A stretch of 64,000 nucleotides of DNA from Thermovirga lienii DSM 17291 (lineage in GTDB: Bacteria; Synergistota; Synergistia; Synergistales; Thermovirgaceae), in contig CP003096.1 of NCBI GenBank assembly GCA_000233775.1, positions 496,001 to 560,000 of the forward strand, given 5' to 3'. Of the stretch, positions 1 through 64,000 are shown piece by piece. The notes below the pieces were generated by a model. It was given only the letters and a program-made list of their open reading frames with translations, did not search any database and had not been told where the DNA came from. The first letter of the stretch is position 1. Every line of letters begins with the position of its first letter. The position numbers and the translations under genes were made by a program.

Positions 1-1
1 C

Positions 2-118
2 CTGGTCAACGGCACGGCTTCTGAGCTCCTGCACCGGGAGCTGGTTTATTCCGGCTTCCTGCCAGAAGGGGCGTCCTACTCGTCTAAGCTGCTGGCGTGC
101 CTGGAGGTGGCATTGTGA
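2..118 (+). CDS. C-terminal fragment of an unidentified protein
   Basis: An open frame runs in from the left edge and stops at TGA 116-118, giving the last 38 residues of a protein whose start lies outside the window. The visible tail is rich in leucine and codes with many CTG/CTC/GCG codons. No motif is recognisable and I assign no function. It lies directly upstream of, and in the same direction as, the SIR2-HerA operon, so it could be another member of the same island. Confidence 0.5.
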   Translation: MVNGTASELLHRELVYSGFLPEGASYSSKLLACLEVAL

Positions 119-155
119 TAGAACCGTTACGATCAGCAAGAATGGGGGAGTTCAA

Positions 156-1400
156 GTGACTGAAAAGGCATTACATGATGCTGCCAGAGCAGCTATTGAG
201 CTGCGGGAGCAGTTGGCCTCAGACAAACGCAGACTCGCCTTTTTCATGGGCGCAGGCACCTCAATGGCAGTGGGAATCCCTGGTATAGAAGCACTTACGA
301 CACAAGTAAAGGAAAGCCTAGATGAAGATCAGAGGACCCATTTTGAGCAAATTTGCAAAGAGCTTGGCAAAAACCCCAACGTCGAGGACGTTCTAAATAG
401 AGTAAGGCTTTATCGCGAACTACTCGGTGATGACGAAAGCAAAACACATAAGTCGTTAACAGGAAAGGCTGCAAAAGAATTGGATGCTGCAATATGTGGA
501 GCCATCCATCAAAATGTGAGTATAGATCCACCGAAAGGCATCATGCCGCACAAGATATTTGCGCAATGGTTATATGCATCGTATGCGGGACGCGGATGGC
601 CAATTGAGATCTTTACGACTAACTATGACTTACTTCTCGAGAAGGCAATGGAGGAAGTAGGTGTACCATATTTTGACGGATTTGTAGGGTCCGTTACCCC
701 GTTTTTTGCTCCGGAATCTGTAGAGGCGGACGACACAAAAACATATGAAGGAGTTTGTCCGCCTCGGGCATGGACGCGATTATGGAAAATGCATGGCTCC
801 GTCAACTGGTACCTACGAGAAGCCGGCCGGTCAGGGAAAAGGCATGTAACCCGTCTTTCAGACGTTGTACTTCCGGCCGGTGAAGAGCTGATGATATTTC
901 CTTCGAGAGAGAAATACATTGAATCACGGAAGCTACCTTTCCTTGCGTATCAAGACAGGCTACGGCGATTTTTGTCAAGCGGTGAAGCGGTCCTCTTTAT
1001 CATCGGATACAGTTTCTCAGATGAACACTTAAACGAGATCCTTTTTCAAGGACTGCGAGGAAACAGTCGCTTAGCTGTTAACGTGCTCATGTACGGGATT
1101 GAGAAAGAGCGTGAGGGGAAAAAGACGCTAGTTCTACCAGAAGACGTCGTGGAATATGCGCAAACTTATCGAAACATGAGCGTCTATGGCCCAGACAAAG
1201 CAGTGATCGGAGGTATAGTCAGAGAATGGGCCCCGCCTCCAAGAGTGACAGAAGACAATGTGTACTGGTTCGATGATGAAAATCGCTTTACGCTGGGGGA
1301 CTTCACTGTGCTGGCTTTGTACCTTGAGCGTTTTATAGGTATTAGCTCACCAAGCGCTTTCCAGGTGCCGGCAGAAGCTGAGACCGAGGAGATAAAATGA
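156..1400 (+). CDS. SIR2-domain (SIR2_2-type) protein, putative NADase effector of a SIR2-HerA defence system
   Basis: This 414-residue protein shows the SIR2-like NAD-binding signature: GAGTS at residues 32-36 after a short hydrophobic strand, TTNYD with the likely catalytic Asn156, HGSVNWY with His213, and an IIGYSFSDEH stretch near 284 typical of SIR2_2 proteins. The family hydrolyses NAD+ when activated by phage infection. The start is GTG 156, chosen for the GGGGGAG ribosome site at 144-150. The stop overlaps the next start by 4 bp (ATGA), so it is translationally coupled to the HerA ATPase. SIR2-HerA pairs are an established antiphage system. NADase activity here is inferred from family and context, not shown. 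Confidence 0.85.
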   Translation: MTEKALHDAARAAIELREQLASDKRRLAFFMGAGTSMAVGIPGIEALTTQVKESLDEDQRTHFEQICKELGKNPNVEDVLNRVRLYRELLGDDESKTHKSLTGKAAKELDAAICGAIHQNVSIDPPKGIMPHKIFAQWLYASYAGRGWPIEIFTTNYDLLLEKAMEEVGVPYFDGFVGSVTPFFAPESVEADDTKTYEGVCPPRAWTRLWKMHGSVNWYLREAGRSGKRHVTRLSDVVLPAGEELMIFPSREKYIESRKLPFLAYQDRLRRFLSSGEAVLFIIGYSFSDEHLNEILFQGLRGNSRLAVNVLMYGIEKEREGKKTLVLPEDVVEYAQTYRNMSVYGPDKAVIGGIVREWAPPPRVTEDNVYWFDDENRFTLGDFTVLALYLERFIGISSPSAFQVPAEAETEEIK

Positions 1401-3235
1401 AGACGGATGTCACTTATCTCGGTGTTGTCCGAAGAGTAACTGGCTCCAAGGTCTACGTTGAGGTCTCACCGGATATTCCTTCTGCAAGCCCGATTATCCA
1501 TGGACGTGTTCACCGGCTGGGACAAATTGGGTCATTTGTACGAATTCCCCTCGGTTTTCTTAACTTATATGGTGTCGTTTCTATGGTCGGTGCCTCAGAG
1601 ATGAACGACTTACCCGAGGGAGAAATACCCATACCGGGCGGGCAGCGTTGGGTCGAAGTGCAACTTGTGGGAGAGTCATACGGCCGTGGAGAATTCCAGC
1701 GAGGGGTCAGTGTCTTCCCCACGTTAGATGATGAAGTCCATATTGTTACTGAAGAAGACTTGGCTATTATCTATGCTCCCAGAGGGTCTTCCATGGTGGA
1801 GATTGGGACCCATGCCTCATCCGAAAGCTTGGTGGCCTATGTCGATATAGACAAGATCGTTACTCGGCATGTTGCTATCGTTGGGTCCACGGGTAGTGGA
1901 AAGTCGAACACAGTTGCCGCTTTGCTCAAGTCTCTAACCAGTGGCAAATACCCTAGCGCTCGTATAGTCGTTATTGATCCTCATGGTGAGTACGGCGCGG
2001 CCTTCCAAGATTCAGCGCGGGTATTCTCTATTGGCGATAAGAAACACCCCCTGTTTGTGCCTTATTGGGCACTTTCGTTTGATGAGTTAGCGTGGTTTCT
2101 TGTTGACCGCCGGAGCGCATCAGAATCACAACAGGATATGCTTCTTCGCGAGAAAATCTTTGAAGACAAAAAGTCTTACTGCGACAAGCTCCGCGCCGGA
2201 AAGATCAGCAATTCTCTGATTACTGTAGACTCTCCCATTCCCTTTTCGATTAAGGACGTATGGTATTACTTTGACCGAAAAGAGCGAGTAACGTACAACC
2301 ATACTAATAGACGTAAAGAAGACGAAGCTTTAATTGAAGAGGGGGATGCGGCTACTCTTAAGCCTGCTAAATTTCAGCCCGCCAGTCTAGGAAGTGCCGC
2401 CCCATTCAAGCCCCAGCCCCCACCGATCATGGGCGCGTATGTAAACAAGATTCTGGGGCGCTTAAAGGACAAACGTTTCGAGTTCCTCCTTTCACCTGGC
2501 GAATACGATGGAACGAATAAGGACCTCCATGACCTGCTCATAGATTGGATTGACCATGAACACGCCGTGACCGTTCTCGATCTCGGTGGTGTCCCATCGG
2601 AAGTCACAGACCTTGTTGTCGGCGTTTTAACGAGAATACTGTTCGAAGGGATGTTCTGGGGAAGAGATATTCCAGGCGTCGGCAAACAACGACCCTTGTT
2701 GATTGTCTTTGAGGAAGCACATTCATATCTACCAAAGGATGGTTCGTCCCAGTTCGTTGCGGGTTACGCTGCACGCTCAGTCCGGCGTATTCTGAAGGAA
2801 GGGCGAAAATACGGAGTTGGTGCTATCGTTGTGAGCCAACGGCCTTCAGAGTTAGATGAGACTATTCTTTCCCAGTGTGGAACCTTCTTTTCACTCCGTC
2901 TTACGAACAGTAGCGACCAAGGGCGAGTAAAAGCAACAGTACCCGATGCTCTTGCAGGATTAATAGACCTGCTACCAGCTCTCCGCACGGGGGAAGCAAT
3001 GGTGCTCGGAGAAGCAATGCAGATACCAAGCCGAATCCGACTTCCGCTAATTGAGCCAAGGCCTAAAAGTGATGATCCTGAAGTAGCGGAATGTTGGAAA
3101 AACAAGAGGATCGAAAAGCCTGCCTATGAGTTGGCTGTTACAGGTTGGCGTCAGCAGCGAATGCCAACCCCACCTGTTGATGCAACCGAGCAGAAAGGAG
3201 AAGACAATGGAGAGGATTCCGGTCCAGTCGAGTAA
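1397..3235 (+). CDS. herA: HerA-type ATPase/DNA translocase of a SIR2-HerA defence system
   Basis: A 612-residue protein with an N-terminal HAS-barrel-like beta domain (about residues 1-75) followed by a DUF87 FtsK/HerA-type ATPase. Walker A is GSTGSGKSN with Lys169. Walker B is PLLIVFEEAHSYLP with the Glu439-Glu440 pair. A VSQRPSELD sensor-like stretch follows. HerA proteins form hexameric DNA-translocating ATPases. In SIR2-HerA systems HerA assembles with the SIR2 subunit to form the nuclease/NADase complex (family knowledge). Its start overlaps the SIR2 stop by 4 bp and its 3' end overlaps the KTSC gene by 29 bp, indicating one operon. NurA, the usual archaeal partner, is not present nearby. 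Confidence 0.88.
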   Translation: MKTDVTYLGVVRRVTGSKVYVEVSPDIPSASPIIHGRVHRLGQIGSFVRIPLGFLNLYGVVSMVGASEMNDLPEGEIPIPGGQRWVEVQLVGESYGRGEFQRGVSVFPTLDDEVHIVTEEDLAIIYAPRGSSMVEIGTHASSESLVAYVDIDKIVTRHVAIVGSTGSGKSNTVAALLKSLTSGKYPSARIVVIDPHGEYGAAFQDSARVFSIGDKKHPLFVPYWALSFDELAWFLVDRRSASESQQDMLLREKIFEDKKSYCDKLRAGKISNSLITVDSPIPFSIKDVWYYFDRKERVTYNHTNRRKEDEALIEEGDAATLKPAKFQPASLGSAAPFKPQPPPIMGAYVNKILGRLKDKRFEFLLSPGEYDGTNKDLHDLLIDWIDHEHAVTVLDLGGVPSEVTDLVVGVLTRILFEGMFWGRDIPGVGKQRPLLIVFEEAHSYLPKDGSSQFVAGYAARSVRRILKEGRKYGVGAIVVSQRPSELDETILSQCGTFFSLRLTNSSDQGRVKATVPDALAGLIDLLPALRTGEAMVLGEAMQIPSRIRLPLIEPRPKSDDPEVAECWKNKRIEKPAYELAVTGWRQQRMPTPPVDATEQKGEDNGEDSGPVE

Positions 3236-3422
3236 CTTAGCGTCAGTAGGATATGACTCGGGAACAGCGACTCTGGAGGTGGAGTTCTTGAGTGGTGCTG
3301 TCTATCAGTATTTTGGTGTTCCCGAATCCGTATACGAGGGATTGCTGAACGCGCCTTCAAAAGGGAGATACCTCGACCAGTTCGTAAAGAAGGCTGGGTA
3401 CTCATACGCTAGGATAGCGTGA
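3207..3422 (+). CDS. KTSC domain protein
   Basis: A 71-residue protein that is essentially only a KTSC domain: a start like SSNLASVGYD, a central VEFLSGAVYQYFGVP, then an APSKGRYLDQFVKK stretch and an aromatic C-terminus. KTSC domains are small and of unknown biochemical role. They have been seen alone and fused to lysyl-tRNA synthetase-like and other proteins. The start ATG 3207 lies inside the end of herA (29-bp overlap, different frame) and is preceded by GAAAGGAGAAG at 3193-3203, an excellent ribosome site. A longer upstream start at 3126 is therefore rejected. The overlap makes it a third cistron of the SIR2-HerA operon. Confidence 0.75.
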   Translation: MERIPVQSSNLASVGYDSGTATLEVEFLSGAVYQYFGVPESVYEGLLNAPSKGRYLDQFVKKAGYSYARIA

Positions 3423-3464
3423 GATGTTTCTGGTGAGAGTGTGATAACAGTAGGCAAAGCGTAG

Positions 3465-4217
3465 ATGAGAGTTCTTCACACAGCAGACTGGCACTTAGGT
3501 CGGATCTTTCATGGTGTGCATCTCACCGAGGACCAGGCGTATGTGTTGGACAAATTAGTAGAGATCGTGCAGGACGCTCGCCCTGATGTTGTAATCGTCG
3601 CCGGCGACGTATACGACCGAGCCGTACCGCCACAAGATGCTGTGTCTCTTTTGGACGACGTTTTGTCACGGCTCATTGCCAAGGTCGGCGTGCCGGTAGT
3701 GCTGATCGCCGGGAACCATGATAGCCCTGAGCGGCTAAGCTTCGGCGCGCGGTTATTGGCGAACAGTAATCTGCATGTGTTTGGGCCCTTGCTGCCGGAG
3801 TGTTGCCCAGTTGTTATAGAAGATGACTTTGGTCCAGTAAATATCTACGCGATACCTTTTGCGGAGCCTCCCGTGGTGCGGGAGAAGATCGCTGTAGACG
3901 ATATCCGAGATCATGACTCAGCCTTACGTCAGATTCTGCAGCACATCACGGCAAGACAACCCGTAGACAGGCGTTCGATCCTTGTGGCTCATGCCGCTGT
4001 TGTAGGAGGCAAAACAAGCGATTCGGAGCGCTCCCTTTCGATTGGGGGCTCAGAAACGGTGGAGCCAGCCATATTCGAAGGTTTCGACTATGTTGCCTTG
4101 GGCCACCTACACCAGCCGCAATCGTCGGGCGAAGATCACATCCAGGGAAATATTGGGGTCGGGTCTTTATTTTTGGTATTTTGTGAAGTTGGGGACCCCA
4201 TAAGAGTTTTATTCTAG
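3465..4217 (+). CDS. sbcD: SbcD/Mre11-type exonuclease, C-terminally truncated
   Basis: The 250 residues carry the complete calcineurin-like phosphoesterase core of SbcD/Mre11: DWHLGR near the N-terminus, GDVYDR, GNHDS, an AHAAV histidine and a terminal GHLHQPQ. SbcD proteins are usually around 380-410 residues. Homology stops just after GHLHQPQ (about position 4130). The last 25 or so residues look unrelated, so the capping and SbcC-binding part is gone. No sbcC follows; an IS element begins 93 bp downstream. Start ATG 3465 lies 42 bp after the KTSC stop with only a weak ribosome site. It is either a decaying remnant or a minimal nuclease acting with the SIR2-HerA operon. I favour a remnant. 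Confidence 0.75.
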   Translation: MRVLHTADWHLGRIFHGVHLTEDQAYVLDKLVEIVQDARPDVVIVAGDVYDRAVPPQDAVSLLDDVLSRLIAKVGVPVVLIAGNHDSPERLSFGARLLANSNLHVFGPLLPECCPVVIEDDFGPVNIYAIPFAEPPVVREKIAVDDIRDHDSALRQILQHITARQPVDRRSILVAHAAVVGGKTSDSERSLSIGGSETVEPAIFEGFDYVALGHLHQPQSSGEDHIQGNIGVGSLFLVFCEVGDPIRVLF

Positions 4218-4292
4218 CTGTTTTACGGCACCCCCCTCGCTGTCCTCTTTGCTGCAACCAAGCAGGCACAAAATTTGTACGCACCCAAAGCT
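4218..4292. other. Degenerate junction between truncated sbcD and the IS element
   Basis: Nothing codes here. The sequence just before it (4153-4199) contains GGGGTCGGGTCTTTAT and a matching GACCCC near 4194-4199, an inverted pair bounding an AT-rich stretch. That arrangement is reminiscent of a mobile-element end or REP-like sequence and may mark the event that removed the 3' part of sbcD before the IS1202-like element arrived. This reading is tentative. Confidence 0.3.
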
Positions 4293-4309
4293 GAATGACA
4301 TAAATTCTC
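4293..4309 (+). repeat. Left 17-bp direct repeat flanking the IS1202-like element
   Basis: GAATGACATAAATTCTC at 4293-4309 is repeated with one mismatch at 5885-5901, exactly outside the two terminal inverted repeats. This is the expected form of a long target-site duplication. A one-base difference implies divergence since insertion. Confidence 0.7.
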
Positions 4310-5884
4310 TGTCAACGGACAGTAAAAATGTCACCCTAAAAGGTCTTTAACGGGACAGTGAAAATGTCCCCTTTTGGATATTGTTTAGGCATAGATATTA
4401 GCCCTGCCAATGTGTTTTTTGTAGTTTAAGGCAGGGCTAGTTTTTTAAGTTTGTGTAAGTTTGTGGTAGTTATCAATATGGGGCATGTATTCCCCCCAAT
4501 TCACCTTCCAGAGGATACCTTTTCTTGTTTTTATGATCTTTGGTTGTGCTGTTTATACTCCTACGCCATGGGTGATCCATGGATGGTTTATATATTTCTC
4601 TTGATTTTGCCTTGTTCCCTAACTCTTCTTCTTGGATAGCTTTCTTGTTACTGTCACTTGAGATAGCCTTTAGTTTAAAGTAATCGCCACTGTATAAAGC
4701 TCCAAGGGAACCATCGAGATGCCTTGTAACACAAACAGGGCTTTTGGGCTTCAGAGGTACCACGTGCCCTTTAGAATCTAACAGCTGATAAGTACTACCC
4801 CCATAAGATATTGTGGATCCATTTGAAGCTTTTCTGTGACTCCTTATGCATATGATTTTATGCAAAGACTCTAATCCAGGGTTTGCCCTGAATGCCTGTT
4901 CTTTATCTTCTGCCCTTACAGCGAAACGGCTGTTAAACCTCTTTTTGAAATCACACAGAAAATCATTGGCATCTTCCATGGTGCAAATATTTGCTATCCT
5001 AAGCTCTACGATCAAACGACTCTGCAGAGTCTCCCAAAGACGCTCTATACGCCCCTTTGCTTGAGGTGAACGAGCCTTTATATGGGTTATGTCCAACTGA
5101 TTCAACACCTCTCCAAACTTAGTAAGTTTAACTCTTTCTCCTTTAAGCTCTTCCTCTATGGTGAGCTTCTCTCCTTTAGGAGAAAAGAATATAGAATGAC
5201 CGTCACTGTATATACTCCTGGGAATCCCGTAATCTTCCACCATCTGCTTCAAAACATGCATATACCCAAATAAATCTTCATTGGGCCTGAAATAAAGGCC
5301 CAAAACCTTCCCTGTGGCATCATCTATGGCTCCATGAAGACACAACTTGGAACATCTTCCCTCAAGCCAGTCATGGGGACTGGCATCGCACTGTACTAGC
5401 ATGCCCTCCATAGGCATGCGCTTCCTGGAGCGCCTCCGCCTCGGAGCCTTATGAGTGTGTTTGTTGGGTATTGAGGCCTCTTTGAGAATACGACCTATCG
5501 TCTTGGCCGACACAAATATCCCATCGTGCTCCCTCATCAGCTCTGACATGTGTTGGTAACTGGCTCCAGCATATTTACCTACTGCAAAACCTACTATGGC
5601 CTCTTTTACCTCTTCGGACGTAGCATGTTTAGGCTTCCTACCCCTGTTACCATGCGCCAACGCTGCTATACCTCTTTCCTTCACCCCTGCCTTCAGCCTT
5701 TTTATTTGACGCTCACTCAACCCTAATACACACGACGCTTCCTTCACCGTCACCCTGCCATCCAATAACTGCTCTACAACATATGCCCGCCTGGATTCCT
5801 TCTCATTCAAATATACGTCACCCCTGCTCATGGGGACATTTTCTCTGTCCCCTTACAGGGTGACAATATCACTGTCCGGTAACA
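4310..5884 (-). mobile_element. Insertion sequence of the IS1202-like group (ISNCY), intact
   Basis: The 1575-bp element carries one full-length transposase gene on the minus strand. The ends are imperfect inverted repeats: left TGTCAACGGACAGT and, read inward from the right, TGTTACCGGACAGT, both followed by a TGTCACCC block. Subterminal copies of a GGACAGTnAAAATGTC-like repeat occur twice at each end (for example 4317-4331 and 4354-4369), probably transposase-binding sites. The flanking direct repeats are 17 bp, which from memory fits the long-duplication ISTde1/IS1202 group. Ends and duplication are read directly from the sequence; family assignment rests on the transposase. Confidence 0.82.
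4473..5831 (-). CDS. IS1202/ISNCY-type DDE transposase
   Basis: A 452-residue transposase with an N-terminal helix-turn-helix (VKEASCVLGLSERQIKRLKAG), a basic linker, and an RNase H-like integrase core. Likely catalytic residues are Asp in VQCDASPHDW, Asp in IYSDGHS, and Glu in QAKGRIERLWETLQ. A C-terminal beta-barrel-like extension ends in a lysine-rich tail. The frame is uninterrupted, so the element may still be active. The start codon lies only about 50 bp inside the right terminal repeat, placing its promoter within that end. Confidence 0.9.
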   Translation of the reverse strand: MSRGDVYLNEKESRRAYVVEQLLDGRVTVKEASCVLGLSERQIKRLKAGVKERGIAALAHGNRGRKPKHATSEEVKEAIVGFAVGKYAGASYQHMSELMREHDGIFVSAKTIGRILKEASIPNKHTHKAPRRRRSRKRMPMEGMLVQCDASPHDWLEGRCSKLCLHGAIDDATGKVLGLYFRPNEDLFGYMHVLKQMVEDYGIPRSIYSDGHSIFFSPKGEKLTIEEELKGERVKLTKFGEVLNQLDITHIKARSPQAKGRIERLWETLQSRLIVELRIANICTMEDANDFLCDFKKRFNSRFAVRAEDKEQAFRANPGLESLHKIICIRSHRKASNGSTISYGGSTYQLLDSKGHVVPLKPKSPVCVTRHLDGSLGALYSGDYFKLKAISSDSNKKAIQEEELGNKAKSREIYKPSMDHPWRRSINSTTKDHKNKKRYPLEGELGGIHAPY

Positions 5885-5901
5885 GAATGACATAAATCCT
5901 C
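5885..5901 (+). repeat. Right 17-bp direct repeat flanking the IS1202-like element
   Basis: GAATGACATAAATCCTC directly abuts the right end of the element and matches the left flank at 16 of 17 positions. It is followed after 10 bp by the dif-like sequence. Confidence 0.7.
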
Positions 5902-5911
5902 TTGACACTAT

Positions 5912-5939
5912 TTGTCGCTAATTATACATTAAGTTAAAT
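5912..5939 (+). other. dif-like (XerC/XerD) site next to the IS element
   Basis: The 28 bp divide into an 11-bp left arm TTGTCGCTAAT, a 6-bp spacer TATACA and an 11-bp right arm TTAAGTTAAAT. The right arm matches the classical XerD-binding arm TTATGTTAAAT at 10 of 11 positions. The left arm keeps the TCGC core seen in XerC arms. IS1202-group elements have been reported beside dif/pdif sites (from memory), which raises the likelihood. The same stretch could instead be a promoter: TTGACA at 5902-5907 and TACATT at 5925-5930 are 17 bp apart upstream of the next gene. Confidence 0.45.
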
Positions 5940-6017
5940 AGGTGAATATGACTTGTGACTTAGTGGGCAGCGCCACCGGCAGCTTTGGAGCAAAGGAAAG
6001 CAGAGGAGGGGAGTAAA

Positions 6018-7571
6018 ATGAAGAATCAAATTCCCCTTTCGATACGGTTCTTTTTATTGTTTTGTATCTTATCCATCCTTGTAATTTTGAACTTTGCAGG
6101 AAGAGTTTATGCGCTAGGAAAGCCTTGCGATGGATGCGAGAGGACCGCGGTTTTGAAATCGGCAATAAACGTCGAAGGAAGGTCTATGGAATCGTACTTG
6201 GCCGAGTTCGGGACTTCTCCGTGTTTTCACCTTCTTGATACGGCAGCAGTATCTGATTTTATCGATAAAGAAATACAAATGGGGATTCCTGGAAAGCTTC
6301 CCAATTTCAAAATACCCGAATACTATTTCACTGTAGAATACGAGGACGATTTGGAAGGGCAAATAAAGTCGCGTTTCAGCATCAAGCTGTTCTTCTACAA
6401 TGATAAGCTGGTCCACACATGGACCACAGAATCAGAAAACCCTAAACTTACTTTTCGTGCTCACATTAATATGATGTTTAAAAATAGAAATGCAGTGTTC
6501 AGGAAGACCTACCCCCTTGATGTGTATGTACTAAATCCCTTCGAGAAAAGACCGTATAGCTGTGAAATAAAACCTCTGAAGGAGGACCTTTTGCTCGGAG
6601 ACGAAACCTCGGTGACTATCACTGATATCAGGGACATTGAAGGAAACAAATCAAGAGAATTCAACCGGATTGTTGTTCAGGCACTGAATGGGGAAATAAT
6701 CGGCGGAGCCAGCTTGAACGTTGATCCGGATCTCAAAGCTTTTTTGGTATCAGAGGGCAACATAAAATTTAAGTATCGTGCACCTACTCCATCTGAGCCA
6801 GAGGGTATATCTGAAGATAAAATAATTGTTTACAACGCCTGCGAGATTTTAGACCCCTCCGTTGTTCCCCTAGAATATACGACGGTGAAGGATAAAATAG
6901 CAGAAAAGGAAATAAAACTTAAAAAGGGAGAGCCCTTTATAGAGTTTGACATCTCTGTTAAAGGTAAGTCAGAAGATAAAGGAATTAACTACGAAAAAAC
7001 TGGTTCCTACAACTACAACGGAACACTAAGGTTTAAGCTAAAACTTACAGACTCTCACAAATCCGATGGAGAACTGCACCAGTCCTACGAGGGGACCGAC
7101 TGTGAAGTAATAAATCTTTCTGGAACGTCGGTAGGGAAGACCATCAGTTGGGATGCAGATCATAAGAGAAAGCGCACCGAAAATACGAACCTTTCCATTT
7201 CGTTCTGCGAAGGGCTATCCCCATCCACGTCTTTGAGTGTTGTGTTCGATAAAGATGGAAAGGTTAAGAAAGTTGACCTAGGAGGGTTTGAGTTTTCTAT
7301 TTGCTTGAATGGGACCACGGTAATTACCGACTTCGATGGAAAAACTTATACGCAAAACATTCCATATGCGCCTGATACACAAATGCCGCTACCTGAAATT
7401 TTCGTACTGGACTTAAATGCTGATTTGGGATTCTACAACGTCGATGGAAACGACTTTGGAGACTTAAAATCAGGAATAATCCAAGGAAACAGAATCATCA
7501 CTGAAAAATCTGATGTCAGCGAAACGGTGAAAAATGTGACCTACAGAGCAGTATTGGTTGGAAATAGGTGA
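6018..7571 (+). CDS. Secreted/anchored protein of unknown function
   Basis: A 517-residue protein starting at ATG 6018, preceded by GGAGGGGAG; an upstream TTG start is less likely. Residues about 7-31 form a hydrophobic signal segment ending near VYALGK, followed by a CDGC pair. The rest is hydrophilic and beta-rich, with many polar and charged strands, a CEI/CDVIN-type cysteine pattern, and a late DKDGKVKKVDLGG stretch resembling a calcium loop. I do not recognise a family. It probably acts outside the membrane. It stands alone between the dif-like site and the ferritin-like gene with no clear operon partner. Confidence 0.7.
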   Translation: MKNQIPLSIRFFLLFCILSILVILNFAGRVYALGKPCDGCERTAVLKSAINVEGRSMESYLAEFGTSPCFHLLDTAAVSDFIDKEIQMGIPGKLPNFKIPEYYFTVEYEDDLEGQIKSRFSIKLFFYNDKLVHTWTTESENPKLTFRAHINMMFKNRNAVFRKTYPLDVYVLNPFEKRPYSCEIKPLKEDLLLGDETSVTITDIRDIEGNKSREFNRIVVQALNGEIIGGASLNVDPDLKAFLVSEGNIKFKYRAPTPSEPEGISEDKIIVYNACEILDPSVVPLEYTTVKDKIAEKEIKLKKGEPFIEFDISVKGKSEDKGINYEKTGSYNYNGTLRFKLKLTDSHKSDGELHQSYEGTDCEVINLSGTSVGKTISWDADHKRKRTENTNLSISFCEGLSPSTSLSVVFDKDGKVKKVDLGGFEFSICLNGTTVITDFDGKTYTQNIPYAPDTQMPLPEIFVLDLNADLGFYNVDGNDFGDLKSGIIQGNRIITEKSDVSETVKNVTYRAVLVGNR

Positions 7572-7789
7572 GTTTTGTTAAAGTAACCTGAGTAGAAGAA
7601 AGCCGCAAAAGCATGGTATTTTTGTGGCTAGGTCTAGCTTTAGTTCATTATAAGGTTGTTTAGCCTGAGAGCAAAGAAGAAACTTTGCTGTTTCATGTAA
7701 AAATATTGGAAATACTGTAAAATAAGATAAAGCTTGATATGTTTAAAGCAATCCAAGGATAAAATTAGAAGTTAATGGAGGTGGAGGCA

Positions 7790-8299
7790 GTGGAGCAGGC
7801 CGTTAAGGTACTGGATTTCGCCATGAAAATGGAGCTTCAGGCACGAGATTTTTATCTGGAGTCGCTGGATGAGGTGAAGCTGGAGACCACGAAACAGCTT
7901 TTGGCCTACCTAGCGGAATGGGAAAAGGGTCACTACGATTTCCTCAAGAAACAAAAGGAAAGCGTGGAGGGAAACAGTCGGTGGGATACCAGCGCGGAAC
8001 CTTCGATAGATGAGAAAGAAGGTGAAAAGATCGTTTCCTCCAAGAAAGAGGGGACACCGGTGGAACCCCCTATTGACGAGCTTACAGGCGATATGGCTAT
8101 CCTGCGCATAGCACTGGTCATGGAGACGGATTTTCACAACTTTTACAAGAATGCAGCAAAGAACATGAAAGACGAAGAGGGGCGTAAGGTGCTTGAAATG
8201 CTTGCGGAGTGGGAAAGCGGGCACCAGCAGATGATAAACGAACAATATAGTGCTTTGCACAAGGACTTCATGGCAGAGATGGGATTTGAGCCATTCTAA
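7790..8299 (+). CDS. Tandem ferritin-like (rubrerythrin-type) domain protein
   Basis: The 169-residue protein contains two copies of a helical hairpin pattern: a Glu followed by FYLES/FYKNA, and then an AEWE(K/S)GH motif (near residues 15-50 and 105-145). These supply the Glu and Glu-x-x-His ligands of a ferritin-like diiron site. A polar linker separates the halves, and there is no rubredoxin zinc/iron knuckle. Such proteins are linked to iron handling or peroxide reduction in anaerobes; the exact role here is inferred. GTG 7790 is preferred over ATG 7775 because the ribosome site GGAGGTGG lies between them. Confidence 0.75.
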   Translation: MEQAVKVLDFAMKMELQARDFYLESLDEVKLETTKQLLAYLAEWEKGHYDFLKKQKESVEGNSRWDTSAEPSIDEKEGEKIVSSKKEGTPVEPPIDELTGDMAILRIALVMETDFHNFYKNAAKNMKDEEGRKVLEMLAEWESGHQQMINEQYSALHKDFMAEMGFEPF

Positions 8300-8340
8300 A
8301 GATGCATATGAAGTGACAAAGACAAGGAGGATAGCAGACA

Positions 8341-9114
8341 TTGGGAAAAGACAATGAATCGATACATGAGTTCGACGTTAATCTGATCTGTGAATATTTT
8401 TTGGGCCTCAAGAGGCAGGGGCCAGGGAGCCCAGAGGTAACCGTGAAGGCGTTGAGCTTTATAGAGGGTCTTTCAAAGGACTCCAACATTGTTGATATAG
8501 GCTGTGGAACAGGTGGGCAGACCATGGTTATAGCCCAAAATGCCCCTGGAAGGATAATTGGCGTAGATCTCTTTTCGACTTTCGTTGAAAAACTCAACGA
8601 GAATGCAAAAGCTTTAGGTTTGCAGGATAGAGTAGAGGGTATCATAGGCTCCATGGATAATCTGCCTTTTAATGATGAAGAGTTCGATGTTATCTGGTGT
8701 GAAGGGGCAATATACAACATAGGTTTCGAGCGGGGCCTGATGGAATGGCGCAGGTTCTTGAAGAAAGGAGGATACATAGCTGTTACGGAGGCTTCTTGGT
8801 TCACCGAAGAGAGGCCAGAGGAGATAGAGAAGTTCTGGCAGGATGCATACCCGGGAATAGATACCATTGCCAATAAAGTGGCCCAGATGCAGAAGACGGG
8901 GTATGTCCCCGTTGCCGTGTTTACTCTGCCTGAAAGTTGTTGGATAGACAACTTCTATGTTCCCCAAATTAAACTTCAGGAAGAGTTTTTAAAGAGAAAC
9001 GAGGGGAACGATGCTGCAGCGAGATTCGTGGAATATCAACGGTACGAGGCTGAACTTTACCATAAATATAAAGAATACTATGGGTATGCTTTCTACATAG
9101 GAAGAAAAATATGA
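8341..9114 (+). CDS. Class I SAM-dependent methyltransferase
   Basis: A 257-residue protein with the Rossmann-like methyltransferase signature: motif [12 protein letters not shown] near residues 53-63, an acidic end to strand 2 (GVDLF), motif II with [18 protein letters not shown], and a post-[12 protein letters not shown] strand. This resembles the UbiE/Coq5 and MerR-associated methyltransferase groups; the substrate is unknown. It starts with TTG 8341 after the strong site AAGGAGGA at 8325-8332. It sits 41 bp behind the ferritin-like gene, so the two may be co-transcribed. Its stop overlaps a possible short membrane peptide gene (ATGA). Confidence 0.85.
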
Positions 9115-9209
9115 TTTTGGTTTTAATTGTAGTAGTGTTCCTTATCGGTGCGGTAAAATGCTCGTTCCCTTTGAAGGGGAGGCATCCTGGATATTGGGGA
9201 AAGACATAA
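9111..9209 (+). CDS. Possible 32-residue single-span membrane peptide
   Basis: ATG 9111 overlaps the methyltransferase stop in the arrangement ATGA and opens a frame of 32 codons. The first 15 residues ([15 protein letters not shown]) form a near-ideal transmembrane helix, followed by a basic tail with Lys, Arg and His. Coupling by stop/start overlap and the clean hydrophobic-basic design suggest a real small protein, but there is no independent ribosome site and no homolog known to me. Confidence 0.35.
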
Positions 9210-9297
9210 AACCTTACTGGCGAGGCATGATAAAAAAAATAGAATATAGATCATAAGCGGGTTTTAGGTAAAAATTATTGCTGGAGGATCCAAACCT

Positions 9298-10113
9298 ATG
9301 GAAGCTGTTCGGCTTTTTTCATCTATCTCTCCTGTATATCAAGCCCTAGTGGCGACTCTGTTCACCTGGTTTGTAACAGCCTTGGGGGCGGCCGTGGTTT
9401 TTCTTAAGAAGGACATCAACAGAAAGGCCTTGGATGCTTCTTTGGGCTTTGCTTCTGGGATAATGATATCTGCTAGTTTTTTCTCTTTGATCTTGCCGGC
9501 GATAGGGTTCGCGGAAGGTTCAAAAATACCCAGCTGGGTGCCTGTTTCAATAGGTTTTTTGTTGGGCGGTTTTTGCCTAAGGTTGTTGGACAGGGTTATA
9601 CCTCATCTTCATCTTTTCTCTCCAGAAGAAAAAGCGGAAGGTATAAAGACGAACCTGCCCAAGACGGCCCTTTTGATTTTGGCTATAACCATTCACAACC
9701 TTCCTGAAGGCCTTGCCGTAGGAGTGGCCTTCGGCAGCTTGGGCACAGCTGAAGGATCGTCCCTCTGGGGTGCTGTAGCTTTGGCAGTCGGCATAGCCAT
9801 ACAAAATTTTCCGGAAGGTATCGCGGTCTCCTTGCCACTGAGAAGGGAAGGGATGTCCCCCTTCAAGAGTTTTTGGTACGGACAGCTCTCAGCAATTGTG
9901 GAGCCCATAGGCGGAGTCATAGGAGTGTCCATGGTTTTATTGAGCAAGGCCCTGCTTCCCTATGCCCTCTCATTTGCTGCTGGAGCGATGATATTCGTGG
10001 TCATAGAGGAATTGATACCTGAATCCCAGAGTGGAGAAAATGGAGACATAGCAACAACCGGAGCCATAATTGGCTTCGTGGTTATGATGATCCTCGACCT
10101 TGCCCTCTCATAA
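9298..10113 (+). CDS. ZIP family divalent metal transporter
   Basis: A 271-residue polytopic protein of about eight transmembrane segments. It carries the ZIP signature helices HNLPEGLAVGVAFG (near residue 137) and IQNFPEGIAVSLPL (near 175), whose His, Asn, Pro-Glu and Gln/Asn residues line the binuclear metal site. A histidine-containing loop (HLHLF) lies between helices 3 and 4. ZupT/ZIP proteins import zinc, iron or manganese; specificity cannot be read. Start ATG 9298 follows GGAGGATCC. It is monocistronic, with about 90 bp before the Mrp operon. Confidence 0.9.
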   Translation: MEAVRLFSSISPVYQALVATLFTWFVTALGAAVVFLKKDINRKALDASLGFASGIMISASFFSLILPAIGFAEGSKIPSWVPVSIGFLLGGFCLRLLDRVIPHLHLFSPEEKAEGIKTNLPKTALLILAITIHNLPEGLAVGVAFGSLGTAEGSSLWGAVALAVGIAIQNFPEGIAVSLPLRREGMSPFKSFWYGQLSAIVEPIGGVIGVSMVLLSKALLPYALSFAAGAMIFVVIEELIPESQSGENGDIATTGAIIGFVVMMILDLALS

Positions 10114-10228
10114 GGCCCTAAAAGGAGCCAACACTTTGATGTAAGGGATGAAAATTGTATAATAATTACATTCTTGCATTTATGGATGTCATGGCACTAT
10201 AACCGTGTGTGTTTGGGGGACGATCGAT

Positions 10229-10747
10229 TTGAAACTGACAAAGGCGCCAATTGCATTGTTCTGTGCCCTTTTTCTTTTTTGGATATTGTTTACGGGAAAG
10301 CTTGATACTGCAGGGTTAGTCCTTGGGATAATCTTGAGTGTGTTTGTAACTTGGTTTACATGGCGGGTCTTTATACCTCCTGCTCATGAAATGCCGGGAC
10401 AGGTTGCACCGGTTTTGCATTTTAATTTGGCTTGGTCCTTGGTTTTTTTCCCCCTGTTTTTCTGGGAAATTTTCAAGGCTACGGTGCAAGTCGCTATGCT
10501 TACGTTGAAGCCTGACCTGAACCTCATGCCGGGCATTGTAAGGGTGAAGACGAACCTAAAGCACAAAACATCCTTGGTCATGTTGGCCAACCATGTAACT
10601 CTTACTCCAGGAACTGTCACGGTCGACGTAGATCTTGTGCACCACGAGCTGTACGTTCATTCCCTCAATCTTAGGACACTTGATGAGTGCGCTGTCTGTG
10701 CGGACGTGAACAAACTGGAAGAGCGCTTGAGGAGGCTGGTGGAATGA
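10229..10747 (+). CDS. mnhE: Mrp/Mnh antiporter subunit E
   Basis: First gene of a tightly overlapping antiporter operon. The protein has two N-terminal membrane spans and the soluble MnhE domain with the family pattern ending in LVMLANHVTLTPGTVTV, then an acidic C-terminal tail. MnhE is an accessory subunit of multi-subunit Na+/H+ (or K+/H+) antiporters and of Mbh/Mbs complexes. TTG 10229 is chosen because GGGGGAC at 10215-10221 lies at correct spacing; GTG 10205 would add eight residues. Its stop overlaps the next ATG (ATGA). Confidence 0.9.
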   Translation: MKLTKAPIALFCALFLFWILFTGKLDTAGLVLGIILSVFVTWFTWRVFIPPAHEMPGQVAPVLHFNLAWSLVFFPLFFWEIFKATVQVAMLTLKPDLNLMPGIVRVKTNLKHKTSLVMLANHVTLTPGTVTVDVDLVHHELYVHSLNLRTLDECAVCADVNKLEERLRRLVE

Positions 10748-11001
10748 TATACCTAACCCTTTGGGGGCTTTTGATCGCTGCTTTAGGAGGTTTTTACCGT
10801 GTTGTGGTGGGGCCAACCGTGCCGGATAGGATAGTGGCAGCCGATGCCATGACGGTCATTATTACCACTGCCTTGGCCGTTCTTTCTTTGGTCTTTGAAA
10901 ATGGAGTGTTTCTGGATATCGCCTTGGCCTTTGCCATCCTGTCCTTTGCAGATGTCCTCATAATGGCCAAATATTTCGAGCATGGAGAGCTGCACAAATG
11001 A
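10744..11001 (+). CDS. mnhF: Mrp/Mnh antiporter subunit F
   Basis: An 85-residue, three-span membrane protein with the MnhF hallmark RVVVGPTVPDRIVAADAM between helices 1 and 2. ATG 10744 overlaps the mnhE stop and the end overlaps mnhG, so the genes are translationally coupled. MnhF is a small structural subunit of the antiporter complex. The family length of about 85-95 residues fits. Confidence 0.92.
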   Translation: MIYLTLWGLLIAALGGFYRVVVGPTVPDRIVAADAMTVIITTALAVLSLVFENGVFLDIALAFAILSFADVLIMAKYFEHGELHK

Positions 11002-11345
11002 TTAAAGAGATAAGCCATGTCTTAGCCTATTTATTCATGGCCTTGGGAGTTTTTTTCTCCTTGACGTCGGTTGTGGGGATACTTCGTTTTCCTGACGTTT
11101 ACACCAGGATCCATGCAGGGACCAAGGCCCTCACAGGAGGGGCACTGTTCGTTTTGACGGGGGGCGCAATCTTAGCCCCAAGCTGGCAGGCTTCGGCCAA
11201 GTTCGCCTTGATCATAGTGTTCTTTTTGATCACCAATCCTCTTTCATCTCATGCGGTTGCAAGGGCGTGTTACAGGCACGGTATAAAGCCGGAACTGATT
11301 TACAAGGATGAGTACAGGCAAAAACTATCCGATAAAAAAGGATGA
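10998..11345 (+). CDS. mnhG: Mrp/Mnh antiporter subunit G
   Basis: A 115-residue protein with three predicted helices and the MnhG pattern GILRFPDVYTRIHAGTKA followed by FFLITNPLSSHAVARACYR. It overlaps mnhF by 4 bp and the next gene by 4 bp. MnhG is a small integral subunit needed for assembly of Mrp complexes. Confidence 0.92.
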   Translation: MIKEISHVLAYLFMALGVFFSLTSVVGILRFPDVYTRIHAGTKALTGGALFVLTGGAILAPSWQASAKFALIIVFFLITNPLSSHAVARACYRHGIKPELIYKDEYRQKLSDKKG

Positions 11346-11623
11346 TTGCGATGGAGGCTTTCTTTGCTTTCGTGTGTGTTTTTTTGGCTCTAACGGCACT
11401 GGTCGCTTCAGAGGCCAGCGATATATTGAGCGCTGTAATAAGCCTCTCAGTTTTTGGTGTCCTTATGGCGATGGTATTTGTAATCCTCCAAGCCCCGGAT
11501 GTGGCCCTGACTCAGGCCGTCATAAACTCTGGTCTTGTTACATCCTTTTTCCTGGTAGCCTACAGCCAGACTCAGAAGAAAAGCCTGCCGAAGCAGGAGA
11601 AAGATCCAGGTGATGATATATGA
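11342..11623 (+). CDS. DUF4040/MbhD-like subunit (C-terminal MrpA module as a separate protein)
   Basis: The 93 residues form three membrane helices with the pattern ILSAVISLSVFGVLMAMVF and APDVALTQAVINSG. This corresponds to the DUF4040 domain found in the C-terminal part of MrpA and as stand-alone MbhD in membrane-bound hydrogenases. The conserved Glu/Asp-bearing helix APDVALTQA is present. It overlaps mnhG and mnhB by 4 bp each. A separate MbhD-like subunit points to an Mbh/Mbs-style arrangement rather than the Bacillus Mrp arrangement. Confidence 0.85.
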   Translation: MIAMEAFFAFVCVFLALTALVASEASDILSAVISLSVFGVLMAMVFVILQAPDVALTQAVINSGLVTSFFLVAYSQTQKKSLPKQEKDPGDDI

Positions 11624-12384
11624 GGCTCAGGGATCGTCTTCATGACTTGGTTTTGCTGTGTCTTTGTCTTGGCATGGGGTGGTGGCTCTGGGAAGGGGTG
11701 GCCGCAATAGATGACCCGGAGTACATTATAGGCCCAGCTGCGTATTATCTGGTCAATACGGCCAAGGAGACAGGAGCTGTAAATGTGGTGGCGGCAATAC
11801 TTTTTGATTACAGAGGCATTGATACCCTGGGCGAGACGACAGTGATATATACTACGGTCTGCGGAGTTGCCATGCTGTTCAGTAAAAGCAGATACAAAAA
11901 GTCCTCCGCGGGGCTTTCTTTCATAGCGAGGCGAGGCATAAGCTTTGTTGTGCCTTTTCTTTTCATGTACGGCTCTGCAATAATCCTTATGGGGCATCTC
12001 TCCCCTGGTGGGGGGTTCCAAGGAGGAGCTGTTTTCGCCACTATAACCATCTTGTTCTGCATAGTATTTGGCTCTAGTTTCGAGGCCTCCAGGATAAGCC
12101 CAAAAACAAAGGAAACCATAGAGTCCCTAGGCGGTTTGCTCTTTGTGTTTATAGGGGGAGTGGGCCTTTTGGCTGGAGCAGGTTTTCTGGCCAACACTGC
12201 AGCTGGCTTTCCACGGGGGCAAGTAGGAAACTTCCTCAGTGCCGGTACCATTCCCTTGCTCAACGTAGCTGTGGGCATGAAGGTGGGAGCAGGACTATCT
12301 ACCATATTCTACAGTATGGTAAAGGTCCTTGATTTGGAGTTCAATGAACAACTCACGGAGGTAATGGACAATGATAAAAATTAG
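11620..12384 (+). CDS. mnhB: Mrp/Mnh subunit B with fused MbhE-like N-terminus
   Basis: A 254-residue protein. Residues 1-90 resemble MbhE (the last segment of MrpA), including AAYYLVNTAKETGAVNVVAA and FDYRGIDTLGETTVI. The remaining part is MnhB with MGHLSPGGGFQGGAVFAT, VGLLAGAGFLAN and a final NVAVGMKVGAGL. So the C-terminal end of MrpA and MrpB are one polypeptide here. It overlaps the preceding gene by 4 bp and mnhC by 14 bp. Confidence 0.88.
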   Translation: MRLRDRLHDLVLLCLCLGMGWWLWEGVAAIDDPEYIIGPAAYYLVNTAKETGAVNVVAAILFDYRGIDTLGETTVIYTTVCGVAMLFSKSRYKKSSAGLSFIARRGISFVVPFLFMYGSAIILMGHLSPGGGFQGGAVFATITILFCIVFGSSFEASRISPKTKETIESLGGLLFVFIGGVGLLAGAGFLANTAAGFPRGQVGNFLSAGTIPLLNVAVGMKVGAGLSTIFYSMVKVLDLEFNEQLTEVMDNDKN

Positions 12385-12706
12385 CTACGCCACAGCTATT
12401 TTTGTGTTTTGCGTAGGCCTTTATACGATCTTGTCCAAGAGGAACCTCTTCAAGACGGTAATAGGTCTTACGATAATGGAGGCCGGGGCTCTCATGCTCA
12501 TAGTCACTGCCGGCTATGTGCACGGAGGCGTGCCCCCGTTGATCCCCATAGAAGGACAAGCTGTAAACCCCCTGCCCCATGCTTTTACTCTGACTGCCAT
12601 AGTAATAGGGGCTAGCGATGTGGCGTTGGCCTTGGCATTGGTGATAAAAGTGCATCGCCGCTACGGAACGGTGGACTTGGACAAGATAAGGGGGCTGAAG
12701 GAATGA
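12371..12706 (+). CDS. mnhC: Mrp/Mnh antiporter subunit C (NuoK-like)
   Basis: A 111-residue three-helix protein homologous to NuoK. It shows GLYTILSKRNLFKTVIGL and IMEAGALMLIV with the conserved membrane Glu, and HAFTLTAIVIGASDVALALAL with a second acidic residue in helix 3. NuoK/MnhC subunits contribute to the ion-translocation path. It starts inside the end of mnhB and overlaps mnhD by 4 bp. Confidence 0.92.
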   Translation: MIKISYATAIFVFCVGLYTILSKRNLFKTVIGLTIMEAGALMLIVTAGYVHGGVPPLIPIEGQAVNPLPHAFTLTAIVIGASDVALALALVIKVHRRYGTVDLDKIRGLKE

Positions 12707-14166
12707 CTCTCGTCTTGGCAGTTGTATTTCCTCTGTCATGTGCCTTCTTGATCCCTCTTTTGCACCTTTATGGGGGTGCGCTTTTGCGCAAATTCTTGCC
12801 CGTAATGGGACTTGGAACTTTGGCCTTGACTTTAGCTGCTGCATTGTCAGGTTTCAATGACTACGCCCTTTCCTTTTTTGGGGGGTGGCCAGCAAGGTTA
12901 GGAGTAGTCTTCGTGGTCGACAGCTTGTCGTCGATTTTTCTTATATTGGTTGCCTTTGGTAGCGGCATTTCATTGTTGTATTCCTACGATCGCATGGGGA
13001 CGGGGCCTTGGAGGTTCTACGTAATCTTTTTTCTCCTTCAAGCATCGATGAATGGAGTCTTACTCACCGGGGACCTCTTCAACATGTTCGTTTTTTACGA
13101 AATATTCTCTCTTACTGCCTATCTTCTTGTATCTTACAGTTTGACATGGCAGGCCGTGGAGGCTGGATTGAAATATCTTGTCATGGGGACCGTCGGTGCA
13201 TTTTTCATACTTTTAGGAGCAGCATATGCCTTCATAGCAAACAAGACATTGAACATGGCCGCTTTGGCTGTATCCTTGCCCCAGATCCCTAAGGCGACGC
13301 TCGTAGTTATAGCTGCCTGCATGGTGGTGGGGCTTTCGTTGAAGGCGGGGGCTTTCCCCTTTCACTTTTGGCTTCCTGACGCCCACTCTTCAGCTCTAAC
13401 TGCCGTCAGTGCACTCCTTTCAGGGGTAGTCATCAAAGTGTCCGTATATGCTCTCATTCGGATTTCCCTTTTGTTCTTTGGGGATCCCTTGCCTACAGTC
13501 TTCGATGTCATAACGGCCCTCGGAGTTATTTCCCTGTTGGGCGGGCACCTCATGGCTTTCAAACAGCAGGATATAAAGAGGCTTCTGGCTTACTCAACTG
13601 TCGCTCAGATAGGCTACATAATGATAGGCGCAGGTATGGGCACGGCCATGGGAATAGGAGCGGCTTTGTTCCATTCTGTAAATCACATGCTCATGAAATC
13701 GGGGTTGTTCATGACCGCAGGGCACCTTGCAGAGGAGATGAAGACTCGTAATATATCCCACATGAGGGGGCTTTTCGCCCATCGCAAGGGATTAGTTTTG
13801 GCCTTCACCGTCCTGGCTGCTGCTATAGTTGGGGTGCCGCCTCTTAACGGATTTATGAGTAAGTGGTACCTGGTAATGGCATCGGTTGAGAAAGGAAACC
13901 TCTTGGCTGCCCTGTCGTTGGTGTTTGGGACAGTCATTTCCGCCTCTTATTATCTTCGAGTCCTGCATGCGTTTTATGCCCCTGGAGATGGGCCTAAAAA
14001 ATACAAGGACCCAAGGTGTCCCTTGGCGGTAGCTGTGGTTCTTTCGGGGTGCTGTGTGGTTTTGGGGTTACTTCCCTTTTTTTACCCTATTGGGGATATC
14101 TTTGCTGAAGTTGGGGCTAAGGCCCTTGATGTCAAAAACTACGTAGCCGCAGTTTTGTTGCAGTGA
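12703..14166 (+). CDS. mnhD: Mrp/Mnh antiporter subunit D (NuoL/M/N family)
   Basis: A 487-residue polytopic protein of the proton-conducting NuoL/M/N family with about 14 helices. The ion-path residues are in place: Glu in NMFVFYEIFSLTAYLL (helix 5), Lys in GLKYLVMGTVGAF (helix 7), Lys in GLSLKAGAFPFHFWLPDAH (helix 8) and Lys in GVVIKVSVYALIRI, plus the LLAYSTVAQIGYI broken helix. It is the main antiporter subunit of the complex. A 62-bp gap follows before a second family member. Confidence 0.93.
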   Translation: MTLVLAVVFPLSCAFLIPLLHLYGGALLRKFLPVMGLGTLALTLAAALSGFNDYALSFFGGWPARLGVVFVVDSLSSIFLILVAFGSGISLLYSYDRMGTGPWRFYVIFFLLQASMNGVLLTGDLFNMFVFYEIFSLTAYLLVSYSLTWQAVEAGLKYLVMGTVGAFFILLGAAYAFIANKTLNMAALAVSLPQIPKATLVVIAACMVVGLSLKAGAFPFHFWLPDAHSSALTAVSALLSGVVIKVSVYALIRISLLFFGDPLPTVFDVITALGVISLLGGHLMAFKQQDIKRLLAYSTVAQIGYIMIGAGMGTAMGIGAALFHSVNHMLMKSGLFMTAGHLAEEMKTRNISHMRGLFAHRKGLVLAFTVLAAAIVGVPPLNGFMSKWYLVMASVEKGNLLAALSLVFGTVISASYYLRVLHAFYAPGDGPKKYKDPRCPLAVAVVLSGCCVVLGLLPFFYPIGDIFAEVGAKALDVKNYVAAVLLQ

Positions 14167-14228
14167 TTGCTAAATCTTGTCCCGGCGGTTTCAACTAGCT
14201 GCAGTGTAAGAAAGGAGTTACTTGAATA

Positions 14229-15668
14229 ATGGCCTTTGGCGACCCTATGAGCCTGTTCTTTGCTGTCTCTTCAACAGTTCTTTCTGTGGCGGTGCTTTTT
14301 TATAACGAATGGTATTTTGAGGGGAAAGAAAGGAGAACCTTTAACTTTCTGACTGTTGGGTGCTGGGTTGCCTCCATAGGGGCTCTTTTCGCACAGGATT
14401 GGTTGGTGTTCGTGGTGTTCGTGGAGGTGGTCTCCTTGATCCTGTGGCGAATGATCTCCTTTACGGACACAAAGGCGGCCCTTATTTACCTGCTGGCTCA
14501 GCTTGGGGCAGCGGGACTCATTCTCATAGGCGCAGCAGGGGCATCATTGGAAGCAGGAACGATGGCGGTGGGGCCGGTACCATCTGAATGGAGATGGTTT
14601 GTTTTGGTTGGGTTGGGGGTCAAGACCGCCTTTCCTGGAGTCCATTTTTGGCTGCCAAAAGCCCACAGTGCGGCGCCTACGCCAGCTAGCGCCTTACTTT
14701 CTGGATTTGCCGTCAAGCTCGGCATATATGGTATTGCCAGGCTAGGGACCTTCGCCAGCTCTCCGGAGCTTTTGATAATAGGTTCGGTCATGGCCATATT
14801 TGGGGTTTTAAAGGCCCTGATGCAGCATGACGCAAAGAGGCTTTTGGCTTACCACACAGTGAGCCAACTAGGCTACATGGTCGCAGCTCTTGGAGTAGGT
14901 ACACTGCTGGGGCTTGCCGGTGCCCTTTATCATGCCCTGGCCCATGCATTGTTCAAGGGGTTACTTTTTTTGTCCGTGGGGCGCCTGGAAAAATTCTACG
15001 GCACCAAGGATCTTCGGCTTTTAAGGGGTAGTGCTGCCTGGGATATGCCTTACACCTTTGTCCTGTTTATTGTTGGAGCGCTGGCAATATCCGGTTTCCC
15101 TGGTATGAGCGGTTTTGCCAGCAAGGTAATGATAAAGGAAGCACTCAAGGAACAGGGGATGTATCCTGTCTATTGGGTCTTGCAGGCAGCGGGCGTCGGA
15201 ACTGTAATATCCTTTTGTAAGCTGGGCTACTATGGTTTTTTGAGCGGAGGGAAAAAAGGCGCAATAGTTGGGAGAAAAGAAGGGTTAGCTTATTCTCGTG
15301 GCTCTTTTGGATTTTTGGGAATGGTCATACTGGCTGCTGGCACGGTATTTTTGGGCTTTGATCCTGAGGTTACAAGTGGCTTTCTAAAAATTTCAATGCC
15401 CGGTTTCTTTGGGTGGGACAACGTTTTTTCTTCGCTTTTAGTGGTGTCCTTGGGGGTGGGGATATTTTATCTTGTCAAGGACTTTCTCTCATCTGGATTT
15501 CGGGGGAGCGTTGTCTTGGATGGTTTGTGGAAGAAGATACAGCATGTTCCCCTTGCCGTTCATTTTGTCATAGTGAAGATGCACTCTGGAAGGTTGCGAT
15601 TCTACCTGACTGTGGTCGTGTTTGCTACCTTGGCCATTTTGTTGTACTTGGCCAAGCACTGGCGTTGA
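14229..15668 (+). CDS. Second NuoL/M-type antiporter subunit, likely counterpart of the MrpA N-terminal part
   Basis: A 479-residue paralogue in the same operon. It keeps helix-5 Glu (FVVFVEVVSLILW), helix-8 Lys (GLGVKTAFPGVHFWLPKAH), a later Lys (SGFAVKLGIYGIARL) and LLAYHTVSQLGYM. It lacks the helix-7 lysine: the position matching the GLKYL Lys of MnhD reads ALIYL. With MbhD-like and MbhE-like pieces encoded upstream, it probably replaces the long N-terminal part of MrpA. A final single helix at the C-terminus resembles the anchoring helix of NuoL-type subunits. Start ATG 14229 has only a moderate ribosome site (AAAGGAG at 14211-14217). Confidence 0.85.
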   Translation: MAFGDPMSLFFAVSSTVLSVAVLFYNEWYFEGKERRTFNFLTVGCWVASIGALFAQDWLVFVVFVEVVSLILWRMISFTDTKAALIYLLAQLGAAGLILIGAAGASLEAGTMAVGPVPSEWRWFVLVGLGVKTAFPGVHFWLPKAHSAAPTPASALLSGFAVKLGIYGIARLGTFASSPELLIIGSVMAIFGVLKALMQHDAKRLLAYHTVSQLGYMVAALGVGTLLGLAGALYHALAHALFKGLLFLSVGRLEKFYGTKDLRLLRGSAAWDMPYTFVLFIVGALAISGFPGMSGFASKVMIKEALKEQGMYPVYWVLQAAGVGTVISFCKLGYYGFLSGGKKGAIVGRKEGLAYSRGSFGFLGMVILAAGTVFLGFDPEVTSGFLKISMPGFFGWDNVFSSLLVVSLGVGIFYLVKDFLSSGFRGSVVLDGLWKKIQHVPLAVHFVIVKMHSGRLRFYLTVVVFATLAILLYLAKHWR

Positions 15669-15753
15669 TTGTACAATGGCCGAAAATCAGATATTGGGAG
15701 CAAACCGCTATGAGGCTTTGGTCTCGCCGTGAAGCTAATTATTATATGTTGCA

Positions 15754-16437
15754 GTGTTTGATACAATTGAATTGGTTGGTGATAAGTTGGAGGCCATCAA
15801 GATATTTAAGAACGGGTTGCTTACGGGGCTGATACTCCAGGTTGCCATAGGTCCAGTGTTCTTCTTTGTTGTGAGTTTGGTTTTACAGGCTGGGGCCTTT
15901 GCTGGTCTGGCAGCTGTGGCGGCAGTAACGATGGTGGATTATCTTTACATAACCCTCGCTATATTGGGGGTGGGCAAGCTCCTTGAAAAGGACAAATTCA
16001 AAAGGATTTTTGGCCTTGTAAGCTCTGTCGTTTTGATTTTGTTCGGGTTGTCAATCGCAGCGAGTGGAGGCGGGGTGGGCTTTTCATCAAACCTTGTTCC
16101 TGGCAAGTGGGGCTTGATTTCCAGCTTTGCGTCGGCATTCATTTTGACCATCTCGAGTCCCCTCACCATCGTGTTCTTCACAGGGTTGTTTGCAGCCAAG
16201 GCCTTAGAGCATGATTATAAGAAGAGAGAACTTTGGATCTTTGGACTTTCTGCAGGAAGCGCCACGTTCTTGTTTTTGGGTACTTCAGTGGTTCTTTTTT
16301 CTATGTTTGCAGGCAGTGTGCCTGCTTCGCTCGTAAAGGTTCTTAATCTAATCGTGGGTGCCCTTCTTGTTTTCTATGGTTTGGTTAGGGGGGTTAAGAT
16401 ATTTAGATGTATAGCTTTAGATAGCTGCAAAAAGTGA
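15754..16437 (+). CDS. LysE-family amino-acid exporter
   Basis: About 227 residues forming six helices with the LysE/RhtB starting pattern, here GLLTGLILQVAIGPVFFFV, and a central TISSPLTIVFFTGLF corresponding to the N-P-K-type helix. These proteins export amino acids, which would suit an amino-acid fermenter relieving overflow. The start is uncertain: GTG 15754 has no good ribosome site, and TTG codons near 15793 would begin closer to the usual family N-terminus. It lies 85 bp after the antiporter operon and just before the ABC transporter genes. Confidence 0.75.
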   Translation: MFDTIELVGDKLEAIKIFKNGLLTGLILQVAIGPVFFFVVSLVLQAGAFAGLAAVAAVTMVDYLYITLAILGVGKLLEKDKFKRIFGLVSSVVLILFGLSIAASGGGVGFSSNLVPGKWGLISSFASAFILTISSPLTIVFFTGLFAAKALEHDYKKRELWIFGLSAGSATFLFLGTSVVLFSMFAGSVPASLVKVLNLIVGALLVFYGLVRGVKIFRCIALDSCKK

Positions 16438-16459
16438 GCTTAGAAAAGGGGTGGTTAAC

Positions 16460-17422
16460 GTGAGAGTAAAAAATAAGAGGATCTTTAAAGCTTTTGGGGC
16501 CGTTTTAATGGCTTTGATAGTAGCCTCGTTTCTTTGGGTAGGTCCCCAATCTGTCGAAGCTGCCGAAAAGGAAAGGCCTATAGTTGTGGGCTCAAAGATA
16601 GATACGGAAGGGGCTCTTTTGGGGAACATGATAGTAGTCTTTTTGAGGGCTAAAGGGTTTAAAGTGGTTGACAGGGCTCAGACTGGGACGACCAAGGTTG
16701 TTAGGGAGGCTTTGATATCAGGAGAGATTGATGTGTATCCCGAATACACTGGCAACGGTTATTTCTTCTTCTCTGGGAAAACCGATGCCTCCATCTGGAA
16801 GGATTTTGAAAAAGGATGGGAGACGATAAGGGACCTGGACAAAAAAGCCCACAACTTAGTGTGGCTCCGACCAGCGCCGGCCAACAACACCTGGGCGATA
16901 GCCATGAGAAGGGACGATGCCGAGAAGGCCAATATCAGGACATTGGAGGACTTGGCTTCATACCTTAAATCTGGGGGGTACTTCAAGATAGCGGCAAGCG
17001 AAGAGTTCGTCTCTAGCGAAGCTGCTCTTCCGGCTTTTGAAGCAGGGTATGGCTTCAGACTATCCAATGAACAGATAGTGGTGTTGTCTGGGGGGAACAC
17101 GGCGCTTACGGAAAAGGCTGCAGCTACCAGGCAGGATGGAGTCAATGCGGCCATGGCCTATGGCACTGATGGGCAACTTGCCGCTTTAAACCTAGTGGTG
17201 CTTGAGGACACTAAGCACATTCAGCCCGTGTATGCCCCGGCCCCTGTGGTGCGCCAGGAAGTGTTGGATATATATCCAGAGTTGAAACCTCTGTTGGAAG
17301 ATTTGTTCGCAACGTTGGACCTGGAAACCCTCCAGACCCTGAACGGTAAGATAGCGGTAGATGGCCAGGATCCGAAAAAGGTGGCCCAGGAATATTTGAA
17401 GGCAAAGGGATTTTTGAATTAG
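16460..17422 (+). CDS. yehZ: Glycine betaine/osmoprotectant ABC transporter, substrate-binding protein (YehZ/OsmF-like)
   Basis: A 320-residue exported binding protein: signal peptide through about residue 35 (ending VEAAEK), then the OpuAC/ProX-type fold with VVGSKIDTEGALLGNMIVV, GEIDVYPEYTGNG and a DLASYLKSGG stretch. It belongs to the quaternary-amine (OpuBC/YehZ) group. GTG 16460 is preferred to GTG 16451 because AAAGGGGTGG ends at the right distance. Gene order Z-Y-X-W behind it matches the E. coli yehZYXW locus, supporting the assignment. The substrate is inferred. Confidence 0.88.
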   Translation: MRVKNKRIFKAFGAVLMALIVASFLWVGPQSVEAAEKERPIVVGSKIDTEGALLGNMIVVFLRAKGFKVVDRAQTGTTKVVREALISGEIDVYPEYTGNGYFFFSGKTDASIWKDFEKGWETIRDLDKKAHNLVWLRPAPANNTWAIAMRRDDAEKANIRTLEDLASYLKSGGYFKIAASEEFVSSEAALPAFEAGYGFRLSNEQIVVLSGGNTALTEKAAATRQDGVNAAMAYGTDGQLAALNLVVLEDTKHIQPVYAPAPVVRQEVLDIYPELKPLLEDLFATLDLETLQTLNGKIAVDGQDPKKVAQEYLKAKGFLN

Positions 17423-17425
17423 AGG

Positions 17426-18610
17426 ATGAACAAGGGAAATGACGGCAAAGGCGTGTTGCGCCTAGCCTTCTTTATATCCGTTTTGGCAGTTTTTTTTCCT
17501 CTTTATCTTGTTAGGGAAAACAGGGTAGCTGAGGGAGTCCTGTATGGTCTTACAGGACTCCCTGAAAAGGGGTGTATCCTTTTTGTTCTGTTGCCCATCT
17601 TTCTTCATGGGATTGCTTTGTTCTGCCCTTCTTGCGAGGCCAGGAAAAAGATTTCTATAGCTTTTTCTTTTTTGGGTGCCATCTCTCTGATACTGTTCCT
17701 CTCTGGATTGAGCTCCTACTATGGCGCAAACGGTCCAGAATCCGTAAGGATCGCTCCAGGTCCTGGTTTTTTGCTGATGGCGTTTTCTTTATTGGTGCCT
17801 GTGTTGGGTTTTGAGATACCTCCAGGAATTGCCTCATTGGGGATTGGAATTCTTGTATTGGTGTCGTGGTTTTTGATAGCCACGGGGCGTTTGGATGCCC
17901 TTGGGGTTCTCAAAGAGGCATTGAACAGGCAGGACCGCTTAGTCGCAGAGATTGTAAACCACGTTCGCATATCTTCCAGCGCTGTCTTGATAGCAAGTTT
18001 TCTGGGGATACCCGCAGCGTTTTTGATCTCTAAGGGTAGCAAGGCCAGGAAGGCCTTTCTTGGCCTGATGAACGTGCTGCAGACTATTCCTAGTATAGCC
18101 CTTTTTGGTTTGCTCATTGCTCCCTTGGCGGCTTTGAGCAGGTCTTTCCCCCTTTTGAGGGAGATGGGAATAAGAGGTATAGGGGATGCGCCGGCCATAA
18201 TAGCCTTGTCTATTTATGCCCTCTATCCCATCCTGAGGAATACGTTGGCTGGTATAGAGGGGGTTTCGCCGTCTGTTTTGGACTCTGGCGAGGCCATGGG
18301 AATGAGCAGACGGGAGATGTTGAGGATAATAATAATTCCCCTGACCTTACCTTTCATAGTCCATGGAGTGCGACTTGCCATGATACAATCCATAGCCAAT
18401 GCAACCTTGGGCAAACTGATAGGTGCTGGAGGTTTGGGGGTATTCGTTTTTGAGGGCTTAGGACAATATTCGGTGGACATGGTGGTGCTTGGAATAATAT
18501 TCTTAGCTCTTTTGACTATAGGGGCAGATGCGTTGTTTCGCATTGTAGGATACGCGGTGGTCCCTAAGGCCCTTAGAAAACAGTATTATTCAGAAGACAG
18601 GAGCAGTTAG
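17426..18610 (+). CDS. yehY: Osmoprotectant ABC transporter permease (YehY-like)
   Basis: A 394-residue permease. Residues 1-160 add four or five extra membrane helices ahead of the standard binding-protein-dependent permease domain, as in YehY. The EAA loop reads EAMGMSRREMLRIIIIPLTLP (about residues 290-310) and contacts the ATPase. The domain contains LQTIPSIALFGLL and ends with LGVFVFEGLGQYSVDMVVLG. It begins 3 bp after the binding-protein stop and ends 2 bp before the ATPase start, so the genes are co-translated. Confidence 0.88.
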   Translation: MNKGNDGKGVLRLAFFISVLAVFFPLYLVRENRVAEGVLYGLTGLPEKGCILFVLLPIFLHGIALFCPSCEARKKISIAFSFLGAISLILFLSGLSSYYGANGPESVRIAPGPGFLLMAFSLLVPVLGFEIPPGIASLGIGILVLVSWFLIATGRLDALGVLKEALNRQDRLVAEIVNHVRISSSAVLIASFLGIPAAFLISKGSKARKAFLGLMNVLQTIPSIALFGLLIAPLAALSRSFPLLREMGIRGIGDAPAIIALSIYALYPILRNTLAGIEGVSPSVLDSGEAMGMSRREMLRIIIIPLTLPFIVHGVRLAMIQSIANATLGKLIGAGGLGVFVFEGLGQYSVDMVVLGIIFLALLTIGADALFRIVGYAVVPKALRKQYYSEDRSS

Positions 18611-18612
18611 TC

Positions 18613-19674
18613 ATGCGCGAGGCCATTATCGAATTTAGCGGAGTAGAAGTCAAATACGGCGAGGTAGAAGCCCTGAGAGGGATAGACCTAAAGATACCTG
18701 GTGAAAAGGTGACGGTGATCATCGGCCCTAGTGGATGCGGCAAGTCCACCATGATCAGGACCGTCAACAGAATGGTTGAGCCCACGAGAGGGACTGTTAG
18801 GTACCAGGGGCAAGACGTAAAAACCTTTGACAAAATAGAACTCCGAAGGCAAATGGGGTACGCAATTCAGAACGTGGGGCTTATTCCTCACCTTACAGTG
18901 GAGGAAAATATCCTACTGGTTCCAAGGCTTTTGGGGTGGCCTGAAGATAGAAAGAAAAAGAGGGCGAAGGAACTTTTGGATCTTATAGGCTTGGATGCGG
19001 GAAAGTACGCCAATAAATATCCTTCTGAACTTTCAGGGGGGGAAGCCCAACGAGTAGGCGTTGCGCGGGCTTTGGGGGCTGATCCACCAGTTTTGCTCTT
19101 TGACGAGCCCTTTGGTGCTGTAGATCCATTGAAAAGGGAGGAATTGCAGGACGAGTTTATTAGGATCCAGAGGCGCTTGAGGAAAACGGTGCTTTTCATC
19201 ACTCATGACTTGAGCGAAGCCATTCGCCTTGCGGACTACATGGTCATCATGAAGGACGGTGTAGTGGTACAGGCTGATGCTCCAGAGAGGTTGCTCAAGG
19301 AACCTGGTAGCGATTTCGTGGAGCAGTTTTTGGGCACGGACCGAACCTTACAGCGTTTGACCCTTCTTACGGCGGACAGAATAGCAAAACCCCTCAGAGC
19401 AGAGAAAGAGGAGTTTGTTGGACTTTCTGGCGTTTCTTGGAAACCCCTCGAGGAAGGGGAAATACTGGCAAAGTTCAAGAAAGATTCTGGTGAGTTTGCT
19501 TATAGGACGGTGCGAGTGAGCATTCACGCTGCAAGGCCTTACGCATCTTTGAAGGAGTGCGTTTCAAGGCTTTTGGCCCTTGGTTTGTCAGCTATTCCGG
19601 TGGTTGATGATTCAGGAAAGGTTGTAGCAGAGGTGCTGTTTGATGATATTCAAAGGATCACGAAAGAAGGATAG
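18613..19674 (+). CDS. yehX: Osmoprotectant ABC transporter ATP-binding protein with C-terminal CBS region (YehX-like)
   Basis: A 353-residue ATPase: Walker A GPSGCGKST near residue 37, Q-loop, signature LSGGEAQRVGVARAL, Walker B PVLLFDEPFGAVD and switch His in FITHDLSEA. After residue 240 a tail containing YASLKECVSRLLALGLSAIPVVDD is one CBS-like repeat, the module that senses ionic strength or nucleotides in OpuA/ProV relatives. Only one clear repeat is visible. Its 3' end overlaps the next permease gene by about 32 bp. Confidence 0.9.
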   Translation: MREAIIEFSGVEVKYGEVEALRGIDLKIPGEKVTVIIGPSGCGKSTMIRTVNRMVEPTRGTVRYQGQDVKTFDKIELRRQMGYAIQNVGLIPHLTVEENILLVPRLLGWPEDRKKKRAKELLDLIGLDAGKYANKYPSELSGGEAQRVGVARALGADPPVLLFDEPFGAVDPLKREELQDEFIRIQRRLRKTVLFITHDLSEAIRLADYMVIMKDGVVVQADAPERLLKEPGSDFVEQFLGTDRTLQRLTLLTADRIAKPLRAEKEEFVGLSGVSWKPLEEGEILAKFKKDSGEFAYRTVRVSIHAARPYASLKECVSRLLALGLSAIPVVDDSGKVVAEVLFDDIQRITKEG

Positions 19675-20389
19675 AAAGAAGGCGCTAGCCATTAATGCCT
19701 TCATGGCTTTTTTGCTTGCAGTGTACGTTCTGAGCCCAACAGTTCAGAAGCTGGTGTTGCGCAGCCTTTTCCCCAACGCATCTTCGTATGTGCATCCCAG
19801 GATATCTCTTGCTCATATGACGTTGGTTCACCTGGGCCTTACCTTGAGTGCAACGGCCCTTTCGGTTGTTGTAGGTGTGACGGTGGGAGTTTACGTGACT
19901 CGATCATTTGGTCGAGAGTACCTTCCTTTGACCGTTCGTACAAACGCCCTCTTGCAGTCCTTACCTCCTTCAGCTGTTATCATACTTGCTTTTCCCATCT
20001 TGGGCTTTGGATGGAAGCCAACCCTTTTGGCCCTTTTCCTTTATTCGCTTCTTCCTGTCGCGGCCAACACGATAATTGGTTTCCAATCGGTGGGCAGGGA
20101 CATCTTGGACGCGGCGGATGGCCTTGGGATGAAGGAGGTTCAAAGGCTGTGGATAGTCGAGTTCCCCATAGCTTTCCCACACATTCTCAACGGGATAAGA
20201 CATGCCTTTATTCTTAACCTTGGTACCGCCGCCATTGGAGCCGTGATAGGTGCAGGAGGGTTGGGAAGCATTATAATGAGCGGTCTGATATCCAACAATT
20301 CTGCTTTAGTACTTTCAGGCACGATAGTCATAAGCTCCATAGCCCTTTTGTCAGAGGGAATGTTTTCCCTCATATTTGGTGCACAATAG
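19643..20389 (+). CDS. yehW: Osmoprotectant ABC transporter permease (YehW-like)
   Basis: The second permease, about 248 residues with six helices, has the EAA loop DAADGLGMKEVQRLWIVEFP and family patterns SLPPSAVIILAFPI and GTAAIGAVIGAGGLGS. ATG 19643 lies inside the end of yehX in another frame and has AGAGGTG at suitable distance; a TTG one codon earlier is possible. Together with YehZ, YehY and YehX it completes a heteromeric importer with two different permeases. Confidence 0.87.
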   Translation: MIFKGSRKKDRKKALAINAFMAFLLAVYVLSPTVQKLVLRSLFPNASSYVHPRISLAHMTLVHLGLTLSATALSVVVGVTVGVYVTRSFGREYLPLTVRTNALLQSLPPSAVIILAFPILGFGWKPTLLALFLYSLLPVAANTIIGFQSVGRDILDAADGLGMKEVQRLWIVEFPIAFPHILNGIRHAFILNLGTAAIGAVIGAGGLGSIIMSGLISNNSALVLSGTIVISSIALLSEGMFSLIFGAQ

Positions 20390-20458
20390 AACCAGAGAGC
20401 TTTTTTGCCACAATATAGAGAAACAATACACAATAACAAACTCCCAATAGTGAAAGAG

Positions 20459-20487
20459 TTGACAAATTCAATGACCCCTGCTATCAT
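20459..20487 (+). promoter_or_regulatory. Sigma-70 promoter of the alcohol dehydrogenase gene
   Basis: TTGACA at 20459-20464 and TATCAT at 20482-20487 are separated by 17 bp, a near-consensus promoter 45 bp upstream of the start codon. Confidence 0.7.
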
Positions 20488-20490
20488 TCA

Positions 20491-20508
20491 TAGTGAAGAT
20501 ATTCACTA
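20491..20508. promoter_or_regulatory. Palindromic operator candidate in the alcohol dehydrogenase leader
   Basis: TAGTGAA at 20491-20497 and TTCACTA at 20502-20508 form a perfect 7-bp inverted repeat around GATA, starting 4 bp after the -10 box and covering the probable transcription start. That is a classical repressor position. The cognate regulator is unknown. Confidence 0.5.
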
Positions 20509-20531
20509 ACATACGATTGGGGGTTTTTGTT

Positions 20532-21731
20532 ATGTGGGATGATGTTTTCCCCATTGACCAAGTACAGGAAATAAGGACCAAGACCACTGTTTATCTTGGA
20601 GCAGGAGCCATTAAGAAGATCTATGACATAGCCAAAGACCTTAAAGAAAAGGGAGTAGATAATGTCTTAGTAGTAACAGGCAGAAGCTCCTACAAAAAGA
20701 CTGGAGCTTGGGATCATGTAGAAAAGGCCTTGAAGGAGCAGGGCATGGGGTACGCGGTTTACGACAAGGTAACCCCTAACCCAACGGCTGACAGCGTGGA
20801 TGAAGCAACCAAGATGGGAAAAGATCTTGGGGCCAATGCAGTTATAGCCATAGGCGGCGGAAGCCCCATTGATGCAGCAAAGAGCGTAGCCATACTTCTG
20901 GAGTACAAGGACAAGACTGCCAGGGATCTTTACGAACTTTCTTTTGTTCCCCAGAGGGCCGTTCCCTTGGTGGCAATCAACCTTACCCATGGAACGGGGA
21001 CGGAAGTGGACCGTTTCGCGGTGGTCTCCATACCAGAGAAAGAATACAAGCCAGCGATAGCTTACGACTGCATATATCCCATGTACTCCATAGACGACCC
21101 CGAACTGATGACGGGTCTTTCCTTGGATCAAACCAAGTACGTAAGCATTGACGCGTTGAACCATGTCATAGAGGCCTGCACCACCAAGACGGCTAACCCA
21201 TTTTCAATCTTGCTTGCCAAGGAAACGGTGAGGCTTATAGCAAAATACCTGCCCAAGGCGGTGGAGAACCCTCAAGACCTGAGGGCAAGATACTTCCTCC
21301 TCTATGCTTCCATGATAGCTGGAGTCTCTTTCGACAACGGGCTCTTGCATTTCACCCATGCGCTGGAACACCCACTTTCTGCCATAAAGCCAGAACTAGC
21401 TCACGGATTGGGGTTGGCGATGATAGTGCCAGCGGTTGTCGAAGCTATTTATCCTGCTTCCAAGGACATTTTGGATGAAGTCCTTGAGCCCATAACCAAG
21501 GGCGCCGAAGGGGCAGAGGAAGTTGCCAAGACATTGGAGAAATGGATATTCTCCGTTGGCGTGACATCTAAATTGGAAGATGAAGGATTCAAAGGAGAAG
21601 ATATACCCAAGCTAGTGAAACTGGTAAGGGAAACTCCTTCTCTGGATGGCCTGGTGTCCCTTGCACCAGTGGAGGGAACCGACGAAGTCATCAAAAAGAT
21701 ATACCAGAGATCCCTCAAACCTATTGCCTAA
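20532..21731 (+). CDS. Iron-containing alcohol dehydrogenase
   Basis: A 399-residue group III (iron-dependent) alcohol dehydrogenase. It has a nucleotide-binding AIGGGSPIDAAK near residue 106, a THGTGTEVDRFAV loop, and metal ligands in the SIDALNHVIEAC helix and in the histidines of FTHALEHPLSAI and ELAHGLGLA. It interconverts alcohols and aldehydes with NAD(P)H and may work with the nearby aldehyde oxidoreductase in aldehyde disposal. ATG 20532 follows TTGGGGG at 20518-20524; an upstream in-frame start would overlap the palindromic operator. It is monocistronic with its own promoter and terminator. Confidence 0.9.
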   Translation: MWDDVFPIDQVQEIRTKTTVYLGAGAIKKIYDIAKDLKEKGVDNVLVVTGRSSYKKTGAWDHVEKALKEQGMGYAVYDKVTPNPTADSVDEATKMGKDLGANAVIAIGGGSPIDAAKSVAILLEYKDKTARDLYELSFVPQRAVPLVAINLTHGTGTEVDRFAVVSIPEKEYKPAIAYDCIYPMYSIDDPELMTGLSLDQTKYVSIDALNHVIEACTTKTANPFSILLAKETVRLIAKYLPKAVENPQDLRARYFLLYASMIAGVSFDNGLLHFTHALEHPLSAIKPELAHGLGLAMIVPAVVEAIYPASKDILDEVLEPITKGAEGAEEVAKTLEKWIFSVGVTSKLEDEGFKGEDIPKLVKLVRETPSLDGLVSLAPVEGTDEVIKKIYQRSLKPIA

Positions 21732-21750
21732 TCCGCACTCACTTTCCCCT

Positions 21751-21778
21751 AAAGGGCGGCCAAAAGGGCCGCCCTTTT
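21751..21778 (+). terminator. Rho-independent terminator after the alcohol dehydrogenase
   Basis: An 11-bp perfect stem (AAAGGGCGGCC with GGCCGCCCTTT) around an AAAAG loop, ending in a short T run. Confidence 0.9.
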
Positions 21779-21782
21779 ATTA

Positions 21783-21811
21783 TGGACATACAGAAAATAT
21801 CAATATATAAT
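21783..21811 (+). promoter_or_regulatory. Promoter of the metal-efflux operon
   Basis: TGGACA at 21783-21788 and a perfect TATAAT at 21806-21811 lie 17 bp apart, 36 bp upstream of the ArsR-type regulator gene. Confidence 0.65.
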
Positions 21812-21819
21812 TACATAAG

Positions 21820-21833
21820 CATATGACTATATG
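21820..21833. promoter_or_regulatory. Probable ArsR/CadC operator
   Basis: CATAT and ATATG flank GACT, giving a short AT-rich inverted repeat between the predicted transcription start and the GAGGTG ribosome site. ArsR/SmtB repressors typically bind imperfect AT-rich palindromes in this position and release them on metal binding. This is likely autoregulation. Confidence 0.4.
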
Positions 21834-21846
21834 TTGAGGTGATTTC

Positions 21847-22233
21847 ATGGCCAATGTTAAGAGAACCCCACAAAGAGAAGACCTTGTCTGCGAAGTCTTC
21901 TGTGTCCATGGGGAGGAAGTAGAAAGAGCAAGATCTTCCATGCTTACCGATGATGTTTTCGAAGAAATGAGCGGATTTTACAAGCTTTTTTCAGACAGAA
22001 CGAGGCTTAAGATACTGTGGGCGCTGAGAAATGGCCCTCTTTGCGTGTGCGATCTGTGTGCAGTCGTGGGCATGAGTCAGCCCGCTGTATCCCAACAGCT
22101 CCAAAAGCTTAGAAACGGAAGGATCGTGAAAAGTAGAAGAGAGGGGAAGGTGGTCTACTACTCACTGGATGACGAACATATAGAGGCAGCGTTGGATATG
22201 GCAATGGAGCACGTTGAGGAAGGCGAAAGGTAG
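21847..22233 (+). CDS. cadC: ArsR/SmtB-family metal-responsive repressor (CadC-like)
   Basis: A 128-residue winged-helix repressor. The sensing cysteines match the CadC alpha-3N layout: Cys15 and Cys19 in the N-terminal arm, and Cys66 and Cys68 in LCVCDL of the helix preceding the recognition helix (MSQPAVSQQLQKL). Cys71 is extra. That set binds Cd(II), Pb(II) or Zn(II). It is followed after 9 bp by the P-type ATPase it very probably controls. Confidence 0.88.
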   Translation: MANVKRTPQREDLVCEVFCVHGEEVERARSSMLTDDVFEEMSGFYKLFSDRTRLKILWALRNGPLCVCDLCAVVGMSQPAVSQQLQKLRNGRIVKSRREGKVVYYSLDDEHIEAALDMAMEHVEEGER

Positions 22234-22242
22234 GGACCACCA

Positions 22243-24432
22243 ATGTCGGAGCATCAGGTTTTGGAGGCATCGGAGAGAAAGTATTTACTAAAGGGGCTTG
22301 TGTGCGCAGGTTGCGCCGCAAAAATCGAAGATGCCCTGAATAAAACTGAGGGAATAGATGAGGCCAACTTGGATCTTTCAACGGGTGTCCTTTACGTAAA
22401 AAGCCGGTTGTCCAATGAGCATGAAGTGGTGGAGAACATAGTAAAAAGCTTCGAGCCCCATGTGGAAGTGACCCCAGCAGGAGCTGAAGAGCTGTCAGAG
22501 GAAATGCCCAGGGAGTGTTGTGTTTCTGACGGCGGCAATGCACCTAAAAAACTATTGAGAGTCACAAAAGATGGGGTCGTAATGTTGTTTTCGGCCTTTG
22601 CCCTCATTCTACTTTTAGTAAACCAAGAAAGATCTTTCATACCTTACCCTTGGAACTATGTTCTTGCCTTATCAGGATATCTGGCTGCAGGCAGTAACGT
22701 CCTGTCCAAAGCAGTGAAAAATTTACTTCATGGTTATATCTTCGATGAATATTTTCTCATGGCCGTCGCTACCATAGGAGCCTTTTTCATAGGGGCTCTT
22801 CCTGAGGCTGTGGGTGTCATGCTCTTCTTTCGGATAGGAGAGATCCTTCAGGATAGAGCTGTAAACAAGTCGCGAAGGTCCATAGAATCCCTTCTTGCTT
22901 CCCGTCCCAAGACTGCTTTGGTAAGCATTGATGGAAAGTTGGTAGAAATGGATCCTGCGAAAGTAAGTCCTGGCGCTGTAGTGGTAGTAAGGCCTGGAGA
23001 GAAAATTCCGCTGGATGGTGTGGTGCTGGAGGGCTTTTCGTCTGTAGACACCTCTCCCTTAACAGGAGAGTCTCTTCCCATCAGCGTTTCTCCTGAATCG
23101 GAGGTCAAAGGTGGCTGTATAAATAAAGAGGGGCTGCTTCGCATAAGGACCACCAAACCCTTTGTGGAGTCTTCCATATACAAGATGATGGAACTTGTAG
23201 AGAGGGCCTCTGCGAGGAAGGCAAAGACAGAAAAGTTCATAACCACCTTTGCGAAATATTATACCCCTGTGGTGGTATTGCTAGCGGTGGCAGTGGCCGT
23301 TATACCTCCCCTGGTCGTGGAAGGAGAAACTTTCTCCAATTGGCTTTACAGGGCCATGGTGCTTCTAGTCATATCTTGTCCATGTGCCCTGGTCGTAAGC
23401 ATACCCCTTGGTTATTTTGGTGGAATAGGCCTTGCTTCCGCGAGGGGAGTCCTCATAAAAGGATCGATCGTAATGGATGCCCTCAATGATGTGAGAACCG
23501 TGATATTTGACAAGACAGGTACCCTGACGGAAGGAGTCTTCAGAGTTCTCTCTGTTGAAGTCGTCGATGGATTTGACGAATCGGAGCTTCTCAGGCTTGC
23601 TGCCCTTGCAGAACTTCACTCCAACCATCCCATAGCAAGAACCATCGTGAAAGAAGCGCAAAGGCGAAGGCTTCCTTTGAGAGATGAAGAGATAACTTTC
23701 CACAAGGTCTACCCCGGCAAGGGTGTTATGGCCAACTGGAAGGGTAAAAAGATAATCGTAGGGACGGATGAATTTTTGTCCGAAAACGGCATAGAAGTGA
23801 AGGAAAGCTCAAAGAATGCCACTGTCGTAAACGTTGCCTTAGAGGGCAAGCACATAGGAAGGATTCTATTGGGCGATGCATTGAGACAGGAGGCCAAGAA
23901 TGCAGTTTCAAAGCTCAGGGCCCTTGGCGTAGAGAAGTTGATGGTTCTTTCGGGAGACAATCAAAGGTCCACGGAAGCTGTCGCAAAGGAAGCAGGCATT
24001 CCTTGCTTCAAGGGGGCTTTGCTTCCCGAAGAAAAGGTCAAGGCGGTTGAAGAGGAGATGGAAAAGGCAAGAGAAAAGGAAAAGCTCCTTTTTGTTGGGG
24101 ATGGGATCAATGACTCGCCCGTAATAACCAGGTCCGACGTAGGGGTCGCCATGGGGGGCATAGGGAGCGACGCAGCAATAGAGGTCGCTGATGTGGTAAT
24201 AATGGGAGATTCCCTTGAGAAGGTACCTGAGGCCATATGCATAGCCAGGAGGACCCGCAAAATAATTCTTCAGAACATTGTCTTGGTCTTATCCGTAAAG
24301 GCCTTTTTCCTTGCTCTGGGGGCCATGGGAGTGGCAACCATGTGGGAGGCCGTCTTCGCTGACGTAGGGGTCGCGTTGCTTGCTCTTGTCAATTCCATGC
24401 GGAGCATGAAATTTCAAAAGAAGGGATGTTAA
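22243..24432 (+). CDS. cadA: Cd/Zn/Pb-exporting P1B-type ATPase
   Basis: A 729-residue heavy-metal pump. An N-terminal metal-binding domain carries GLVCAGCAAKIE (Cys-x-x-Cys). The membrane metal site is SCPCALVVSIPLG (CPC). The phosphorylation motif is DKTGTLTEG, the A-domain loop is LTGES, a SNHPIA His-Pro pair binds nucleotide, and the hinge is GDGINDSP. A CPC motif with these features places it in the Zn/Cd/Pb (ZntA/CadA) group, in agreement with the CadC-like regulator. It is co-transcribed with that gene. Confidence 0.92.
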   Translation: MSEHQVLEASERKYLLKGLVCAGCAAKIEDALNKTEGIDEANLDLSTGVLYVKSRLSNEHEVVENIVKSFEPHVEVTPAGAEELSEEMPRECCVSDGGNAPKKLLRVTKDGVVMLFSAFALILLLVNQERSFIPYPWNYVLALSGYLAAGSNVLSKAVKNLLHGYIFDEYFLMAVATIGAFFIGALPEAVGVMLFFRIGEILQDRAVNKSRRSIESLLASRPKTALVSIDGKLVEMDPAKVSPGAVVVVRPGEKIPLDGVVLEGFSSVDTSPLTGESLPISVSPESEVKGGCINKEGLLRIRTTKPFVESSIYKMMELVERASARKAKTEKFITTFAKYYTPVVVLLAVAVAVIPPLVVEGETFSNWLYRAMVLLVISCPCALVVSIPLGYFGGIGLASARGVLIKGSIVMDALNDVRTVIFDKTGTLTEGVFRVLSVEVVDGFDESELLRLAALAELHSNHPIARTIVKEAQRRRLPLRDEEITFHKVYPGKGVMANWKGKKIIVGTDEFLSENGIEVKESSKNATVVNVALEGKHIGRILLGDALRQEAKNAVSKLRALGVEKLMVLSGDNQRSTEAVAKEAGIPCFKGALLPEEKVKAVEEEMEKAREKEKLLFVGDGINDSPVITRSDVGVAMGGIGSDAAIEVADVVIMGDSLEKVPEAICIARRTRKIILQNIVLVLSVKAFFLALGAMGVATMWEAVFADVGVALLALVNSMRSMKFQKKGC

Positions 24433-24468
24433 AGAATCGCCCCCTGCAGGAGCAGGGGGCGATTCTTT
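24432..24468. terminator. Bidirectional terminator between cadA and aor
   Basis: A very strong hairpin with arms AAGAATCGCCCCCTGC and GCAGGGGGCGATTCTT around AG(G)A, with T-rich sequence on the plus strand side and A-rich sequence (T on the minus strand) on the other. It ends both converging transcripts. Confidence 0.85.
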
Positions 24469-26405
24469 TAGGCGCGTCTTGTTCCTGAAGGGTATTTGTC
24501 CAGCGGCCAAAGCTGAGGTCCATCCCAGCTGTCCAGGGTGTCCTCAGAGTAGAGTCTTTCTGCTTCCTTTTCAAGCTTTAGCCTTTCCATTGCCTCCCTT
24601 TGAGGCAAGCCCGTATTGGGGTCACATCCTCTCAACTTGTAATAGGCATCCAGCATCTTGTCATGTTTTGTCTTTTCCTCCTCAGCTTCCTTGGTTCCGA
24701 TCATGTCCCATTTGACTGGGAACCTGTCATCTTTCCTGCGGATGCCCTGTCTAGCGTTGAAAGCCATCTCAAGCAAGTACACTCTGTCGGATGCCTCTTC
24801 AAGGTCCCTTTCACTGTAGTCTTCTCCGGTCACAGCGGAGAGCAGACGCGCAAGGCCATCTAGCAGAGGATATTTGAAGACCAGAGGCACTGCGCTGACC
24901 CAGTTGTTCACGGCCCCTTTACACCTGCCGATCATATCGGTCAGGGTGACTGCCCTTTCAGCTATGAACAGGGTCTTGACCGGGTCTTCTTCAGGAATGT
25001 AGCCCTTTTGGATAAGTTCCGGCCAAAGCTCCGGGTCGTTTTCTCCAAAGGCCCAGCTGCGGCCCCTCAGGTGATCGGCTCCCCTCGTCGAAGTTGCGTG
25101 GGCAAGGGAGAATATTCCCGCGGGGAAATGTCCTCTGCTAAGGCCCTTTACGTGGTAACAGAAGGGCATGGATTGGGGGCCAATTATCTTGGCAATGTTG
25201 TATAGGCCCTCTGCTACCAGGTTGCCGAATCCCTGTCGTAGGGCTATCTGGTGGATTAGTTCGATCTGTGCCTCTGCGTTCTCCCACGAGAGGTCGAGAC
25301 CTCCAGTGTCTTCTTTTCCTATTATGCCCCGGTTGTAAAGGTCCTTCACGAAGGCTATGGCGTTTCCTAGTCCTATGACGCACATGCCGTACTTGTCGGC
25401 CAGGTTTTCCATGGTCATTATGGCTATGGGGTCAGTAATGCCAGAGTTGGTCCCCAGGCAGTGGATACATTCATGTTCCATGGCCTTGCCTATTTCTCCC
25501 TTGTAGGGGCCATCGGGTATCTGGAACACGTCCTTGCAGGGTACGACACAGCTTGCACAGGCGGTGCGGCCAACCTCATACTTTTTGAGGGATTCGGGGA
25601 GCAACTCCTCAGGAGCCTCTTCGGGAGCAAGATATTTTTCGTTGTTGCGAAAACCTGGGTACCACCTGATCATGCCCACGTGAGTACCTATCTTGGCTAC
25701 CACGTCCCGCTGGAAGGGGTCGTTCATCAGGTAGTCCCTGTCGGCTTTGGCAAGCTCTTCAAACGCTGAAGGGTCGGATATGCCAGTTTTGCTTTTGCCC
25801 CTTGCGGCCACGGCCATCAGGTTCTTCGAGCCCATGACGGCACCACTGCCTCTTGCCGCGGAGTTGTGTTTGTCGAACATTATTGAGGCGAAGCGAACCA
25901 GGTTTTCCCCCGCTTGCCCTATGGCGGCCACGGAAAAGTCCTTTCCGAGGCGTTCCTTTAGGATGTCCGTCTTTTCCCAAGTAGATGTGCCCTTTAAATA
26001 CGCTGCCTCTATAAGCAAGACGTCCTCTCCATCTATTATCAAAGCTACAGGGGTATCTGATGCGCCAGTGAAAACTACTTGGTCAAAACCAGCCCGCTTG
26101 AGGGCCAAGGCGAAGCTGCCTCCTCCATTTCCGTCTCCCAAGATTCCTGTCAAAGGTGATAAGGTGCTTACATGGATACGACTGGTGGACGAAAGGTTTG
26201 TCCCGGTTAGAGGACCTACGGCAAGACACAAAAGGTTGTCCGGGCTAAGGGGGTCTATTCCCGGTCTTATGTGATTGTAAAGCACCCAGTCGTTTAGGCC
26301 TCTGCCACCTATGAAGTTTTTCAATACCTCTTTGTCTATTTGGTTTACTGTTATTTGCCTATTTGTGAGATCAACCCAAAGGGCCTTTCCGTTCCATCCG
26401 TTCAT
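24468..26405 (-). CDS. aor: Aldehyde:ferredoxin oxidoreductase (tungsten-type)
   Basis: A 645-residue enzyme of the AOR family, which oxidises aldehydes (for instance from amino-acid degradation) to acids and reduces ferredoxin, using a tungstopterin and a [4Fe-4S] cluster. The N-terminal MNGWNGKALWVDLTNRQ is typical. The cluster cysteines are Cys283, Cys286 and Cys290 (CASCVVPC) and Cys495 (GRCKGAVNN). Pterin-binding sequences such as AARGSGAVMGSKNLMAVA are present. ATG 26405 is preferred over an earlier ATG because GAGGAGG lies just upstream. It is slightly longer than the roughly 605-residue archaeal AOR. It stands alone, without a small FeS subunit next to it. Confidence 0.93.
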   Translation of the reverse strand: MNGWNGKALWVDLTNRQITVNQIDKEVLKNFIGGRGLNDWVLYNHIRPGIDPLSPDNLLCLAVGPLTGTNLSSTSRIHVSTLSPLTGILGDGNGGGSFALALKRAGFDQVVFTGASDTPVALIIDGEDVLLIEAAYLKGTSTWEKTDILKERLGKDFSVAAIGQAGENLVRFASIMFDKHNSAARGSGAVMGSKNLMAVAARGKSKTGISDPSAFEELAKADRDYLMNDPFQRDVVAKIGTHVGMIRWYPGFRNNEKYLAPEEAPEELLPESLKKYEVGRTACASCVVPCKDVFQIPDGPYKGEIGKAMEHECIHCLGTNSGITDPIAIMTMENLADKYGMCVIGLGNAIAFVKDLYNRGIIGKEDTGGLDLSWENAEAQIELIHQIALRQGFGNLVAEGLYNIAKIIGPQSMPFCYHVKGLSRGHFPAGIFSLAHATSTRGADHLRGRSWAFGENDPELWPELIQKGYIPEEDPVKTLFIAERAVTLTDMIGRCKGAVNNWVSAVPLVFKYPLLDGLARLLSAVTGEDYSERDLEEASDRVYLLEMAFNARQGIRRKDDRFPVKWDMIGTKEAEEEKTKHDKMLDAYYKLRGCDPNTGLPQREAMERLKLEKEAERLYSEDTLDSWDGPQLWPLDKYPSGTRRA

Positions 26406-26725
26406 GAAAACTTTCCTCCTCACGTTTCTAATTTGCGCAGGTTATTTGTTTTAATCCATTTAGCCTAGGTAATTTTAGCTTTATATAGTAATGTGCGCAA
26501 TAATATACATCCTTCCGAGATGTAATTTTTGATATGACATTCGCGAAATGTTAACCCTAGAAATTGAGTGAATAAATACACTTTTTTGTAAGTAATGCAT
26601 TTTCAGACTTTGTATGCTATAAATAATGTATATTTGTCTGTTTTTTGTGGGGGGGTGGTTGCGGAGCATTGAAGGACTGGCATATGAGAAAAAGAGAATA
26701 GAAAAGGAGAAAGGGAGGTATCAGA
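26406..26725. other. 320-bp divergent control region between aor and nhaC
   Basis: No gene is supported. The AT-rich segment contains the aor promoter on the minus strand (26472-26500) and, for nhaC, an extended -10 element TGCTATAAA at 26615-26623 with a poor -35. Short reading frames on both strands lack ribosome sites and protein-like composition. Confidence 0.5.
26472..26500 (-). promoter_or_regulatory. Promoter of aor
   Basis: On the minus strand TTGCGC (26500-26495) and TAAAAT (26477-26472) are 17 bp apart, about 70 bp upstream of the aor start. Confidence 0.45.
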
Positions 26726-28240
26726 ATGAAAGAGAACCAATCGCGGCAGCCAGGACTAGGTTTATCTGTGGGATTGTTTGTGTTATGTGCTTTCATCATA
26801 AGCATGGGCGTTCTGAAGCTCGGAGTGGATGCTCACATACCAATAGTCATTTGTTCGGTGATCGCTGCCACTGTCGGAGTGGTAGTGCTGAAAAAACCTT
26901 GGTCCGAGATAGAACAGGGAGCCCTTAACGCTATTGCGGTGGCCCTTCAAGCCATAGTAATCCTGATGATTATAGGAATAGTAATTGGTATTTGGCTGCA
27001 GAGTGGCGTCGTGCCGTCGCTCATCTACTATGGCCTTTCCATACTTTCACCGTCCATATTCCTTTTGGCAACCTTGATCGTGTGTTCCATAGTCTCTTTG
27101 GCCACCGGCTCTTCTTGGACGACTGCTGGGACCATAGGTGTGGCAATGATGGGCATAGCTCATGGCCTTGGAGTGCCTGCGCCAGTAGCGGCAGGTGTAG
27201 TAATCTCTGGAGCCTATTTTGGTGACAAGATGTCTCCTCTTTCCGATACGACCAACCTCGCCCCTGCGGTCGCCGGATCCAATCTTTTTGACCACATAAG
27301 AGCCATGGTCTGGTCCACAGGTCCCACGTACATCATAGTTGCCATTATTTGCATAGTCCTTGGCATGAAATATGGAGGAGGCGCCCTGGATACAGCAAAG
27401 ATCGATGCAATGCAGCAGATAATGAAGGCGGAATTCAACATAGGCTTTTTGGGCTTTGTTCCACCCCTTTTGGTCATAGTGCTGGCGGCAATGAAGACGC
27501 CGGCCATACCGGGGCTGTTCTCAGGTGTCGTGGCGGCAGCTTTGATGTCCTTTGCTCAGGGTAACGGTCTTGGCGACATAATCAACGCCATGCATTACGG
27601 CTACGAGGCAGGAATTTCCAGTCAGTTCGCTTCTCTAGAGGGAGATGCCCTGATGCAGCTCATATCTCAGACTGGCCTTGTTAACATAGCCCCTGAAATG
27701 GCTCAGGAAGTAGGTCAGACCCTTACTGACCTGCTCACCAGAGGTGGATTGGATTCCATGATGTGGTCCATATCTTTGGTCTTCTGCGCCCTCTTCTTCG
27801 GAGGGGTCATGGAAGCGTGTGGATTCCTCGAGGTGATAGTGGGATCCATAATGAAGACGGTCAGGACTGTAGGCGGAATGATGGCCACGGTCATAGCGTC
27901 TTGCTTCATATCCAACCTGTTCTTGGGTGACCAGTACCTGTCTCTGGTAATCCCCGGCAGGATGTTCAAATCCGCCTTTGAGAAGATAAACCTTGCACCC
28001 AGAATGCTTTCCAGGGCTCTTGAGGACTGCGGAACGCTGACATCTCCGCTTATCCCGTGGAATACCTGTGGGGCGTTCCAATCCAGCGCTCTAGGCGTGC
28101 CAACCCTCTCCTACTTGCCCTACGCATTCCTCAATTACTTGAATCCACTCGTCTCCATACTTATCTCGTACATGAAGATAGGCATCTACTGGAGAACTTC
28201 CAGCGGTGAGGACGTAGTTGCGAAAGAATATCCAGGCTAG
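26726..28240 (+). CDS. nhaC: Na+/H+ antiporter, NhaC family
   Basis: A 504-residue polytopic protein with about 11-12 helices and NhaC signatures: ATGSSWTTAGTIGVAMMGIA, GAYFGDKMSPLSDTTNLAPAVAGS (the unwound acidic ion-binding segment), and SCFISNLFLGDQYLSLVIPGRMF. It ends with the charged CGTLTSPLIPWNTCGAFQS stretch. It exchanges Na+ for H+; some relatives exchange amino or organic acids instead. ATG 26726 follows GGGAGGT. It is monocistronic with a strong terminator. Confidence 0.9.
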   Translation: MKENQSRQPGLGLSVGLFVLCAFIISMGVLKLGVDAHIPIVICSVIAATVGVVVLKKPWSEIEQGALNAIAVALQAIVILMIIGIVIGIWLQSGVVPSLIYYGLSILSPSIFLLATLIVCSIVSLATGSSWTTAGTIGVAMMGIAHGLGVPAPVAAGVVISGAYFGDKMSPLSDTTNLAPAVAGSNLFDHIRAMVWSTGPTYIIVAIICIVLGMKYGGGALDTAKIDAMQQIMKAEFNIGFLGFVPPLLVIVLAAMKTPAIPGLFSGVVAAALMSFAQGNGLGDIINAMHYGYEAGISSQFASLEGDALMQLISQTGLVNIAPEMAQEVGQTLTDLLTRGGLDSMMWSISLVFCALFFGGVMEACGFLEVIVGSIMKTVRTVGGMMATVIASCFISNLFLGDQYLSLVIPGRMFKSAFEKINLAPRMLSRALEDCGTLTSPLIPWNTCGAFQSSALGVPTLSYLPYAFLNYLNPLVSILISYMKIGIYWRTSSGEDVVAKEYPG

Positions 28241-28258
28241 AAATAAAAGAAATTTTTT

Positions 28259-28286
28259 TAAAAAGGGGGGATCCCCCCTTTTTTTA
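28259..28286 (+). terminator. Rho-independent terminator after nhaC
   Basis: GGGGGG and CCCCCC face each other around AT, preceded by an A run and followed by seven T residues. Confidence 0.9.
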
Positions 28287-28358
28287 TGACTAATTATTGT
28301 ATATAATCTGTAAATGTATATATGCATACAAAAACAAACAGGGGAGGAGTTTGAACAC

Positions 28359-29510
28359 ATGAAAGCAGTACAGTTGGGAGCAGGATTGGTTGGACAGCTT
28401 ATAGCGGCGGACCTTGCGAAGGATTTCGATGTAACGGTTGTTGATCTTAATGAAAAGGTCTTGAATGAGATAAGGGAGAAATATCCTTCGATCAAGACTG
28501 CTGTGGCATCGGCAACGGATGCCAAAGCTCTTGCGCCGATCCTTGAGGATGCGGACATCGTCACAGCTGGAGTTCCTGGAAAGTTCGGATTTGAGATGAT
28601 GAAGACGGTGATAAGCCTGGGTAAGAACCTTGTGGATATCTCTTTTATGGCAGAGGATTTTGAGGAATTGGACGATTTCGCGAAAGAAAAGGGAGTCACT
28701 GTTGTTCCCGATATAGGAGTTGCGCCTGGCATGTCCAATTTCCTTATGGGTAGAGGGGCAGCGTTATTGGACGAAGTAGAGGATGCCTATATCTTCGTGG
28801 GTGGGATTCCTACGAAGGAAGTTCCTCCTTTCAATTATCAGGTAACCTGGTCTCCTAAAGACTGCATTGAAGAGTTCACAAGGCCAGTAACCATAGTGAA
28901 AGATGGGCAAAAAATGGTTGTGGAGGCCACCTCAGGTCTTCATCTCAGGGAGTTTCCGGGAGTCGGGACCTTGGAAGCCTTCTATACCGACGGTTTAAGG
29001 AGCTTGGCCAAAAACATAAAGGCGAAGAACCTGGGAGAGATGACCCTGCGCTGGCCTGGACACGTGGAACAAATGAGGTTATTGAGGGCCATGGGCATGT
29101 TTGACGAAACTCCAAAGGTCCTGGGTGGCAAGGAGGTAATTCCCCTTGAGGTCACAGCTGACTTGCTCTTCCCACTTTGGAAGATGGAGCCCGAAAAGGG
29201 AGACAGAGATTTGACGGTAATGCAGGTGGATGTGCACGGCTACAAGGGGCGAGATGAGGTAACCTACAGCTGGTACCTCTTGGATTACTTCGATGAGGAG
29301 ACCTGGAACACATCCATGAGCCGATGCACTGGCAGTACATGTGCAATCTTTGCCCGGGCCGTTGCCGGTGGTCTTATAAAGGAAAAAGGTGTTCTTCCTG
29401 CAGAAAAGCTTGCCCATGACGATGATCTGTACAAGTTCGTTCTTGATGAGCAACTGAAACGCCGCATAAAATACACGGAATCGGTTAAGATAGTCAAAGA
29501 CGTCCGCTAA
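28359..29510 (+). CDS. Saccharopine dehydrogenase-family oxidoreductase (possible lysine 6-dehydrogenase)
   Basis: A 383-residue enzyme with an N-terminal Rossmann fold (QLGAGLVGQLIAADLAK, then acidic VVDLN) and the saccharopine dehydrogenase-type core DIGVAPGMSNFLMGR. Its length and single-domain layout match L-lysine 6-dehydrogenases and related lysine or carboxynorspermidine enzymes. The substrate cannot be read, but lysine catabolism would suit this organism. ATG 28359 follows GGGGAGGAG; the frame upstream of it is not protein-like. A TATAAT box at 28302-28307 lies upstream. Confidence 0.82.
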   Translation: MKAVQLGAGLVGQLIAADLAKDFDVTVVDLNEKVLNEIREKYPSIKTAVASATDAKALAPILEDADIVTAGVPGKFGFEMMKTVISLGKNLVDISFMAEDFEELDDFAKEKGVTVVPDIGVAPGMSNFLMGRGAALLDEVEDAYIFVGGIPTKEVPPFNYQVTWSPKDCIEEFTRPVTIVKDGQKMVVEATSGLHLREFPGVGTLEAFYTDGLRSLAKNIKAKNLGEMTLRWPGHVEQMRLLRAMGMFDETPKVLGGKEVIPLEVTADLLFPLWKMEPEKGDRDLTVMQVDVHGYKGRDEVTYSWYLLDYFDEETWNTSMSRCTGSTCAIFARAVAGGLIKEKGVLPAEKLAHDDDLYKFVLDEQLKRRIKYTESVKIVKDVR

Positions 29511-29538
29511 GCGAAAAGCATTCAGTTTGTGCTTGCAA

Positions 29539-29577
29539 GACAAGAGGGAAGCAAACCTTCCCTCTTGTCTTTTTTTA
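29539..29577 (+). terminator. Rho-independent terminator after the saccharopine dehydrogenase-like gene
   Basis: GACAAGAGGGAAG and CTTCCCTCTTGTC form a 13-bp stem around CAAAC (29539-29569), followed by seven T residues. The tail overlaps the end of the converging GH65 gene. Confidence 0.9.
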
Positions 29578-31986
29578 CAGTGCAAAGGATACTATCGTGT
29601 CTTTTCCGGCAGGCAGAGTCTTTCTTTGCCCCTTTACGGAGATCTCTATAGGTCCTGCAAAAGTGGGGAGGTCTTTTATCGTGAGGCAGGAAGGAGTGAT
29701 GGTTATGCTTAGTTCATGTCCTCTGTATCTAATGTGGAAGTGCAGTTTACCTAGTTCCTTGGGTAGTGAGGGGTCAAACCTCAGCATGTTGCCTCTGGCC
29801 TCAAGCCCTGTGTAGGCTCGCTGTAATATGTCTACGGTACCTGCCATGGCGCCGAGGTGGATACCTTCTGGAGTTGTGCCACCCTGTATATCTGCCACGT
29901 CGCTCTCCAGAGCCTCAGAGAACATCTTCCAAGATTCGTGGTTTTGAGAACTTACCAGCACCCAGGAGTGAACGACCCTGCTCAGGGTGGATCCGTGGGA
30001 TGTGCGGTGCATGTAATAATCTATGTTTCTGTTTTTTATGGTTTCGTCGAAGGGGTAACCGAGCTTCTCGAAAATTTCCTCAAGTTCCTTGTTGCTGAAT
30101 AGATAAAAAAGCATTAATACATCTGCTTGTTTTGAGACCTTATAGCGGTTTGTCGAGTCGCCCTCGGCTTCGAGTATGCGATCCAGCCTTTGGATATCAC
30201 CGTACCTTTTGCGGTACTCTTCCCATTGAAATTCCGCAAGCTTATCATATCCCTCAAACTGGCTTATTATCCCATCGTCATGGAAGATTATGGTCATTTT
30301 TCTTGAAAGCTCATCCCATAAACTTATCTCTCTATCGGAAATGTCTAGTTTTTCTCTCAGCCTTCTCAGGGCACTGCAGGGAATAATAGATGTCAGATCC
30401 ACTGCCCTGCTCCATATCCACGATGCCATTACGTTGGTATAGGCATTGTTGTTTAAGCCAGGTGTTTGTGACCAAGGATATGCATCGTGGTACTCGTCAG
30501 GTCCCATTACTCCATGGATTTCGTACCTGCCTGTTTTTTCGTTGAACAAGGTCATGCTTGCCCAGAACCTTGCTATTTCAAAAAACATTTCGGCTCCATA
30601 GGAACACATGAACTCCAAATCTCTAGTTATCTGAAAGTACTGCCATATGTTGTAGGCGATGGCGGCGTTCACATGCCTCTGCAAGTGGGAGTTGTCGGGA
30701 AGCCACCTTCCAGATTTTGGATTTAGATGAAGTTTCTGGGTCTCCTCCCTTCCGGAGCTTCCGCTCTGCCACGGATACATGGCTCCTTTGAATCCTGCTT
30801 CCTTCGCAGCCCTCTTTGCTGCGCCCAGGCGTCGGAAGCGATACATCAAAAGAGACCTGGTGATTTCAGGCATACGTAGGTTTAGGGTGGGGAATATGAA
30901 AATTTCGTCCCAAAACACGTGCCCTCTATAGGCTTCTCCATGCCAACCCCTGCTCGGTACCCCAACATCAAGATCTATGGTATGTGGGGAAGTGGTCTGA
31001 AGGAGGTGAAAGGTATATAGTCTGAGAATCCTGGCTATCCTGTCCCCTTGGCTAGGATCACTAGGGAAGAAGTCTATGTCAAACTGATTCCAAAGGTGTT
31101 TCCACGCTTTTGCATGGGGTTCCAGCAACTCTTCCAAAGAGCCTGCTTGAAGTAAAGCCTCCTCTGCCTGAAGGGCGCATTCGGATATGGCATTGTCCCT
31201 GGATGTAAACAGAGATACGATCTTTTCCAGTCTCAACTTTTGTCCTTTGGTCAGTTCTACCTCAAACTTTTGGCCTATGTAGCCTTTTTCCTTCAGAAGT
31301 GTTCTTTTAGGAAAAATTTCCTCGTTCCCTATGAAGGCTCTGGTTCTGGCTCCTTGGGCAATCCTTATTTCCGATTGATTGGTCTGCACCTTTAACAATA
31401 TAGAGTCATACCCTAGCTCTTTTTCCATCAACCCCTCCAGGTGCTTTTTGTTCAGCTGCAGGTAGCGCTTTACACCAGAGTTTGTGACCTTACCGTCGAG
31501 TGCCGAGAGGATTTCTATTTTCCCTGAGAAGTTTTCGGCCAATAGAGTGGTTTCCTGTGCTGCAAGGTGGGGGTTGGCCATGCTTACGATCCTTCGATTT
31601 TTAAGGACACATATCCTGCCTTGTTCGTCCTCGAACCTTACGGTGCGATGTAGAACTCCTCGGTATAGGTCCAATTTTTGACGGTAAAAGTGTAGCTTCA
31701 CTTTTGAAAGGTGGAACCAATCGGAACCCTCCATTTTGAACTTCAGGGGGAGCCAATTGGGTATGTTGACCAAGTCCTCGTTCTCCACGACCCTACCGGC
31801 TATTTCCGTTTTAAGCCTGTTATACCCCCCCGCAAGGTAGGTCCCAGGGTAGTGTACACCGTCCGCGTCGCTTTCAGCCGCTGCTCCGCGAGTGGCAAAA
31901 TAGCCATTTCCTAAGGTGCACAATGCTTCACGGAGTCCCTCTTTTTCAGGTTCGAAGCCGTCATATATGAAATTCCAGGAGCTCAT
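29575..31986 (-). CDS. Glycoside hydrolase family 65 disaccharide phosphorylase (probable trehalose phosphorylase)
   Basis: About 803 residues with the GH65 layout: N-terminal beta-sandwich, (alpha/alpha)6 barrel with the catalytic acid in GVMGPDEYHD (about Glu498), phosphate-binding HGSTLSRVVHSW near residue 660, and a C-terminal beta domain. GH65 phosphorylases split trehalose, maltose, kojibiose or nigerose with phosphate, giving beta-glucose 1-phosphate and glucose. The upstream gene makes trehalose from trehalose 6-phosphate and also converts beta-glucose 1-phosphate to glucose 6-phosphate, so trehalose is the likeliest substrate. ATG 31986 has the best ribosome spacing; ATG 31992 would overlap the upstream stop as ATGA. 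Confidence 0.88.
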   Translation of the reverse strand: MSSWNFIYDGFEPEKEGLREALCTLGNGYFATRGAAAESDADGVHYPGTYLAGGYNRLKTEIAGRVVENEDLVNIPNWLPLKFKMEGSDWFHLSKVKLHFYRQKLDLYRGVLHRTVRFEDEQGRICVLKNRRIVSMANPHLAAQETTLLAENFSGKIEILSALDGKVTNSGVKRYLQLNKKHLEGLMEKELGYDSILLKVQTNQSEIRIAQGARTRAFIGNEEIFPKRTLLKEKGYIGQKFEVELTKGQKLRLEKIVSLFTSRDNAISECALQAEEALLQAGSLEELLEPHAKAWKHLWNQFDIDFFPSDPSQGDRIARILRLYTFHLLQTTSPHTIDLDVGVPSRGWHGEAYRGHVFWDEIFIFPTLNLRMPEITRSLLMYRFRRLGAAKRAAKEAGFKGAMYPWQSGSSGREETQKLHLNPKSGRWLPDNSHLQRHVNAAIAYNIWQYFQITRDLEFMCSYGAEMFFEIARFWASMTLFNEKTGRYEIHGVMGPDEYHDAYPWSQTPGLNNNAYTNVMASWIWSRAVDLTSIIPCSALRRLREKLDISDREISLWDELSRKMTIIFHDDGIISQFEGYDKLAEFQWEEYRKRYGDIQRLDRILEAEGDSTNRYKVSKQADVLMLFYLFSNKELEEIFEKLGYPFDETIKNRNIDYYMHRTSHGSTLSRVVHSWVLVSSQNHESWKMFSEALESDVADIQGGTTPEGIHLGAMAGTVDILQRAYTGLEARGNMLRFDPSLPKELGKLHFHIRYRGHELSITITPSCLTIKDLPTFAGPIEISVKGQRKTLPAGKDTIVSFAL

Positions 31987-31988
31987 GG

Positions 31989-33581
31989 TCATCCCCTCCT
32001 TTCAAAAAGCTCTGCCAAGCCTTTGAGGTATTCCTCAACGCTTTCTGTATCCGGTAGTTTGTAAGAAGCAGCACTTTTTTCTTGATCCTTCCCTTTTGCG
32101 ACCACTATTCCTATTCCCCAGTCGATGAGGGCCTTGAATCCATCCTCGTCTGTTACGTCGTCTCCCACGTAAATGGGTAGGACGTTGTGTCTTGAAAAAC
32201 CTAGTGCCTCTACCAGCCATTCTATGGCCTTTCCCTTATCCCAATCCATATTAGGCCTTACCTCAAAAACCTTTTTGCCAATAGTCTTTTTCAGGGAGGG
32301 AAGGTCCTTTACCACTTGGTCCACGTGTTTCTCTATTTTTTCTATCATTTCTGACTTTACCAGCCTGAAGTGGACAGCGATGGAGTATTTCTTGCGCTCT
32401 AAGATGAGTCCATCTATGCCTTTGGTTCTTTCCCTCAGGGCCTTTTCAGCCTCGTTTAGCTCTGCAATGAATGCTTCTCCCTCCTTGAATGTCTTTTGAA
32501 GCTTTGTCGGACTTTCTATGTCGAAGCCATGGCTTCCGGCGTAAATTATTCCATCCACCTTGACCAACCTTTTGACGTCCTTGAGGTCCCTGCCGCTTAT
32601 TATCGCCAGTTGCGTCGTGTCCTTAAGCTTCTTGAGGGTTTTTCTGGTTTTTTCAGAAAGAATGGCAAGTTCAGGCCTTTCCACGATCGGAGTCAGCGTT
32701 CCGTCGTAATCCAGGGCCACAAAAGGTTCCTTGCCGAATAAAAGCTCCAGTTTTATGTGCCCTATGGCCTTGCGGGCATCTGGAAGGTCCTTTATGGGTA
32801 CGGTGGCGTCAGGTTTTTTACCGTCCACGGTAATTCTTGATAGATCGAAAGCCACCACATGGGCCCCTTTCTCCAGCAGAGCTGTTCCGTGGCCAGTTCG
32901 GTCCACGCCTACTACCATTCCGAAGTTTCCTCTTCTTCCTGCCTCTACTCCGGACTCGGCGTCCTCGAATATTATGCTTCTTGAGGGGGGCGCTTTTAGT
33001 TTTTGGGCGGCGTGCAGGAATAAATCAGGATGGGGCTTACCTTTTAAGCCGAGGCGCTCCAGCTCAACGCCGTCCGCGATGTAATCGAAAAGGCTCTCCA
33101 ACTTTGCCTTCTTCACGACCAATCTTGCGTTTTTGCTTGAAGTGACCAAGCCTATTTTTAGGTTCCTTCGTTTCATAAGCCCTATTAACGCCACTGCTCC
33201 CCTGTAGATGGGGACTCCCTCCTGTTCCAATACCTCTTGAAAGATCAAGTTCTTCAAGTTTCCCAAACCACATATGGTCTCCTTGCCCGGAGGATCAGAA
33301 GGAGTGCCATAGGGCAAGTTGATATCTCGGGACTCAAGAAAGCTTCTTACCCCCTCGTACCTGGGTTTCCCGTCCACGTATAGGCGGTAGTCTCTTGAGA
33401 TATCAAAGGGAGCATTATCCTTGTCTAGTTTTTCGAGGTATTGATCGAAGAGTTTCTTCCATGAGAGGGCATGTACCATGGCCGTTTGGGTTACGACGCC
33501 ATCCAGGTCGAACAAAACTGCGTCAAAATAGCGGCTTTCTATGTCTATGGGGGAATAGATTTCTTCTTCGTTCAGGTTCAT
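31989..33581 (-). CDS. Fused beta-phosphoglucomutase and trehalose-6-phosphate phosphatase
   Basis: A 530-residue two-domain HAD protein. Residues about 18-260 are a beta-phosphoglucomutase-type phosphatase/mutase: FDLDGVVT with Asp25 and Asp27, VTSSKN, and FEDAESGVEAG. Residues about 285-525 are a trehalose-6-phosphate phosphatase of the OtsB class: LDYDGTLTPI with Asp291 and Asp293, IISGRD, GSHGFDIE, and YVGDDVTDEDGF. The first half would convert beta-glucose 1-phosphate to glucose 6-phosphate, and the second would release trehalose from its phosphate. Both flank the reaction of the GH65 gene, which starts at its stop codon. ATG 33581 follows AAGGAGGGGG. Confidence 0.88.
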   Translation of the reverse strand: MNLNEEEIYSPIDIESRYFDAVLFDLDGVVTQTAMVHALSWKKLFDQYLEKLDKDNAPFDISRDYRLYVDGKPRYEGVRSFLESRDINLPYGTPSDPPGKETICGLGNLKNLIFQEVLEQEGVPIYRGAVALIGLMKRRNLKIGLVTSSKNARLVVKKAKLESLFDYIADGVELERLGLKGKPHPDLFLHAAQKLKAPPSRSIIFEDAESGVEAGRRGNFGMVVGVDRTGHGTALLEKGAHVVAFDLSRITVDGKKPDATVPIKDLPDARKAIGHIKLELLFGKEPFVALDYDGTLTPIVERPELAILSEKTRKTLKKLKDTTQLAIISGRDLKDVKRLVKVDGIIYAGSHGFDIESPTKLQKTFKEGEAFIAELNEAEKALRERTKGIDGLILERKKYSIAVHFRLVKSEMIEKIEKHVDQVVKDLPSLKKTIGKKVFEVRPNMDWDKGKAIEWLVEALGFSRHNVLPIYVGDDVTDEDGFKALIDWGIGIVVAKGKDQEKSAASYKLPDTESVEEYLKGLAELFERRG

Positions 33582-33705
33582 AGGGTTTCACCCCCTCCTT
33601 ATTTCATAATAATAAGACATCAGGATAAAAGGCGCAAAACATTTTTGCTCATAATAATTTTGTAATATTATTTAAAAAGCCTTTGCCTTCGAGAGGAGAT
33701 AAAAA

Positions 33706-35511
33706 ATGGTAAGTTTCTTCAGGAGCATCAGGTCCAGGTTTATTGCCTTTCTTGTTCTGATAGTTGCTCTGTTTTTGGGGCTTCTTTTGGTGTTTACTTA
33801 TAGTTCCCTTAAAGATGCAGCCTTGAGAAATGCCAAAGAGCTTTCAAGGGCAGCAATGAGACAGACAAAAGGTAGCATCGACATCTTCTTTTCCGAGCTT
33901 GAGAGGTTGGCTAGGGCCTTGGCCAAGTACCCTGCCTTTAAAAACGTCGACACCACCGTCATGAGAGAGATCGTGCTGGCAGAGGTGGAAGCTAGGAAGG
34001 AATACCTAAGGGCGATTTATCTTGGAACGAAGGATGGCAAGATGTACGAGTGGGGCATAGGTCCAGGTTTTGTAAACAACAGTCCAATCTTTGAGCCTCA
34101 TTACGACCCCCGGGAAAGGCCCTGGTTCAAACGAGCTTTAGAAAAGGGAGAATTTTCTGTCTCGGATCCCTATCTTTATGCAAGCTTTCCAGCCTTGGGC
34201 ATAACCGCAGTGCTGCCGGTTTACGATGATTTGGGTGATTTTGTGGGTGTCTTGGGACTTGATATTCTCTTAGAGGACCTGCAAAAGATGGTAAAGAATT
34301 TCAAGATAGAGAAGAACGGAAAGGTTATTATTCTTAACAGGGATAATCATGTGATAGTAAGCCAGTTCGACGATGAAAAAGACGGAAAAAACACGAAGTT
34401 GGAGACTTTTGATCTTTTCAACATAGCTAACCTTGCAAATCATAAGGATAGCTACGTAGTAGAGTCTCATAAAATGGGCAAAAGATACTTGATAAGCACC
34501 ACAGAGGATCAACGTACAGGGTGGAAGATAATAGTTGCTCTGCCCTACGATGAAGTCATTTTGCCGGCTATAAGAAACATAAAAGGCATAATTGTGCTTG
34601 AGGTGCTGCTAACTATCTTTTTGGGGTTTGCTCTATTAGTGATGAGCAATAACATAATAATCCATCCCTTGAGAGACGCTATAGAGGTGATAGAGGCCAC
34701 TAAAGTTGGCGACGCGACAGTTAGAATGCCAGAGGATCGCAAAGATGAGTTTGGTGTCCTGGCTAGGGAGTTCAATAGACTCATAGAGGCGGTCAGAGAG
34801 TACCAGAGGGAACTGGAAGAGAAAGTTAAAGATAGGACCAAGAGAATCATAGAACTTCAAAAGGAAAATTTGAGGCTTAGACTTATAGAAGAGAAGGAAA
34901 GAATCTACGGTTACTTGCACGATTCCTTGGGCGCTAGGTTGACCAATATAAACATATCCAACGCAGTGGCGCAGAAGGTCGTGGATAAAGACAAAAAGAT
35001 GCTAAAAGATATGCTCCAGAGAATCGAGACCAATACTAGACTTGCCATTTCGGACCTTAGGGAGATACTCAAGGGATCTACCCTTGACAGTAGGCGGATG
35101 ATAGATTTTTGTAACGTCCTGCACGCCAACGTGAAAAGCAGGCTGGAGCTGAAGGACATAGAGCTTGAATGGCATTCAGAACTGGACCCTCTACAGGATG
35201 AAATTTGCCCCAAAGTGCGCTTGGAGTTTGAGAAAATTCTTCAAGAATTGACAAGCAATGTGCTTAAACACTCCGAGGCCAAGAACGTAAGGGTTTTCTT
35301 TTCATTGGACGAAGATAAGCTTAGGCTTGAATATTCGGATGACGGTGTAGGAGGAGCCTTAGTGGACCCAGAAAAGAAAGGCTATGGATTGGCAGGAATA
35401 GCAGAGAGGGTAAAGATGTTGGGAGGCGAGTTCAAGGTGAATTCCCCAAAGGGTGGAGGTACCAAGGTGGTAATTCTTTTACCTAACAGGGGGAGGAGAG
35501 AGGAATTATGA
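33706..35511 (+). CDS. Membrane sensor histidine kinase (NarL/LuxR-type, Cache sensor)
   Basis: A 601-residue kinase: helix 1 near residues 12-30, an extracytoplasmic double-Cache-like sensor (about 35-285) with the typical YDPRERPWFKRAL motif, helix 2 (about 287-310), a HAMP domain, a coiled coil, and a HisKA_3 dimerisation helix with phospho-acceptor His405 in YLHDSLGAR. The HATPase domain follows with ELTSNVLKHS and DDGVGG, then KGYGLAGIAERV. Cache sensors of this kind bind carboxylates or amino acids. The stop overlaps the regulator start (ATGA), and a DAACS symporter lies downstream, a likely target. Confidence 0.9.
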   Translation: MVSFFRSIRSRFIAFLVLIVALFLGLLLVFTYSSLKDAALRNAKELSRAAMRQTKGSIDIFFSELERLARALAKYPAFKNVDTTVMREIVLAEVEARKEYLRAIYLGTKDGKMYEWGIGPGFVNNSPIFEPHYDPRERPWFKRALEKGEFSVSDPYLYASFPALGITAVLPVYDDLGDFVGVLGLDILLEDLQKMVKNFKIEKNGKVIILNRDNHVIVSQFDDEKDGKNTKLETFDLFNIANLANHKDSYVVESHKMGKRYLISTTEDQRTGWKIIVALPYDEVILPAIRNIKGIIVLEVLLTIFLGFALLVMSNNIIIHPLRDAIEVIEATKVGDATVRMPEDRKDEFGVLAREFNRLIEAVREYQRELEEKVKDRTKRIIELQKENLRLRLIEEKERIYGYLHDSLGARLTNINISNAVAQKVVDKDKKMLKDMLQRIETNTRLAISDLREILKGSTLDSRRMIDFCNVLHANVKSRLELKDIELEWHSELDPLQDEICPKVRLEFEKILQELTSNVLKHSEAKNVRVFFSLDEDKLRLEYSDDGVGGALVDPEKKGYGLAGIAERVKMLGGEFKVNSPKGGGTKVVILLPNRGRREEL

Positions 35512-36146
35512 TAAAGGTCATGATATGTGAGGACATAAAGGAGGTAAGGGAGGGGCTTAAGTTCCTCCTCGAGATGGATGAAGAGATAGAAGTGGTGTCC
35601 ACCACAGGAAAGGCCGAAGAGCTTTTTTCTTCCATAGAGCAATATGGTCCCCCCGATGTGGTCTTGATGGATATCGGCCTGGAGGGGATGTCAGGTTTGG
35701 AAGCCACGTCCCTGCTCGTTGAGAAGTATCCTAAGGTAAAGGTTCTAATTCTCACCATATTTGAGGAGGAAGAGAAGATATTGAAAGCCATAGAAAACGG
35801 GGCCTCAGGCTACATTCTGAAGAACAGCCGGCCGGAAGAGCTTGTATTGCAGATAAAAGCGGTCCATGCAGGAGGCGCTCCGGTAAGCCCCTCGGTGGCG
35901 AAGGTGCTCCTTAAAGAGCTAAGAAAGGGGAGCACAACTTCGTGTAACGAATATCGTTTAACGAGCAGAGAGAAAGAGATAATGAAGGCTCTAATGGAAG
36001 GTTTGACCTACAGGGAGATAGCTCAAAAGTTCAATATTGCATCCTCGACAGTCAAAAAGCATATTTTGCACATATACAGGAAAATGGAGGTCTCAAACAA
36101 GGTTGAGTTCATGAAAAAAGCCATGGTCCTGAATTTGGACGAATAA
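35508..36146 (+). CDS. LuxR/NarL-family response regulator
   Basis: A 212-residue regulator: a receiver domain with the acidic pair near the N-terminus (ICED), phospho-acceptor Asp55 in VLMDIGLEG, a switch Thr in LILTIFE and Lys in YILKNS. The LuxR-type helix-turn-helix is LTSREKEIMKALMEGLTYREI followed by ASSTVKKHILHIYRKM. It is coupled by 4-bp overlap to the sensor kinase. The adjacent carboxylate/amino-acid symporter 160 bp downstream is its probable regulon member. Confidence 0.93.
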   Translation: MIKVMICEDIKEVREGLKFLLEMDEEIEVVSTTGKAEELFSSIEQYGPPDVVLMDIGLEGMSGLEATSLLVEKYPKVKVLILTIFEEEEKILKAIENGASGYILKNSRPEELVLQIKAVHAGGAPVSPSVAKVLLKELRKGSTTSCNEYRLTSREKEIMKALMEGLTYREIAQKFNIASSTVKKHILHIYRKMEVSNKVEFMKKAMVLNLDE

Positions 36147-36305
36147 AATTTTACGTTTATACACCAAAAGTAGTATTTGTTCCTTCGTTAAATTGATTTT
36201 TGGCCTCTGAAGATACCCAGTTTGGTTAATAGTCCCCCAGACAAAGACAATCTAAAATTTTAAATTGGGTGATTGTAGCAAAAAAATTGTTAGGGGGGAG
36301 AAGAA

Positions 36306-37592
36306 GTGAGTGAAAAAAGCGGCGGTTTGTTTAGTTGGTACTTCAACACCAATCTTCTTTTGCGAATCTTAATAGGCTTGGTCTTGGGAGGGATAGTTGG
36401 TTTGGTAGCCGGGGAGTCCATTTTATGGGTGGCCCCCTTCGGTAGTCTCTTCGTGCGTCTGCTCAAGATGATAGTCATGCCGGTGATATTGACTACGTTG
36501 GTTGTTGGTGCAGCAAGCATAAGCCCTGCGGAATTAGGCAAAGTGGGTATCAAGATAGTCATCTATTATCTTGTTACATCTGCCTTCGCGGTTGCTGTAG
36601 GGCTTCTCATGGGGAACGTCTTCAAGCCTGGATTGGGCCTTGATTTGAGCAACATAGGAGAAGCTGCCGGCAAGGCCATACAGAAACCTTCCTTGGTGGA
36701 CACTTTACTGAACATCATACCCACAAACCCATTCAGCGCCCTCTCTGGAGGAGCTGTTCTTCCCACCATATTCTTTGCCATAATATTTGGTATAGGTATT
36801 AGCTATCTTAAGATAAGCAAAGAAGAGAGGCTCAAAAAGGCAGGAGATATACTGTTCAATGTCTTCGACGGAGCAGCTGAGGTTATGTACCTGATCGTAC
36901 GATGGGTGCTCCAATACGCCCCAATAGGTGTCTTTGCTCTGATTGCTGTGGTTTTTGCAAAGCAGGGGCCGAAGGTGGTAGGACCCCTTGGAACCGTCAC
37001 ATTGGCTTGTTTCTTGGGTTACATACTTCACACTGTGGTGGTCTATGGAGGTTTGTTGACCCTTTCAGGACTCAACTTCTTCAAGTTCTTGAGTGGAGCA
37101 AAGGAAGCAATGATAACGGCTTTCGTGACCAGAAGCAGCAGTGGTACTTTGCCGGTGACCATGAAGTGCGCTGAGGAGAATTTGGGCGTATCGAAGCAGG
37201 TCTATTCCTTTACCCTTCCTCTTGGTGCTACCATAAACATGGACGGTACAGCCATATATCAGGGAGTATGTGTTCTCTTCATAGCCTTCGCAGTGGGTAT
37301 GCCCCTAGACCTGACTCAGCAGCTTACTGTGATCCTTACGGCAGTTTTGGCTTCCATAGGTACTGCGGGAGTTCCTGGTGCCGGAGCGATAATGCTTTTG
37401 ATGGTTCTGCAATCTGTGGGGCTTTCCATGGATGAAGGATCCGCCGTGGCAGCGGCATATGCCATGATACTCGGTATTGATGCTATCTTGGATATGGGAA
37501 GAACTTGCATAAACGTGACAGGAGACCTCACCGGTACTACCATAGTGGCTAAGACGGAAAAGTTGTTAAACATGAGCAAATGGGGTAAATGA
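36306..37592 (+). CDS. Dicarboxylate/amino acid:cation symporter (DAACS)
   Basis: A 428-residue GltP/DctA-type symporter. The re-entrant hairpin 1 is [17 protein letters not shown], helix 7 holds [15 protein letters not shown] (the sodium-coupled NMDGT motif), hairpin 2 is [17 protein letters not shown], and helix 8 carries [16 protein letters not shown], whose Asp and Arg bind carboxylate substrates. It imports glutamate, aspartate or C4-dicarboxylates with Na+ or H+. GTG 36306 follows GGGGGGAGAAG. Its original terminator has been split by an IS256-family insertion. Confidence 0.93.
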
Positions 37593-37619
37593 TAGTTTGT
37601 AAAAAAGTTTTTAAGTTGT

Positions 37620-37641
37620 AAGGGGCAAAGCAAAGGCTTTG
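37620..37641 (+). terminator. Left half of the symporter terminator, disrupted by an insertion
   Basis: AAGGGGCAAAGC (37620-37631) plus AAAGGCTTTG is the 5' arm, loop and the first bases of the 3' arm of a hairpin whose remaining part (CCCCTTTTTGTTT) now lies at 39047-39059. Removing the IS and one copy of the duplication rebuilds a perfect 12-bp stem with an AAAG loop and T tail. Confidence 0.85.
37634..37641 (+). repeat. Left 8-bp target duplication of the IS256-family element
   Basis: AGGCTTTG occurs immediately outside both ends of the element (37634-37641 and 39039-39046). Eight or nine bp is the usual duplication of IS256 elements. Confidence 0.85.
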
Positions 37642-39038
37642 GGTCAAGTCCTATATTTTGTGTAAATTTGTTTTGGTCTCTGGTAATGGTCTTATGCATT
37701 TTTCTTATTTTTTGTTAAAGGCAATAGATTTTAGGGCTTGATCTAGATTGCTGTTGTGAAAGATATTCATAGTACTCATCCATATCAAGGTACTTCCTTC
37801 CACCAGCCCACTTGTTGTCTATCTCAAGAAGAACTGCGCCAAGCAACCTTACTGCCGATTCCCTGCTTGGAAATATCCGTATAACCCTCTCCCTACGCCT
37901 TATCTCCTCATTCAATCTCTCCACACTGTTGGTCGTCCTCAGACGCTTACGATACTTCTCCGGCAAAGACAATATCGCCACAGCATCGTCAAATCCCTCT
38001 TCCAAAATCCTCATCGCCTTAGGAGCTTTTTCTTCGTATTCCTCTAAAACCCTCATCAACAACATCCTGGCTGTCCCCATATCCGGAGCATGCAAAATAG
38101 CCTGTATCCGAGTCTTGAGCTCCCCCTGAAGACCCTTAGGTGAAGCAGATAGTATGTTCCGTATAAAATGAGTTTGACACCTCTGCCAGCTTGACCCCTG
38201 AAAATTTCTCCTCAAAGCCTTTACTAATCCCTTGTGGTCGTCAGATACCACTAAATCCACACCTCTTAAACCTCTATCTTTCAACCAACCGAAAAAATCC
38301 CCCCAGCTCTCCTCTGATTCGCTATCTCCTACCACAAACCCCAAAACTTCTCGTATACCTTCTCTGTTCACACCCACACATATAAGCATGCTCCTATGTA
38401 AGACCCTGTTTTCTTCCCTCACCCTTATAACCAATGCATCTACAATCAAAAAAGGATACTCCTTGTCCTTCAAAGACCTATCTCTCCACGCTTCTATAAC
38501 TGGATCCAGCCTCCTGCATAATTCCGACACCAATGACTTGGATATCCTTACTCCACATAACTCCTCGGTTATCTCAGATACCTTACGGGTTGATACCCCA
38601 TTTACTACCATCTCCATCAAAGCCAAAATAAAGGCCTGTTCGCTCCTCTGATATCTGCTGAAAAGCTCCGTAGAAAACTTGCCATTACGAAGCCTGGGCA
38701 CCCTCAAAACAAGGCTCCCTACTCTCGTCGTAAGCCTGTGCGGGTATGTCCCGTTGCGATACCCTCGTCTTTCCTCTGTCCGCTCGTAAGCCTCTGCTCT
38801 CAACTGTTCCGTTGCCTGGGCTTGAAGAACTTGATTCAATACCGACTCCAATAACTTAGATACTCCAGAATCCTTACTGTCCGACAAAAATAACTGATGC
38901 AGTAATTCTGAGTCGATGGTAATATTGTACTGAGCCATTGCAAGGTCACCTCCGGTTTGGGTTTGTTTTTCCGCTTACCATTTTAAACCAGAGACCTTGC
39001 CTTGGCTCTTAATTTTACACAATTATATGGACACAACT
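37642..39038 (-). mobile_element. IS256-family insertion sequence, intact
   Basis: A 1397-bp element bounded by imperfect inverted repeats: GGTCAAGTCC...TTGTGTAAA at the left and, read inward from the right, AGTTGTGTCC...TTGTGTAAAA. A second inverted block, GGTCTCTGGT, lies further in at both ends. It carries one full-length transposase on the minus strand and is flanked by AGGCTTTG duplications. It sits inside the terminator of the symporter gene. Confidence 0.88.
37715..38938 (-). CDS. IS256/Mutator-family transposase
   Basis: A 407-residue transposase with the Mutator signature: Asp in FLIVDALVIRVREENRV, Asp in VDLVVSDDHKGLVKAL, the SSWQRCQTHFIRNIL motif with conserved Cys-x-x-His, and a late Glu in TTNSVERLNEEIRRRERVI. 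The frame is complete, with start ATG 38938 after CCGGAGGTGACC. The element may be active. Confidence 0.95.
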   Translation of the reverse strand: MAQYNITIDSELLHQLFLSDSKDSGVSKLLESVLNQVLQAQATEQLRAEAYERTEERRGYRNGTYPHRLTTRVGSLVLRVPRLRNGKFSTELFSRYQRSEQAFILALMEMVVNGVSTRKVSEITEELCGVRISKSLVSELCRRLDPVIEAWRDRSLKDKEYPFLIVDALVIRVREENRVLHRSMLICVGVNREGIREVLGFVVGDSESEESWGDFFGWLKDRGLRGVDLVVSDDHKGLVKALRRNFQGSSWQRCQTHFIRNILSASPKGLQGELKTRIQAILHAPDMGTARMLLMRVLEEYEEKAPKAMRILEEGFDDAVAILSLPEKYRKRLRTTNSVERLNEEIRRRERVIRIFPSRESAVRLLGAVLLEIDNKWAGGRKYLDMDEYYEYLSQQQSRSSPKIYCL

Positions 39039-39046
39039 AGGCTTTG
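39039..39046 (+). repeat. Right 8-bp target duplication of the IS256-family element
   Basis: The second AGGCTTTG copy, identical to 37634-37641, followed directly by the separated 3' arm and T tail of the symporter terminator (to about 39059). Confidence 0.85.
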
Positions 39047-39149
39047 CCCCTTTTTGTTTGAGAATATAAGTTTTTAGGGGGAAGGATACAATGTATAATA
39101 AATGTTGTATAAAACAGGAATACAAACGTTGAAAAGAGGTGTAAACCTG

Positions 39150-40076
39150 TTGATAACCATAGTAGGCTGCGGGGCGCTAGGGTCCCTCTTTGCTGCAAGG
39201 ATGCTTGAGTCAGGGGTAGATGTACAGGCCCTTCAAAGGCCTGGTGCTCATTATGAGGTTTTAAAGGAAAAGGGGCTAACGTTGCTGGAGTTGGAGGGTG
39301 AGGAAAAGAGCTTTTCCTTTCCTGTGTACGATGACATAGATTCCTGTGCACCATCGGACCTTGTAATAATTTTGGTAAAGGCTTTTCAAACTCCCCATGT
39401 GGCTCCAAAGCTTTTACCTCTGCTGAAGGAAGATGGAGCTATTCTCACCCTTCAAAATGGCCTTGGAAACGTGGAGGTGCTCAAGGAGCATGTTCCCCTC
39501 AAGAAGCTTTTTGCCGGAAGCGTCACTTATGGAGCTTACAGGGTGGCCCCGGGAGTTGTAAAGGCGGCGGGAGAGGGCAAGATAAAGTTCGGCCCCCTGG
39601 ACAAGATGGTCAGCCCAGAGCCTGTGATGGACTTTTTGAAACAGAGCGGGCTTAATGTTGAGTTGGTTGATGACCCCATGAGGGTCTTGTGGGAAAAGGT
39701 GGCCATAAACGCCATGATAAACCCGGTGGTGGCCCTCGCAAGATGCAATAACGGCAAGATACTGGAAGTACGGGAGGCTCTCGAGCTTTGCAGGGTGCTT
39801 TTTGATGAGGCCTTGGAGGCTGCCAGGTGTGAGGGGATAACTTTGGATGAGGAGTCTCTTTGGAGTTTTGCCATGGAGGTGCTGGAAAAAACTGCCGCCA
39901 ACAGGCCTTCGATGCTTCAGGATCTTGAATCTGGAAGAAGGACTGAGAACGAGGCCATATCGGGCTATATTTTGAAGGCCGCTGAGAAAAAGGGCGTAGA
40001 ACTGCCTGCGACGAAAGTTGTTTACAGCCTTATGAAGCTTGCAGAGCACGCCGCAATAAAAGATTATGTAGTGTGA
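39150..40076 (+). CDS. panE: 2-dehydropantoate 2-reductase (ketopantoate reductase)
   Basis: A 308-residue PanE/ApbA protein with the NADPH-binding IVGCGALGSLFAARM at the N-terminus, a catalytic Lys in LWEKVAINAMINPVVAL, and the C-terminal GRRTENEAISGYILKAA with substrate-binding Asn/Glu. It reduces ketopantoate to pantoate for coenzyme A synthesis; some family members act on other 2-oxoacids. TTG 39150 is the start that fits AAAAGAGGTG and the Rossmann motif; longer starts add an unlikely leader. A TATAAT box at 39094-39099 lies just beyond the IS. Confidence 0.88.
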   Translation: MITIVGCGALGSLFAARMLESGVDVQALQRPGAHYEVLKEKGLTLLELEGEEKSFSFPVYDDIDSCAPSDLVIILVKAFQTPHVAPKLLPLLKEDGAILTLQNGLGNVEVLKEHVPLKKLFAGSVTYGAYRVAPGVVKAAGEGKIKFGPLDKMVSPEPVMDFLKQSGLNVELVDDPMRVLWEKVAINAMINPVVALARCNNGKILEVREALELCRVLFDEALEAARCEGITLDEESLWSFAMEVLEKTAANRPSMLQDLESGRRTENEAISGYILKAAEKKGVELPATKVVYSLMKLAEHAAIKDYVV

Positions 40077-40098
40077 TTTTTTCTAAGAGGAAATGAAT

Positions 40099-40527
40099 AT
40101 GAAATGCCATCTTTGTGAAGAAAAACCATGCAGTAAAGGAAAGCCCTGCTTAGAAAAGGACAGTAAGCCTCTATACAAGGATCCAGAGGAAGCAAAAATA
40201 TTCAAGGTTGCTGCTGAGGTTGAGGCCTTATATTATTGTGAGCAATTCGAGATGCCTCTGCGGCCCTGGATAGGCAGAGTCACTTGCAATCCAGCGGAAC
40301 AGGCTAGAGTTCTTGAGGAAGAAGGGTGCCAGTTGTTGGTGGTAATGGGATTGTGTGTTGGGCATGACTCCATTTTTTACAGGCACGCAAAAGCGCCTGT
40401 TACGACCTTATTGGTAAAGGACAGGAAGTTGGGACACAATCCAGCAGCAGCTATTTATTGCAGGTATATAAGGAACAATTTGAATTACAACCCCAAAAAA
40501 AGACGTCAGGAGGAGGGAGAAGCATGA
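40099..40527 (+). CDS. DUF1847-type cysteine-rich metal-binding protein
   Basis: A 142-residue protein that begins with a cysteine cluster (CHLC, then KPCSKGKPC) and continues with DUF1847-like sequence: LYYCEQFEMPLRPWIGR, GCQLLVVMGLCVGHDSIFY and APVTTLLVKDRKLGHNPAAAIYC. The family is predicted to bind metal; its function is not known. The earlier ATG 40093 would leave only one base after AAGAGGA, so 40099 is chosen. Its stop overlaps the next start (ATGA), tying it to an aminotransferase. Confidence 0.7.
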   Translation: MKCHLCEEKPCSKGKPCLEKDSKPLYKDPEEAKIFKVAAEVEALYYCEQFEMPLRPWIGRVTCNPAEQARVLEEEGCQLLVVMGLCVGHDSIFYRHAKAPVTTLLVKDRKLGHNPAAAIYCRYIRNNLNYNPKKRRQEEGEA

Positions 40528-41699
40528 ACATAAGCAGTCCGAGGAAAGTGCCAGAAAAACTTTTGTTGGGGCCGGGGCCCACGCCTGTGGAGCAGAGGGT
40601 CCTTCAGGCTTTGGCTCAGCCCACATTGGGACATCTTGACAAGAATTTTGTGGCCATAATGGACGAAACCAGGGAGCTTCTGCGCTACGTGTTTCAGACA
40701 AAGAATGAACTTACGATAGCTATGCCTGGTACGGGAAGTGCAGGCATGGAGACAGCTTGTGTGAACATGATCGAGCGAGGAGACAAGGTCATAATTTGTG
40801 AGCACGGTGTATTTGGAACCAGGATGCACGACGTTGCTGAACGGTGCGGTGCGGAAGTGGTTTCCGTAACTGCCCCCATGGGTAAGCCCATTGATCCGGA
40901 GGACGTAAGAAGGGCTATAAAAGCCAACCCAGACGCTGTTTTGGTAGGGATCGTTCATGCGGAAACTTCAACAGGAGTCCTGCAGCCACTGGACGAGATT
41001 GCTTCATATGCCCATGATGCAGGAATGTACATGCTTGTCGATGCCGTTACCTCTCTGGGAGGCATGGAAGTCCCTGTAGACAGGTTGGGGTTGGATATGG
41101 TCTATAGTGGTAGCCAAAAGTGCTTGGCATGCCCACCTGGACTTGCTCCTGTAACGGTCAGTCCCAGGGCGACCGAGCGGATAAAGAATAGAAAGACGAA
41201 AGTGCAGAGCTGGTACCTGGACCTTACCATGATAATGAGGTATTGGGGACAGGAGCGGTTCTATCACCACACGGCCCCGGTCAACATGATTTATGCCTTG
41301 AACGAAGCCTTGCGCATAATTGCTGAGGAAGGGCTAGAAAATAGGTTCGCTCGCCACAGAAGAAATGCTGAGGCCTTATGGGCTGGGTTGGAGGCCATGG
41401 GGCTCAAGCTCCTTGTGGATTATGAATACCGCTTGCCCAGCTTGACGTCCATCGTGGTTCCTGAAGGGGTGGACGAGGCTATGGTTCGAAGACAGCTCAT
41501 GGAGGAGTACAATATAGAGATAGGAGCTGGCCTCGGAGAGCTAAAAGGCAAGATCATAAGGGTAGGGTTGATGGGAAGCGGTTCCAACAAGAAGAACATA
41601 GAGCTTTTCCTCGTAGCCCTTGGAAACGTGCTGAGAAAGCAAGGGTTTAAATCGGACATCTCTTCGGCCTTGGAGGCAGTAGAAGAGGTCTTGGCGTGA
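40524..41699 (+). CDS. Alanine-glyoxylate/serine-pyruvate-type aminotransferase
   Basis: A 391-residue class V PLP enzyme of the AGXT/serine-glyoxylate group. Its N-terminal LLLGPGPTPVEQRVLQAL is typical, Asp in MLVDAVTSLGG contacts the cofactor, and Lys199 in SGSQKCLACPPG forms the Schiff base. A C-terminal GAGLGELKGKIIRVGLMG closes the active site. It transfers amino groups between alanine, serine or related amino acids and glyoxylate or pyruvate; the exact pair is open. ATG 40524 follows AGGAGGGAG and overlaps the DUF1847 stop. Confidence 0.9.
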   Translation: MNISSPRKVPEKLLLGPGPTPVEQRVLQALAQPTLGHLDKNFVAIMDETRELLRYVFQTKNELTIAMPGTGSAGMETACVNMIERGDKVIICEHGVFGTRMHDVAERCGAEVVSVTAPMGKPIDPEDVRRAIKANPDAVLVGIVHAETSTGVLQPLDEIASYAHDAGMYMLVDAVTSLGGMEVPVDRLGLDMVYSGSQKCLACPPGLAPVTVSPRATERIKNRKTKVQSWYLDLTMIMRYWGQERFYHHTAPVNMIYALNEALRIIAEEGLENRFARHRRNAEALWAGLEAMGLKLLVDYEYRLPSLTSIVVPEGVDEAMVRRQLMEEYNIEIGAGLGELKGKIIRVGLMGSGSNKKNIELFLVALGNVLRKQGFKSDISSALEAVEEVLA

Positions 41700-41726
41700 G
41701 GGCGTGAGCTTCTAGGCGATAAAACG

Positions 41727-41761
41727 GGGTTGGCAAGGATGCTTTTTTCCCTTGCCAACCC
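41727..41761. terminator. Hairpin after the aminotransferase gene (atypical terminator)
   Basis: GGGTTGGCAAGG and CCTTGCCAACCC form a perfect 12-bp stem, but the T run (TTTTTT) sits in the loop rather than after the stem. It may be a terminator of reduced efficiency or an mRNA-stabilising structure before the next gene. Confidence 0.5.
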
Positions 41762-41803
41762 TCATTAGATGAGATTGTAAACGTAGAGTTGGGGGAGTTA
41801 CAC

Positions 41804-42847
41804 ATGAGAGACGATAGGTTGTCCCAGTTTTTTTTAGCCATTTTGGGCGTGGTGGCCTTAGGGTTCGTTCTGAAGGTGGCCAAAGGTGTGATTCTCCCCC
41901 TGGTTGTGGCTTGGCTTCTTTATTTTATTTTTGCTCCCGTGGTAAGGGTAATGGCTAAAAGGAAAATACCCACTTTCATAAGCACAACCGTAGTGCTTAT
42001 GGTTTTCATCGGCGTGTGCTTCGGTGGGGCCTTGTTCCTCAACGGAAGGGTCCAAGCGTTGATCGAGGCCTTTCCCAGGTATCAAGCCCGGTTTGCCGAG
42101 CTCCTTATAGAGTACTCTCAGAGTTATAACTTGCCCAAGTACGTGGTCTCCAACATCGATCCTGGACCAATGATAGGCAAGTACCTTTTATCTTTGTCCA
42201 CCTTCTTTGTGGGGTTTGTCAGTAACTTGATATTGGTCGTAATATTTCTTGTGTTTCTCCTCTCCAGTGCCCCTTACTTTGAGCGCAAAATAGAAATGGC
42301 GTTTTCCAAGAAACACAGCAGGAAGGTAATCCACTTGCTGCACACCATATCGCTTCAGATAGGTCGTTACCTTGCCCTTCAGTTTATGATAAGCGCCATA
42401 ACGGGAGTTTTAGTTTGGTTGGCCCTGAAAAGCATAGGGGTGGATTTCTCTATAACATGGGGTGCCTTGGCTTTCGTCTTGAATTTCATACCTACTATAG
42501 GCTCCATAGTGGCATCAGTTCCTCCAGTGGTGTTGAGCTTTGTGCAGTTTCATCCACAAATGACACCCGTGGTTATAACAGCACTGGCCCTCTTTGGGAT
42601 TCAGCAGGTAATGGGAAACCTGATAGCTCCCAAGATAATGGGAGAGAACCTCAATTTAAGTCCCATAGTGATATTGCTTTCCTTGCTGTTCTGGGGATGG
42701 CTTTGGGGCGTTACTGGAGCTATATTGTCCATTCCCATTGCCAGCGCCATCAAGATTGTCTGCGAGAACGTGGAACAGCTAAAGTTCATTGGCGTACTTA
42801 TGGGGTCCTCTCGTTACATGGGCAAAAGGCCTGACGCAACGTTGTGA
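41804..42847 (+). CDS. AI-2E family transporter (TqsA/PerM-like)
   Basis: A 347-residue membrane protein of about eight helices in the AI-2E/UPF0118 family. Hallmarks are the early VAWLLYFIFAPVV helix, the LVWLALKSIGVDFSITWGALAFVLNFIPTIGSIVA block, and the late NLIAPKIMGENLNLSPIVILLSLLFWGWLWGV. Members have been described as quorum-signal exporters or as Na+/H+ antiporters, so the transported species cannot be stated. ATG 41804 follows GGGGGAG. It converges on the ABC-F gene with a 1-bp gap. Confidence 0.87.
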   Translation: MRDDRLSQFFLAILGVVALGFVLKVAKGVILPLVVAWLLYFIFAPVVRVMAKRKIPTFISTTVVLMVFIGVCFGGALFLNGRVQALIEAFPRYQARFAELLIEYSQSYNLPKYVVSNIDPGPMIGKYLLSLSTFFVGFVSNLILVVIFLVFLLSSAPYFERKIEMAFSKKHSRKVIHLLHTISLQIGRYLALQFMISAITGVLVWLALKSIGVDFSITWGALAFVLNFIPTIGSIVASVPPVVLSFVQFHPQMTPVVITALALFGIQQVMGNLIAPKIMGENLNLSPIVILLSLLFWGWLWGVTGAILSIPIASAIKIVCENVEQLKFIGVLMGSSRYMGKRPDATL

Positions 42848-42848
42848 A

Positions 42849-44789
42849 TTAGTCAGACGTTTCCAGCTGCAGGAGTTTATCAGTCAAATCTTCCCATATT
42901 TCGTACAAGGAGGAAAGTTTCTGTTCTATTTCGTTTCTTTCGACCATCAAGGAAGATATTCTTGAAGAGTTGGAAAGGATCTCTTCAGAGCACAAAAGGG
43001 TATCTATCTCATCTTTGCGGCTTTCAAGTAGAGTTATCTCTTCTTCCACGGGATCTATCTTTTTTTGTATGCTTTGCTTTTTGCGATAGAGTTCGTTCCT
43101 TCGTATGGCCTCCAGGCGTTTCTTTTCTGCCCTCGAGGTTGCTTTATCTATTGTAGTGGCAGTTTTTTTGTTCAGCGAAGTGTTTTTTATAAGATCTTTC
43201 CTTTCGCGGGCTTTCTCCAGGAAATAAGTTATGTTGCCCTGATAGTTATGGCACTTTCCGTCTTTTACCTCTATAACTCTGTCAACTATCTCATCCAAGA
43301 ACCATCTGTCGTGGGATATTATGACCACCGTTTGTCGGCAATTTTTGATGGCATCCTGAAGGATCTCTCTAGTAGATATGTCCAGGTGGTTAGTGGGCTC
43401 GTCAAGTATGATGAAATTGGCTTCTCCCAACAGTAGCTTCAAAAGGGCAAGTCGCGATTTCTCCCCTCCAGAGAGGCAAGATATCTTTTTGTCTATCTCT
43501 TCCCCGCTGAAGAGGAAGGCTCCCAGCAGGTTTTTTCTTTCTTGATCTGAAGCTTTTGATGGGGTGCTTCTTATTTCCTCCCATACGGTTTTCTCCGATG
43601 ATAAGTTGGCAGCAGATTCTTGAGAGTAGAAGCCTATCTTGACGTTGTGCCCCCAGTTTACGGACCCTTCAGAAGGGGTTTCTCGCCCGGACATGAGCCG
43701 TGCCAGGGTCGATTTGCCTGCGCCGTTGACTCCCACTACGGCAATTTTCTCTCCCCTCTGGATCTCCAGGTCCACTTCCTCCAAAACGGAAAGAGAGCCG
43801 TATCGCTTGGATACCTTCTCCATTTTCAGCACGTTGAGACCGCTTCTAGGGCATTCTGGGAACTTTATCACCGGACCACTTATTTCCTTTGGCGTCGTTG
43901 CCACGACCAAGTTCTCCAGCCTTTTCAACCTGCTCTGTACCTGGGATGCCTTGGTGGCCTTGTATCTGAATCTGTCGGCGAACGCCAAAATTTGTTGCCT
44001 TTCTCTTTCGATCTTGATCGCTTCTTTTTGTTCCATTGTTTCCTGCTTTGCTTTCTCTTTAACGTAAAAAGAGTAGTTGCCGCTATAGGTTTTGATCTTT
44101 CCGTTGCGCAACTCTGCGGTTTTATTGGTGACAGAATCCAAAAAGTGCCTGTCGTGGGAGATTAGTATTATGGTTCCCTTGAAACTCTCGAGGTGTTGTT
44201 CGACCCACTGGGTGCTCTCTATATCCAGGTGGTTTGTGGGTTCATCTAGCAGGAGGACCTGAGGTTCCTCAAGCAACAGGGAAGCAAGGAGAATTCGCAT
44301 TTTCCATCCTCCTGAGAATTCAAGGCAGCTTCTTTCGTGGTCTTTATCTGTAAATCCCAAGCCCGCTAGAATTTTCAAAGCCTTGGCCTCAAAGGAGTAT
44401 CCTTCCTTGATAGAGAACTCTTCTCGTTTCTTCTCGTAGGCCATCAGCGTGCTTTTGGAGGTATCCCCCTCTGCTATCTTCTCTTCCAGCTGGCGCAGTT
44501 CTTTTTCCAGTCGTTCTATTCCGTGGCGTTTCTTTAGGAACTCCATTATCGTAAGGTCTTCAAGGTCCACAAATTCCTGAGGCAGGTATCCAATAGTCAT
44601 GTTTGGAGACATCTCTATCGTGCCCTTGTCGGGAAAGATGTCGCCTGTGATCATCCTTAGCAGGGTTGTTTTACCTGTCCCATTCTTTCCAATGAGGCCG
44701 AACCTCGAGCCAGGAGGTATGGCCCAGTTGAGATCGCTGTAAAGTTCCTTGCCGCCAAGGCTTAGATATACGGAGTTGAAAGAAATCAT
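42849..44789 (-). CDS. ABC-F family ATPase (ribosome-associated)
   Basis: A 646-residue duplicated ABC ATPase without membrane spans: first Walker A GLIGKNGTGKTT, signature EFSGGWKMRILLA and Walker B QVLLLDEPTNHLD; then a charged P-site-tRNA-interacting linker (about residues 240-300); second Walker A GVNGAGKST and signature CLSGGEKSRLALL; and a C-terminal coiled coil rich in Lys and Glu. ABC-F proteins act on stalled ribosomes, and some protect against antibiotics. The Uup/YdiF-like length and coiled coil suggest a housekeeping factor, but resistance cannot be excluded. Confidence 0.92.
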   Translation of the reverse strand: MISFNSVYLSLGGKELYSDLNWAIPPGSRFGLIGKNGTGKTTLLRMITGDIFPDKGTIEMSPNMTIGYLPQEFVDLEDLTIMEFLKKRHGIERLEKELRQLEEKIAEGDTSKSTLMAYEKKREEFSIKEGYSFEAKALKILAGLGFTDKDHERSCLEFSGGWKMRILLASLLLEEPQVLLLDEPTNHLDIESTQWVEQHLESFKGTIILISHDRHFLDSVTNKTAELRNGKIKTYSGNYSFYVKEKAKQETMEQKEAIKIERERQQILAFADRFRYKATKASQVQSRLKRLENLVVATTPKEISGPVIKFPECPRSGLNVLKMEKVSKRYGSLSVLEEVDLEIQRGEKIAVVGVNGAGKSTLARLMSGRETPSEGSVNWGHNVKIGFYSQESAANLSSEKTVWEEIRSTPSKASDQERKNLLGAFLFSGEEIDKKISCLSGGEKSRLALLKLLLGEANFIILDEPTNHLDISTREILQDAIKNCRQTVVIISHDRWFLDEIVDRVIEVKDGKCHNYQGNITYFLEKARERKDLIKNTSLNKKTATTIDKATSRAEKKRLEAIRRNELYRKKQSIQKKIDPVEEEITLLESRKDEIDTLLCSEEILSNSSRISSLMVERNEIEQKLSSLYEIWEDLTDKLLQLETSD

Positions 44790-44819
44790 TACGCTATCAC
44801 CTTTGCTGTTTGAGGTTGA

Positions 44820-45371
44820 TTATTTCGAAGGACTTTCTATGTACGACCGCACCTCTTCAAGAGGAAGCCTATCTTTGCGGCCTCCCATTGGACCCTTAGG
44901 ATATCCTACAGCTATCATCAAGGTGGGCTTTAGGTTTTTAGGTAGATTGAGTATCTTTACTACGGCTTTCGAGTTGAACCAGCCCAAAAGACAGGTCCCC
45001 AGGTCTTCTTCCGCTGCCGCAAGTTGGAAGTGGTCGCACGCTATCCCAATATCAATCAGGCCAAAGTCCACGCCTTGGAATAGTCCTCCCACCTTTGGGG
45101 CGACTTTCGTGGTCCTTTTGGCAACGACCACGAGGACTGGAGCTTCCTTGGCAAAGGAATTCATGGAATATATGCCAGAGAAGGCCCTCTCTGAAAGTTC
45201 GCTTCTCAGTGGCTCCTTGTCGCATATAAAAAATTGCCAAGGCTGGGCATTGCAGGCAGAAGGGGCAAGCCGTGCCGCCTCTAAACACTTGTCCAGTATG
45301 GTTCTATCCACTGGAGTTGAAAGAAAGGACCTTATGCTTTTACGTTTCAGGACCAAGTCGATAAAACCCAT
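44820..45371 (-). CDS. Nitroreductase-family FMN oxidoreductase
   Basis: A 183-residue protein with nitroreductase features: RKSIRSFLSTPVD at the N-terminus (FMN phosphate binding), AARLAPSACNAQPWQFFI in the middle, and a C-terminal IAVGYPKGPMGGRK. Such proteins are NAD(P)H-dependent flavoproteins reducing nitroaromatics, quinones or flavins. The natural substrate is unknown. ATG 45371 follows GGAGGAAG. It is probably co-transcribed with the downstream ABC-F gene (30-bp gap). Confidence 0.88.
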   Translation of the reverse strand: MGFIDLVLKRKSIRSFLSTPVDRTILDKCLEAARLAPSACNAQPWQFFICDKEPLRSELSERAFSGIYSMNSFAKEAPVLVVVAKRTTKVAPKVGGLFQGVDFGLIDIGIACDHFQLAAAEEDLGTCLLGWFNSKAVVKILNLPKNLKPTLMIAVGYPKGPMGGRKDRLPLEEVRSYIESPSK

Positions 45372-45456
45372 GTTGCTTCCTCCACTTCTTGGAGCTCATA
45401 TTTTGAGGCCTGAAAAGATATAATAACAAAAAGGAACTTGAAGGGAAAGAAAACTT

Positions 45457-46341
45457 ATGAGACGTTACATATTGCCGGGTTCCAAGGATGCCATCTTCGC
45501 AGTGGGTGCTCTTTTAGTTTTAGGCTTGCTCCTTCGAAATGCGGCTTCTGTGATTTTGTTCTTGACCTTGATGCTCATTTTTGGAGGTGCACCTCTAGTT
45601 GCTTTTCTTCTGTCATGTCTAATCGCTTACCCTGCCTCAGGGCAATTGGGCCTAATAGGAGTTTTTGGTGCTGTGGCGTTGATGGTTTTGGCTTTAGAGC
45701 CCCTTAGGGCTTTGTTCCTTGAGGAAATGAAGCGCATCAAAGAGCGCATGGGGATTTTCCTCTACAGAAGGAAACTATACAGGCTGTTGGGGTTGGTTTT
45801 CCCTCTCGTCATATTTCCCGTGTTTGGTCTCTTTTCTTATAGGTACGTCTTGGTGACGATGGCTTCCATATCCCTCGGTTCAGAGCTTCTGAGAAACTAC
45901 AGCTTCCGTTTCAATGAGGCCTTTTGCAGATTTTTCTCAAAGGTAAGCAAAGAGGAGGAAAGTCACTTCGTAACGGGAACAACCATGTACCTGACCGCTG
46001 GAGCTCTTGCTTCCTTTTTCCCCGAGCCGGTTGGCCCTCTTTCCCTTATCATAGTAACCCTTGGAGATGCCTGGGCTGTCATGGTTGGATCCAAATGGGG
46101 AAGAAGAACCATAAGAGGAAAAAAGACCCTTGAAGGCACCGCGGCCTGCTTTTTTGCCTGCATTTTCGCGTCTTTCGCTTTTGGCTCCCTTGAAGTCTTT
46201 GGCGGACTCAGTACGGTGGGGTTGGGTGTGGGCGCTGTAATTTCTTCTTTAGCGGAGCTTTTGACGCCTGGGAGGTATGATAACTTCATCATGACCTTGG
46301 CTGCAGCATTTGGGCTATGGGTTGGTCAATTGTGCTCTTAG
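45457..46341 (+). CDS. Integral membrane CTP-dependent lipid (dolichol/phytol kinase-like) transferase
   Basis: A 294-residue membrane protein with 7-8 helices. The C-terminal half has the cytidylyltransferase/dolichol kinase signature LGDAWAVMVGSKWGRRTIRGKK followed by TLEGTAACFF, and ends with SLAELLTPGRYDNF. This pattern (Asp, Gly, KKTLEG, EL-D) is shared by dolichol kinases, phytol/farnesol kinases and CdsA. The N-terminal helices are unlike CdsA, so polyprenol or prenol phosphorylation is the better guess. Its 3' end overlaps the converging activase gene by 27 bp. Confidence 0.7.
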   Translation: MRRYILPGSKDAIFAVGALLVLGLLLRNAASVILFLTLMLIFGGAPLVAFLLSCLIAYPASGQLGLIGVFGAVALMVLALEPLRALFLEEMKRIKERMGIFLYRRKLYRLLGLVFPLVIFPVFGLFSYRYVLVTMASISLGSELLRNYSFRFNEAFCRFFSKVSKEEESHFVTGTTMYLTAGALASFFPEPVGPLSLIIVTLGDAWAVMVGSKWGRRTIRGKKTLEGTAACFFACIFASFAFGSLEVFGGLSTVGLGVGAVISSLAELLTPGRYDNFIMTLAAAFGLWVGQLCS

Positions 46342-49300
46342 GTAGCAACTTTCCCTAAAGGAGGCTATTTCGGCTTCCAGGTTTGGGTTTGGTGATTCCC
46401 CGAAGAATGCGTTTATTACAGGAATTACTTCTTCCCTGTTTCCTTTTTGAAACTCCTTTATCATCGCCCGAATCTTTGCGCTCGATATTCCCTCTTGCAT
46501 ACACGTAAAGGGCCCTACGTGGAATATACCGCATATGGGAGGTTTATGGCTACTCAGGCGCCCCTTTATAAACTCGTTGAATATGCCTATGGATAGGGCA
46601 GATTCTCCCATGATATCGGAATGATATACCTCTTCTGCTTCTATCCTGGATAGGATCTCCCTTGGAGATGAGAGCACGTGTCTTTCCTTTAAGTAACTTT
46701 GGATAGTCCTTTTGAATTTTCCGTTGGCGAATCTCATGTAGGCTTCTGCTAACAGGTTCAGTGGTTTTCTTCCTTTCTCCCATGCTAGGAACGTTACGTA
46801 TTCCAGCCACTCATGAACGGGGCTTCTCACTAGTTCCAGCCCTTCCTCTTCGAGCCTTTCCACTATGTTTCCTGTGTACGGATCGTGCTGACGCATGTAT
46901 ATCTCTCCCACGTAGAGGACCAAAGGGAAGCGTTCTTTCTGTTTCTTAGGAAACTCCGCCATAGTTTTTGCCGTCTCCATTAGCCACTGGCAAACGTCCT
47001 TGCCTGAAGTTCTTCCCGCTAGGATATCCTTGAGGGAATTAAACCTTTGGAGGCTAAGTTCGTTGAAGGCCTCTCGGTCTTTGGCATATGGACGGAACCT
47101 CAATATGAGATCATCAAATAAGTCAGATACCAGGATCGCATCGTATATATCGGCTGCTAACCGTAATCCATCGAATGGATTGAGGTTCAGGCCCAGTTCG
47201 TCGAAGTCTAAGTATCCCCTTGACGAGCTAGGAGATACTATGGGAATCTCTCCTAAGCCAACTTGCCTGAGTATGAGTTTTAGTACTTCTGAATATTTAC
47301 CAAAGCGGCAGGGACCGCTGGTGGTGGGAAGAAAAATCAGGTATTCATCTTGCACTTTTCGTGGGCCTTTTTCTGCCTCGAGTTTTAAGAGAGTAGCCAT
47401 GATGTCTCCAACGACCCCTCTCAAGGGGAAACAGGTCTCCATGGATATAAACTTACCCGCGGTTTCGAGGGATTCGGGAGTGTTTGTGGGTACTACTGCG
47501 GCTTTGATGCCCCACTTTTCAGCAGCGGCTGCAGCAAGAGAGCTTACCTTCCCCATGTATGGTATAAGCCATGTTCTGTCAGTGCCTTTTGTTACCTTGG
47601 TTCCTTTGAAGGTGAACAAAAGGGAAGTCCTTTGTTTTTGTGACTTTCTGTCGGAGTTGAAGTGAAGGGTAACTACTCTGTGATGAGCTTCGGCTCTAGT
47701 AGAGAAAGGTGCGTTATTTACTTGTGCGTCGGTCATCAAGTGAAGGAAGGGCTTTGAGCTAGCTTTAAATATTTCGCTCTCCATCATGAATTTTATGGAG
47801 TCAGGTCCGCAGGCAAAGTTCATGAGCCTTATAGGGTAGAGATTGTGAGTTTGAGATGTGTAGATGCTCGCTTTAAGTATTTCAGCACTCTGGGCCCAGT
47901 ATTCATTTTCAACCAGCCTGTCTATGTCGATGTCTTTATACTTATGCCTCAGGAAAGGCTGAGGAATGTAATGCATGCCCCTCACTTGGGTGAAAAGGTG
48001 CCCAGAGTTTGATGATGCTTCTGGGTCCAGGAGCACGTAGTCCCTCCCCAACCCTACATATCCCGGTTCTTTATCGCTGGCCAAGGATGAAAGGAATCGG
48101 TCTCCTGCCTTTGCCAGGTCCTCCATGAAGGCTTCGACTTTTTGGTTTGCATAATCTATGGCTTCTTTGATTTGTTTCTCTGAACATGAAAGTCCAATGG
48201 CTTTCATCGCTCGAGCTATTTCTTGAGCTAAGGGACCTTTTTGTCCCAAATGGAGTATGGGCATGACCAACCTGCTTTTGTCGATGCCCAAGGCGTCCTT
48301 CAATACGAAGTTTTCAGCCTCTGTGTATATGCAGAACATCCTTTTGTTTCCTTTTTCGTCGATCTCATCTATGAAAGAGGGCATGAAAAGGTAGTCTATG
48401 CTGGGGTTCATTGCCAGTAGTGCAGCATGTCCTGCGGATATTTTCATTGCGATGCAATATTCCGTTGGGGCAAAGCGGGTTCCAAGCTCGGTGATTTTAT
48501 GGTCCGAAACAGGTGTCAGTACTGGAGTGAAACCCAGCTGCTTCAGCATGGCGGAGAAAAATACGCTTCTTTTGCCAAGCATGAGGCCGCATCGCCTGAT
48601 GCCAATGGTGGGTGAATTTACCTTTTCTTTACCTATGTTTTGGAACAATACACCGTCAAAATGCTTCTCTAGGAGGTTGTGAAAAAGCACCACATAATCT
48701 TTTTTAGGTTTTTCCGAGACGTCGCTATTGCCCCTAGGACAAAAGCCTCCGCTAATGATCTCTTCTCCTGACACTTGGAATATCTTCAGAGTGCAATTTC
48801 GCACTCCGCAGGAACTTTTCCCCCATCTTTCGAGGCATGTTTTTTCTTCATACTTGAAGGTTTCATCTGCCAGGTTCCATCCACGAAAAGCGGAACGAAC
48901 CGGTAGGCCCTTCTCCCTTAGTTTGATAATCTTGTCTCTGACCCATAAAGCTGCACCGTATGCGCCGAAAAGTTCTCTGCCGGGGTATGCATGAATTTCT
49001 TTGCCCGTTACCTGCGCCATGGCGGCTAGAAAGGCCTTGCCCAGGGAAGGGCCGCCTTGGCAGGAGCACTTGTGCCCCACGTGCCTTGAGCCTCCTACGA
49101 ATTTATGGAAGTAACTTTCAGCAGTGGCCCGAACTATAGCTGCGGCTATTTCCTCCTGGGGGAAGTTCTCGGCGATCAAACGTTGTTCTTCTATTTCCAT
49201 GAAAACGCCGCAGGTGGCGTCTATAATTGGGGTTTTGGATGCCGAAAGGGCCTTTTCCTGGAGGGAAGACTTGACGTCCAATCCCAGGATCTCTGCCATG

Positions 49301-50784
49301 TTTTCCAGTGTTTGGCCGGCTCCTGCCTGGCACGAATAGTTCATCTTCGCTTCTTCCACCTCGTCAAGGGGGCCATAGGGTCCCCTTTTGAAGGTGGTGA
49401 ACTTCATGTCTTGTCCACCTATCTCGAAGATCGTGTCTATGTCTTTATCGTGGTGTCGTATCCCTATGGCGTGACAGGTTATCTCGTCCACTGCAGCGTC
49501 GGGAACTTGAAACCCTTCTCTTTCAAATCTATTGCGCGCGGCCCTGCTGGATAGTACGCTCTCAAAAAGTTTCCTGGCCGACCCTGTGGTACATATCCCC
49601 ATCACCTTGTAAAGCTCTTTGTTGCGTGAAAAGTGCTTTATTATCCTTTTGAGGGCCCCTAGGGGATCTCCGTGGGTTGGAAGGTAAAGGCTGTCCAGGA
49701 TTTTGCCATCCTTCAAAGATACCACCACGGCCTTTGTGGTCGTAGAGCCCCCATCTACCCCTATTACCACCTCTGGATCAGATGAAAGAAGTATAGCTTC
49801 TTTTGCTCCATTCCTCGAATCATCGTAAACGTAAACCTTCTCCAAGTAGTCTTTCAATGGTGGGGCGTATTTCCTGTTTCTTTTGGCTTCATAAAGGGCT
49901 CGGTCTATGTCCGTTGAGGTTAGCACGTATAACCTGTTTTTCTCTATGCTCATTGAGGCAGCTCCTATGGCCGCAACTTGCAGATGGTGTTTGCAGGTGG
50001 TTATTCGAAGTCCTGTGATTTTCTCTATCTGGTCGACTATGGGCCTTATCCGCGCTAGTCCGCCCGAGATTATTGTCTTTGCATCCTTTTCTAGCTGGCG
50101 AGGGCCGATTACGTCCTGGGCAAAGTTGAACGCTACTGTTTTGAAAAGCTTTGCTATCAAGGCGGCTTTCGGCATACCTTCGTTTTGGTCATGTATCATA
50201 TCTGACTGGATGACCACCCCACATCGAGCCCTGTAGGGTTTGGCATCAGGGTATGAAGTTGCTTCCTCTACAGCTTCTGCAAATAAAGCTTCTAATGTTT
50301 GATCGTGTTGGTTGGATGAGTTAGCTTTACAGTAGAGGCGTCGTACCTGTTTTTCCACTAAGGTGCCTGATCCTCCACCACACTTGGTGTTGGTGTTGCT
50401 TTCCAATAGGACGGTTTTTCCCATCACTTTCCCGAAACTGAAAAAGTAAGAATCCTTTGCACCAAGGTGAAAAGCATAGCGAGGGTTTTCTTCTAACATG
50501 GAGATACCTTTGGGGATGGTCACACTGTCGTACTCGTAAAATACCTGTGGCGTAGTTTCCGCTATTGTTTTGGCCCCTATGCCAGTTAAAGCTGTGCCTA
50601 CAATTTGGAATTCAGCTTCCAGTGCCCTTATCTGAGGCAAAATAACATTCTTAAGGGTCTCCAAGGGGCGCCCCAAATGGGGATGAGGATTGGAACACCA
50701 CAGGACTTCTTTAGTGTTCAAGTCCAAACCTCCGCAATGGATAGAGGAGGAGCCTACATCAATGCCTATCACAATTTTTTTCAT
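46315..50784 (-). CDS. Giant acyl-CoA dehydratase activase (BadF/HgdC-type ATPase with DUF2229 and HgdB-like region)
   Basis: A 1489-residue protein with two ASKHA ATPase modules and a dehydratase-like tail. Module 1 starts IGIDVGSSSIHCGGLDL. Module 2 starts VIGVDGGSTTTKAVVV (about residue 340) and carries TTGSARK, IFEIGGQDMKF, and the cysteines in NYSCQAGAGQ and DATCGVFME that would hold the dimer-bridging [4Fe-4S] cluster. A Cys-rich CSCQGGPSLGK and a DUF2229 region (GIRRCGLMLG) follow. The tail resembles 2-hydroxyacyl-CoA dehydratase subunits. The activators use ATP to push an electron into radical dehydratases. No separate dehydratase subunits lie nearby. ATG 50784 follows GGAGAGG. Confidence 0.87.
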   Translation of the reverse strand: MKKIVIGIDVGSSSIHCGGLDLNTKEVLWCSNPHPHLGRPLETLKNVILPQIRALEAEFQIVGTALTGIGAKTIAETTPQVFYEYDSVTIPKGISMLEENPRYAFHLGAKDSYFFSFGKVMGKTVLLESNTNTKCGGGSGTLVEKQVRRLYCKANSSNQHDQTLEALFAEAVEEATSYPDAKPYRARCGVVIQSDMIHDQNEGMPKAALIAKLFKTVAFNFAQDVIGPRQLEKDAKTIISGGLARIRPIVDQIEKITGLRITTCKHHLQVAAIGAASMSIEKNRLYVLTSTDIDRALYEAKRNRKYAPPLKDYLEKVYVYDDSRNGAKEAILLSSDPEVVIGVDGGSTTTKAVVVSLKDGKILDSLYLPTHGDPLGALKRIIKHFSRNKELYKVMGICTTGSARKLFESVLSSRAARNRFEREGFQVPDAAVDEITCHAIGIRHHDKDIDTIFEIGGQDMKFTTFKRGPYGPLDEVEEAKMNYSCQAGAGQTLENMAEILGLDVKSSLQEKALSASKTPIIDATCGVFMEIEEQRLIAENFPQEEIAAAIVRATAESYFHKFVGGSRHVGHKCSCQGGPSLGKAFLAAMAQVTGKEIHAYPGRELFGAYGAALWVRDKIIKLREKGLPVRSAFRGWNLADETFKYEEKTCLERWGKSSCGVRNCTLKIFQVSGEEIISGGFCPRGNSDVSEKPKKDYVVLFHNLLEKHFDGVLFQNIGKEKVNSPTIGIRRCGLMLGKRSVFFSAMLKQLGFTPVLTPVSDHKITELGTRFAPTEYCIAMKISAGHAALLAMNPSIDYLFMPSFIDEIDEKGNKRMFCIYTEAENFVLKDALGIDKSRLVMPILHLGQKGPLAQEIARAMKAIGLSCSEKQIKEAIDYANQKVEAFMEDLAKAGDRFLSSLASDKEPGYVGLGRDYVLLDPEASSNSGHLFTQVRGMHYIPQPFLRHKYKDIDIDRLVENEYWAQSAEILKASIYTSQTHNLYPIRLMNFACGPDSIKFMMESEIFKASSKPFLHLMTDAQVNNAPFSTRAEAHHRVVTLHFNSDRKSQKQRTSLLFTFKGTKVTKGTDRTWLIPYMGKVSSLAAAAAEKWGIKAAVVPTNTPESLETAGKFISMETCFPLRGVVGDIMATLLKLEAEKGPRKVQDEYLIFLPTTSGPCRFGKYSEVLKLILRQVGLGEIPIVSPSSSRGYLDFDELGLNLNPFDGLRLAADIYDAILVSDLFDDLILRFRPYAKDREAFNELSLQRFNSLKDILAGRTSGKDVCQWLMETAKTMAEFPKKQKERFPLVLYVGEIYMRQHDPYTGNIVERLEEEGLELVRSPVHEWLEYVTFLAWEKGRKPLNLLAEAYMRFANGKFKRTIQSYLKERHVLSSPREILSRIEAEEVYHSDIMGESALSIGIFNEFIKGRLSSHKPPICGIFHVGPFTCMQEGISSAKIRAMIKEFQKGNREEVIPVINAFFGESPNPNLEAEIASFRESCYLRAQLTNP

Positions 50785-50847
50785 GAGGACCTCTCCTGCA
50801 AATTGCCTTGGAAGACTCTTGTATGTGTTTTATTATATACTGTTTGC

Positions 50848-50864
50848 ATGGTAAGGAATACCAT
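50848..50864. promoter_or_regulatory. Inverted repeat between the activase and aminopeptidase genes
   Basis: ATGGTA and TACCAT flank AGGAA in the 126-bp divergent gap, close to a TATACT box at 50836-50841. It could be an operator; no regulator is known. Confidence 0.3.
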
Positions 50865-50910
50865 AGTTAATTTGTACATAAAAAATTTTTTATGTGGGGG
50901 GGTATTTGAA

Positions 50911-52389
50911 GTGGACATTAAGGCATATATGGGTTCTGCATCTGAATGGTCTGGAGATGCTCTTGCTGTCTTCGTTAGCGAGGAAGACCTCGGGGATTTT
51001 CGGTTCCTTGGAGAAGATATAGCCAACCTAATCAGTTGGAGGGTTTCAGAATCCTCCTTCAAGGCTCAGAAGGATACGACCCTGTGGACATGTCTTTTTG
51101 ACAAAAGGGTGAAACACGTCTTTCTAGTGGGTTTGGGTAAGGAATCTCAATTTCAGTTGGATGACTTTCGGCGGGCGGCAGCTCTGGTAGTAAAGCAGGC
51201 TACCAAGGAGCGCTGCAGGGACGTTCTTATGGTTTCTGCAAGAGACAGCCTGAGGGGCGTCCACCAGGCCATGGTTGAAGGAGCTGTATTGGGAAGTTAT
51301 AAGTTCTCCAAGTATAAAACCAAGAAAGATAACGGCAACGAATGGGAGATAGAGAGAATATATGTGAAGGGTTCGGGGGAATCAGACATAAAGGAAGGGA
51401 CTGTATTTGCCGAGTCCCAAAACTTTGTTAGGGATCTGGTGAATGAACCAGGAAACGTCATAAACCCCGTCTCCCTTGCGGAGAAGGCAAAGAAGATAGG
51501 GGAAGAAGGTAACCTTGAGGTTTACGTGTACGACGAGAATCAGCTTAAGGAAATGGGCATGATGGGCCTTTTGAGCGTTGGCGGGGCGTCCAAAACCCCT
51601 CCAAGGCTGATCCATATGATATATAAACCTCAAAATCCTGTAGAGAAGATAGCCTTTGTTGGTAAAGGCATAACTTTCGACAGTGGGGGGCTCAATATAA
51701 AACCCTCCGATTTTATGAGGACCATGAAGGGAGACAAGGCGGGGGCCTGCAACGTTCTTGGCCTTATGAGGGCTATTGCGAAAATGGACCTGCCCTTTGA
51801 GGTTCATGGCTTCATTGGCGCAGCAGAGAACATGCCTGGAGGCGGAGCTTACAGGCCAGACGACATAATAAGATTGAGAAACGGAAAGACTGTCGAGATT
51901 GATAATACCGACGCGGAAGGTAGAGTTACACTGGCGGACGTTTTGTCCTACGCATCGGAGCAAAATCCTTCCTGCATCATAGACATGGCGACCCTGACCG
52001 GCGCATGTGCCGTAGCTCTAGGAGAGTATACTGCTGGGGTTTTCGCGAACGACGATGAACTGGTTTCGGACTTTTTAGCGACGGCCAAGGAGACGGGGGA
52101 GAGAATGTGGCAGCTGCCCATTGACGATGAGAGGTTGAGGAAGAAGATCAAGTCCCCTGTGGCAGATGTGGTCAACTCCGCGGGACGCTACGGAGGCGCC
52201 ATAACGGCGGCCATGTTCTTGCAGGAATTCGTAGGAGAGGGCATAAAGTGGCTTCATGTGGACATGGCTGGAACGGATAATACCAAGGAGGAATATGGCT
52301 ACTACATTAAGGGGGCCACGGGCTTTGGAGTGAGAACTTGTCTAGCTTGGTTGCGGGAAAAGGAGAGAAAAGGACCAGCCGGCCTATGA
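50911..52389 (+). CDS. pepA: Leucyl aminopeptidase (M17 family)
   Basis: A 492-residue cytosolic aminopeptidase. The catalytic half contains FVGKGITFDSGGLNIKP (metal-binding Lys and Asp), the second metal motif DNTDAEGRVTLADVL, and the catalytic Arg in the same stretch. The N-terminal half is the macro-like hexamerisation domain. M17 enzymes need two divalent metals and free amino acids from peptides, fitting a peptide-fermenting life. GTG 50911 is chosen after the G-rich ribosome site at 50894-50902; the open frame further upstream lies within the activase leader. Confidence 0.92.
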   Translation: MDIKAYMGSASEWSGDALAVFVSEEDLGDFRFLGEDIANLISWRVSESSFKAQKDTTLWTCLFDKRVKHVFLVGLGKESQFQLDDFRRAAALVVKQATKERCRDVLMVSARDSLRGVHQAMVEGAVLGSYKFSKYKTKKDNGNEWEIERIYVKGSGESDIKEGTVFAESQNFVRDLVNEPGNVINPVSLAEKAKKIGEEGNLEVYVYDENQLKEMGMMGLLSVGGASKTPPRLIHMIYKPQNPVEKIAFVGKGITFDSGGLNIKPSDFMRTMKGDKAGACNVLGLMRAIAKMDLPFEVHGFIGAAENMPGGGAYRPDDIIRLRNGKTVEIDNTDAEGRVTLADVLSYASEQNPSCIIDMATLTGACAVALGEYTAGVFANDDELVSDFLATAKETGERMWQLPIDDERLRKKIKSPVADVVNSAGRYGGAITAAMFLQEFVGEGIKWLHVDMAGTDNTKEEYGYYIKGATGFGVRTCLAWLREKERKGPAGL

Positions 52390-52446
52390 GCAGTAATGTA
52401 GTATAATAAACAGGTAGCGAGGTTTAGGTGTGCTGGTGGAGGTGAG

Positions 52447-53148
52447 ATGATGGAAGAGAAGAAAATCGGATGTGCAAGGCCTACGGGGGCATTGGTGGGA
52501 GGAGAGGATGTAAAAGAGATAGTACAGGAGGTGAAACCGTCTATGACTGTCATGGTGGGAAGGCATGCTCCAGATTTCGAGGCTCCTGCGTATTATCAGG
52601 GAAAGTTTGTCACGGTTAAGCTCTCAGAGTTCTTAGGCAAGTGGGTTTTGCTTTGTTTCTATCCTGGAGACTTTACCTTTGTCTGAGCCACGGAGGTGTC
52701 GGCGGTCGCCGACAGGTACAAGGAGTTTCAGGAGCTTGGTGTAGAAGTGCTGTCTGTCAGTGTGGACAGTCAGTTTGTTCATAAGGTATGGAATGACCAG
52801 GAGCTTTCGAAGATGGTAGAGGGCGGAGTTCCCTTCCCAATGATCTCCGATGCCGGAGGAAACTTGGGTAAGATATATGGTGTGTACGACGAGAAAGCCG
52901 GTGTGGACGTGAGGGGCCGCTTCATAATAGACCCAGACGGTGTCATACAGGCTATGGAGGTTTTGACTCCTCCGGTAGGCAGGAACGTGGACGAAGCCAT
53001 AAGACAGATCATGGCCTTCCAGCACGTAAGAAACACTGGTGGCAAAGAGGTGACGCCTTCAGGGTGGCAACCTGGAAAGAAGGTTTTAAAGCCTGGTCCG
53101 GACCTCGTAGGGGCCGTTTGGAAAGAGTGGACCCCCAAGGATATTTAG
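52447..53148 (+). CDS. prxU: Selenocysteine-containing peroxiredoxin (AhpC/Prx1-like, PrxU)
   Basis: One gene of 233 sense residues read through TGA 52684-52686 as selenocysteine 80. The context is [12 protein letters not shown], where ordinary peroxiredoxins have FTFVCPTE, so Sec replaces the peroxidatic cysteine. Reading frames before and after the TGA are the same, and both halves match AhpC/Prx1. The resolving-cysteine motif near the C-terminus (usually VCPAGW) reads VTPSGW, so no resolving Cys is present; Cys9 and Cys70 are the only cysteines. It reduces peroxides using thiols. ATG 52447 or 52450 follows GGAGGTGAG. A TATAAT box lies at 52402-52407, and a terminator follows. Confidence 0.9.
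52687..52716 (+). promoter_or_regulatory. Bacterial SECIS-like hairpin within prxU
   Basis: Immediately after the TGA, TGTCGGC (52697-52703) and GCCGACA (52708-52714) form a perfect 7-bp stem with a GGTC loop, 18-21 nt downstream of the stop. The GG(U)C-type loop and spacing resemble the E. coli fdhF SECIS (loop near 19-22 nt), to which SelB binds. Confidence 0.75.
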
Positions 53149-53176
53149 TTAATATGTGATGCCTGTAATTTTATGA

Positions 53177-53206
53177 GGGGCGCCTTTATGAAGGCGCCCC
53201 TTTTTT
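53177..53206 (+). terminator. Rho-independent terminator after prxU
   Basis: GGGGCGCCTT and AAGGCGCCCC pair around TATG, followed by TTTTTT. Confidence 0.92.
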
Positions 53207-53225
53207 CGAATTTTAACCAGAGGTA

Positions 53226-53253
53226 TTGACTTTTGGAGGAAAAGATATATATT
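53226..53253 (+). promoter_or_regulatory. Promoter of the DUF5320 gene
   Basis: TTGACT at 53226-53231 and TATATT at 53248-53253 are separated by 16 bp; the Fur-like box begins 11 bp downstream. Confidence 0.6.
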
Positions 53254-53263
53254 ATTCAATTAG

Positions 53264-53278
53264 TGATAATGATTATCA
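53264..53278. promoter_or_regulatory. Fur box
   Basis: TGATAATGATTATCA is a perfect 7-1-7 palindrome identical to the consensus binding site of Fur proteins. It covers the expected transcription start of the next gene, so iron-loaded Fur (or a relative such as PerR/Zur) should repress it. Confidence 0.75.
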
Positions 53279-53299
53279 ATAATAAGGGAGGGGTAAGCA

Positions 53300-53623
53300 A
53301 TGCCTAGAGGAGATAGAACAGGTCCTTTGGGTGCTGGCCCTAGGACAGGCCGCATGGCAGGGTATTGTTCCGGTTCCTCCGTGCCTGGTTATATGAATCC
53401 GTGGGTTGGCAGAGGCCCTTTTTGGCGTTTGGGCCGTGGGGGTAGAGGCCTCAGGAGGCGCTTTTGTTGGTGGGCCCCTTATGTTGTGGGCTTCCCGCCG
53501 GGGCCCTTGCCTTACCAGGAGCCCACGGAGGAGGAAGAAAAGGAATTCCTGAAAAGCCAGGCAGAAGTGTTACAGAAGGAATTGGACGCTTTGAGGAAAA
53601 GGCTGGAGGAGCTCGAAGGTTAG
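53300..53623 (+). CDS. DUF5320 domain protein under Fur-like control
   Basis: A 107-residue protein opening with the DUF5320 signature MPRGDRTGPLGAGPRTGR and an AGYCSG motif, then a glycine/arginine-rich stretch, a Trp-rich segment (FCWWAPYVV) and a C-terminal coiled coil (EEEEKEFLKSQAEVLQKELD). The family occurs in anaerobes, often near dinitrogenase iron-molybdenum cofactor-like proteins; its role is unknown. Start ATG 53300 follows AAGGGAGGGG. The Fur box upstream suggests a role in iron-limited conditions. Confidence 0.8.
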   Translation: MPRGDRTGPLGAGPRTGRMAGYCSGSSVPGYMNPWVGRGPFWRLGRGGRGLRRRFCWWAPYVVGFPPGPLPYQEPTEEEEKEFLKSQAEVLQKELDALRKRLEELEG

Positions 53624-53642
53624 AGGCAATGGAGATTGGGCT

Positions 53643-53668
53643 GACAAGGGGGCTTACGCCCCCTTGTC
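53643..53668. terminator. Hairpin between converging DUF5320 and RpiR genes
   Basis: GACAAGGGGGC and GCCCCCTTGTC form an 11-bp perfect stem around TTAC. It has no T tail on either strand, but the position between two stop codons fits a shared terminator. Confidence 0.6.
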
Positions 53669-54544
53669 TCAATATGTTATGCCCTTGGAAACCAGTATTT
53701 TCTCAAGGTTGCGGAGTTTGTCTTTTCCTGGGATTTTCTTTTCGTACCCTATGGTCGCTATAAGGGCATCTATAATGGTCATCACTGATACAACCGAGTA
53801 AAAGCCTTTGGACGGCGCAGCAGGCAAAATGACCGAAGACCATTGGGAGCCAGGAGATGCTACGTCGGTAGTTATGAGTATAGTTGTAGCCCCCTTGCTG
53901 CTTGCGTACTCCAAGGCATCAATCGTCCTTGTGGCGTAATGGGGGCCGCCAATGGAAATGGCAATAAGGGCATCTTTCTCAGAACAGGGGTAAAGTTCGG
54001 AGTACATGTTATCCGAGCCGACCATGCAGGGGAAGGATATGTTATCCAGGAATTGATTAAGCATCAAGTAGCAGTAAAGGGCAATGCCCTGGGTGGATCT
54101 TAGGCCGACGATGTAAATCCTTTCTGCAGAGCATAGGCTTTGAACTGCCCTAGGGAAATTTTCCATGAGCATGGGGCTGATGGAGTTTGTTATTGATTCA
54201 ATGTTGTCTTTGGCCACCTCTTGCAGTATGTTTCCCGCAGTGAAATTAAGCTTATTCCATGTCTCTTCCATCTGCCACCACAGGCTCGGTCCCGAAGAGA
54301 GCACGACTTTTCTTAGAGTCTCCAAAAAATCGTTGTATGAACCAAACCCCAGCTTTTTAATAGTCCTTATAACCGTTGCGGTGGAAACCCCACTGGATGC
54401 AGCGAGCTTTTCCACGGTCATAAAGGCTACGTTTCTGTAATTTTGCAGAATGAAATTGCACAGGAGGGCCTGGCTGCTAGTTAAGGTTTCTTTGCCTTGT
54501 CTTAACCTCGCAAATATATCCAAGTACTCTTTTGGGTTTTCCAT
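53669..54544 (-). CDS. RpiR/MurR-family transcriptional regulator with SIS domain
   Basis: A 291-residue regulator. The N-terminal HTH_6 domain contains VAFMTVEKLAASSGVSTATVIRTIKKLGFGSYNDFLE. The C-terminal SIS domain (about residues 120-270) has YIVGLRSTQGIAL and ALIAISIGG, which bind phosphosugar-type or other ligands. It faces away from the ornithine-cyclodeaminase and TRAP-TAXI genes and very probably controls them and itself through the repeated operators between them. ATG 54544 follows GAAAGGAG. Confidence 0.9.
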   Translation of the reverse strand: MENPKEYLDIFARLRQGKETLTSSQALLCNFILQNYRNVAFMTVEKLAASSGVSTATVIRTIKKLGFGSYNDFLETLRKVVLSSGPSLWWQMEETWNKLNFTAGNILQEVAKDNIESITNSISPMLMENFPRAVQSLCSAERIYIVGLRSTQGIALYCYLMLNQFLDNISFPCMVGSDNMYSELYPCSEKDALIAISIGGPHYATRTIDALEYASSKGATTILITTDVASPGSQWSSVILPAAPSKGFYSVVSVMTIIDALIATIGYEKKIPGKDKLRNLEKILVSKGITY

Positions 54545-54635
54545 TAATAATGCTCCTTTCGCCTAATCCTTAACTTCATCTTGGTTTGGGGAGAGATTGA
54601 CGAGTTTTCCGAAACTAAGTAATATAAGACTGTCT

Positions 54636-54649
54636 GTAATAAATATTAC
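54636..54649. promoter_or_regulatory. Operator 1 in the divergent RpiR/OCD region
   Basis: GTAATAAATATTAC is an inverted repeat (GTAATA/TATTAC around AA). A second copy in opposite orientation lies exactly 30 bp downstream, three helical turns away. Confidence 0.55.
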
Positions 54650-54665
54650 CAAAATAAGCAAAAAA

Positions 54666-54679
54666 GTAAAATTTATTAC
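54666..54679. promoter_or_regulatory. Operator 2 in the divergent RpiR/OCD region
   Basis: GTAAAATTTATTAC, which on the other strand reads GTAATAAATTTTAC, matches operator 1 at 13 of 14 positions. The pair suits two RpiR dimers. Confidence 0.55.
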
Positions 54680-54701
54680 CATCATGATTGGAGTGTGGGC
54701 A

Positions 54702-55799
54702 ATGTCAAAAAGGTGGGAGATCCTTTATTTAAGTCAAGAGGATTGCGTAAAAGCCGGAGGAACGGACATGAAGGGTGCCATGAAAGCCACTGAAAGGTCC
54801 TTTTTCCTGCATGGCAAGGGAGACTTTATCCAGCCTGGGAAACCGGTTATAAGGTGGGGAGGTCCAGAGACGGAGGAGACCCTGGGCAGGATAATGTCCA
54901 TGCCCTCCTTTCTTGGCGGTGAGAAGTATAAAGATGAACTCGTTTCAAGGGGTCTATTGGGCCCAGTGAACACTGCGGGGATCAAGTTTATCCCCAGTAG
55001 GCCGTGGAATCCCACTAAATACGGGTTGCCTCGAGCTAGCGCAATAATCATTATAGTTGATCCGGATACACTGATTCCTCAATGCGTGATGGATGGAGCC
55101 ATAGTAAGTGCCATGAGGACTGGGGCAGCTTCCGGCGTCGCAGCAAAGTACCTTGCAAGAAAAGATGCAGAAGTTATGGGACTCGTTGGTGCAAGTGTTC
55201 AAGGTAGAACACAGCTGGCGGCGATGAAATGTGCACTGCCTACATTGAAAGTATGCAAGGTCTATGATATAAATGCTGAAGCATCCCAGAAATTCAAGGA
55301 AGCCATGTCCGAAGTTGTGGGTATGGAGATCGTTCCTGTTAGCAGCGCAGAAGAGGCCTTCAGAGGTTCCGACGTCATAAGCACCGCGACCATGGCAAGG
55401 GAAGCTTACGTGAAACCTGAGTGGTACAATAAAGGTGCATTCCACGTTGAAATTTCTTTTTGGGATACCCCTCCCTCGGCTTTGACAGTTTTTGACAAGA
55501 TCTTTGTGGACGATTGGTATCAGGTAAAACACCATGGAGTAGATGTGTCTTACAGAGCAGTAAGAGATGGTTTTATAACAGAGGACAAAATATGTGGAAA
55601 CCTTGGAGAGGTTGTGGTTGGCTCCAAGAAGGGACGGGAAAGGGACGAGGAAATCATCTTCTTCAATCCTATAGGCCTAGGGATTCACGATCTTTCAGAA
55701 GCTTTCAGGGTGTTCCAGTCCGCGAAGGAAAAGGGTATAGGTAGAATGATTCCCCTGTGGGAAGACCCCAACGAGTGGCTTAACAATCTGAAAGTGTAA
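54702..55799 (+). CDS. Ornithine cyclodeaminase/mu-crystallin family enzyme
   Basis: A 365-residue protein of the OCD/mu-crystallin family (annotated elsewhere as tyramine oxidase subunit B-like). It has VMDGAIVSAMRTGAASGVAAKYLAR (the substrate and NAD platform), then a Rossmann motif LVGASVQGRTQLAA and VYDINAEA. The C-terminal GNLGEVVVGSKKGR is typical. Members make proline from ornithine or reduce imino acids such as ketimines. It lies 71 bp upstream of a TRAP-TAXI transporter, so its substrate may be imported by it. ATG 54702 follows GGAGTGTGGG; an ATG six codons earlier is less well placed. Confidence 0.85.
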   Translation: MSKRWEILYLSQEDCVKAGGTDMKGAMKATERSFFLHGKGDFIQPGKPVIRWGGPETEETLGRIMSMPSFLGGEKYKDELVSRGLLGPVNTAGIKFIPSRPWNPTKYGLPRASAIIIIVDPDTLIPQCVMDGAIVSAMRTGAASGVAAKYLARKDAEVMGLVGASVQGRTQLAAMKCALPTLKVCKVYDINAEASQKFKEAMSEVVGMEIVPVSSAEEAFRGSDVISTATMAREAYVKPEWYNKGAFHVEISFWDTPPSALTVFDKIFVDDWYQVKHHGVDVSYRAVRDGFITEDKICGNLGEVVVGSKKGRERDEEIIFFNPIGLGIHDLSEAFRVFQSAKEKGIGRMIPLWEDPNEWLNNLKV

Positions 55800-55870
55800 T
55801 AATATTGGGTTTAGGCGATTTTAGCCCAGTAGTGGCTAATTGCAAAAAAAAAGAAAAGGAGGAGTAGAGA

Positions 55871-56869
55871 GTGAAGAAAAAAGCTTTAATGACTGTCATG
55901 GCGCTGTTGTTAGTAGGGTGTTTTGCTTTCAGTGCAGGAGCAGTTGAGTTCGTCACCATCGTGACTGGCTCGACGGGAGGGACGTATTATCCGGTAGGTA
56001 CCATACTGGCGAATCATTTTAACCAGAAGCTTTTAAAGAGCGGCTACAAGTTCTCGGCTCAAAGTTCCGGTGGGACCACAGAGAACCTTGACATGTTGAA
56101 GAAAAGCGAAGCCCAGATGGCCATAGCCATGTGTAACCTCACGGGATTCGCATACACCGGAACCAACAGATATGAGGGAAAACCCAATCCCAACCTCCGC
56201 TACGTCATAGGGTTGTGGCCTGAGGTGTCTCAGTTCGTATATGCAAAGTCCTCCGGAATCAAGGGATGGAGCGATCTCAAAGGAAAGAAGATAGCGGTAG
56301 GACCGGCTGCGTCAGGTACGGAGTTCAGCACCCGAACAATTCTCAAAGCTGTTGCAGGATTGACCTTTGACGATATAACCCCTGAGTACCTGGGATACAG
56401 CGAAGCTTCTCAGGCCTTGCAGAACGGTCGTATAGATGCAGCTCTCCTTGAGGCTGGATACCCCACGTCCGCGGTGACCGAACTTTATGCAGGTAAGACA
56501 GAAGTTGATATGCTCATTTTCGACGACGAGGCTAAAAAGAAGCTCTTTGAGGCTGCTCCTTGGTATGCTCCTGTAACCGTACCAGCAGGCACCTATCCTA
56601 AGCAGGACAAGGATCTTCCCTTGGTTGGCGTAAAGTGTGCCCTTCTAGCTCATCCCGACGTGAAAGAGGAAGTAGTGTATAACGCCCTCAAGGTCATATA
56701 CGAGGATAGAGAGGATCTGCTTAAGGAGCACGCGGTCTTCTACAAGGTTGATTTCGAGAACCCCCTGGCAGGGCTTTATGGTGCCCCGCTGCATCCAGGA
56801 GCGGTCAAATTCTTCAAGGAGAAGGGCTTGAATATCCCCGAAGAGTTGCTTCCGCCTGAAATGAAATAA
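55871..56869 (+). CDS. TRAP transporter solute-binding protein, TAXI family
   Basis: A 332-residue exported protein: signal peptide about residues 1-24 (ending SAGA), then the TAXI fold opening VTIVTGSTGGTYYPVGTILAN, SSGGTTENLDMLKKSEAQMAI, and VIGLWPEVSQFVYAKSSGIK. TAXI proteins bind glutamate, other amino acids or dicarboxylates and deliver them to a fused DctQM permease, which follows. GTG 55871 has GGAGGAG upstream. A hairpin terminator separates it from the permease, so it should be made in excess. Confidence 0.92.
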   Translation: MKKKALMTVMALLLVGCFAFSAGAVEFVTIVTGSTGGTYYPVGTILANHFNQKLLKSGYKFSAQSSGGTTENLDMLKKSEAQMAIAMCNLTGFAYTGTNRYEGKPNPNLRYVIGLWPEVSQFVYAKSSGIKGWSDLKGKKIAVGPAASGTEFSTRTILKAVAGLTFDDITPEYLGYSEASQALQNGRIDAALLEAGYPTSAVTELYAGKTEVDMLIFDDEAKKKLFEAAPWYAPVTVPAGTYPKQDKDLPLVGVKCALLAHPDVKEEVVYNALKVIYEDREDLLKEHAVFYKVDFENPLAGLYGAPLHPGAVKFFKEKGLNIPEELLPPEMK

Positions 56870-56894
56870 TAACTGCAAGATGCAGTTATGGTTT

Positions 56895-56932
56895 GGCCGG
56901 CATGTATGTAGTTTTATGCTGCCGGCCTTTTT
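56895..56932 (+). terminator. Internal terminator between TAXI binding protein and permease
   Basis: GGCCGGCA (56895-56902) and TGCCGGCC (56920-56927) form an 8-bp stem with a long loop, followed by TTTTT. It lies inside the operon, a known way to lower permease expression relative to the binding protein. Confidence 0.75.
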
Positions 56933-56959
56933 AATCTTAAAGGATGGAGAGGTAGATTC

Positions 56960-58885
56960 ATGGAGTTCATCAAGAAGTTGATCCCTAAGGGAGAGCACAT
57001 TCCAACTCGCCAATTTGCAGGGAAAATTGGCCTTATTGCCCTGATTTTGACCGTGGGTACATCTTTGATCCATGCATGGATGAATAGTTTTGGCCTTTTG
57101 ATGGCCATAAAGATGAATGCCATACATTTAGGTACCGTCATGGCCATTGTCTTCCTATACTATCCAGCCACAGCCAAATCTCCCAAGGACAGGCCCAGTG
57201 TGCTGGACTGGATTTTTGCCGCTTTGGCCCTTACGGGGGCTTTTTACATTCTTACCCAGTACGACAGGATTTTGGCGGCTCACTTGAACGTTGGGATTGC
57301 CGATTTGGCCATGGCGACGGTGACCATGCTCTTGTTGATAGAGGCCAGTAGGAGGGCAGTTGGGCTTCCTTTGACCATATTGAGCATAATCTTTGTTTTA
57401 TATACTAAGTTTGGTCCGTATTTCCCGGGACTTTTTGCCCATCAAGGTTTCAGCTGGGAGAGAATAATAATAAGAATGGGCCTAACTGACGAGGGTATCT
57501 ACGGTGTCTCCCTGATGGTTTCCTCAACCTACGTTTTCATGTTCATCTTGTTCGGAGCGTTTCTTGCAGCCACCAAGACCAGCGACTTCTTCAACGATTT
57601 CTCTCTGGCGCTCGCCGGCAAATACAGAGGGGGGCCTGCTAAGGTGGCAGTGGTCGCCTCTGCTCTGATGGGCAGCATCTCAGGCAGTGCCCAAGCGAAC
57701 GTGGCAACCACGGGGGCGATAACCATACCTTTGATGAAGCGAGTAGGGTATGCTCCCCATTTCGCAGGAGCAGTCGAGGCAGCAGCAAGCACCGGGGGTA
57801 TTCTTATGCCTCCCATAATGGGAGCTGCTGCGTTCATCATGAGCACCTTTCTTGGGGTCCCTTACGCTAAGATAATGTTGGCAGGCGCAACTCCTGCAAT
57901 ACTTTATTATCTGGCCATAATGTTCATGGTGGATCTCAGAGCGAAGAAACGAGGGTTGAAGGGGCTGAGCGCCAGTGAAATTCCCCCGTTGAAGGAAACC
58001 CTTCTGAAGAGAGGGCACATGATGATTCCTCTTGGCCTCATAATATATTTCTTGCTTGCAGGATACACACCTCTGTTCTCAGCCTTTTTAGGGCTGGTGT
58101 CGGTCATAGTGTTGTCGTTCTTGCGCAAAGAGACAAGAATGTCACTGAGGGATTTCATAAACGCTCTTGATCTAGGAGCTCGTAGCGCAGCTCCAGTGGG
58201 GATAGCATGTGGAGTGGTAGGTTTTATAGTTGGCTCCGTTGGCATGACTGGAGTGGGCCAAATTGTGGCTCTTAACATAATAATGTTCTCCGGTGGTAAA
58301 TTGTGGGCTGCTCTGATTTTGTGCATGTTTGCTGCTTTGGTGTTGGGAATGGGCCTTCCTGCAACGGCTTGTTACATAATAACGGCTACCATTGCTGCTC
58401 CAGCGCTCCAGCAGATGGGTGTGACTCCCATAGCTGCCCACTTCTTTGCTTTCTATTATGGCACTATGTCTGCTGTCGTACCGCCAGTTGCCCTTACCAG
58501 CTATACGGCAGCGGGGCTTGCGGGAGCCAAGCCAATGAGGGTTGCCATCCACGGGTTTGGTTTGGCCCTTTCGGGGTTACTTTTGCCGTACCTATTTGTT
58601 TACAACAACGCCCTGTTGTTAGTGGATACCACCTTGAAAGCGTACCTTTTTACTGTATCCATGGCTTTGGTTGGTGTGTTCTCGTTATCAGTGGGCATTA
58701 TTGGTATGTTGAAGACAAACATGCCTGTATGGGAAAGGGTTCTTTTTGCTGTTATAGGCATAGGAATGGTAAGCCCCCTTGGAGTCTACAAACTCGCGGG
58801 GTTGGTGCTTTTTACGGGAATGGTCGTCCAGCACTATTGGAGAAATAAAAAGATTCTGGAAAATCCTCAACCTGATACTCTTTAG
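56960..58885 (+). CDS. TRAP transporter fused permease (DctQ-DctM type)
   Basis: A 641-residue permease with roughly 16 or more helices. The first four (about residues 20-165) correspond to the small DctQ subunit. The rest is the DctM transport domain with MGSISGSAQANVATTGAITIPLMKR (the helical hairpin motif), AAASTGGILMPPIMGAAAFIM, and MGLPATACYIITATIAAPAL. It couples solute uptake to a Na+ gradient, consistent with the sodium antiporters in the window. It pairs with the TAXI protein upstream. Confidence 0.92.
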   Translation: MEFIKKLIPKGEHIPTRQFAGKIGLIALILTVGTSLIHAWMNSFGLLMAIKMNAIHLGTVMAIVFLYYPATAKSPKDRPSVLDWIFAALALTGAFYILTQYDRILAAHLNVGIADLAMATVTMLLLIEASRRAVGLPLTILSIIFVLYTKFGPYFPGLFAHQGFSWERIIIRMGLTDEGIYGVSLMVSSTYVFMFILFGAFLAATKTSDFFNDFSLALAGKYRGGPAKVAVVASALMGSISGSAQANVATTGAITIPLMKRVGYAPHFAGAVEAAASTGGILMPPIMGAAAFIMSTFLGVPYAKIMLAGATPAILYYLAIMFMVDLRAKKRGLKGLSASEIPPLKETLLKRGHMMIPLGLIIYFLLAGYTPLFSAFLGLVSVIVLSFLRKETRMSLRDFINALDLGARSAAPVGIACGVVGFIVGSVGMTGVGQIVALNIIMFSGGKLWAALILCMFAALVLGMGLPATACYIITATIAAPALQQMGVTPIAAHFFAFYYGTMSAVVPPVALTSYTAAGLAGAKPMRVAIHGFGLALSGLLLPYLFVYNNALLLVDTTLKAYLFTVSMALVGVFSLSVGIIGMLKTNMPVWERVLFAVIGIGMVSPLGVYKLAGLVLFTGMVVQHYWRNKKILENPQPDTL

Positions 58886-58916
58886 GTTAGGTTTATATTT
58901 TTTGAAGGCCGAGTTG

Positions 58917-58963
58917 CAAAAAGGCCGGAAGAAGCTCTTACTCAGCTGATTCCGGCCTTTTTT
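58917..58963 (+). terminator. Rho-independent terminator after the TRAP permease
   Basis: AAGGCCGGAA (58921-58930) and TTCCGGCCTT (58950-58959) pair around a 19-nt loop with a T run to 58963. Confidence 0.85.
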
Positions 58964-58975
58964 GTTGACGACGTT

Positions 58976-59221
58976 TTAGGTCCTAGGAAGTTGTTTGGAG
59001 AAGTCGAAAGAAGGGCTTTCTGAGGACGAAAGAGTTTTGTATAGCTCTTTAAAGATGGATATCGCTTCTTCTTCCGAATTGAATTCACCCAATATATGGA
59101 AGGTGTCGCTGTTACTAATTTGTCCCTCGATGAACGTTTTTTTGTATCCTTCCAGGCGTTTTATGCGGAATGCTACGCAGTTCATTATTTCTTTCCCACT
59201 TTGACTCATAACCCATGCCAT
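58976..59221 (-). CDS. Small hypothetical protein (81 residues)
   Basis: Starting at ATG 59221 after AGGTGA, this protein reads MAWVMSQSGKEIMNCVAFRIKR and continues with FNSEEEAISIFKELYKTLSS. It is soluble and mixed alpha/beta, with alternating strands and a helix suggestive of a small RNA- or regulator-like fold, but I recognise no family. It lies downstream of tRNA-Ser on the same strand. The longer upstream frame lacks a ribosome site. Confidence 0.55.
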   Translation of the reverse strand: MAWVMSQSGKEIMNCVAFRIKRLEGYKKTFIEGQISNSDTFHILGEFNSEEEAISIFKELYKTLSSSESPSFDFSKQLPRT

Positions 59222-59489
59222 GAAGTTCACCTGCCTTGGTTTTTGCAATTTGCTGCGTTTTTCTACTAAATATAATAGCACTAAATATTGAAATTAGGTT
59301 TTATATGGGTGCAATTTGCCAAGGCATTTGTTGTTTTGCCGGAGATACAACCCTTTTCGACCTTGTTATATTTGCAAAACACTCTGTTTGTCGGAACAGT
59401 AGAGATTGCCGCAACCTGATTGCATACTGAGGGATTAAAATTGCAGGGGTTGTTTTAAAATTAAGTAGGAAGCGAGAGGACTATATCTC

Positions 59490-59577
59490 TGGCGGAGGGC
59501 GAGGGATTCGAACCCCCGGAAGGTTGCCCTTCAACTGATTTCAAGTCAGCCGCCTTCGACCGCTCGGCCAGCCCTCC
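59490..59577 (-). tRNA. serT: tRNA-Ser (anticodon UGA)
   Basis: On the minus strand an 88-nt gene folds as a class II tRNA. The acceptor arms are GGAGGGC and GCCCTCC, the D-arm region is GCCGAGCGG, the anticodon loop is CTTGAAA, there is a long variable arm, the T-arm contains GGTTCGAATCC, the discriminator base is G, and the CCA end is encoded. Serine identity follows from the anticodon, the G73 discriminator and the long variable arm. Confidence 0.97.
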
Positions 59578-59667
59578 GCTGTAACCCATTATACGCGAAA
59601 ACCTATTATAATAATAAGTGGAGATAATGCCAACCTCCGGATTTAAAAAATAGAAAGGGTGATAACC

Positions 59668-60057
59668 ATGCACAAAAAGTTGCTACTTATGTGTATAACA
59701 TGCCTGGTTTTCCTGCTGGTAGCAGGGGCAGGCTTCGCAGCTGAGACAAGCAGTTGTACGGTACCAGAGGACATGTCCTTGGTGATAGTGTCTGCCAATT
59801 GGGAGTTCGATATCGAAAGCGGCACTGTTAACGGCAAGGCCGTGGTCAAGAACATTTCAGATAGAACCCTTACGGCTCCCGGAGTGATCGTTAGTTTTTA
59901 CGACATAGAAGGTAAACAGTTGAGCCAGCTTCCCTTGAGGGGCCCCAAGGCCAAGTTGGAGCCAAAAAGTACATCGACGGTTGATATCAAGGTTAAACTT
60001 AAAGAGATTCCCCAAACGATATTGATGGCTCCCTTCGAGGGCCTATGGTCCACCTGA
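59668..60057 (+). CDS. Exported FxLYD-domain protein
   Basis: A 129-residue protein: signal peptide (residues 1-23, ending GFAAE), then an immunoglobulin-like FxLYD domain with SANWEFDIESGTVNGKAVVKN, the characteristic VIVSFYDIEGKQL strand, and a closing VDIKVKL. The domain is common in secreted or lipoprotein anaerobe proteins and has no defined activity. ATG 59668 follows GAAAGGGTGA. Confidence 0.75.
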   Translation: MHKKLLLMCITCLVFLLVAGAGFAAETSSCTVPEDMSLVIVSANWEFDIESGTVNGKAVVKNISDRTLTAPGVIVSFYDIEGKQLSQLPLRGPKAKLEPKSTSTVDIKVKLKEIPQTILMAPFEGLWST

Positions 60058-60142
60058 GGCTAAGTATGTTTTCGCGTGGCGAAAACACTTACAGCGTGGG
60101 GATGTCTGATTTCAATAACTGCTCTTAGAGAGGTGAGTATCA

Positions 60143-60562
60143 ATGAACATGGAAGAGATCATAGAGAGCTACGTGTGTCGTCCTTGCAAGGTTGCAGTAA
60201 TAGGTGCTTCTCAGAAGCAGGATAGGCCGGTCTTTGGTGTTATGGAATACCTAAAGGGACAAAATTTTGACCTGTACCCCGTTAACCCCTCTATTGCGGG
60301 AGAAGAGGTGCTGGGCTTTCTGTGTTACTCCTCATTGAGTGAGGTCCCTGAAAATGTGGATGTGGTATGTCTTTTCGTATCTCCTAGACACCAGGAGCCA
60401 ATCCTGGAGGAAATAAGAAAACTTCCTTACAAACCAGTGGTGTGGATGCAGCCGGGAGCCGAGAACGACGAGGCAGAAAGAAAATTGACAGAAGAAGGAT
60501 ATACGGTGGTAAAGGGTGCCTGCATAATGATGACCCATCAGGTCTACTGTGCAGGAGACTAA
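60143..60562 (+). CDS. CoA-binding domain protein (YccU-like)
   Basis: A 139-residue single-domain Rossmann protein: VAVIGASQKQDRPVFGVMEYL with the nucleotide-binding loop, LYPVNPSIAGEEVLG, SEVPENVDVVCLFVSP, and VWMQPGAENDEA. These are typical of the CoA-binding (CoA_binding_2) family. It may regulate or carry CoA; the partner is unknown. ATG 60143 is used; a second ATG two codons on is equally possible. Confidence 0.88.
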   Translation: MNMEEIIESYVCRPCKVAVIGASQKQDRPVFGVMEYLKGQNFDLYPVNPSIAGEEVLGFLCYSSLSEVPENVDVVCLFVSPRHQEPILEEIRKLPYKPVVWMQPGAENDEAERKLTEEGYTVVKGACIMMTHQVYCAGD

Positions 60563-60590
60563 TTTTTGTAAGAGCGCTCCAGATTGGGTG

Positions 60591-60619
60591 TTGATATTTT
60601 GGGCGTAGGGGTGTAGTAT
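60591..60619 (+). promoter_or_regulatory. Promoter of the nifS operon
   Basis: TTGATA at 60591-60596 and TAGTAT at 60614-60619 are 17 bp apart; TATAGT at 60617-60622 is an alternative -10. Confidence 0.45.
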
Positions 60620-60630
60620 AGTCGCGAAAG

Positions 60631-60644
60631 TTAGGTAAGCCTAA
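60631..60644. promoter_or_regulatory. Inverted repeat in the nifS leader
   Basis: TTAGG and CCTAA flank TAAG, located just after the predicted transcription start and before the ribosome site. It is a repressor-site candidate, possibly for an Rrf2-type Fe-S sensor, though no such gene is in the window. Confidence 0.4.
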
Positions 60645-60669
60645 TATTTGGCGATAAGGGGAGATTGAA

Positions 60670-61848
60670 GTGAAGCGCAAGGTATATATGGATCACTCGG
60701 CTACTACACCTCTAGCTAGTGAGGTTTTTGAGGCTATGGAGCCTTATTTGAAGGGCTCCTTTGGTAACCCCAACAGTATTCATGCTTGGGGCAGAGAGGC
60801 AAGGAAGGCCGTAAATGAGGCAAGGGATCAAATAGCAGAGCTAATAAACGCAGAGGCAAGGGAGATAATAATTACGGGCGGAGGTAGCGAGGCCGATAAC
60901 CTGGCAATCAAAGGGACGGCTTTTGCTTTGCAGGACAAAGGAAAGCACATCATAACCTCTGCAATAGAGCATCATGCTGTTTTGGATGCATGCGATTGGC
61001 TGGAGAAGATAGGCTTCGAGGTAACGGTGCTCCCTGTGGACTCCAACGGAACGGTGGACCTGGAAGCACTTGAAAAAGCCATCAGGGATGACACCATACT
61101 GATAACCATTATGTACGCCAACAACGAGGTAGGGACTATTCAGCCAGTCGAAAAGATCATAGAGATAGCAAAGAAGCGAGGAGTTAGGGTTCACCTTGAC
61201 GGCGTTCAGGCAGTGGGTCATATTCCTGTGGATGTGAAAGAGTTGGATGTGGATCTTCTAACCCTTTCAGCACACAAAATGTATGGTCCCAAGGGGGTAG
61301 GAGCTCTCTACGTCAAGAAAGGAACGAAGCTGGTTCCCATAATTCATGGTGGGGGGCAGGAATTTGGCCTTAGGTCAGGTACTGAGAACACTGCAGGGAT
61401 AGTTGGTTTTGGGGCTGCAGCGAAGCTTGCGAAAAGAAGGCTGGAAGAAAAAGAGCATCTCAAGGAATCTGCTTTAAGGGACAAGCTCCTTTCGGGCATA
61501 ATGAAAAATATCCCTCATGCCCACATTACTGGGCATCCCACCCAAAGGCTCCCCTTCCATGCCAGCGTTTGCTTCGATTTCATAGAGGGTGAATCCCTGC
61601 TATTGAGGCTCGATGCAGGGGGAATAGGGGCGTCAAGCGGATCAGCCTGTACTTCAGGAAGCTTAGAGCCAAGCCATGTTCTGTTGGCAATGGGAATAAG
61701 CCACGAAAGAGCCCACGGGTCCTTGAGACTGACGTTGGGTAAAGACACTACGGAAGAGGATATAGACTACATCTTGGAGGTACTCCCCAAGATAGTGACA
61801 GATTTGAGAGCCCTTTCTCCATTGGGCAAAGATATTACTACGAGGTGA
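60670..61848 (+). CDS. nifS: Cysteine desulfurase (NifS/IscS family)
   Basis: A 392-residue PLP enzyme that removes sulfur from cysteine for Fe-S cluster assembly. It starts VYMDHSATTPLA, has an HHAVLDAC histidine, the PLP lysine Lys203 in LSAHKMYGPKGVG, and the catalytic Cys327 in SSGSACTSG. Its length and short catalytic loop are of the NifS/IscS class. GTG 60670 follows AGGGGAG. The nifU-like scaffold gene starts 5 bp after its stop. Confidence 0.94.
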   Translation: MKRKVYMDHSATTPLASEVFEAMEPYLKGSFGNPNSIHAWGREARKAVNEARDQIAELINAEAREIIITGGGSEADNLAIKGTAFALQDKGKHIITSAIEHHAVLDACDWLEKIGFEVTVLPVDSNGTVDLEALEKAIRDDTILITIMYANNEVGTIQPVEKIIEIAKKRGVRVHLDGVQAVGHIPVDVKELDVDLLTLSAHKMYGPKGVGALYVKKGTKLVPIIHGGGQEFGLRSGTENTAGIVGFGAAAKLAKRRLEEKEHLKESALRDKLLSGIMKNIPHAHITGHPTQRLPFHASVCFDFIEGESLLLRLDAGGIGASSGSACTSGSLEPSHVLLAMGISHERAHGSLRLTLGKDTTEEDIDYILEVLPKIVTDLRALSPLGKDITTR

Positions 61849-61853
61849 AGCAA

Positions 61854-62231
61854 ATGTATTCTGAAAAGGTTATGGAACTTTTTATGCATCCCAAAAATGC
61901 TGGCAAGATAGAGGATGCCGATGGAATAGGTCAGGTTGGTAACCCCCAGTGTGGGGACATAATGAAGATCTATATCAAGGTGGAAAACGATGTAATAACG
62001 GACATAAAGTTCGAGACCTTTGGGTGCGCTTCAGCTATAGCTTCCAGCTCCATGGTTACCGAGATGGTTAAAGGAAAGACCTTAGATGAGGCCCTTAAGA
62101 TAACGAACAAGGATGTTCTAGAGGAACTAGGCGGTCTGCCCCCTCAGAAGATCCACTGTTCCCTTCTTGCTGAGGAAGGCATCAAGGCTGCAATTGAGGA
62201 TTACAGGAGGCGCAAGGAGGGTAAAAAATGA
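61854..62231 (+). CDS. nifU: Fe-S cluster scaffold protein (NifU N-terminal/IscU-like)
   Basis: A 125-residue scaffold with the three cluster-binding cysteines Cys33 (NPQCGD), Cys58 (FGCASAIASSS) and Cys102 (KIHCSLLAEEGI), and the conserved Asp of GD. It takes sulfur from NifS and builds [2Fe-2S]/[4Fe-4S] clusters for the many ferredoxin-linked enzymes here. ATG 61854 follows CGAGGTGA. Confidence 0.93.
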   Translation: MYSEKVMELFMHPKNAGKIEDADGIGQVGNPQCGDIMKIYIKVENDVITDIKFETFGCASAIASSSMVTEMVKGKTLDEALKITNKDVLEELGGLPPQKIHCSLLAEEGIKAAIEDYRRRKEGKK

Positions 62232-62671
62232 TGGAGGGTAAGGTCGTTGCTGTATGTGTCTCTGAGAAGAAGGGAACGCCCAAAAAAAACATAAAGGAGG
62301 CCTTCCTGGAGGAAGGGGTAGGCATCCCTCAGGATGCCCATGCATCCTTTGGTCATAGGCAGATAAGCATGCTGGCCTTTGAGGATATAGAGGAAGCGAA
62401 AAAGAAGCTTCCAGAACTTGAGCCTGGGAGCTTTGCCGAAAACATAACCGTAAAGGATTTCGATTTGAAAAGCCTTGAGGTTGGCGACCGGGTACAGGTA
62501 GGCGAAGCCATCCTGGAGCTTTCTCAGATAGGCAAGGAATGCCACACAAGGTGCGCCATCTACCATAAGACAGGGGATTGCATCATGCCCACCAGGGGGA
62601 TTTTCTTCAAGGTCGTAAAGAGCGGTCGCGTAGCTGTAGGAGATAAAGTGACGAAAGTAATAATCGAGTAG
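62228..62671 (+). CDS. MOSC-domain protein
   Basis: A 147-residue MOSC-domain protein: GKVVAVCVSEKKGTPKKN at the N-terminus, DAHASFGHRQISMLAFE, PGSFAENITV, and the conserved sulfur-carrying-type cysteine in GKECHTRCAIYHKTGDCIM. MOSC domains handle sulfur of molybdenum (here possibly tungsten) cofactor enzymes. Its start overlaps the nifU stop, placing it in the Fe-S operon, where it could use sulfur from NifS. Confidence 0.87.
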   Translation: MMEGKVVAVCVSEKKGTPKKNIKEAFLEEGVGIPQDAHASFGHRQISMLAFEDIEEAKKKLPELEPGSFAENITVKDFDLKSLEVGDRVQVGEAILELSQIGKECHTRCAIYHKTGDCIMPTRGIFFKVVKSGRVAVGDKVTKVIIE

Positions 62672-62697
62672 CAACACAATAAACAAATGAAACGAAG

Positions 62698-62736
62698 ACG
62701 GGGTGACAGATTAGCTGGTCGCCCCGTTTTTATTTT
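62698..62736 (+). terminator. Rho-independent terminator after the MOSC gene
   Basis: ACGGGGTGAC and GTCGCCCCGT pair (one G-U pair), followed by a T-rich tract. Confidence 0.85.
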
Positions 62737-62786
62737 TGGTGCTTTTGAATTATAATCAAGAAGTCTTTAATTAGGAGGGAAAGCAA

Positions 62787-63200
62787 TTGAGAACTGTCGA
62801 GACGAAAATCCGCGTCCGGTATGGTGAAACAGACCAGATGGGGATTGCTTTTTATGCCAATTACCTGTCGTGGTTTGAAGTGGGAAGGAGCGAGTTTTGC
62901 AGAGCCCTTTCCCATCCATACAAACACTGGGAGGAAAAAGGGATAATATTGCCGGCAGTAGAGGCCTATGTGCGATACAAACATCCATTGCGATACGATG
63001 ACGTTGCCGTAATCAAGACGAGCGTCCAGGAGGTGAAGCCTTATTCTGTAACTTTCTCTTACGAGGTATTACTAGAGGAGAATGGAAGACTTGTTGCGGA
63101 AGGCTGGACAAGGCACGCTTTTTGCGACCCGACAGGAAAACTTGTCAAGGAGCCTGAACCTTTCTACAGTTGGATCAGAGAACAGTTGGAAAAAGAATGA
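62787..63200 (+). CDS. Acyl-CoA thioesterase (YbgC/4HBT hotdog family)
   Basis: A 137-residue hotdog-fold protein with the 4HBT signature VRYGETDQMGIAFYANYLSWFE (catalytic Asp in ETDQMG), a VEAYVRYKHPLRYDD strand, and VTFSYEVLLEENGRLVAEG. It hydrolyses acyl-CoA or 4-hydroxybenzoyl-CoA-type thioesters; the substrate is open. TTG 62787 follows TTAGGAGGG. The iorA gene begins 18 bp after its stop. Confidence 0.85.
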   Translation: MRTVETKIRVRYGETDQMGIAFYANYLSWFEVGRSEFCRALSHPYKHWEEKGIILPAVEAYVRYKHPLRYDDVAVIKTSVQEVKPYSVTFSYEVLLEENGRLVAEGWTRHAFCDPTGKLVKEPEPFYSWIREQLEKE

Positions 63201-63218
63201 CTAAAGAGGTGATTCCGT

Positions 63219-64000
63219 GTGGGCAAGAAAATGATAATGCTAGGAAACGAGGCCATAGCCCGCGGAATAGTCGAAGCGGGGTGCGAGGTGGCCTGTGCTT
63301 ATCCAGGTACTCCTTCTTCGGAGATTCTGCCAGCTATTGCGAAGTGGGCCGATGAACTTAACACTAAAACTGCTGTCGAATGGGGAGCCAACGAAAAGGT
63401 GGCCTTCGAGATGGCTGCAGCTGCGTCTTTTGCGGGAAAGAGAGCCTGTGCGGTCATGAAGCAGGTGGGACTCAACGTGGCGGCTGACCCATTCATGAGT
63501 GTGGCTCATTTTCAGCTTAAAGGAGGCTTGTTACTGGTAGTTGCGGACGACCCAGGACCCCACAGCTCTCAGACAGAGCAGGACAGCAGATTTTTTGCCA
63601 TGTTTGCCAAGGTGCCGTGTTTCGACCCCTCAACGGCAGCAGAGGCCAAGGATATGGTTTTCGATGCCTACGACCTTTCGGAGAGGCACGGCATAGTGAC
63701 CATGCTTCGTCCAACGGTCCGGGTGGACCACTGCAGGCAGGACGTGGAGCTGTTGGATGTGGTTTCCTTGGAGAGGAAAGCTTCTTTTGAGAAGGATGTA
63801 AGAAGATGGGTATGCCTTCCTGCTCATGTCAGGATAAACCACCCACTGCTCAACCAAAAGAACGACGCCATAAGGGAAGAGTTCGAAAGGGATTTCTCCA
63901 AATACAACTATGAGGTTCCTGCGGAAGAAAAGGCCACGATGGGCATCATAGCTGGCGGAATATCCTTTGCCGTAGTCATGGACCTTTTGAACTCCATGGG
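63219..64000 (+). CDS. iorA: Indolepyruvate:ferredoxin oxidoreductase alpha subunit (partial)
   Basis: The first 260 residues of IorA, running off the right edge. It begins with MIMLGNEAIARGIVEAG, then AYPGTPSSEIL and VEWGANEKVAFEMAAAAS, the pyrimidine-domain pattern of TPP-dependent 2-oxoacid oxidoreductases, followed by MKQVGLNVAADPFMSVAHF and LLVVADDPGPHSSQTEQDSR. The enzyme decarboxylates arylpyruvates from aromatic amino acids to acyl-CoA and reduces ferredoxin, using IorB. GTG 63219 follows AAAGAGGTG; the frame begun at GTG 63217 stops at once. Confidence 0.93.
   Translation, partial: MGKKMIMLGNEAIARGIVEAGCEVACAYPGTPSSEILPAIAKWADELNTKTAVEWGANEKVAFEMAAAASFAGKRACAVMKQVGLNVAADPFMSVAHFQLKGGLLLVVADDPGPHSSQTEQDSRFFAMFAKVPCFDPSTAAEAKDMVFDAYDLSERHGIVTMLRPTVRVDHCRQDVELLDVVSLERKASFEKDVRRWVCLPAHVRINHPLLNQKNDAIREEFERDFSKYNYEVPAEEKATMGIIAGGISFAVVMDLLNSM

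Follow-up and report, generated by a model that had tools for sequence, protein, structure and literature searches.

Two adjacent genes of Thermovirga lienii DSM 17291, located in a window of 64,000 nucleotides of contig CP003096.1, are proposed to form a trehalose 6-phosphate (T6P) module with three activities, a β-phosphoglucomutase (b-PGM), an inverting T6P phosphorylase of family GH65 and a trehalose-6-phosphate phosphatase (TPP). We assign this reading, with a net flow most likely towards trehalose, a probability of roughly 0.58. In the proposed pathway, b-PGM would interconvert glucose 6-phosphate and β-glucose 1-phosphate, GH65 operating in reverse would condense β-glucose 1-phosphate with glucose 6-phosphate to T6P and phosphate in a reversible reaction, and TPP would cleave T6P to trehalose and phosphate. 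The sum would be the conversion of two glucose 6-phosphate to trehalose and two phosphates, without UDP-glucose. Since the TPP step is irreversible, the net flow would most likely be directed towards trehalose. The equilibrium of T6P phosphorolysis strongly favours T6P, while that of b-PGM favours glucose 6-phosphate about twentyfold; from these constants we estimate that millimolar T6P is attainable in the middle step with ordinary pools. GH65 phosphorylases are reversible (PMC8626586), and formation of T6P in the synthetic direction was demonstrated for the Caldithrix abyssi enzyme CaGP (PMC8537180).

The upstream gene encodes both b-PGM and TPP (Table 1), and the plus strand across the same interval is rich in stops. 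Residues 20-224 matched the b-PGM family TIGR02009 of NCBIfam with 166.9 bits (cut-off 153.35), while the score for the stricter b-PGM equivalog TIGR01990 lay below the cut-off (109.2 versus 189.4 bits). Residues 285-523 matched the trehalose-phosphatase family TIGR00685 with 164.1 bits (cut-off 68.05) as well as Pfam PF02358 (E 1.2e-51), so that Pfam and NCBIfam were in accord on the fusion. The claim of an earlier note on this DNA that one polypeptide joins b-PGM and TPP was thus borne out, both domains scoring above their family cut-offs within one 530-aa ORF. A chance ORF or a misassembly was ruled out by a 70%-identical fusion in a congener and by 80 further loci.

Table 1. Coordinates of the features of the two-gene operon within the window.
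Feature	Position	Strand	Basis or remark
Fusion protein, b-PGM domain and TPP domain, 530 aa	31989..33581	minus	single unbroken ORF
b-PGM-type HAD domain, residues 20-224	32910..33524	minus	TIGR02009; conserved residues
TPP domain, residues 285-523	32013..32729	minus	TIGR00685, PF02358; DYDGTLTP, SGR, K449 and GDDxTDED present
GH65 enzyme, 805 aa (803 aa from ATG 31986), predicted T6P phosphorylase	29575..31992	minus	Pfam, fingerprint
Junction: AGGAGG, first ATG over the TGA of the fusion, second in-frame ATG	31984..32000	minus	
Hairpin of 15 pairs, terminator-like	29537..29571		between GH65 3' end and convergent gene 28314-29510

In an alignment of 31 sequences, ten residues of the b-PGM domain (D25, D27, T33, H37, R74, K110, S149, K182, E206 and D207) and seven of the TPP domain (D291, D293, S329, K449, G473, D474 and D475) were invariant. 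By analogy with b-PGM of Lactococcus lactis, we take D25 and D27 to be the DxD nucleophile and acid/base pair, K182 the phosphate-site lysine and E206 and D207 the Mg-binding pair; for the motif residues of the TPP half, the roles known from HAD phosphatases were assumed. Judged by these residues, both halves look catalytically complete. The AlphaFold2 model of the whole fusion chain had a mean pLDDT of 91.1, and the best solved relatives are both from Mycobacterium tuberculosis, Rv3400 (8h5s) for the b-PGM half and OtsB2 (5gvx) for the TPP half.

The GH65 gene lies directly downstream of the fusion, and in its product the three Pfam GH65 domains were all matched. At the first ATG (31992), the gene overlaps the TGA of the fusion (31991-31989) as ATGA. 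A second in-frame ATG at 31986 is positioned 8 nt past AGGAGG, which is the better spacing for a ribosome site, and corresponds to the start in several homologues. The true start may therefore lie 2 nt beyond the fusion stop, the overlap being nominal. Of the previously noted overlap of GH65 with the fusion stop, the adjacency of the genes and the overlap of the first ATG hold, while a start at 31986 would leave no overlap. The arrangement makes translational coupling of the fusion and GH65 likely. The AlphaFold2 model of GH65 had a pLDDT of 87.1 with weak loops at 353-358 and 410-423, the latter containing specificity residues.

The fusion, whose distribution had been left to be surveyed, proved to be widespread and not peculiar to the window genome. 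A scan of genome contigs yielded 543 stretches encoding relatives, of which the best 80 were used as the locus set, and all 80 carry the full two-domain fusion. GH65 is located downstream on the same strand in 75 of these best 80 loci and is missing there in five. Among the 75, it is a separate gene in 62, forms one ORF with the fusion in 10, lies in a frame that is open to the locus end in two and overlaps in one; the tripartite single chain of the OtsB1 type is absent from the window, which has two ORFs. Where separate, GH65 mostly touches the fusion or lies within 50 nt of it, exceptions being one locus in which the GH65 match is a fragment (L075) and one with 870 nt between the genes (L128). 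The gene pair was found under 14 phylum labels and on plasmids of Indioceanicola, Croceicoccus and Legionella. In Synergistota, 13 of 185 genomes matched and six carry the two-domain fusion, each adjoined by GH65, although one copy has an internal stop (G182) and one is cut by a contig end (G121). In a mirror test of fusion against GH65 over 62 rows, a correlation of r 0.78 was obtained and none of 2000 shuffles was as high; because both proteins follow the species, this shows co-inheritance and not more.

Several loci depart from this arrangement. On a Rhodococcus plasmid (L052), TPP and GH65 form one chain, the first domain of which is degenerate. A plasmid of Nitrobacter hamburgensis (L053:5989-10028) encodes b-PGM fused straight to GH65, with TPP missing; the neighbouring genes are for a glucokinase and for a HAD-IIB phosphatase without TIGR00685 match. 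A similar b-PGM-GH65 fusion was found on a Corynebacterium marinum plasmid (L139) near phosphoketolase and aldolase genes. TPP, GH65 and polyphosphate kinase 2 follow in series, with no b-PGM domain, on a plasmid of Rubrobacter radiotolerans (L136:6133-10340). In one relative within Synergistota (L042/L008, genome G041), TPP alone stands just ahead of GH65 and the b-PGM domain is not in the chain.

The substrate of GH65 was approached through the specificity positions defined by De Beul et al. 2021, whose fingerprints are TRIGPP for trehalose phosphorylase, EEAPxx for kojibiose phosphorylase and KV[MF]NES for maltose phosphorylase; DQGQDE is the fingerprint of CaGP, which was verified to form T6P (PMC8537180). 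With the CsKP sequence as numbering reference, the positions were compared across 76 related GH65 sequences. In the window enzyme these positions are D-Q-G-Q-(W or D)-E, which agrees with DQGQDE at five of the six. D64 is present in 72, Q392 in 76, G394 in 70, Q402 in 75 and E585 in 73 of the 76 sequences, and all five unambiguous residues occur together in 64 of them, the window enzyme included. The call at position 416 depends on the alignment, with W in 75 of 76 in multiple alignments and D in the pairwise alignment. As controls for the calling, CsKP gave EEAPWE, the kojibiose phosphorylase YcjT of Escherichia coli gave -EAPQS and a Lacticaseibacillus GH65 gave KV-N--, the beginning of the maltose motif. 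An identity as trehalose phosphorylase was rejected, as TRIGPP is absent and the window enzyme has DQGQ(W/D)E, and so was one as kojibiose or maltose phosphorylase, neither EEAPxx nor KV[MF]NES being present. Five basic residues (R356, R388, H422, R439 and R602, window numbering) are shared by 73-76 of the 76 sequences and absent from all four GH65s of other types, which makes them candidate holders of the 6-phosphate. GH65 is thus probably a T6P phosphorylase, and with this fingerprint TPP and GH65 probably share T6P.

If GH65 makes T6P, its hosts would need no OtsA. Therefore, GT20 (PF00982) was sought in the genomes belonging to 78 loci; the remaining two of the 80 match Synergistota genomes, which were searched separately and have GT20. 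It was undetected in 18 of 50 and 5 of 28 fusion genomes, so that in total, for the best 80 of 543 loci, 23 genomes showed no GT20 and 57 had it; the genomes without it are mostly MAGs, in which a gene can seem absent owing to a gap. Among the first 18 of them are two named isolates (Pseudomonas saliphila and Thiohalocapsa halophila) and one chromosome-level Binatia record. On a tree of 62 rows the GT20-less state requires at least 12 changes and is therefore not confined to one odd clade. All of these first 18 genomes contain TPP, as a single copy in 17 and as two copies of fusion size in G198, and all contain this GH65, though not always next to the fusion; in T. halophila (L102, genome G218) the two lie at separate sites. 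PTS EIIC was undetected in 17 of the 18 (G221 has one) and GH37 trehalase in 15. GH65 was missing from two of 50 genomes, both with GT20, which is too few to mean much. In 16 of 55 GT20-bearing genomes, GT20 is part of an open frame 725-836 aa long, which is the length of a TPS-TPP fusion; such genomes may therefore come with their own phosphatase. Bacterial TPS and TPP genes are generally clustered according to a 2006 survey (PMC1769515), whereas GT20 occurs near the fusion in few loci. These results suggest that reversed GH65 is the only T6P source that could be named in GT20-less fusion genomes, in which the module would be self-sufficient.

The window genome itself (2.0 Mb, completeness 99.96) is of the other kind. 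The earlier note had proposed to look for otsA elsewhere, and one GT20 T6P synthase was found about 85 kb from the window start; it resembles OtsA more closely than it does glucosylglycerol-phosphate synthase, with a score of 540.8 that lies below the OtsA cut-off of 564.85. Besides the fused TPP, no other was detected in the genome, so that OtsA, if functional there, has to rely on this TPP too; the TPP probably does have this second role. The lack of trehalase and trehalose synthase, noted for the operon, was confirmed and extends further, as no GH13, no GH37 trehalase and no PTS EIIC were detected genome-wide. TreS, TreY, TreZ and TreC are GH13 enzymes, and therefore none of them is expected in this genome. 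Here TPP would also complete the OtsA route, and b-PGM with GH65 would provide a second T6P supply free of nucleotide sugar, or an overflow. It counts against the module reading that the genome's own GT20 already explains TPP without GH65.

To describe the surroundings of the operon, we scanned the closest same-strand neighbours on either side (91 of 139) and considered the top 25 of the 124 families; no transporter or glucokinase family among these was matched by more than three of the 91. A sugar-uptake operon is thus unsupported, and the lack of recurrent transporters and glucokinases agrees better with a synthetic role in the cytosol than with the uptake of sugar. The interval 33706-36146 (plus strand), divergent from the fusion, encodes a sensor kinase of the dCache/HAMP type together with a LuxR-type response regulator. 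They were dismissed as a conserved two-component regulator of the operon, as the kinase is kept in the congener (L003) but relatives at the level of the order (L040 and L041) have other neighbours. A 407-aa ORF at 37715-38938 (minus strand) resembles, as judged by eye, a mutator-type transposase.

Three other explanations have to be weighed. The module might serve breakdown, with GH65 phosphorolysing T6P, b-PGM feeding β-glucose 1-phosphate into glycolysis and TPP freeing trehalose on demand, the level of OtsA-made T6P being set in this way. T6P phosphorylase of L. lactis acts with b-PGM in trehalose use according to reviews, and a GT20 able to make T6P is present in the window genome and in the 57 fusion genomes; hosts with OtsA, the window genome among them, are where this explanation is strongest above all. 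However, the 23 genomes without detectable GT20, of which 17 of the 18 tested also lacked detectable PTS EIIC, would have no apparent T6P to degrade, and T6P degradation would face competition from a TPP fused to b-PGM, so that we consider breakdown unlikely overall. The earlier note had taken GH65 for a trehalose phosphorylase and the steps of the fusion for those on both sides of trehalose phosphorolysis, trehalose being made from OtsA-derived T6P and recovered as β-glucose 1-phosphate and glucose. A normal partner of inverting trehalose phosphorylases is b-PGM, as stated in a review, and the fusion holds the only TPP of a genome that has OtsA. This assignment is nevertheless probably wrong, and the explanation built on it is improbable: the fingerprint is DQGQ-E, the T6P-phosphorylase type, and not TRIGPP, TPP would have no substrate in GT20-less genomes, and no glucokinase that could take up the released glucose recurs by the operon among the top 25 of 124 neighbour families. 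The suggested synthesis of trehalose by this gene set is strengthened by the fusion genomes without detectable GT20.

A similarly small chance is given to GH65 being a T6P hydrolase or using another 6-phosphorylated acceptor, which TPP would dephosphorylate in GT20-less genomes. The closest fold to the GH65 model, and the closest solved GH65, is 9lb6 from Weissella ceti (Z 43.2), deposited as 'trehalose-6-phosphate hydrolase'. The deposited names of 9lb6/9lb7 conflict, the second being 'trehalose 6-phosphate phosphatase', and 9lb6 is therefore not usable as a functional anchor; no paper on this structure was found. The fingerprint of the Weissella protein is that of T6P phosphorylase at five of six positions. 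Also in favour of a deviating activity, E709 is invariant in the 76 sequences and is not a glutamate in four other GH65s, but maltose phosphorylase 1h54 has an acidic residue in the same column. The phosphate site of GH65 phosphorylases consists of two Ser, His and Lys, and a described GH65 hydrolase has lost phosphate-site residues (PMC8626586). The window enzyme has S668, T669, H712 and R348 and retains the general acid E500; compared with the described site, the basic residue is Arg and the second Ser is Thr, the latter exchange being found in 62 of the 76 sequences. The exchange to Thr might speak for a hydrolase, whereas the retained Ser, His and basic residue, together with the match of the verified T6P phosphorylase CaGP at five of six positions (PMC8537180), argue against it.

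The T6P module with net flow to trehalose remains the preferred reading; it builds on the domains, residues, gene order and distribution shown above and on the genomes without detected GT20, from which substrate, direction and physiological role are deduced. A further-reaching version is advanced more tentatively, at slightly less than even odds: the operon would be a complete natural trehalose pathway under 14 phylum labels, with b-PGM and reversed GH65 supplying T6P from glucose 6-phosphate without UDP-glucose and TPP pulling; it would be the only visible T6P route in the 23 of 80 hosts, and its one-chain form would explain large proteins of the OtsB1 type. If this holds, trehalose synthesis in many anaerobes, nitrite oxidisers, sulphur bacteria and others would follow a cheaper route, masked in annotation by the labels 'otsB' and 'glycosyl hydrolase family 65'. 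To conclude from a genome without OtsA that such an organism lacks trehalose synthesis would then be wrong. It would also provide a testable function for OtsB1 of M. tuberculosis, which was described as not yet biochemically characterised in a 2025 paper (PMC12090744) and as of unknown function in a 2024 review (PMC11046441). In the open-access literature, covered by titles and abstract openings and with most subscription journals outside the scope, no paper was found that describes a fusion of b-PGM with TPP or a natural synthesis of trehalose through T6P phosphorylase and TPP. The proposed route is absent from the trehalose routes given in the accessible parts of reviews, and a 2025 review, in its accessible part, gives T6P phosphorylase only as a route of T6P degradation (PMC12125463).

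Among known systems, TrePP of L. lactis (EC 2.4.1.216) and CaGP likewise belong to GH65, and CaGP shares five of six fingerprint positions with the window enzyme. TrePP acts in trehalose breakdown with PTS import and is not known to have a TPP partner. It works with b-PGM, as proposed here, while the window differs in that TPP is fused to b-PGM; the role of the L. lactis enzyme in breakdown is given in the title of a paper and in reviews. In OtsA-OtsB and TPS-TPP fusions, T6P is likewise dephosphorylated by a TPP of the TIGR00685 type, but it derives from GT20 and a nucleotide sugar, and 23 of the 80 fusion genomes had no detected GT20. In OtsB2 of M. tuberculosis (5gvx), TPP is combined with an N-terminal HAD-like domain, and the protein aligns with fusion residues 186-523; the N-terminal domain is shorter than that of the fusion, and at its start the b-PGM catalytic motif is not matched. 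OtsB1 (Rv2006, 1327 aa), a large protein resembling TPP, has a length compatible with b-PGM-like, TPP and GH65 parts in one chain, which we take to be its domain make-up. In the window, by comparison, GH65 is a protein of its own and the fusion has a complete b-PGM domain, and OtsB1 may be a one-chain form of the module. Every kind of enzyme in the module is already known, and it is the natural pathway that we infer. Carvalho et al. in 2011 reportedly engineered L. lactis with trePP, pgmB and otsB for a pathway from glucose 6-phosphate to trehalose. Their study is cited in PMC3918152. The engineered pathway comprises the same three activities but is man-made, whereas in the window they would lie in a natural two-gene operon.
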